A DNA stretch of 20,025 bases from a virus: positions 1 to 20,025 of IMG/VR virus record IMGVR_UViG_3300034068_000209; one strand, written 5' to 3'. Under the pieces are notes generated by a model. The model was not told the DNA's origin and ran no database searches. It saw nothing but the letters and a program-made list of their open reading frames with translations. Of this stretch, positions 1-20,025 are shown piece after piece (the stretch's first letter is position 1; the number at the start of each line of letters is the position of its first letter). A program made the position numbers and the translations under genes.

Positions 1-202
1 CGTCTTGGTCTGCTTTAATTTTAGCTAATGCAGATGCATAACTATAGGCTCCACTATTGCTGCCACCACTAGTATCTGTGCTAGTTGTTTTGATACCTGA
101 GCCCTCTGTTGGGTCAAATTCGTCTGTTTCCTTAGTGCTAAAGAATGATTTAGCTGGAGCCTTAGTTATAATTTTACCAGCTTTTGATGATACTACTGCC
201 AT
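1..202 (-). CDS. hypothetical protein, cut by the window edge
   Basis: This is an open frame of 67 codons from an ATG at 202 running off the left end of the window. The protein begins MAVVSSKAGKIITKAP and continues with a low-complexity Ser/Thr/Gly/Asp-rich stretch (about residues 36-50) before turning Ala/Lys-rich. The start lies 4 bases after the TAA of the upstream gene, the tight spacing used throughout this operon, which supports it as a real gene. I do not recognise the family. Its place after the tail-tube-like and fibre-like genes would suit an internal virion or tail protein, but that is inference from position only. Confidence 0.6.
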   Translation of the reverse strand, partial: MAVVSSKAGKIITKAPAKSFFSTKETDEFDPTEGSGIKTTSTDTSGGSNSGAYSYASALAKIKADQD

Positions 203-206
203 ATCG

Positions 207-653
207 TTACCTCAATTGTAATAAGGATTGTGCGTCTGCAGCAATCTGTCTAGCTTTATCGGATTCTAAATCCTTTAATCCTTCTTCATAATTACTTAAC
301 CCTTGCGTATCAGCTAAGTTATATCCTCGTGTAGTGCCAGCTAAATCTTCTTTAGCATAGCCTATATTTTTAGCTCTGTTCTTGGCATAGCTTTGCAAAG
401 CTTGATTATAAATGCCAGACTTAGTGTTCATGCCCTGTAGTCCTCTGCGGCCATATGAGGATGTTAGCTTGGGGACTTGACCTAGCCCACCACTTGGAGT
501 TCTGCCAAAGGCAGATTCCTCGAGCTCGGTAATAGGGCGTTGGGCCCTGGTCTCTGCTAAGTATCTTTGATACGCATTAAGGGCAGCTTGCTGTGCGTAC
601 TGATTAAATAGGTTACGCCTTTGCTGCTCAAAGTATGTTGGGTCAAATGCCAT
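207..653 (-). CDS. hypothetical Gln/Ala-rich late protein (possible internal virion protein)
   Basis: A 148-residue protein with no signal peptide or membrane segment. Residues 1-45 are rich in Gln, Ala, Tyr and Arg and look helical; the middle is Gly/Ser-rich; the C-terminal third is acidic and again helical. The ATG at 653 is preceded by AGGAG at a normal distance (minus strand). The gene directly follows one of the four repeated promoter-like motifs, so it probably starts a transcription unit that continues into the next gene across a 4-base gap. I do not recognise a family. In T7-like gene order the internal core proteins follow the nozzle region, so an ejected internal protein is possible, but nothing in the residues proves it. 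Confidence 0.75.
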   Translation of the reverse strand: MAFDPTYFEQQRRNLFNQYAQQAALNAYQRYLAETRAQRPITELEESAFGRTPSGGLGQVPKLTSSYGRRGLQGMNTKSGIYNQALQSYAKNRAKNIGYAKEDLAGTTRGYNLADTQGLSNYEEGLKDLESDKARQIAADAQSLLQLR

Positions 654-664
654 TTTTAGAATCT

Positions 665-690
665 CCTACTATATATAGAAAAGTATTACC
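665..690 (-). promoter_or_regulatory. late-promoter-like motif, copy D
   Basis: On the minus strand this site reads GTAATACTTTTC (core 689-678) followed by TATATATAGTAGGAGA. The core matches the motif upstream of the small terminase, scaffold and zinc-ribbon genes. It overlaps the TAA stop of the oxygenase gene and lies about 25 bases ahead of the 148-residue gene. The TA-rich downstream part is one base longer than in the other copies, and the G preceding GTAATAC replaces the T of the other three. Confidence 0.5.
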
Positions 691-2014
691 TTTTGTACTC
701 ATACCACTTGACAACAGCATATCGAGTACCTTTAGTTGTTGAATGAACCTGATGCATATAGGGGAAACCTGATGAAAATACCACTATTTCTCCTGCTACT
801 GGTTTAATTTTAATGTTAAATTCTTTAAATTCTAACTCTCCACCCTCGAAATCATCATTCAAGAACACTGATAATGATACAACTCTTGGAAACTGAGGAT
901 GGTCATCTATATGATTATGAAATTTATTTCCTTCTTCATAACGCAATAGAACCGTGTGATGACTTACCAGGGGCACTATGCTGTATCTGCCTCTAAAGTC
1001 CTCTATAATCGCATCCAGGCCCGTCTGAAGGGACTCTGCAGCCCTGCGCAATGGGTCTTGTGGATGGCAACTAAATTGTTTATCAGTTATAAAATAATTA
1101 TAACAATTTCTTGCATCATAGTTTACACCAGGTTTATCATCTTTTACTAATACTTCTGCCGGCATCCATTGTTTAAACATTGCATTTTGAATTAAACCTT
1201 TTAATATGCGTGCTGACTCTCTAGCAATTTTATATTTAACAATCCCTGGTGCTAACTCTATTTTATCTAAAATTGTCATATCTACAGTCTCTGGTTTTGA
1301 GTCTGTTAGATGTCCAAAGAATTCATCGTAGAATCTTAATATTGCAGAATAGTTATGACAGTTACAGACTGGTTGGTCTATTGGACCATCTGGCATTGCG
1401 AAATAGCGATTGCGATTAAAAAACCTTGCATCACCGTCTGAACCATATTTATTAAAACCGTCTCTAGCGTCTTTTTGAATCCAGTGGTCTGGTTGTGTAA
1501 AGTGTAAAAACAATACTGTCGTGTATGCGTTAGGGTCATTCGTTGGGTACGGTGGCCTTGCATGCATGTGTTGTTGACCAGCAAAGATAATTGCATCATT
1601 AGGATTTTGTTCAAAGTGTTGACCTTCGACTATCAATCCCCAGTTTGCAGTATTTTCTATGGTTATATCTATTGTTGTTTGCGTGCCGTTTTGGTCGGTA
1701 TGTTCCCAAAGATGCGGAACACATCCGTCTTTTTTCTGGTATCTAACAGCAAAGAAATAGGCTTTCTGCAATGAGTTATCTTTAAAGATTTCTCTGGCTT
1801 TATTTAGACAATACTCTTCAATATCAGCATCAAACTGCACTGGTGCTTCCCATCTGGCAAGCATGGTATGGAACTCAACTTTATCTGTTCCCATCCCAGT
1901 ATCTGCAACTATTTTTGTAACACGCTTAAGCATGTCGCTGGAAAAGAAATCTTTAATAACCATTGGTTCTGCTAAGGCTTCAGGTAGTTCAAATAGAATT
2001 TCTTTTGTTAACAT
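686..2014 (-). CDS. tandem-domain 2OG-Fe(II) oxygenase, C-terminal prolyl 4-hydroxylase-like
   Basis: A 442-residue protein with two candidate double-stranded beta-helix domains. The C-terminal one (about 340-442) matches the prolyl 4-hydroxylase pattern: H368-x-D370 iron ligands, LNDDFEGGELEF, distal H421 in YMHQV, and R431 in GTRYAVVKW as the 2OG-binding basic residue. The N-terminal half carries a second, looser set: H105-T-D107, then IIFAGQQHMHAR with H149/H151 and R153. Such enzymes use O2 and 2-oxoglutarate to hydroxylate a substrate; the substrate here is unknown. The frame opens upstream with GTG-GTG, but I chose the ATG at 2014 because it overlaps the preceding TGA as TGATG, the junction style of this operon. 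It is probably coupled to the DUF6171-like gene. Phage 2OG oxygenases are known; the double domain is the notable part. Confidence 0.85.
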   Translation of the reverse strand: MLTKEILFELPEALAEPMVIKDFFSSDMLKRVTKIVADTGMGTDKVEFHTMLARWEAPVQFDADIEEYCLNKAREIFKDNSLQKAYFFAVRYQKKDGCVPHLWEHTDQNGTQTTIDITIENTANWGLIVEGQHFEQNPNDAIIFAGQQHMHARPPYPTNDPNAYTTVLFLHFTQPDHWIQKDARDGFNKYGSDGDARFFNRNRYFAMPDGPIDQPVCNCHNYSAILRFYDEFFGHLTDSKPETVDMTILDKIELAPGIVKYKIARESARILKGLIQNAMFKQWMPAEVLVKDDKPGVNYDARNCYNYFITDKQFSCHPQDPLRRAAESLQTGLDAIIEDFRGRYSIVPLVSHHTVLLRYEEGNKFHNHIDDHPQFPRVVSLSVFLNDDFEGGELEFKEFNIKIKPVAGEIVVFSSGFPYMHQVHSTTKGTRYAVVKWYEYKR

Positions 2015-2244
2015 CACCACTTACCTAATGGGCATTTAGCTGCCTCTAGTCTTGTTTTCATATTCATAAAACAACCGCATTGTTTACACTGTTTAGTTGC
2101 ATTTATTAACTCCGGGCATTGATTGCAAATATTCATACGACTTTCTGCAATGTTTTCTGTAACTTTTAAAACATTTGGATTTATTACATCCCAAGGTCTA
2201 GTGTCCCCAAGTTTTACTTTGTACTTTTGCCAAGCAGATGTCAT
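2014..2244 (-). CDS. DUF6171-like small zinc-binding protein
   Basis: A 76-residue protein whose C-terminal half holds a dense Cys pattern: C41-x2-C44 (ICNQCPEL), C53-x2-C56-x-C58 (QCKQCGCFMNMKTRLE) and a final CPLGKW. I recognise this as resembling the DUF6171 family found in phages, of unknown function; the cysteines presumably bind zinc. The N-terminal half is ordinary and soluble. The ATG overlaps the upstream stop as ATGA, and its own TGA overlaps the oxygenase start as TGATG, so it sits inside a tightly coupled cassette. The neighbourhood suggests, without proving, a link to the oxygenase. The family name comes from memory of the motif, not from a search. Confidence 0.75.
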   Translation of the reverse strand: MTSAWQKYKVKLGDTRPWDVINPNVLKVTENIAESRMNICNQCPELINATKQCKQCGCFMNMKTRLEAAKCPLGKW

Positions 2245-2459
2245 GGTTTAATAAACTTCCCATCTTTGTACAAGTCCCCAATCGCAGCTTCGTTGTTTGT
2301 ATATTCAACAACTATTGGATTAGATTGCAATACCGCTACAAAATGTTCGTTTGTTGGCGGCATTTTTATTATAAATGCTACTTCTCCATCACAAACAAAT
2401 GCAAAACTAAGCAGTGTTGCTGGGTCTATATTTGGAATTACTGTCATATTATTTATCAT
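2241..2459 (-). CDS. small hypothetical protein
   Basis: A 72-residue protein (MINNMTVIPNIDPATLLSF...) with alternating hydrophobic beta-like segments (FAFVCDGEVAFIIKM, HFVAVLQSNPIVVEY) and a short charged C-terminus. There is no signal peptide, zinc motif or obvious family. An AAGGAGG ribosome-binding sequence lies just ahead of the ATG at 2459; a second ATG at residue 5 is possible but lies farther from it. The end overlaps the next gene by ATGA. It lies 32 bases after the Fn3/PPVV gene. Function unknown. Confidence 0.7.
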   Translation of the reverse strand: MINNMTVIPNIDPATLLSFAFVCDGEVAFIIKMPPTNEHFVAVLQSNPIVVEYTNNEAAIGDLYKDGKFIKP

Positions 2460-2491
2460 AATCCTCCTTCGTAGATTATTTACCTATTATA

Positions 2492-3133
2492 TCAGATTGG
2501 GCAGCTTGGGTCACCGAAGTTACAGCCAACAAACAAACCAAATGCACAGCATCCGTCACTTGATGTATAAGATTCCCAAATGCCCTGAAACGGACCGCAA
2601 ATGTCTTGAATACACGCATTGTATTGATACCCATAGACCCAAACTCCCCCTGGAGGTGTGCCATAACTACCGCAGTTAACTCCTGCGCACGGGTCAACTG
2701 GAGGTACAACTGGAGGTACAACTGGAGGTACAACTGGAGGTACAACTGGAGGTACGACTGGAGGTACAACTGGAGGAACGACTGGCGGTACAACTGGAGG
2801 AGCGACTGGAGGAGCGACTGGCGGTACAACTGGAGTTACGCTGTTTGATGCTGCGGAATATGGACTGTTTACACCATAAGATGTTTCTAATCTTACTTGA
2901 AAAGTATAAGAAGTACCATTACTTAATCCGGTTACTGTTATTGGAGAAGCAGAAGCAGTTCCTTCAATATTGCTAGGGGTAGAGATTGCACGATATGTAA
3001 CAGCGCCACCCTTACCAGTATACGATGGTACGGTAAATGCAACAGTTGCTTGAGCATTACCGCCTGTAGCGGTACCAATAGTCGGTGTTCCTGGAGTACC
3101 ACCACTACCTGCAATTACGGTTAATAAACGCAT
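2492..3133 (-). CDS. Fn3-domain protein with PPVV repeat linker and Cys-rich C-terminus
   Basis: A 213-residue, three-part protein. Residues about 13-100 form a fibronectin type III-like domain (ATVAFTVP, ITVTGLSNGTSYTFQVRL are the usual strand and Gly-Thr-x-Tyr signatures). Residues 101-147 are a PPVV/PPVA repeat, likely a stiff extended rod. Residues 148-213 are Gly/aromatic-rich with eight cysteines (149, 154, 174, 179, 195, 196, 204, 211), odd for a protein assembled in a reducing cytoplasm. There is no signal peptide. Fn3/Ig-like domains on phage structural proteins are usually surface-exposed and bind weakly to glycans, so a virion appendage is likely. The ATG at 3133 immediately follows the TAA of the fibre-like gene. 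The Cys-rich module could bind metal or form disulfides after release. I do not recognise the C-terminal module. Confidence 0.8.
   Translation of the reverse strand: MRLLTVIAGSGGTPGTPTIGTATGGNAQATVAFTVPSYTGKGGAVTYRAISTPSNIEGTASASPITVTGLSNGTSYTFQVRLETSYGVNSPYSAASNSVTPVVPPVAPPVAPPVVPPVVPPVVPPVVPPVVPPVVPPVVPPVVPPVDPCAGVNCGSYGTPPGGVWVYGYQYNACIQDICGPFQGIWESYTSSDGCCAFGLFVGCNFGDPSCPI
2697..2840. repeat. 12-bp tandem repeat, 12 units, encoding PPVV
   Basis: The plus-strand unit is ACTGGAGGTACA. Five of the twelve units are identical to it, including the first four in a row; the others differ at one to three positions. The unit is an exact multiple of three, so gain or loss of units preserves the frame and only changes the length of the proline-rich linker in the Fn3 protein. 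The near-identity suggests recent expansion by slippage. Confidence 0.95.
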
Positions 3134-3733
3134 TTAAGCTGCCAAATCTCCCAAAAGCACCCAAGTATCAGTTCCACGTTTTAGACAAACGCATGACGAA
3201 AACTGCGTTCTTAGCTTAAGCCCTGGAGTACCGTTAACAGTAACACCACCAGCACCAGCAATAGTAGTTTGACCAGTATTGGTTTGAATTAAAACAATCT
3301 GCGTACCTATTGGAAAAGCAACACTTGAGTTTAACGGAATAGTTACCGTAACTCCAGAAGCATCATTCTTTTCTATTATTGTTCCGTCATCTGTTAATTG
3401 AAGTGTATAAGCGCCAACAATCGGAGTTGGTGCAGCATGCGCGATGACGTTGCCAGTTAAGTTTAATGAAGTTCCCGTAGCAACACCGAGTATGGGCGTA
3501 GTCAAGCTTACTGAGGTTTGAATTTTAGAACTAGTTACTGCACCTGTAGCAATTTTAGCTTCTGTTATAGCAGCAGCTGCAATATCTTCTGTGTTAATTG
3601 CTCCAGCATCAAAGTTTGCACCTGTTGATAATCCTTCTGCAAAGTTCTTTACTGCGGTAAAGTTTGCATTCATTTCTGCAGCTTCGATAACTTCACCCGG
3701 TGCATACGAGTTTGGTATTGTTAGTGTTGCCAT
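3134..3733 (-). CDS. fibre/spike-like virion protein
   Basis: A 199-residue protein. The N-terminus (GEVIEAAEMNANFTAVKN, about 13-30) resembles the short attachment segment of many phage fibres and tail proteins. Residues 42-75 repeat a hydrophobic/Ala pattern (INTEDIAAAAITEAKI, TGAVTSSKI), consistent with a trimeric shaft. Residues about 105-199 are beta-rich and end in GTDTWVLLGDLAA, a C-terminal module seen in many phage tail-associated proteins (TVTIPLNSSVAFPIGTQ..., then a WVLLGDL strand). The ATG overlaps the stop of the nozzle-like gene as TAATG and has AAGGAG upstream. Likely a small appendage at the tail end. The receptor is unknown, and the call rests on motif memory and position. 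Confidence 0.65.
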   Translation of the reverse strand: MATLTIPNSYAPGEVIEAAEMNANFTAVKNFAEGLSTGANFDAGAINTEDIAAAAITEAKIATGAVTSSKIQTSVSLTTPILGVATGTSLNLTGNVIAHAAPTPIVGAYTLQLTDDGTIIEKNDASGVTVTIPLNSSVAFPIGTQIVLIQTNTGQTTIAGAGGVTVNGTPGLKLRTQFSSCVCLKRGTDTWVLLGDLAA

Positions 3734-5487
3734 TACTTCTGGCTCCTTATCTTTCGTCTCTTGTATTTATATGCGATTGAATTTATTCCCCATTGTCTAC
3801 CATCAGTGTTCGTAGTGTCACCTAATGGACCTAAGAATTCTAACTGTGTACACTTTGCTCTTTTTAATCTGCCACCTCGTTGGATGCCTTCTTTCAAATC
3901 TATTTCACCAAATGTAGCAGTATTAAATAAACCAGTGTCAAACACGCCACCAGTATTAACAGGTGTTAAGTCAATTATATGACTTGTAATAACATCATTG
4001 CTATTAAAATCATGATAAACATTTACAGTTATTTGGGTTTCTTCGTCAACTGAACGCACAACATATAGGCTTCTTACAAACGTTTTATCTTGCACATAGC
4101 GGTCATCATAAAACCATGGAGTTGTAAAGTTTGTAGTATAATCACCTAAGTCATCACCTTCTAAAATATCATCATTTACGTTTTGCGGAATGTTATCCAA
4201 ATCTTCATATTCATCTACGTACATAACATATTTAAAGCTACTATTTGGATTAATTAACAAATGCCAAATCTCACCAGTAGAATCAGTCCAATCTATTCCC
4301 GACACTAAACCATAGGGTGTTATATCTACAGGTGTTGCTGCATTAGCATACACTGCTGATTGATACATTGTAAATGCGCCTCTTTGACCAATTGATGGGT
4401 CATACACAAAATTCATATTAGAATAATCAACTGCAGTACCAGTATTATTAATATCAAAAGGAGCTGACATCCATAATCTATCATTAACATAAGACATAGT
4501 TAAAACATCTAACTTTTGTGCATTGATTCTATTAGTATCTATGATTGGTTTTAAGCGGTCAAACAAATCTCTTATACCATTACGGTCATAAAATGTTATG
4601 CCCTGTGGATAACTAAAGAAGTAAGCTCCACCAGAACCCTCTACTACGTGTTGCGGATATTTAATTCCTACAGTTGTTGAAAGTTCTACTAATTGGAATG
4701 AGTCCGCGTCATAGCCCATAAGCAAATAAACAGCTTCAGGTTTAAATATTAATAGCTGACCATCAACTATTGCTAATCCAGTAATGCCTTCTCCACCAGC
4801 AACAATGTCAATATAGTCATCTTGATACCAGTTTTCTGGACTGCTTTCATGAGACCAACGAAGTCTATTTGGATGGTCTTCTAAAGATGGTGTGGCATCA
4901 TTGTTTAATTCTTTTGTGTTAGCTACAAATAATTTATTAGCATGAGCTCTTGCAAGTTCTGCGCGCGGCATAAAGCCACCAACTGGATTTTGATAAGCTT
5001 GCCATGTTGGACCAGATGCAGTTAAGGCAGTTGCGTAAACATTGTCACTATTCCATTTGTACATTTGTGATGCATCTTTGCCAATTGCAAGATACAAAGT
5101 ATCAAGATATTGTGTAATGCTGGCACCATTAGTAGACTTAACTAGTATTGGTGTACTAACGCCAAAGTTTAATACACTAAAATTAGAACCACTTGAATGC
5201 TGCACTGTACCATCTACTGAACCAGAAGTTTGAAAACCAGTAGTTAACATAATTCTTGGTGAAGATACATCCTTATAATTAAATAACCCTTTAGGATTCC
5301 AACCTGTTGCAGTTACAGCAGTTGAATGTTTTTTCTTGTAGCCAGGACGTGTAAATACACCACCACGTGGGTCTACATCAACGTTTAATATAAAAGGAGA
5401 TTCATTGTCTTTTAATTGAAACTGGTCTGCGCGAAAGTTTAATCCGCCAGTAAAATCTCTTTTTTGGTCAAAGACAATTTGTGCCAT
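3733..5487 (-). CDS. tail nozzle/tube-like structural protein
   Basis: A 584-residue, beta-rich protein without signal peptide or membrane segment. The start (MAQIVFDQKRDFTGGLN, then NVDVDPRGGVFTRPGY) and the central block (NRLRWSHESSPENWY at about 208, IVDGQLLIFKPEAVYLL at about 240, SYPQGITFYDRNGIRDLF at about 295) are typical of podovirus tail-tube or stabilisation proteins, which fold as a beta-propeller-containing nozzle below the portal (T7 gp12-like position). It follows the adaptor gene with one base between stop and start, as gp11-gp12 do in T7. No enzymatic residues are evident. The exact family (T7 gp12-like, P22 gp10-like or another) cannot be settled by eye. Confidence 0.7.
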   Translation of the reverse strand: MAQIVFDQKRDFTGGLNFRADQFQLKDNESPFILNVDVDPRGGVFTRPGYKKKHSTAVTATGWNPKGLFNYKDVSSPRIMLTTGFQTSGSVDGTVQHSSGSNFSVLNFGVSTPILVKSTNGASITQYLDTLYLAIGKDASQMYKWNSDNVYATALTASGPTWQAYQNPVGGFMPRAELARAHANKLFVANTKELNNDATPSLEDHPNRLRWSHESSPENWYQDDYIDIVAGGEGITGLAIVDGQLLIFKPEAVYLLMGYDADSFQLVELSTTVGIKYPQHVVEGSGGAYFFSYPQGITFYDRNGIRDLFDRLKPIIDTNRINAQKLDVLTMSYVNDRLWMSAPFDINNTGTAVDYSNMNFVYDPSIGQRGAFTMYQSAVYANAATPVDITPYGLVSGIDWTDSTGEIWHLLINPNSSFKYVMYVDEYEDLDNIPQNVNDDILEGDDLGDYTTNFTTPWFYDDRYVQDKTFVRSLYVVRSVDEETQITVNVYHDFNSNDVITSHIIDLTPVNTGGVFDTGLFNTATFGEIDLKEGIQRGGRLKRAKCTQLEFLGPLGDTTNTDGRQWGINSIAYKYKRRKIRSQK

Positions 5488-5488
5488 C

Positions 5489-6280
5489 TTAGTACGCTAC
5501 TCCAAGTGGGTATGGGCTACCTGGCAATACTCTCATGCCCGTATCGAATGGTGCAAAATCATATGCTTGAAGTTGTAAACCACCCGACATAATTAATTGT
5601 CTATTGCTTGATGGTGCGGTAAGTTGACCTTGAATAATAGCAACTGCTTTTTCAAAGCCTCGCATGTATTCGTTTGCCATTTCTGTATCTTCTTGAAACT
5701 GAAAGATACGAGCCATAACATAATTTATTAACGGCAATTGCATTTGCGGGTCAATATCTATTGCTAAGTTTTCATCTTGAAGCCAAGATAAACTTGGTAT
5801 TCTAAAACCACGAATAGTCATACTGTAAGTTTGGTCTGGTTTTGGCCAAAGGTTTAATTGATTAGCCCATATAGAAAAGTATGCGGGTGTTTCTGGTTGG
5901 TCAGAAGTTCCAACCCAAATTGATTCACATCTTGCTTGGTCAAGATATATTAAGGAATTGCCGCCATCAGTATTGTTAACTACCGCAATTAATTGTTGAA
6001 TATCAGTTATTGTTACGGTTTCTATCGATGGTAAAATTCTACCAAAAACAGAATAATTTCTTTGGTTTGCAACTGTAGTAAAACCATATGTTGATTGATA
6101 AAAAGGATAGCGATTACTTAAAGCTACAATCTTTTGAAAACCCTCTTTGATAAAACCATTAACTAAATCAGTTGATATATCGTCATTTCCATCAAAGCCA
6201 ATATCTAAGTCAGAAAGTTCGCCAACAAACGTACGCATCTGCGCTAGTGTAAGATTAGCGTTAGAAAAATTTATAGCCAT
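5489..6280 (-). CDS. head-tail adaptor-like protein
   Basis: A 263-residue protein. The N-terminal half begins NLTLAQMRTFVGELSD and continues DISTDLVNGFIKEGFQKIVAL, the helical pattern of podovirus adaptor proteins that dock on the portal (a helix with regularly spaced hydrophobics followed by a conserved aromatic, here NRYPFYQ). A beta-rich middle (about 66-160) precedes a helical stretch (QMQLPLINYVMARIFQFQED, about 182-202), a common adaptor feature. AAGGAGAG lies upstream of the ATG at 6280. It lies directly upstream of the nozzle-like gene in transcription order, the usual adaptor-nozzle pair. I am fairly confident of the role and less so of the family. Confidence 0.65.
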   Translation of the reverse strand: MAINFSNANLTLAQMRTFVGELSDLDIGFDGNDDISTDLVNGFIKEGFQKIVALSNRYPFYQSTYGFTTVANQRNYSVFGRILPSIETVTITDIQQLIAVVNNTDGGNSLIYLDQARCESIWVGTSDQPETPAYFSIWANQLNLWPKPDQTYSMTIRGFRIPSLSWLQDENLAIDIDPQMQLPLINYVMARIFQFQEDTEMANEYMRGFEKAVAIIQGQLTAPSSNRQLIMSGGLQLQAYDFAPFDTGMRVLPGSPYPLGVAY

Positions 6281-6293
6281 TATTTAACTCTCC

Positions 6294-6614
6294 TTATTCT
6301 TTAGGGTCTAAGGCTGCGTCCTTATTATCGCCAATAGCATTCATTCTTCTTAAATGCCCAATACAGTAATCTGTGCCTTTAGCTTTTGGCGCTTTGCATT
6401 CTTCTTCTTTTGAATTTGTTGCTTGGCATAGGCCATTCTTGTAGTGCACATTTCCGTAAGCAACGCCTGATGGTGGTGCAACCTCTACCGAACCTACTAC
6501 AGCTCCGGCATGATAATCTGCTCGTGCGTTTCCAACTAAACGTGCGCCCTCTACAGCGCCGTATGGTTGTGTGCCGGCTAATCCTTGTCCTACGCTCTGT
6601 GATTCTTTATTCAT
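6294..6614 (-). CDS. small protein with C-x9-C-x10-C-x2-H zinc motif
   Basis: A 106-residue protein. The first 60 residues are Gly/Ala-rich and probably flexible. The core GLCQATNSKEEECKAPKAKG then TDYCIGHLRR places C63, C73, C84 and H87 in a pattern seen in many small phage and bacterial proteins (a short treble-clef-like knuckle); zinc binding is inferred. The C-terminus is charged. AAGGAA precedes the ATG at 6614. It lies between the capsid-accessory gene (separated by a strong hairpin) and the adaptor gene. It could be a minor virion protein or an assembly factor; no function is assigned. Confidence 0.7.
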   Translation of the reverse strand: MNKESQSVGQGLAGTQPYGAVEGARLVGNARADYHAGAVVGSVEVAPPSGVAYGNVHYKNGLCQATNSKEEECKAPKAKGTDYCIGHLRRMNAIGDNKDAALDPKE

Positions 6615-6656
6615 ATTATTTTCCTTCTTTCATGAATAGTGCTTTAAGTAGAACGA

Positions 6657-6684
6657 GCCGCCAAGGGTCCTTCCCCCTGGCGGC
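6657..6684 (-). terminator. strong hairpin after the capsid-accessory gene (terminator-like)
   Basis: In the minus-strand RNA the sequence GCCGCCAGGG pairs with CCCTTGGCGGC across a 7-base loop, giving seven plus three base pairs with one bulged base. It starts about 20 bases after the stop of the 152-residue gene and is followed by TCGTTCTACTT, which is only moderately U-rich. It may be a leaky terminator or a 3'-end stabiliser that lowers expression of the downstream tail genes relative to the capsid. Confidence 0.6.
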
Positions 6685-6703
6685 ACGTAATCTAGTTTAT
6701 TGA

Positions 6704-7162
6704 TTAGGCTTCTGCTGGCCAGTCAATGCGCTTCCAAGTGAGGTATGAACTTGTACCCTGCACTGTTACTGTTCCGCCCGACTTAATTCCACGAACCGAA
6801 ACCGTACCATCTGCCGAAGGTGCAACTACACCCTCGATGATGGCAATGTTGTCGGTTGTGTAAGCTGAGTCAGATGCGGCTGCAGCTGGAAGGTCGTAAT
6901 CATTTGCATACGACGTTGTAGGAGTAGCTCCTGATGGAACTGTCACTACATAACTTTTTACAGTTGCTGTTGGACCGTTGATTGCAAATGAAGCACCCTC
7001 GGTTACCAGGGATGCGTCGTAAACAACAACAGCCTTGAACTCGTATACTTCGTCTGCTTTGACATACCAGTTTAAGCCTGCTACGTCGCCGTACGATGCA
7101 GCAAGTGCTGTGTTGGTGTCTCCTACGACTGTTCTTTCTACTATGAATTTATTTGTAGTCAT
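6704..7162 (-). CDS. capsid-accessory/decoration protein candidate
   Basis: A 152-residue, almost entirely beta-predicted protein rich in Val, Thr, Ala and Ser, with no Cys, signal peptide or membrane segment. Segments such as VYEFKAVVVYDASL, TVKSYVVTVPSG and TVSVRGIKSGGTVTVQG suggest an Ig-like or beta-sandwich fold. It directly follows the major capsid gene, has a high-GC codon style similar to it, sits between two strong hairpins, and has a CAAA-repeat leader. This implies high expression and a role as capsid cement/decoration protein or another abundant virion protein. The ribosome-binding sequence (AGG about 9 bases from the ATG) is modest. The decoration role is inferred from position and expression signs; the residues alone show only a beta-rich structural protein. 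Confidence 0.6.
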   Translation of the reverse strand: MTTNKFIVERTVVGDTNTALAASYGDVAGLNWYVKADEVYEFKAVVVYDASLVTEGASFAINGPTATVKSYVVTVPSGATPTTSYANDYDLPAAAASDSAYTTDNIAIIEGVVAPSADGTVSVRGIKSGGTVTVQGTSSYLTWKRIDWPAEA

Positions 7163-7185
7163 GATTATTACCTATTCTTTCTAAT

Positions 7186-7200
7186 CAATCATGTTGATTG
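7186..7200 (-). promoter_or_regulatory. small leader hairpin ahead of the capsid-accessory gene
   Basis: CAATCA and TGATTG form a perfect 6-bp inverted repeat around a 3-base loop, ending about 24 bases before the ATG at 7162. It lies between the CAAA repeat and the weak ribosome-binding sequence. It could position the ribosome or protect the 5' end of a processed message. It is short and could be chance. Confidence 0.35.
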
Positions 7201-7208
7201 AAATTGTT

Positions 7209-7232
7209 GTTTGTTTGTTTGTTTGTTTGTTT
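7209..7232. repeat. GTTT/CAAA tetranucleotide repeat in the leader
   Basis: Six GTTT-type units on the plus strand read as CAAA in the RNA of this leftward operon. They lie in the untranslated stretch between the capsid gene and the next gene, just after the capsid hairpin. The run is unstructured and A-rich. Confidence 0.9.
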
Positions 7233-7248
7233 TTATTAATAGCCGGTA

Positions 7249-7288
7249 CTGGGAGAGCTGCCGAAGGAAACAGCCTTTAAACTCCCAG
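7249..7288 (-). terminator. hairpin after the major capsid gene
   Basis: In minus-strand RNA, CTGGGAG (from 7288) pairs with CTCCCAG (ending 7249), and inside it GCTG pairs with CAGC around a loop containing a C-UUCG-G tetraloop. It begins 24 bases after the capsid stop codon. No U-run follows (TACCGGCTATTAAT), so it is more likely a stabilising 3' structure or a leaky terminator than a full stop; the next gene has no promoter-like motif of its own. Confidence 0.6.
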
Positions 7289-7312
7289 CACCAACTACAT
7301 CTTTTGCTTTAT

Positions 7313-8272
7313 TTATGCGTCAGCAGTCATGAAACCTTGACGGTTACGGTTGCTGCAGGTCAACTGACCATAGGCCAACACGAGGGCATAACGGGCGTCT
7401 ACGCCAGCTACAGTGCCGTTCATGAAGTCTGTGGTCTTGAACCAATAGCCATTCAAGCCGGTGAGCTTGAGGTACTTCGTGTTAAGGAAGTACATCGGCG
7501 CATCGGATGCATCAACTGCAAGTTGCAAGTCAAACACAATTGGTGTCTGCTTGAACATCAGGTTTTGGAAACCTGAGTTAGCTTTTGCAACGTCTTGGTA
7601 ACGCACGTTGTTTGTCAACAGTGACTCGTACTTTTCAAACAAGCTAGTGTTCGTGATGATTAAGTCAGGAACATCTGAGCCCTTTGAGGCACGGTTGTAG
7701 ACATCAGCCATGTTTGTAAGCGCAAGCGTTGCAGCCATGTTTGTTGCCTGGGTTGGATTCCAGAACGAGTTGGACGATGCATCAATGCCACCGACTGTGT
7801 TGTTCTGGGTTCCGATAATGTTGCCAAGACCGTTAAAGTCTGAAGCCGCTGGTGCTGAGCCTGGTGTACCGAAGAGTTGCGCGTTAAGCGTAGTCTTCAA
7901 CGACATTTCAGCTTGCATAATTTTAGCATTCAACAGTTTGATGATTGCCTCGGTGCCACGGTTCTTGGCTTCTTCGATACCGCTAATTGCGATAGAAGCA
8001 GCCATCTGCTTCCAATCGTACTCAGCAGCTGTGATGCCCTCTTGTGGAGTAAGGTCAATTGCATCGTACCCTGAGTATGTTGCAACAGTATCGTTGACAG
8101 CGTACATCAATGGTTCGATGATTTGGGTGCCGCCCTCTTCAACACGGACACGTCCGCGCTCGTTGAGGTGGTTAAGAAGGACTAGGTCCTTGAAAATGTT
8201 GTCGACTAACGTCGGCTGATAGTTCTGCAGCGTAGTTGACAACAGTGAATTAAAGTCGGGATTGCCGGCCAT
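7313..8272 (-). CDS. major capsid protein (HK97-fold type)
   Basis: A 319-residue protein, a usual size for an HK97-fold capsid subunit without a large N-terminal delta domain. It begins MAGNPDFNSLLSTTLQNYQP (N-arm), followed by VEEGGTQIIEPLMYAVN (about 44-60) and a long helix around EAIIKLLNAKIMQAEMSLKTT (spine-helix-like). The end FLNTKYLKLTGLNGYWF... to LVLAYGQLTCSNRNRQG is typical of phage capsid C-termini. The gene follows the scaffold after 32 bases, with AGGAGAT before the ATG at 8272 and a CAA-rich leader. It is noticeably richer in GC-ending codons than the tail genes, as expected for the most abundant virion protein. I am sure of the role from position and sequence style, less so of the exact family. 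Confidence 0.9.
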   Translation of the reverse strand: MAGNPDFNSLLSTTLQNYQPTLVDNIFKDLVLLNHLNERGRVRVEEGGTQIIEPLMYAVNDTVATYSGYDAIDLTPQEGITAAEYDWKQMAASIAISGIEEAKNRGTEAIIKLLNAKIMQAEMSLKTTLNAQLFGTPGSAPAASDFNGLGNIIGTQNNTVGGIDASSNSFWNPTQATNMAATLALTNMADVYNRASKGSDVPDLIITNTSLFEKYESLLTNNVRYQDVAKANSGFQNLMFKQTPIVFDLQLAVDASDAPMYFLNTKYLKLTGLNGYWFKTTDFMNGTVAGVDARYALVLAYGQLTCSNRNRQGFMTADA

Positions 8273-8304
8273 GTTAATATCTCCTGTTTGTTGTTGTTGT
8301 TTGG
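8273..8304 (-). promoter_or_regulatory. CAA-rich leader and ribosome-binding site of the capsid gene
   Basis: Between the scaffold stop and the capsid start the RNA reads CCAAACAACAACAACAAACA followed by AGGAGAT and the ATG. CAA repeats have little secondary structure and keep the ribosome-binding site open. The same device, as CAAA, recurs before the next gene. Confidence 0.55.
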
Positions 8305-9075
8305 TTAATAATTTAACGTCTTCTTAGCTTGTTCAAAAGCCTCAAAAACTGACGTTGGTTTAGCAGCTTTGGGTGCGACTGAATTTTTGTTGGCAGAGCC
8401 ACCAGAAACCACTGATGCTGAACGTTTGGCCTCAACCCTAGACTGGTCTTCAACTAGTTTCTTCTTTGCCTCAGAGGCTGTAGAATAAACTTTATCAAAG
8501 GTAATCTGTTTAAAGACTGCCTCTAAATCTGTTGAACCAGACGCTAGTGCTTTGGCTACGACTTCATCAGCGTTAAAATCATCACCGTACTTGCTTTGCA
8601 AAGAATCAATAGTCCTAGTTAACTCATCTATGGCTTTCTGTTGTTCGAAAGCTGCGATGCGTTGCTCTAACTGTCGATATTGTTGTTCAGCTGGGTCTAA
8701 CCATTCATCCTCTTGAGGTTGAGTGGCTACACCGTATTGCTGTTGCAACAACTGCAAGGTAGCAGCTGGGTCATTTTGCAGAGCTTCTGCTAATGCACTA
8801 GCGTACTGTACTTGCTTTCTTTGTTCGCTGAGTTCTTGGGTCTTACGGGTATAATCCGCTTGACGTTGGTACCCAGCTAGAGCCTCCTTAACGGGAACAA
8901 CAACGTCTTCGCCATCTACTTGGAGCTTGATGACTTTGTCAGCAATCTCTGTATAGTCGAATAATTCTTGTTCTTGTTCTGGAGTTTCTGCTATGACCTC
9001 TGTCACTTCATCAACTTGTCCATCTGCAATGGGGTCAATTACGTTTTCAGGGTTAGCAATATTATTATCTGTCAT
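8305..9075 (-). CDS. capsid scaffolding protein
   Basis: A 256-residue, highly charged, Gln/Glu/Ala-rich, mostly helical protein. Residues 1-45 are acidic. The block VPVKEALAGYQRQADYTRKTQELSEQRKQVQ (about 61-91) is typical of phage scaffolding proteins. Two likely coiled-coil stretches follow (about 75-115 and 130-165). The C-terminus is basic (EAKKKL, AKRSAS, QAKKTLNY), as in scaffolds that bind the capsid through a positive C-terminal helix-turn-helix. It lies between portal and capsid, the standard place. It directs procapsid assembly and leaves or is lost before packaging. AAGGAT/AGGAT precedes the ATG at 9075, and the 86-base leader contains promoter-like motif B. Confidence 0.85.
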   Translation of the reverse strand: MTDNNIANPENVIDPIADGQVDEVTEVIAETPEQEQELFDYTEIADKVIKLQVDGEDVVVPVKEALAGYQRQADYTRKTQELSEQRKQVQYASALAEALQNDPAATLQLLQQQYGVATQPQEDEWLDPAEQQYRQLEQRIAAFEQQKAIDELTRTIDSLQSKYGDDFNADEVVAKALASGSTDLEAVFKQITFDKVYSTASEAKKKLVEDQSRVEAKRSASVVSGGSANKNSVAPKAAKPTSVFEAFEQAKKTLNY

Positions 9076-9128
9076 TATGGAATCCTATCCTTCTTTGGTT
9101 GTTCCTATTTTTATTTATATACAATGTT

Positions 9129-9159
9129 CCTACTACTAAGGAAAAGTATTACATGGAGT
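9129..9159 (-). promoter_or_regulatory. late-promoter-like motif, copy B (scaffold/capsid)
   Basis: The minus strand reads ACTCCATGTAATACTTTTCC followed by TTAGTAGTAGGAAC. Those first 20 bases (9159-9140) are identical to copy A ahead of the small terminase gene. The site lies between the portal stop and the scaffold start, so it would drive scaffold, capsid and accessory genes separately from packaging genes. A TATAAATA sequence also occurs a little downstream (about 9119-9109, minus strand); it is probably coincidental. Confidence 0.55.
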
Positions 9160-9161
9160 GT

Positions 9162-11021
9162 TTACTGACCACTTAATAGTGCTTGAATTATCTCTGGTGG
9201 AAGACTTTGAATGCTGCCTGGAAGGGCGCCTTCAGTTGGTTGTCCGCCTGGACCTTGAATTGGTCCTCCTGGTATTAAACCTGGTGGCAATTCTGGTGGC
9301 ATACCTTCCATCATCTCTGGTGGCATACCTGGTGGCATACCTTCCATGCCCGGTGGTGGACCCTCTGGTGGAGCTTCAGGTGCTGGTGGCTCTTGTAAGA
9401 AAGAAGATGGGTCTTTAACACCAAACCCTATACCAAGTACGTATTCTGCTAATTTAGGTAAGTTAACAAGACCAGCTTGAGCAAATGGTTGCATTGCCGA
9501 AACCATCTGTAAAGCCATGTCTCTACGGAAAGCTTCATTACGTGGAGCTGTAGAACCAGCCTCAACAGTATAATCAAACTCACCAGAGATATAATCTTTA
9601 TCAAATGTTAACCATACAGGTGCAGATTCAGTTCCTACTATTCTTACAGTCTGCTCTCCAGTCATAAACTGTTGAGCTAGCATAATAAGATTAGAAGCAC
9701 ATTGAGCTATAGCATTTTCAATAGCTACAAGTTTCTCAGCTACTCTAGCATTACCAGCTTCAGCAATAATTGATGCTTCGCGGGCAGTTCTAGTTGTTTC
9801 TGGAATTGCACCACGCTGGTATTCAGACACACCAGATACACGGTCAATGTCGTTAGTAATCAACGAAGACTGATTATAAAATTCAGGTGGGTTAATTAAC
9901 GCCGGCATTGGAACAACAACGTTATTTAAGTTCTCACCAGATTTAACTGGAACGATAACGTTATCCTCATCAGATGCTAAAGCCTGTCTACCATCATCAT
10001 CAAATGCTGATTCTTGAAACAACCACTTACGGCTATAACGCTTTCTATGTAACATCATCTGCGTACGGGTTTCATTTAATTCATACTGCAATGGCTCGAT
10101 TGCTTCTAGTTCGCCCATTGGATAAAAGAATCCAGGAACCTCATAGTTACGCAACATAAAGAAAGGGTGACCAAACTCGTATGGCATCTTAATTGGTTTA
10201 ATTAAAAACTTGTCACCACCTGAATCAGAAAACACGCACATCTCACCGGTATCAATATTATAATATTCATAGATATCGCAATAAGCATTGTCTGGATTAG
10301 AAGTAAATGCTTGTTGAGCAGACATATAACCTACGTCTTGATTACCATATTTTTGATATCCAGATGGACTTAATTCTTTTCTTGCGGCGGCATCGTAACG
10401 CTTATCTATCTTTGCATCCTTTAACGGACGGCGAGTACGTTGTGCAATCCAACGCATATCATTAACAGATGTTGCATCTGGGTCAACATACATTTCAAAT
10501 GGGTCAACACGCTCTAAGAATGGTCTGTCTTCTCTAATAATTGTTTGAGCTTCAACATCATCCGTAGTTTCTGGGCCGGCAGCTTCATCGGCTGAATATT
10601 CAATATCATCGAGTTTTGCTTCTTCAACAAAACGATAACCAGTCTTAACCCAACCATGACCAAGAATTAGATAATCTTTAACTGCTCTTTGGAACTCTGG
10701 TTGACATCCGTAATGACCCCACCAATAGTTAATAATTGATTCAGTAACGATTGCTTTATCACCGTCTTCTGGTTTACGAGGATTAACATTAATCTTTGGA
10801 CGACCAATAGAAACGGCTGGTGCTAAAGTATTAATAGTAGAAAAAGAAATATTGACAAGCAATCTATCACCAGTTGATGCACCACGATATTGTTTACCGC
10901 GATATAAGTTAATTAACCTTTGCCAAAGCTGGTCATAGTTTTCTCCGGTACGCCAACGTTTGGCATAGTCTATATAACCTCTGTATGTTGATAGTTTATT
11001 TGAATTTGATTCGCGTGCCAT
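9162..11021 (-). CDS. portal protein
   Basis: A 619-residue protein, within the range for podovirus portals. It opens with a helical YAKRWRTGENYDQLWQRLIN segment, then LYRGKQYRG, VNISFSTINTLAPAVSIGRP (about 56-76) and AVKDYLILGHGWVKTGYRF (about 113-131), the conserved core that marks portal proteins of this group. The central region (about 310-420) holds EPLQYELNETRTQMMLHRKR and ETTRTAREASIIAEAGNARV, typical stem/crown helices. The last 80 residues are an unusual Pro/Gly/Met-rich tail (repeated PPGM/MPPE) ending in an amphipathic SLPPEIIQALLSGQ. It forms the dodecameric DNA entry ring on which terminase and adaptor dock. The start at 11021 lies one base after the upstream TGA. Confidence 0.9.
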   Translation of the reverse strand: MARESNSNKLSTYRGYIDYAKRWRTGENYDQLWQRLINLYRGKQYRGASTGDRLLVNISFSTINTLAPAVSIGRPKINVNPRKPEDGDKAIVTESIINYWWGHYGCQPEFQRAVKDYLILGHGWVKTGYRFVEEAKLDDIEYSADEAAGPETTDDVEAQTIIREDRPFLERVDPFEMYVDPDATSVNDMRWIAQRTRRPLKDAKIDKRYDAAARKELSPSGYQKYGNQDVGYMSAQQAFTSNPDNAYCDIYEYYNIDTGEMCVFSDSGGDKFLIKPIKMPYEFGHPFFMLRNYEVPGFFYPMGELEAIEPLQYELNETRTQMMLHRKRYSRKWLFQESAFDDDGRQALASDEDNVIVPVKSGENLNNVVVPMPALINPPEFYNQSSLITNDIDRVSGVSEYQRGAIPETTRTAREASIIAEAGNARVAEKLVAIENAIAQCASNLIMLAQQFMTGEQTVRIVGTESAPVWLTFDKDYISGEFDYTVEAGSTAPRNEAFRRDMALQMVSAMQPFAQAGLVNLPKLAEYVLGIGFGVKDPSSFLQEPPAPEAPPEGPPPGMEGMPPGMPPEMMEGMPPELPPGLIPGGPIQGPGGQPTEGALPGSIQSLPPEIIQALLSGQ

Positions 11022-11022
11022 A

Positions 11023-11283
11023 TCAGCAATCCCACTTCTTTAATGCCAACGCTTTACGAGTTGGTCTTCCCTTAGAATCTTTCATTGGTCCTGGATTTCC
11101 TTCCATCCTTGCGCAAAATGATTTTCTTCTTGCTGCGGCCTTTGGTGATTTCGCTGCCTGCTTAGCGGATACTGGTGGTTTTAAATTCATGCCTTGAGCT
11201 TTTGCTGATGCACGGCCTTTAGCATTTAATCCACCTGTAGGACTCTTACCTTCTTTTCTTTGCCATGCAGGAGTCTTAGCCAT
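11023..11283 (-). CDS. small basic phage protein (DUF6321-like)
   Basis: An 86-residue, strongly basic protein beginning MAKTPAWQRKEGKSPTGGLN, with GRASAKAQGMNLKPPV, KAAARRKSFCARMEGNPGPM and GRPTRKALALKKW further on. I recall a phage family with this signature (W-Q-R-K-E-G-K, F-x-A-R-M-x-G, K-P-T-R/L-A-L-x-x-W), probably DUF6321; function unknown. The many Lys/Arg suggest nucleic-acid or capsid-interior contact. The ATG overlaps the TAA of the 57-residue gene (TAATG), and one base separates its stop from the portal start, so it is co-translated with the portal. Confidence 0.7.
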   Translation of the reverse strand: MAKTPAWQRKEGKSPTGGLNAKGRASAKAQGMNLKPPVSAKQAAKSPKAAARRKSFCARMEGNPGPMKDSKGRPTRKALALKKWDC

Positions 11284-11456
11284 TATTTACCTTTAGCTGC
11301 TCTCATGTTGTCTATAAGATTTGGATAAGGGCGTCCTGCTTTTTTAGCTGCAGCTTTAGCTGATGCTTTTTGTGCTGGTGATAACTTCTTTGGTTTACCT
11401 AAAGATTTAGGGCGTGCCTTTTCCCATACTGGCTTACTTGCTTTTTTTGCTGCCAT
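11283..11456 (-). CDS. 57-residue Lys/Ala-rich basic protein
   Basis: A short gene easily missed by length cut-offs. The protein starts MAAKKASKPVWEKARPKSLG and has a Lys/Ala-rich middle (SAKAAAKKAGR), then RPYPNLIDNMRAAKGK. It is very basic, with no Cys. Its TAA overlaps the next ATG as TAATG at 11283, and its own ATG at 11456 lies inside the end of the 32-codon gene in another frame. Similar short W-E-K-A-R-P proteins are, as I recall, found next to the DUF6321-like gene in other environmental phages. Role unknown; DNA binding in the capsid is possible. Confidence 0.65.
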   Translation of the reverse strand: MAAKKASKPVWEKARPKSLGKPKKLSPAQKASAKAAAKKAGRPYPNLIDNMRAAKGK

Positions 11457-11532
11457 TTTTCTTCTTCTTTCTAGGAGTATAGTTCTTAGTTGTAGTTGAA
11501 GGTAATGCTGGATAATTTGGATTACCCGGCAT
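11434..11532 (-). CDS. 32-residue basic mini-protein
   Basis: A 33-codon frame from an ATG at 11532 that overlaps the stop of the beta-rich gene as TAATG, exactly as the bona fide genes here do. The peptide starts MPGNPNYPALPSTTTKNY and ends in a Lys-rich tail with KKKK and KKSK. It overlaps the next gene by 23 bases in another frame. It may be a true mini-protein or only a reading frame that keeps ribosomes coupled to the next start. Size makes the call uncertain. Confidence 0.45.
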   Translation of the reverse strand: MPGNPNYPALPSTTTKNYTPRKKKKNGSKKSK

Positions 11533-11882
11533 TACTTGGCTGTTCTTGAAAATATACCAGTGATGCTTGCAGTGCCAGAAGTGTATGAAGACATTACTAC
11601 TCTAAAGTAAGGAATGCCATACGTTTCATGAATAAACAAACCATTAGTTGTTGTTGATGCAACAGCAGTAATATGACTTGTTTGTGCACCACTTACTAGA
11701 GTAAATGAAGTATATGTTGGTGTTGCGCCTTCTACGATAGCTGAAGCTTCGAAGGAGATTGTACCTGCCCACGTTCCAGTTACTTGAATTGCAAGACTAT
11801 CAGCATCATCTACGTTAGGAAACTCCACATATGCAGCAGCGCCTCCCAGTGTACCAGTTATTGTTGCTGGAATTATTGCCAT
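11532..11882 (-). CDS. beta-rich structural protein candidate
   Basis: A 116-residue Thr/Ala/Ser/Gly-rich protein with alternating hydrophobic strands (ATITGTLGGAAAYVEFP, SLAIQVTGTWAGTISFEAS, YFRVVMSSYTSGTASITGIF), no Cys and no signal peptide. The pattern suggests a small beta-sandwich, such as a capsid decoration or neck-associated protein. It is unlike the basic proteins around it. The ATG at 11882 lies two bases after the TAA of the 196-residue gene; its own TAA overlaps the following ATG. I do not recognise a named family. Confidence 0.65.
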   Translation of the reverse strand: MAIIPATITGTLGGAAAYVEFPNVDDADSLAIQVTGTWAGTISFEASAIVEGATPTYTSFTLVSGAQTSHITAVASTTTNGLFIHETYGIPYFRVVMSSYTSGTASITGIFSRTAK

Positions 11883-11884
11883 GA

Positions 11885-12475
11885 TTATTTACCTCTTCTT
11901 AATTGTTGACGTTTTGGAATTTTTTCTTGTCTTTGATTAAGGCCATACATACCAGGGTCAATTGGCTTTCGCTTATTAGGTCTTGGTGTACCACTAACCT
12001 TATCATATTTTGAATCAGTTGCTTGACGAGCCTTATTAGCTTTTGCATCTTTTGCTTTACTTCCTGCAGCTTTACCCACATATGTCATTGGGTCAAGTGC
12101 TTTTTTTCCTGCCATTGAGCCAAGACGACCAACTTTTTTACTGCCGCCCAAAAAATCTCCAACTTTAGCAGCTACTTTTCCTGCACCTTTAGCTACAGCT
12201 TTTGCAGAATCGTATGGAGTAGATGCAACATCGCCAACAGTTATATTAGCAACTTTTCCTGCAACTTTTTCTGCGCCTTTAGCAACTTTGCCTGCGCCTT
12301 TAGCAGCACCTTTACCTACTGCAGCTATAAACTCTGCTTGTTGTTTGACGCTGTTACCAGTAGCTTTAAGAACATCTTTGCCTTCGCCTACGATGCCTTT
12401 GTCTTTTGGTTTAGCAGCTGTTGATTTCTGTGCTGCTTTGTAGGCTTGCGCCATTGTTGGTTTCTTTGCGGCCAT
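11885..12475 (-). CDS. histone H1-like Lys/Ala/Gly-rich protein
   Basis: A 196-residue, extremely basic protein. Residues about 50-76 and 88-110 repeat an AKGAGKVA unit (AAKGAGKVAKGAEKVAGKVA; AVAKGAGKVAAKVGDFLGG), reminiscent of the Lys/Ala-rich tails of bacterial histone H1-like proteins; such repeats can also form amphipathic helices. The C-terminus (GTPRPNKRKPIDPGMYGLNQ, then KIPKRQQLRRGK) is basic and Pro-rich. No Cys, signal peptide or membrane helix. It is likely DNA-associated, for example packaged with or compacting the genome; this is inference from composition. It follows the 57-residue Lys-rich gene after two bases and heads the basic cluster leading to the portal. Confidence 0.65.
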   Translation of the reverse strand: MAAKKPTMAQAYKAAQKSTAAKPKDKGIVGEGKDVLKATGNSVKQQAEFIAAVGKGAAKGAGKVAKGAEKVAGKVANITVGDVASTPYDSAKAVAKGAGKVAAKVGDFLGGSKKVGRLGSMAGKKALDPMTYVGKAAGSKAKDAKANKARQATDSKYDKVSGTPRPNKRKPIDPGMYGLNQRQEKIPKRQQLRRGK

Positions 12476-12477
12476 GA

Positions 12478-12651
12478 TTATTTTCCTTTTTTCTTAGTCG
12501 TTGTTTTGGATTTCTTTATTTCAATTGTTAATCTTTTTTGTGCTTTAGCTAATTCTTTTTTAGCAGCTTTAACTGCTGGCACTTCTATCTTTTTACCTTT
12601 GGTTGGTTTCTTTGATGTAATTTTAGGAAATGATTTTATTTCTTTTTTCAT
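12478..12651 (-). CDS. 57-residue Lys-rich protein
   Basis: A short gene with 21 lysines in 57 residues. It starts MKKEIKSFPKITSKKPTKGK and has one helical amphipathic stretch (VKAAKKELAKAQKRLTIEIK) and a poly-basic end (KTTTKKKGK). The ATG at 12651 overlaps the TGA of the holin candidate (TGATG), and the TAA lies two bases before the next ATG, filling what would otherwise be a 175-base gap. This fit to the operon's spacing is the main evidence that it is real. Probably nucleic-acid binding; family unknown. Confidence 0.65.
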   Translation of the reverse strand: MKKEIKSFPKITSKKPTKGKKIEVPAVKAAKKELAKAQKRLTIEIKKSKTTTKKKGK

Positions 12652-12887
12652 CAATCAGCCTTAATAATTACTTCATCTTTTTTAACTTTAGGTTTGCGCG
12701 TTCTAGATAGATGCCATGAAATATGACCATCTAACTTGTCGTCAACCTTATCTACCTTACCGGCAACCATCTTTAATAGTTCTCTGGCTTCAGCATGCTG
12801 GCTAGTGTTTTCTTTTCTAAGGCTTTGGACTACAACAACTAGTGGTCCACCAATAACGGCAACAGCTAGCGGGACTAACCACTCCAC
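12651..12887 (-). CDS. single-pass membrane protein, holin candidate
   Basis: A 78-residue protein with one N-terminal membrane segment (WLVPLAVAVIGGPLVVVV, about 3-20), followed by a helical, coiled-coil-like stretch (AEARELLKMVAGKVDKVDDK, about 32-51) and a Lys-rich C-terminus. That layout (N-terminal helix, short cytoplasmic coiled coil, basic tail) is common to small class III-like holins and to other phage membrane proteins such as spanin-type helpers. The start is a GTG overlapping the upstream TAG as TAGTG. No endolysin is visible nearby, so the lysis role is a guess from topology and size. Confidence 0.55.
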   Translation of the reverse strand: MEWLVPLAVAVIGGPLVVVVQSLRKENTSQHAEARELLKMVAGKVDKVDDKLDGHISWHLSRTRKPKVKKDEVIIKAD

Positions 12888-13102
12888 TAGATTAGTTCTC
12901 TTCGTGTAGATACTTTTTCAACATTTGGCATCGCTTCGTACATTCTTTGAGTCTCCCTAATAGTTGAATTATTCCATTCAGACTGTCCATACCCTACACT
13001 TACAAAACCAAAACGAATGCCTTTGACATGACATTTGAAGCAAAGCTGCCTTTTCAGGTCATTTTCTTCTTCAATTGGAGTTGAACAGGTTGTACATTTC
13101 AT
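12887..13102 (-). CDS. small zinc-ribbon protein
   Basis: A 71-residue protein with a C3-x2-C6 knuckle (MKCTTCSTPI) and a second C21-x2-C24 (LCFKCHVKG), a compact zinc-ribbon arrangement, followed by GFVSVGYGQSEWNNSTIRE and a helical C-terminus. Zinc ribbons of this size in phages are often nucleic-acid or protein adaptors; no specific role is visible. The ATG at 13102 lies 26 bases after the terminase stop, with promoter-like motif C in between, so it probably begins a transcription unit. The stop overlaps the GTG of the holin candidate. Confidence 0.7.
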   Translation of the reverse strand: MKCTTCSTPIEEENDLKRQLCFKCHVKGIRFGFVSVGYGQSEWNNSTIRETQRMYEAMPNVEKVSTRRELI

Positions 13103-13108
13103 AGAAGT

Positions 13109-13134
13109 CCTAATAGTAGGTAAAAGTATTACAT
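13109..13134 (-). promoter_or_regulatory. late-promoter-like motif, copy C
   Basis: The minus strand reads ATGTAATACTTTTACCTACT then ATTAGGACTTC. The core GTAATACTTTT overlaps the TAA of the terminase gene. Aligned with copies A and B without gaps, the downstream box agrees at TA (positions 4-5 after TTTT plus M-C-Y) and again at TA before the G-rich end. It would drive the zinc-ribbon, holin-candidate and basic-protein genes. Confidence 0.5.
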
Positions 13135-14733
13135 CTTATCATTATAGAAGTTAAATTCGCCTATAAGATATCGTTCTAGCTTTTTAGGCTGCTTCTTTAT
13201 CGTTGCGGCGAAGTAGTTTAAGGTGCCATATGGAATATCTGTTTTGCCTTTATATTCTGGCAACCACACATATTTTAACATTTGATTTGCTATGGCTAAA
13301 CTCATAACTCTGTCATCATGAGGACTTCCGTGAGTTTGACCATTATCATCTCTAACAAAGGTCTTAAGTTCAGCAATAGTAAATTCGCACCTAAGGTCTA
13401 GTATACCATCTCTTAGATTAGCATTCAACTCATCTATAGCTAAAGGTTTAGTTAATGTTGTTGTGCGCCAACCCAATGCTTCTGTGGCTTCTGAATGTCT
13501 TTGGTTTAATCTACGTTGTCTATAAAGGTTAGTATATTTAGATTTGTTTAAAGCAGTTAAAGTTGTTAAACCGTGGTTATTGGATTCAACTCCTATTAAA
13601 GCCTCATTATAAAAGAATCCAAGAGCATATAGAACATCTTCTCCAAACTTGTCTGGGTCTATGTGCCCGTGCCAGTGGGCTACGACTACACCTGACTTGG
13701 CATCAATGACATGGGCTGACGAATAGTCACCTCTAGCTAGACCTTCAGCAACGTCAGCACCAACAACGTATCTAGCCCCAGCCTGTGGCATTAACCATAT
13801 CGATAACGGTCCACCATCTGGGTCAAACATGTAAGAGTTCCTCATGTCTGACAATTTTTTATTATAACCTTTTTTAGGAAAACTTATTAAAAATCTATTT
13901 AAACAATCAAGGTCAAAAACTGGTCTACCGGAACGAATAAAGGCTTCTTCTGGGTTAGAAGGGTACTCCTGATGTAGCTGCCATGGTGGTAGTTCTGCGG
14001 CCTGAGCGTCATACCAAGATTGGTCACGGTCTCCGTTAGCTGACCATGGAAAAAAGATTCCTTTAAATCTATTAGTATTATTCTGTGACCCTTGCCATAA
14101 GTTAAAAAATATATTACCTTCACCCTTGGCAGTAGATAGACAGATGACTCGACCACCTACGTCTGCAATTGGCTCTATTGATGCCCAGGCTTCTTCTGGG
14201 TTAGGCAAGAAGGCCATCTCGTCGATTATAGCCAAGTATACAGATTCACCTCTAGCAGGCTCGTTAGCAGATGGCATTGACTCAATTACTGAATCATTAT
14301 TAAATGTCATCTTTAAAACATTGTTTTGTATTAGTTCCGGGCCTGATAATCTTAACCAGTCTGGCAAGAACTTATAAATATATTTAGCTTTAGATAATAG
14401 TTTTGCGGCTTCTCTTTCGGTCTTTGACAACATAACGATGAAACGGTCTGGTGCAAAGAAACATAACCAGAAAGAATACGCCGCTGCCAGAGTGGAGAAT
14501 CCTATCTGACGTGACTTTAATACTATTGAATATCTGTTTTCTACCCATGCTTGTACTGCTTCTTTTTGTGCTGGTCTTAAATTTAATTGTATGCGGCCTT
14601 TATTTGGATGTTTAATATAAACAAAATTGGCACAGAAAAAATCAAATGCTTCAACCAATTGTTCTGGTGTAGCATTTTCTGGTCCACGACATTTGCGGAA
14701 ATTATATTCATTAATTAGGTCTTCTAATTGCAT
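13129..14733 (-). CDS. terL: terminase large subunit
   Basis: A 534-residue packaging motor. The ATPase half shows a Walker A-like loop KSRQIGFST (73-81), in which Phe sits where the classical Lys would be and Lys precedes the Ser-Arg-Gln, a variant known in several terminase families. Walker B is LAIIDEMAF (D171, catalytic E172), and motif III is ICLSTAKG (197-204). The nuclease half has the RNase H-like acidic residues: D327 in VVGADVAEG, E383 in IGVESNNHG, and D473/D474 in SPHDDRVMSLA. It cleaves and translocates DNA into the procapsid through the portal. It starts immediately after the TAA of the sulfotransferase. The distance from the small-terminase candidate (separated by fibre and sulfotransferase genes) is unusual. 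Confidence 0.95.
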   Translation of the reverse strand: MQLEDLINEYNFRKCRGPENATPEQLVEAFDFFCANFVYIKHPNKGRIQLNLRPAQKEAVQAWVENRYSIVLKSRQIGFSTLAAAYSFWLCFFAPDRFIVMLSKTEREAAKLLSKAKYIYKFLPDWLRLSGPELIQNNVLKMTFNNDSVIESMPSANEPARGESVYLAIIDEMAFLPNPEEAWASIEPIADVGGRVICLSTAKGEGNIFFNLWQGSQNNTNRFKGIFFPWSANGDRDQSWYDAQAAELPPWQLHQEYPSNPEEAFIRSGRPVFDLDCLNRFLISFPKKGYNKKLSDMRNSYMFDPDGGPLSIWLMPQAGARYVVGADVAEGLARGDYSSAHVIDAKSGVVVAHWHGHIDPDKFGEDVLYALGFFYNEALIGVESNNHGLTTLTALNKSKYTNLYRQRRLNQRHSEATEALGWRTTTLTKPLAIDELNANLRDGILDLRCEFTIAELKTFVRDDNGQTHGSPHDDRVMSLAIANQMLKYVWLPEYKGKTDIPYGTLNYFAATIKKQPKKLERYLIGEFNFYNDKM

Positions 14734-15549
14734 TTAAATATTTTTCCAAAACTCAAGATTAGAATAACGTTTTATTGTTTCTGGCAGAAGCACGTCTTTT
14801 GGTTTTCTAGATTTCTTTTCTATCTTTGGTCTGATTTTGTGTAAGTTCTTAATGCCTGTAAGACTGTCTTCAGAGATGCCTGAGCGGTCTTCAATGTTAT
14901 TAAATTTATGATTGTATTTCTCAATTTCCAAGAATGCATATATTTTATTAATCTCCTGCTCTGGGTTGGTGGTTAAATCATTATAATCAACAAAGTGAAA
15001 TATGTGACGATACTCTGGAATTAAAGCATGCTTCATAAAATTTAAACTTAAAGCTATATCTTTATCATGACGCATCAAGAAATCTGCTCTTCTATCTGCT
15101 AATGGCAAATTGCCAAAAGTTGAAGCTAACACTTGTTCATCCATTTGGTTATTTTTAGAATCGGGATGAGCGTTAATAATTGTATCAAACGAAACTATAA
15201 CATCTAAAACATTTCTTACTGGACATATTATTTTAATATCTTTTGTTATATATCTATTAATTAATTCTACACCTAGCGGGTTTGGCCAATTAAGATTTTT
15301 ATCAATAATGTACTTGGCTGACTTGTCTTGGTAAAACGCGTGTGGAATGGTTGCAATGGTGTCATCTATTGCAGCACTTCTACTATAGTCTATATTTTCT
15401 AATTCATTGTGACTTTGTGTTTGCGTAAGCATCATTCTAAATAACGGACTTGCCGGAGAAACCCACACATCTGGATTTTGATTTAATATTGCACTAAGTA
15501 ATGTTGCGCCAGAGCGTTGCATTCCGGCTAAGAAAAAGAATTGTTTCAT
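14734..15549 (-). CDS. PAPS-dependent sulfotransferase
   Basis: A 271-residue protein of the P-loop-like sulfotransferase family. The 5'-phosphosulfate loop is at residues 9-18 (GMQRSGATLL), right at the N-terminus as usual. The 3'-phosphate-binding segment is CPVRNVLDVIVSF (109-121, with R112 and S120). KNLNWP (84-89) and VDYNDLTTNPEQEINKIYAF (188-206, the family's Tyr-x-Asp-Leu...Pro block) complete the pattern. It would transfer a sulfo group from PAPS to a hydroxyl or amine of an unknown acceptor: host surface glycan, protein or small molecule. AAGGACG precedes the ATG at 15549. It lies between the receptor-binding fibre's operon partner and the large terminase, abutting the latter with no gap, so it is expressed late with virion genes rather than with metabolic genes. 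Confidence 0.85.
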   Translation of the reverse strand: MKQFFFLAGMQRSGATLLSAILNQNPDVWVSPASPLFRMMLTQTQSHNELENIDYSRSAAIDDTIATIPHAFYQDKSAKYIIDKNLNWPNPLGVELINRYITKDIKIICPVRNVLDVIVSFDTIINAHPDSKNNQMDEQVLASTFGNLPLADRRADFLMRHDKDIALSLNFMKHALIPEYRHIFHFVDYNDLTTNPEQEINKIYAFLEIEKYNHKFNNIEDRSGISEDSLTGIKNLHKIRPKIEKKSRKPKDVLLPETIKRYSNLEFWKNI

Positions 15550-15572
15550 ATTACGTCCTTCGTAATTTAATA

Positions 15573-15818
15573 TTAAGCTAGCTTAGCTTCTCCTGCTGCA
15601 ACTGCTGCAGTAAAAACTGATTTATCTGATGTATCTTCTTTAAGATGTTCTTTATCGAGCATGATAATAATATGGTCAATGTTTGCTCTTAAAAAAGATG
15701 CCTGTTGTGCGTCTAGCTCTATAGTAATGAGTTCATTGATAACATCAACAGAATCTTGCAAACCTTTTATATCTCGCGCGAGCTGTTCTTCTGGTGTTGG
15801 GTTTAAATATTCTAACAT
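15573..15818 (-). CDS. small acidic helical protein downstream of the fibre
   Basis: An 81-residue protein, largely helical and acidic (EEQLARDIKGLQDSVDVINE, then LDAQQASFLRANIDHIIIML), ending in an Ala-rich segment (FTAAVAAGEAKLA). Heptad-like hydrophobics suggest a coiled coil. The ATG lies one base after the fibre's TAA (TAATATG), so translation is probably coupled to the fibre. Such small proteins next to fibres are sometimes assembly chaperones, but there is no motif to support that here. Family not recognised. Confidence 0.65.
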   Translation of the reverse strand: MLEYLNPTPEEQLARDIKGLQDSVDVINELITIELDAQQASFLRANIDHIIIMLDKEHLKEDTSDKSVFTAAVAAGEAKLA

Positions 15819-15819
15819 A

Positions 15820-18717
15820 TTATTTTTCCTCTAGTTCTGCAACTCGAGCAGACAGTTCTTTAATTGCATTGACTAATATTGGTACAAGTCTACCATAAGT
15901 AGCTTCTAGCTTATCAGGGTTGGAACGGTATGTCAATTGCAATGTCTCATGAGCATTAAGAATATCTTCTATTTCAACAAGGTCTTGTGCAATGAAACCC
16001 ATATCAGGAACATCTACTTTAGCACCATCGCGCATATCCCAATCAAACTCTACTGGATTGAGTGAATTAACAAGTGCTAAACCATGCTTTAATGGTTTAA
16101 TGTTTTTCTTGTCGCGGGCATCAGACAATGCTGTTATTGAAGTTACCTGTGCACGAATTGTAGCAATTGATGAGTTGCCTAATGTTATTTCATTGGATAC
16201 AGTTGCAGTTGATGCAGTTGCGTCAAATCCAATTGTAGTATTATTACCACCAGTTGTAATAGTACTACCAGCTGACTTACCAATTGCTGTATTGCTGCCA
16301 CCAGTTGTAATAGCAGAACCTGCGCTAGAGCCAACCATTGTGTTATCAGAACCTGAAGATAGTCCAGCACCGCAGCTATTGCCTATTGCAACGTTACTAG
16401 ATGATGTTGTAGAAGATTGCATTGTTCCAACACCCATTGCAGTATTGCTTGAACCTGTTGTATTGGCTTGCAAACAAGCTGGACCCACTGCAGTGTTGCC
16501 ACCACCACCATCGGTGTAGCGTAAAGCGTTAACACCAATAGCAGTATTATAGTTATCAGTTGTAGATGTTGCTAATGCAGTACTTCCTATTGCAGTGTTT
16601 TCATGTCCAGTAGTTAATGCTGCGCCTGCGTCACCACCAATAGCAGTGTTTTGATAACCAGTTGTGTTAGCTTTTAATGCTCGAAGACCAATTCCAATAT
16701 TGCCACCACCAGTAGTATTTGTTTGTAATGAATTTTCACCTATGGCTATGTTTCCTACAGGAGTAGTATTAGCAGTTAAAGCACCATTACCAATTGCAAC
16801 GTTTCCTGAACCAGTTGTGTTGGCAGCTAATGCTAAATAACCGATTCCAACATTTCCTGTACCTATTGTATTGACTTGTAAAGCACCAAGACCGATAGCA
16901 ACGTTTTGCGCACCAGTAGTGTTGGCTGATAATGTATTGTTACCAATGGCAAGATTAAAACCACCAGTTGTATTAGCAAATAATGAATTATAACCAATTG
17001 CTAGGTTACCTTGTGCTGTAATAGCGGTATATAACGCTTGAGTACCAATAGCTATATTGCTAGTACCAGTGGTATTAGCTAATAATGCGCTGTCACCAAT
17101 AGCTATGTTGCTAGTGCCAGTGGTGTTCGCATTTAATGCACCACCACCAATGGCTATGTTTGCATCAACTGTGCTAACTTGTAAAGCACCACCGCCAAGA
17201 GCAACGTTTCTAGAACCTCCTATGTTAGCTGATAAAGCACCAGTACCCACAGCGGTATTATTAATACCTGTTGTATTAGCTTTTAAAGCATTAAGACCAA
17301 TGGCTACGTTGCTAGTACCAATAGTGTTAGCTCTCAAAGCATCAAGACCAATTGCAACGTTTTGCGTACCAGTAGTGTTAGATAATAATGCGTTGGCACC
17401 AATTGCAACAAGAGAAGCACCAGTAGTATTAGCTACTAATGCTTGGTTGCCAATTGCAACGTTGTTGTTAGCTGTGCTTACCCTTAAGGCATAAAAGCCT
17501 ATAGCAATGTTAGCAGTAGCAGTTGTTGCTGTAGCTAATGCGCCTGCACCAACAGCAATATTAAAATAGCCAGTTGTTAAAGCGTTCATTGAGCCTTGAC
17601 CAATAGCAACGTTTAAACCAAAACCAGAGAAGCCACCAGTAGTAGCAGCCTGCATACTATTATTGCCAATGGCTATGTTAGAACTGTTTGCTGTTGCTAA
17701 TTTTAAAGCATTTTGTCCAATAGCTACGTTGTTCTGACCTGTTGTGTTTGCATTTAACGCAAAATCACCAATTGCAACAAGACCTGATGAGGTAGTAGTG
17801 TTCTGTAAAGCCTGGCGTCCAATTGCAACGTTATAGTTACCACTTGTTAATTTGTTCATTACACCATTGCCAATGGCAATGTTATGACTACCAGTAATAC
17901 TTGATGTTCCAAGATATCCACCAAACATTACTTGCTCACCAATTGCAATATTATTATCACCATTATTGCTATAGCCGGCATAAGAACCAATGAAAGTATT
18001 TTTAGCACCAGTTGTATTATAGAATGCTGCGTTCTCACCAATTACAGTGTTCTTATCACCGTTATTTAAACCTAATGAATAGTGACCAATGGCCATGTTG
18101 CGGTTACCAGTTGTTAAACCACCAGCATAAAAATCGCTACCGCCAAGTGCACGGAAACCTAATGCTACGTTTCTTGAACCAGTTGTAAGTTTATTTAATG
18201 CTTGAACACCAAATGCATAGTTTGCAACACCAGTTGTCAAAGCTTCCAAAGCTTCTGCGCCAATGGCAACGTTGATACCAGATGCAGCACCTGGTGCTGT
18301 TCCATTCATAGCCAAGTAACCAGCTGCCATGTTGAAGCCAGTTGAACCAGAAGAAGCAATTGCTCCAGTTACTTGATAAACTACCCAACCAAGACCAGTC
18401 GGTCCAGTCGGTCCGGTCGGTCCCGTTGGTCCGGTCGGTCCCGTAGGTCCGGTCACGGTGGACGCTGCGCCTGTGGCTCCAGTCGGCCCGGTCGGTCCGG
18501 TAGGGCCGGTCGAGCCAGTGGGGCCTGTCGAGCCGGTCGGGCCAGTCGGTCCGGTTGCTGTAGTTAAATACGCAAGACCATTCCAGTTAGTAGTACCGTC
18601 ACCAATCTTTGCTTTGTTGGTATCATACTCAGAACCAATTTCGCCGGCAAGAAGAATTGGGTTAGCACTAGTCCAGTTTGCTGCAGTGTCGCGTCTTACT
18701 TGTACAATTACAGCCAT
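15820..18717 (-). CDS. giant receptor-binding fibre: collagen-like tract, YadA-type head repeats, S74 autochaperone
   Basis: A 965-residue fibre. Residues 1-50 ([21 protein letters not shown]... [11 protein letters not shown]) are a common phage fibre attachment head. Residues 56-108 are collagen-like Gly-Pro-Thr repeats with a short break. Residues about 149-850 hold about 40 repeats of about 17 residues (consensus N-x-A-I-G-x-x-A-L-x-x-N-T-T-G), the YadA/trimeric-adhesin head beta-roll type. Residues 865-965 are an intramolecular chaperone of the S74 type: [12 protein letters not shown] with the likely cleavage at Ser865, [30 protein letters not shown]. The chaperone trimerises the fibre, then cuts itself off. 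The frame extends 40 codons upstream, but I chose the ATG at 18717: the fibre head begins there, AGAGGA precedes it, and it follows the previous TAA after one base. Confidence 0.9.
16168..18273. repeat. about 40 tandem units of about 51 bp encoding the YadA-like head
   Basis: Each unit encodes about 17 residues around N-x-A-I-G-x-x-A-L. Unlike the 12-bp PPVV repeat, codon choice and flanking residues differ from unit to unit and some units carry insertions, so the array is old and diverged, maintained at protein level. The exact count depends on how irregular units near both ends are treated. Confidence 0.85.
18394..18552. repeat. collagen-like Gly-Pro-Thr coding repeat
   Basis: The tract is built of 9-bp GGTCCGACC-like units (plus strand ggtccggtc and variants), coding Gly-Pro-Thr with a few Gly-Ser-Thr and Gly-Ala-Thr, interrupted once by Ala-Ala-Ser-Thr-Val-Thr. 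It is clearly more GC-rich than the rest of the fibre gene because of the GGx-CCx codons. Confidence 0.95.
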
Positions 18718-18718
18718 G

Positions 18719-19048
18719 TTAGAATCCTCTTCCCGGTTCGTAAAAATCTCTTCTTGTTTCGAAATATGTGCTAGCAGTTCCTGTTGCACCTTGATTAGCA
18801 TCAAAGGTAGCTGCAGTTGGAACCACTGTTGAAGCACTCATTGGTGTAGTGTCTGCAATTAACAAATAGTGGAATTGAAAGGTAGAAGCATTGCCGCCAG
18901 AAACAGTAGACTCATCTTGATGGTCCATAAGCAAGTCATCTTGCTGACGCTTTAAATCACGTTTTAAAGTATTGAATGCGCGCACCATATTAGAGTTTGA
19001 TTTACCCTGAATAGAGCTAGACTCGTAATAACCCCAAACGGCTTTCAT
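18719..19048 (-). CDS. hypothetical protein between small terminase and fibre
   Basis: A 109-residue protein. Residues 17-45 are helical and basic/acidic ([30 protein letters not shown]). The rest is Ser/Thr/Ala-rich with beta-like segments ([14 protein letters not shown]) and ends in an aromatic, charged tail ([15 protein letters not shown]). No signal peptide or Cys. The ATG at 19048 overlaps the TAA of the small-terminase gene (TAATG), and one base separates its stop from the fibre start. This coupling suggests a virion or packaging role. Family not recognised. Confidence 0.7.
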
Positions 19049-19491
19049 TACTCTGTATCCTTTATAATATTAAAGGTTGGTTGTTTCTTTTGCGTGATTT
19101 CTAAAATCATTGCTTGTAAATCTTCATCAGATAATTCTTTAATAGATGTCTCAGATTTAATATTTATTTGTTGTGCAGCATTAGGCATCTGGTTAGTGGC
19201 CTTTAAATACAGCTCGGCGGATTTAACATCACCCGATATGCCTTTAATATATAAAGCATCTAGCAAAGCTTGGGCACGCTCAGGTGATTGAGCAAGTCCT
19301 TTAACACCCAGCATGTGCCTTTCGACAAAATTTTTATTCTTTTCCCATTGGCCTAGAGTGTTGATGTGAAGGTCGTGTTGTTCAGCCCAATCCTTTTTAG
19401 TTTTAGGGTTGCGAGAATCAGTTGGTTGCAACAACCATTCAAGATACGACTCCTGGGTTTCAGTCAAAAATAATCTTGTTGTCTTCGCCAT
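19048..19491 (-). CDS. terS: terminase small subunit candidate
   Basis: A 147-residue protein. The N-terminal third carries a helix-turn-helix of the kind seen in phBC6A51-type small terminases (YLEWLLQPTDSRNPKTKKDW, then AEQHDLHINTLGQWEKNKNF, about 18-56), where the kk-x-W-A-E...T-L-x-x-W core binds the packaging site. A helical middle (AQALLDALYIKGISGDVKSA, about 74-93) suits oligomerisation, and the C-terminus is acidic and Gln/Lys-rich. It is the first gene of the leftward late region, starting from the ATG at 19491 with AGAGG upstream and promoter-like motif A about 40 bases ahead. The large subunit lies four genes away. The assignment rests on the HTH and position, not on a detected partner interface. 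Confidence 0.7.
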   Translation of the reverse strand: MAKTTRLFLTETQESYLEWLLQPTDSRNPKTKKDWAEQHDLHINTLGQWEKNKNFVERHMLGVKGLAQSPERAQALLDALYIKGISGDVKSAELYLKATNQMPNAAQQINIKSETSIKELSDEDLQAMILEITQKKQPTFNIIKDTE

Positions 19492-19517
19492 GCATTAAAC
19501 CTCTGGTTTTTCTTTTG

Positions 19518-19548
19518 TATACTCTTAGGGAAAAGTATTACATGGAGT
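19518..19548 (-). promoter_or_regulatory. late-promoter-like motif, copy A (head of the late region)
   Basis: The minus strand reads ACTCCATGTAATACTTTTCC, then CTAAGAGTATAC. It shares those 20 bases exactly with copy B, 10.4 kb away, and the GTAATACTTTT core with C and D. It stands 40-50 bases ahead of the first gene of the leftward region. Confidence 0.55.
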
Positions 19549-19551
19549 TTG

Positions 19552-19563
19552 GTGATATATCAC
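19552..19563. promoter_or_regulatory. 12-bp perfect palindrome in the divergent intergenic region
   Basis: GTGATATATCAC is a perfect palindrome, 9 bases beyond motif A and about 45 bases upstream of the predicted rightward start. A dimeric regulator bound here could touch both promoters. It is a single copy in the window, so an operator role is only suggested. Confidence 0.35.
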
Positions 19564-19591
19564 AAAAAGATTCCTCACAATGTAAAGGATA

Positions 19592-19600
19592 TGCTATACT
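19592..19600 (+). promoter_or_regulatory. extended -10 promoter of the 52-residue gene
   Basis: TGC-TATACT fits an extended -10 element (TGn plus a 5/6 match to TATAAT). No good -35 is visible. The expected start, about 7 bases downstream (about 19607), would leave almost no leader before the ATG at 19610. Confidence 0.45.
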
Positions 19601-19609
19601 ATGTAGGCT

Positions 19610-19768
19610 ATGAAGAATTATAAAGTAAACTATAGAAAAGCAGGTCCGCTAAAGGTAACTAAAGCCGACGGCACTGTTGCTATAGAACCAGCTCTAAAAA
19701 GAGAAGAGCTTTTGACCTTCTTGAAAAAGAGTGGTAATATTAAGAGAAGATATAATACAACTAAATAA
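19610..19768 (+). CDS. 52-residue basic protein on the opposite strand
   Basis: The only convincing plus-strand gene. The protein starts MKNYKVNYRKAGPLKVTKAD, continues GTVAIEPALKREELLTFLKK and ends SGNIKRRYNTTK; it is basic, probably a beta hairpin followed by one amphipathic helix. No family is recognised. It is divergent from the terminase operon, has an extended -10 box immediately upstream and no clear ribosome-binding sequence, suggesting a near-leaderless message. Its orientation suggests it belongs to the early or regulatory half of the genome lying to the right. Short length limits confidence. Confidence 0.6.
   Translation: MKNYKVNYRKAGPLKVTKADGTVAIEPALKREELLTFLKKSGNIKRRYNTTK
19712..19740 (+). 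promoter_or_regulatory. sigma70-like promoter reading into the non-coding region
   Basis: TTGACC (19712-19717) and TAATAT (19735-19740) are separated by exactly 17 bases, and TGG precedes the -10 as an extended element. The expected start is near 19747. It lies inside the 3' part of the 52-codon gene and points at the structured non-coding stretch. Confidence 0.5.
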
Positions 19769-19950
19769 ACTCTTTCTTTAGAAAGCGCAAACCCAGCGTG
19801 ACACGGGTTGCAGGTGAGAACCCTTGGCCACAGAAAGCTTTAAGGCAAGTTGTGGTGAGCCTAGCGTAAGACGCGTAAATGGTCGTCGTGTTACGGTATA
19901 GAGATAGACGGGTTGTTCGACGTTAAATAAAACAACCGGGGGGGGTTTTA
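19747..19950 (+). ncRNA. candidate structured non-coding RNA, family unknown
   Basis: No gene fits 19769-20025. From about 19772 to 19945 the DNA is more GC-rich than its flanks and folds locally: CTTTC/GAAAG (19772-19785), AACCC/GGGTT (19790-19809) or alternatively GGGTT/AACCC (19805-19823), CCACA/TGTGG (19828-19855), CGTAA-GACG with CGTC-GTG-TTACG (19865-19895), and GGTTGTT/AACAACC (19911-19937), then eight G and TTTT. A sigma70-like promoter lies just upstream. I looked for tRNA, tmRNA, RNase P, SRP and group I/II intron hallmarks and found none convincing. It could be a regulatory RNA, a leader of a gene to the right, or the edge of a larger structured RNA. Confidence 0.45.
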
Positions 19951-20011
19951 GAAGACTGTTTAAAAATAAAAGCATTAACTAATAATAATATTAATAATAA
20001 TAACTTCTAAA
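19947..20011. repeat. 8-bp inverted repeat around an AT-rich trinucleotide run
   Basis: TTTAGAAG (19947-19954) and CTTCTAAA (20004-20011) are perfect inverted repeats enclosing an A/T-rich stretch with AAT repeats. GCATT also occurs twice (19971-19975 and 20021-20025). It may close the structured region as a long weak hairpin or mark an easily melted site; nothing else is seen in these bases. Confidence 0.4.
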
Positions 20012-20025
20012 GAGATTGAAGCATT

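Follow-up and report, generated by a model that had tools for sequence, protein, structure and literature searches.

A structured RNA family near the packaging genes of two groups of uncultured phages, in one of them in an exchangeable slot

The pRNA of phi29 is a small phage RNA tied to DNA packaging genes; it binds the portal-ATPase motor, and packaging requires it. The put RNAs of HK022 and the late leader of lambda are promoter-proximal phage RNAs located at the start of operons, the put RNAs consisting of two hairpins and working in cis on the RNA polymerase that transcribes them. GOLLD and ROOL are structured RNAs of phages and prophages whose function is unknown; in GOLLD one region is conserved and another less so (PMC12286853). 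The locus described here lies in an IMG/VR fragment of 20,025 bases, referred to throughout as the window. Its RNA is a phage structured RNA of orphan status, like GOLLD and ROOL; it lies near packaging genes, like pRNA; and it shares the promoter-proximal place of the put RNAs and the lambda late leader. However, with a conserved core of ~175 nt it is far larger than the put RNAs, and it falls short of the several hundred nucleotides of ROOL (659 nt in one example) and GOLLD (often >800 nt), RNAs that frequently neighbour tRNA genes. Covariance searches gave no match to GOLLD or ROOL, and ARAGORN detected no tRNA or tmRNA in the window. Nor is there a match to HEARO, and the ORF adjacent to the RNA, at just 52 aa and with no Pfam match, does not suggest an omega RNA. 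Searches of the window and 12 related loci against Rfam 15 returned no match at the gathering score. At E<=10 the window matched RAGATH-17 alone, at a chance-level 22.7 bits where the cutoff is 102.3. No description of the RNA was found in the literature, in a search mostly outside subscription papers.

The late genes of the window run leftward and encode the major capsid protein, a scaffold, a P22-like portal, TerL (13129-14733) and a probable TerS. The last is a 147-aa HTH protein (19048-19491, minus strand) which serves as the genomic anchor of the slot containing the RNA. Its match to PF13022 is weak and below the family cutoff (E 5.6e-5), and it has no PHROG match; it adjoins the late genes, and in one relative the gene neighbouring TerL is annotated 'DNA-packaging protein'. 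From this context it is probably the small terminase subunit. The nearest annotated relatives of the window are distant, with at most 36% identity in the capsid protein and 53% in TerL, the latter with an uncultured podovirus found in a spring. Genes for a sulfotransferase-domain protein and a 2OG-Fe(II) oxygenase (14734-15549 and 686-2020) are found amid the structural genes, and a long protein encoded at 15820-18837 on the minus strand has collagen-like GPTGPTG repeats and, after these, many copies of NIAIG/NVAIG units.

Rightward of TerS there is first an ORF for a 52-aa basic protein (19610-19768, plus strand; phrog_13711, E 1.4e-4) and then the RNA region, at the boundary of the leftward late genes and the rightward genes, where the original prediction had placed it. 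That prediction also described ~180 non-coding bases, GC-rich relative to the genome. The region is indeed non-coding from 19769 to at least 19945, and its GC content is 52.5% (19786-19945) compared with 40.0% for the window. No frame is open throughout on the sense strand, an antisense 65-aa ORF crossing the region is interrupted by stops in the homolog L104 (L-numbers are labels of the related contigs and loci compared with the window), and the sequence further to the right, available from the near-identical contig L037, contains no protein gene covering it. The motif K(V/I)T(K/R)ADG recurs in small basic proteins encoded just 5' of the RNA slot in the window (19610-19768), L120, L138 and L151; these proteins may be partners of the RNAs.

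Relatives of the RNA fall into two groups of phages. Near-identical copies occur in L002, L003, L023 and L037. In L018, L022, L031 and L040 a 159-nt core is unchanged from the window, with a different P1 hairpin. Comparison with L018 shows 159 of 159 core positions identical, while the DNA of TerS, TerL and the next ORF is 70.3%, 79.8% and 75.4% identical, respectively; such identity beside diverged neighbours is as expected from recent exchange or strong constraint. Scanning with TerS added L104, whose RNA is 84% identical to that of the window, and L154, together with more distant forms at the same place in L150, L140 and L147. The second group, found by pattern scans, comprises ~18 contigs of phages of ~14-16 kb (L054, L055, L068, L072-L074, L079 and L155-L165). 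Wherever it is present, the RNA occurs once per record. Outside these groups, the weak DNA matches in cultured phages proved to be chance and none is a real relative. A single DNA pattern run against bacterial genomes gave nine matches, three of which read as cobalamin riboswitches, and no recognised homolog. The cultured phages Arielagos and Root (HNH gene at the genome end) and QMacho (HNH gene before the terminase genes) have either no room for the RNA or no model match, and none was seen in the stretches read of MW202803, the nearest annotated relative.

The family member in the window extends from 19772 to 19945 on the plus strand. It begins with the P1 hairpin CTTTC-TTTA-GAAAG (19772-19785), replaced by differing yet pairing hairpins in L018, L104, L154, L068, L042 and L150. 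Thus P1 varies in sequence and keeps its pairing in the types inspected, and its loop is often a GNRA. For L054, L055, L158, L162 and L165 it was read directly from the sequences (for example CCCG-ACTT-CGGG and CCAC-AACT-GTGG); single cases of P1 are weak evidence, since hairpins of at least 4 bp end at 20% of random positions. P1 is followed by CGC (19786-19788), which is conserved in the window-type, small-phage, L042-type and L150 RNAs, and then by P2 (19790-19809). The original prediction had here a 9-bp two-part stem with a 10-base loop. The hairpin exists, as AACCC-AGCGTGACAC-GGGTT, with a conserved 10-nt loop, but only 5 bp of the stem are supported; three of these five pairs are changed on both sides across types. 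P3 (19812-19824) pairs AGG with CCT, an A-U pair having changed to C-G on both sides, around the 7-nt loop TGAGAAC, which we take to be T-loop-like. The hairpin-loop sequence GGTGNGAANCC is the same in loop L5 of the cobalamin riboswitch and in P3. The rest of the RNA is unlike that riboswitch, and neither the window nor its relatives have an Rfam riboswitch match, so it is likely that just the T-loop motif is shared.

The 3' part of the RNA is less uniformly conserved. The P4 stem CCACA...TGTGG (19828-19855) comes from folding prediction and is invariant in the relatives, placing it beyond the reach of covariation. P5, GCGT-AAG-ACGC (19864-19874), becomes CCGT-TAG-ACGG in L104, and P6, GGTTGTT...AACAACC (19910-19937), becomes GGTTC...GAACC, with both sides changed in each. 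Compensatory changes in the window's own lineage keep P1, P5 and P6. GTCGTCG (19882-19888) may form a pseudoknot with CGACG in the P6 loop (19918-19922), a candidate seen by eye with 5 bp in the window and 7 bp in L104. The conserved core is closed by a G-run (19938-19945), as are the RNAs of L018, L104, L042, L140, L147 and L138. The minimum-energy fold of the window pairs the P2 loop with the distant GTGTTACG; this pairing is disrupted in L104 and was dropped. The small-phage group has its own possible pseudoknot, CTAAC/GTTAG (helix 4), which is 91% paired, with three pairs broken in some rows and no compensatory change.

Covariation in the homologous phages carries the case for the structure. 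In 14 small-phage RNAs, 98.3% of the base-pair cells are paired, compared with 88.7% in shuffled controls, which keep relatedness, and 23-40% in slid controls, which remove relatedness and score far lower. Both sides are changed in 10 of the 34 pairs, and the covariation score is 0.314 versus 0.117. The covarying 3' helices of these RNAs lay outside the selection by window-derived patterns. Across the window, L104, L054, L042 and L150 types, four of the eight pairs of the P2-P3 domain have changed on both sides, with 98.1% of cells paired. A covariance model, R1, was computed from the small-phage RNAs alone, leaving out the window sequences. It matches the window once, at 19784-19825, with 60.4 bits and an E-value of 2.7e-12, which is inflated since the small-phage group had been found with patterns derived from the window. 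Strong matches were also obtained in L018, L154 and L104; the next best in 278 kb (L147, L042, L056, L150 and L140) lie in the expected places and are weak, with E-values of 0.03-1.1. The P2-P3 domain, the covarying stems and the conserved P2 and P3 loops thus define an RNA family outside Rfam 15, and we regard it as very probably real. The principal claim of the original prediction, an unassigned structured RNA, accordingly holds on the null Rfam result, the covariation and the lack of a protein gene to the right.

Folding energy, by contrast, lends the structure no support, and the structure is considered real on account of the covariation. Energies gave z-scores of -0.92 for 210 nt (36 of 200 shuffles fold as well) and -0.38 for 174 nt (66 of 200), and -1.73 for the reverse strand. 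This is what would be expected of a functionless spacer which folds by accident, an explanation that is contradicted by the covariation, the R1 match and the 159/159 identity and that we consider extremely improbable. A second alternative is that the inverted repeats act as DNA, in a cos or pac site or an origin. The closeness of the locus to packaging genes, and to contig ends in the small phages, would suit such an element. However, G-U pairs are common in the covarying helices on the plus strand (at A2 columns 55-71, 56-70, 104-123 and 105-122) and would turn into A-C mismatches on the opposite strand, indicating that the structured molecule is the plus-strand RNA. In addition, there is a promoter upstream and the slot can also be taken by unrelated sequences. 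A DNA element is therefore very unlikely.

The promoter put forward in the original prediction, TTGACC-17-TAATAT (19712-19717 and 19735-19740, plus strand), is present and was recovered in a consensus scan. It lies within the 52-aa ORF, however, and is probably not the main promoter, although it may be a second one. A homolog of this ORF is found upstream of the slot RNA of L120, with TTGACT-17-TAATCT at the same codons, so that the conserved position is also coding. A sigma-70 scan does not lift the site above chance by itself, finding five promoter-like sites where 1.4 were expected. The main promoter probably includes, judging by sequence comparison, the extended -10 TGCTATACT (19592-19600, plus strand), an instance of the TGnTATACT motif common to the RNA-bearing relatives. 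This motif precedes the RNA in L018, L092, L104, L120 and L154, and in L018, L092 and L154, which are without the 52-aa ORF, a TATACT -10 (mostly with the extended TG) lies immediately 5' of the RNA. No good -35 accompanies it in the window, where an intrinsic terminator following the G-run was likewise not recognisable.

This arrangement raises the question of a cis-acting leader, a promoter-proximal antiterminator or attenuator which would let polymerase read into the following operon. The position is compatible with an antiterminator of the put type: the RNA is promoter-proximal in several relatives, with genes on the same strand coming after it, and in the small phages it leads to an HNH gene and then TerL across the presumed genome ends. 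There it could form part of the mRNA of the terminal HNH gene. On the other hand, the next gene in the window type has its own promoter-like sequence, TTGTAC-17-TACAAT (read in L037), the two phage types have different operons after the RNA, and the slot can instead be occupied by an RNA of unrelated sequence or by a protein gene. A leader is accordingly a doubtful explanation, albeit one of the better placed alternatives.

The genomic contexts of the two groups bear on a role in packaging. In most window-type relatives the RNA begins 135-370 nt from the start of TerS and points away from it, with an HNH gene intervening in L042. In the small phages the RNA lies directly 5' of an HNH gene, followed by TerL. 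Two fixed sequences, 530-585 nt downstream, mark where seven contigs (L054, L055, L156, L159 and L163; L074 and L155) and probably also L158 terminate, and this point is presumed to be the physical genome end. In L068 (10929-11936, locus reversed) and L073 (2435-4300), from ~16 kb phages, a single open frame joins HNH and TerL over the presumed ends, other contigs stopping exactly between the two genes. Thus phages differing in gene content carry the same RNA 5' domain, beside TerS in the one case and before HNH-TerL in the other; the RNA is near packaging genes in both, with a different orientation to TerL. It is tempting to see in this proximity a packaging RNA, forming part of the motor or of its site recognition. 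Yet the orientation is not constant, the window already has a probable TerS and, unlike pRNA, the window RNA has no Rfam match and can be missing or substituted where TerS is the same. We consider a packaging role improbable.

The replacement of the RNA is seen when relatives are compared by TerS. Those with enough upstream sequence carry the window-type RNA, a dissimilar RNA-like region or a protein gene. The RNA-like regions of L092, L120 and L138 represent three types dissimilar to the window RNA, and those of L092 and L120 turn up in several contigs with 91-100% identity. L092 and L095 (the contig of L018) share 142 of 143 TerS residues and have unrelated RNAs in the slot, between flanking DNA that is 81% identical up to the -10, 90% from the next ORF and 80% in the short 3' flank. 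L124 and L126 have identical TerS proteins, with a protein gene in one slot and an RNA in the other. On a TerS tree of 32 rows, with many weak branches, the window-type RNA requires three changes and the state 'no RNA' nine, although this state may conceal unknown types because it is defined as no match to nine reference RNAs. Such swapping is the behaviour of an accessory cassette and speaks against an indispensable part of the packaging machinery. Since relatives exchange the contents of the slot, the original argument that retention of the non-coding region implies function was too simple. A promoter and a 3' flank in common, together with frequent G-run endings, suggest that the slot RNAs may be alternative alleles sharing a role.

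The family, its plus-strand structure, its place outside Rfam and the exchange of the slot were computed. From these we infer, with about even confidence, an accessory trans-acting phage RNA gene borne on an exchangeable cassette and transcribed by the host polymerase; transcription, autonomy and action in trans are the inferred elements. Host RNA polymerase would transcribe rightward from a sigma-70-type promoter just 5' of the RNA. The ~175-nt product would fold into a 5' domain of P1, CGC, P2 with its conserved 10-nt loop and P3 with its T-loop-like loop, and a variable 3' domain with a G-run at its end. Through the conserved loops it might act in trans on a target of the host or of a rival phage. 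Host defence, superinfection exclusion or host takeover may be guessed as targets, these being the usual contents of exchangeable phage slots. A more specific version, in which a fixed promoter slot adjoining the terminase genes takes up non-homologous RNAs, swapped as alleles, for RNA-based exclusion, immunity or counter-defence in trans, is decidedly speculative.

With this locus, a structured RNA family missing from the catalogues is described, together with its alignment and covariance model, in two groups of uncultured phages that differ considerably. It is unusual for whole RNAs to be swapped between one promoter and one 3' flank as TerS stays constant, and this suggests that phages trade RNA genes the way small accessory protein genes are traded. 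Should these RNAs act in trans, the slot could lead to more phage RNAs and to their targets in the host. Another conserved RNA-like region, with no Rfam match, lies 3' of a 62-aa ORF in L037 (~174-383, minus strand) and also in L092, L104, L109 and L136; it contains GGGGACAACTTAGAGCTTTCGT and has a terminator-like end, GGGCCAGGGATTAACTTCTCTGGTCTTTTTC.
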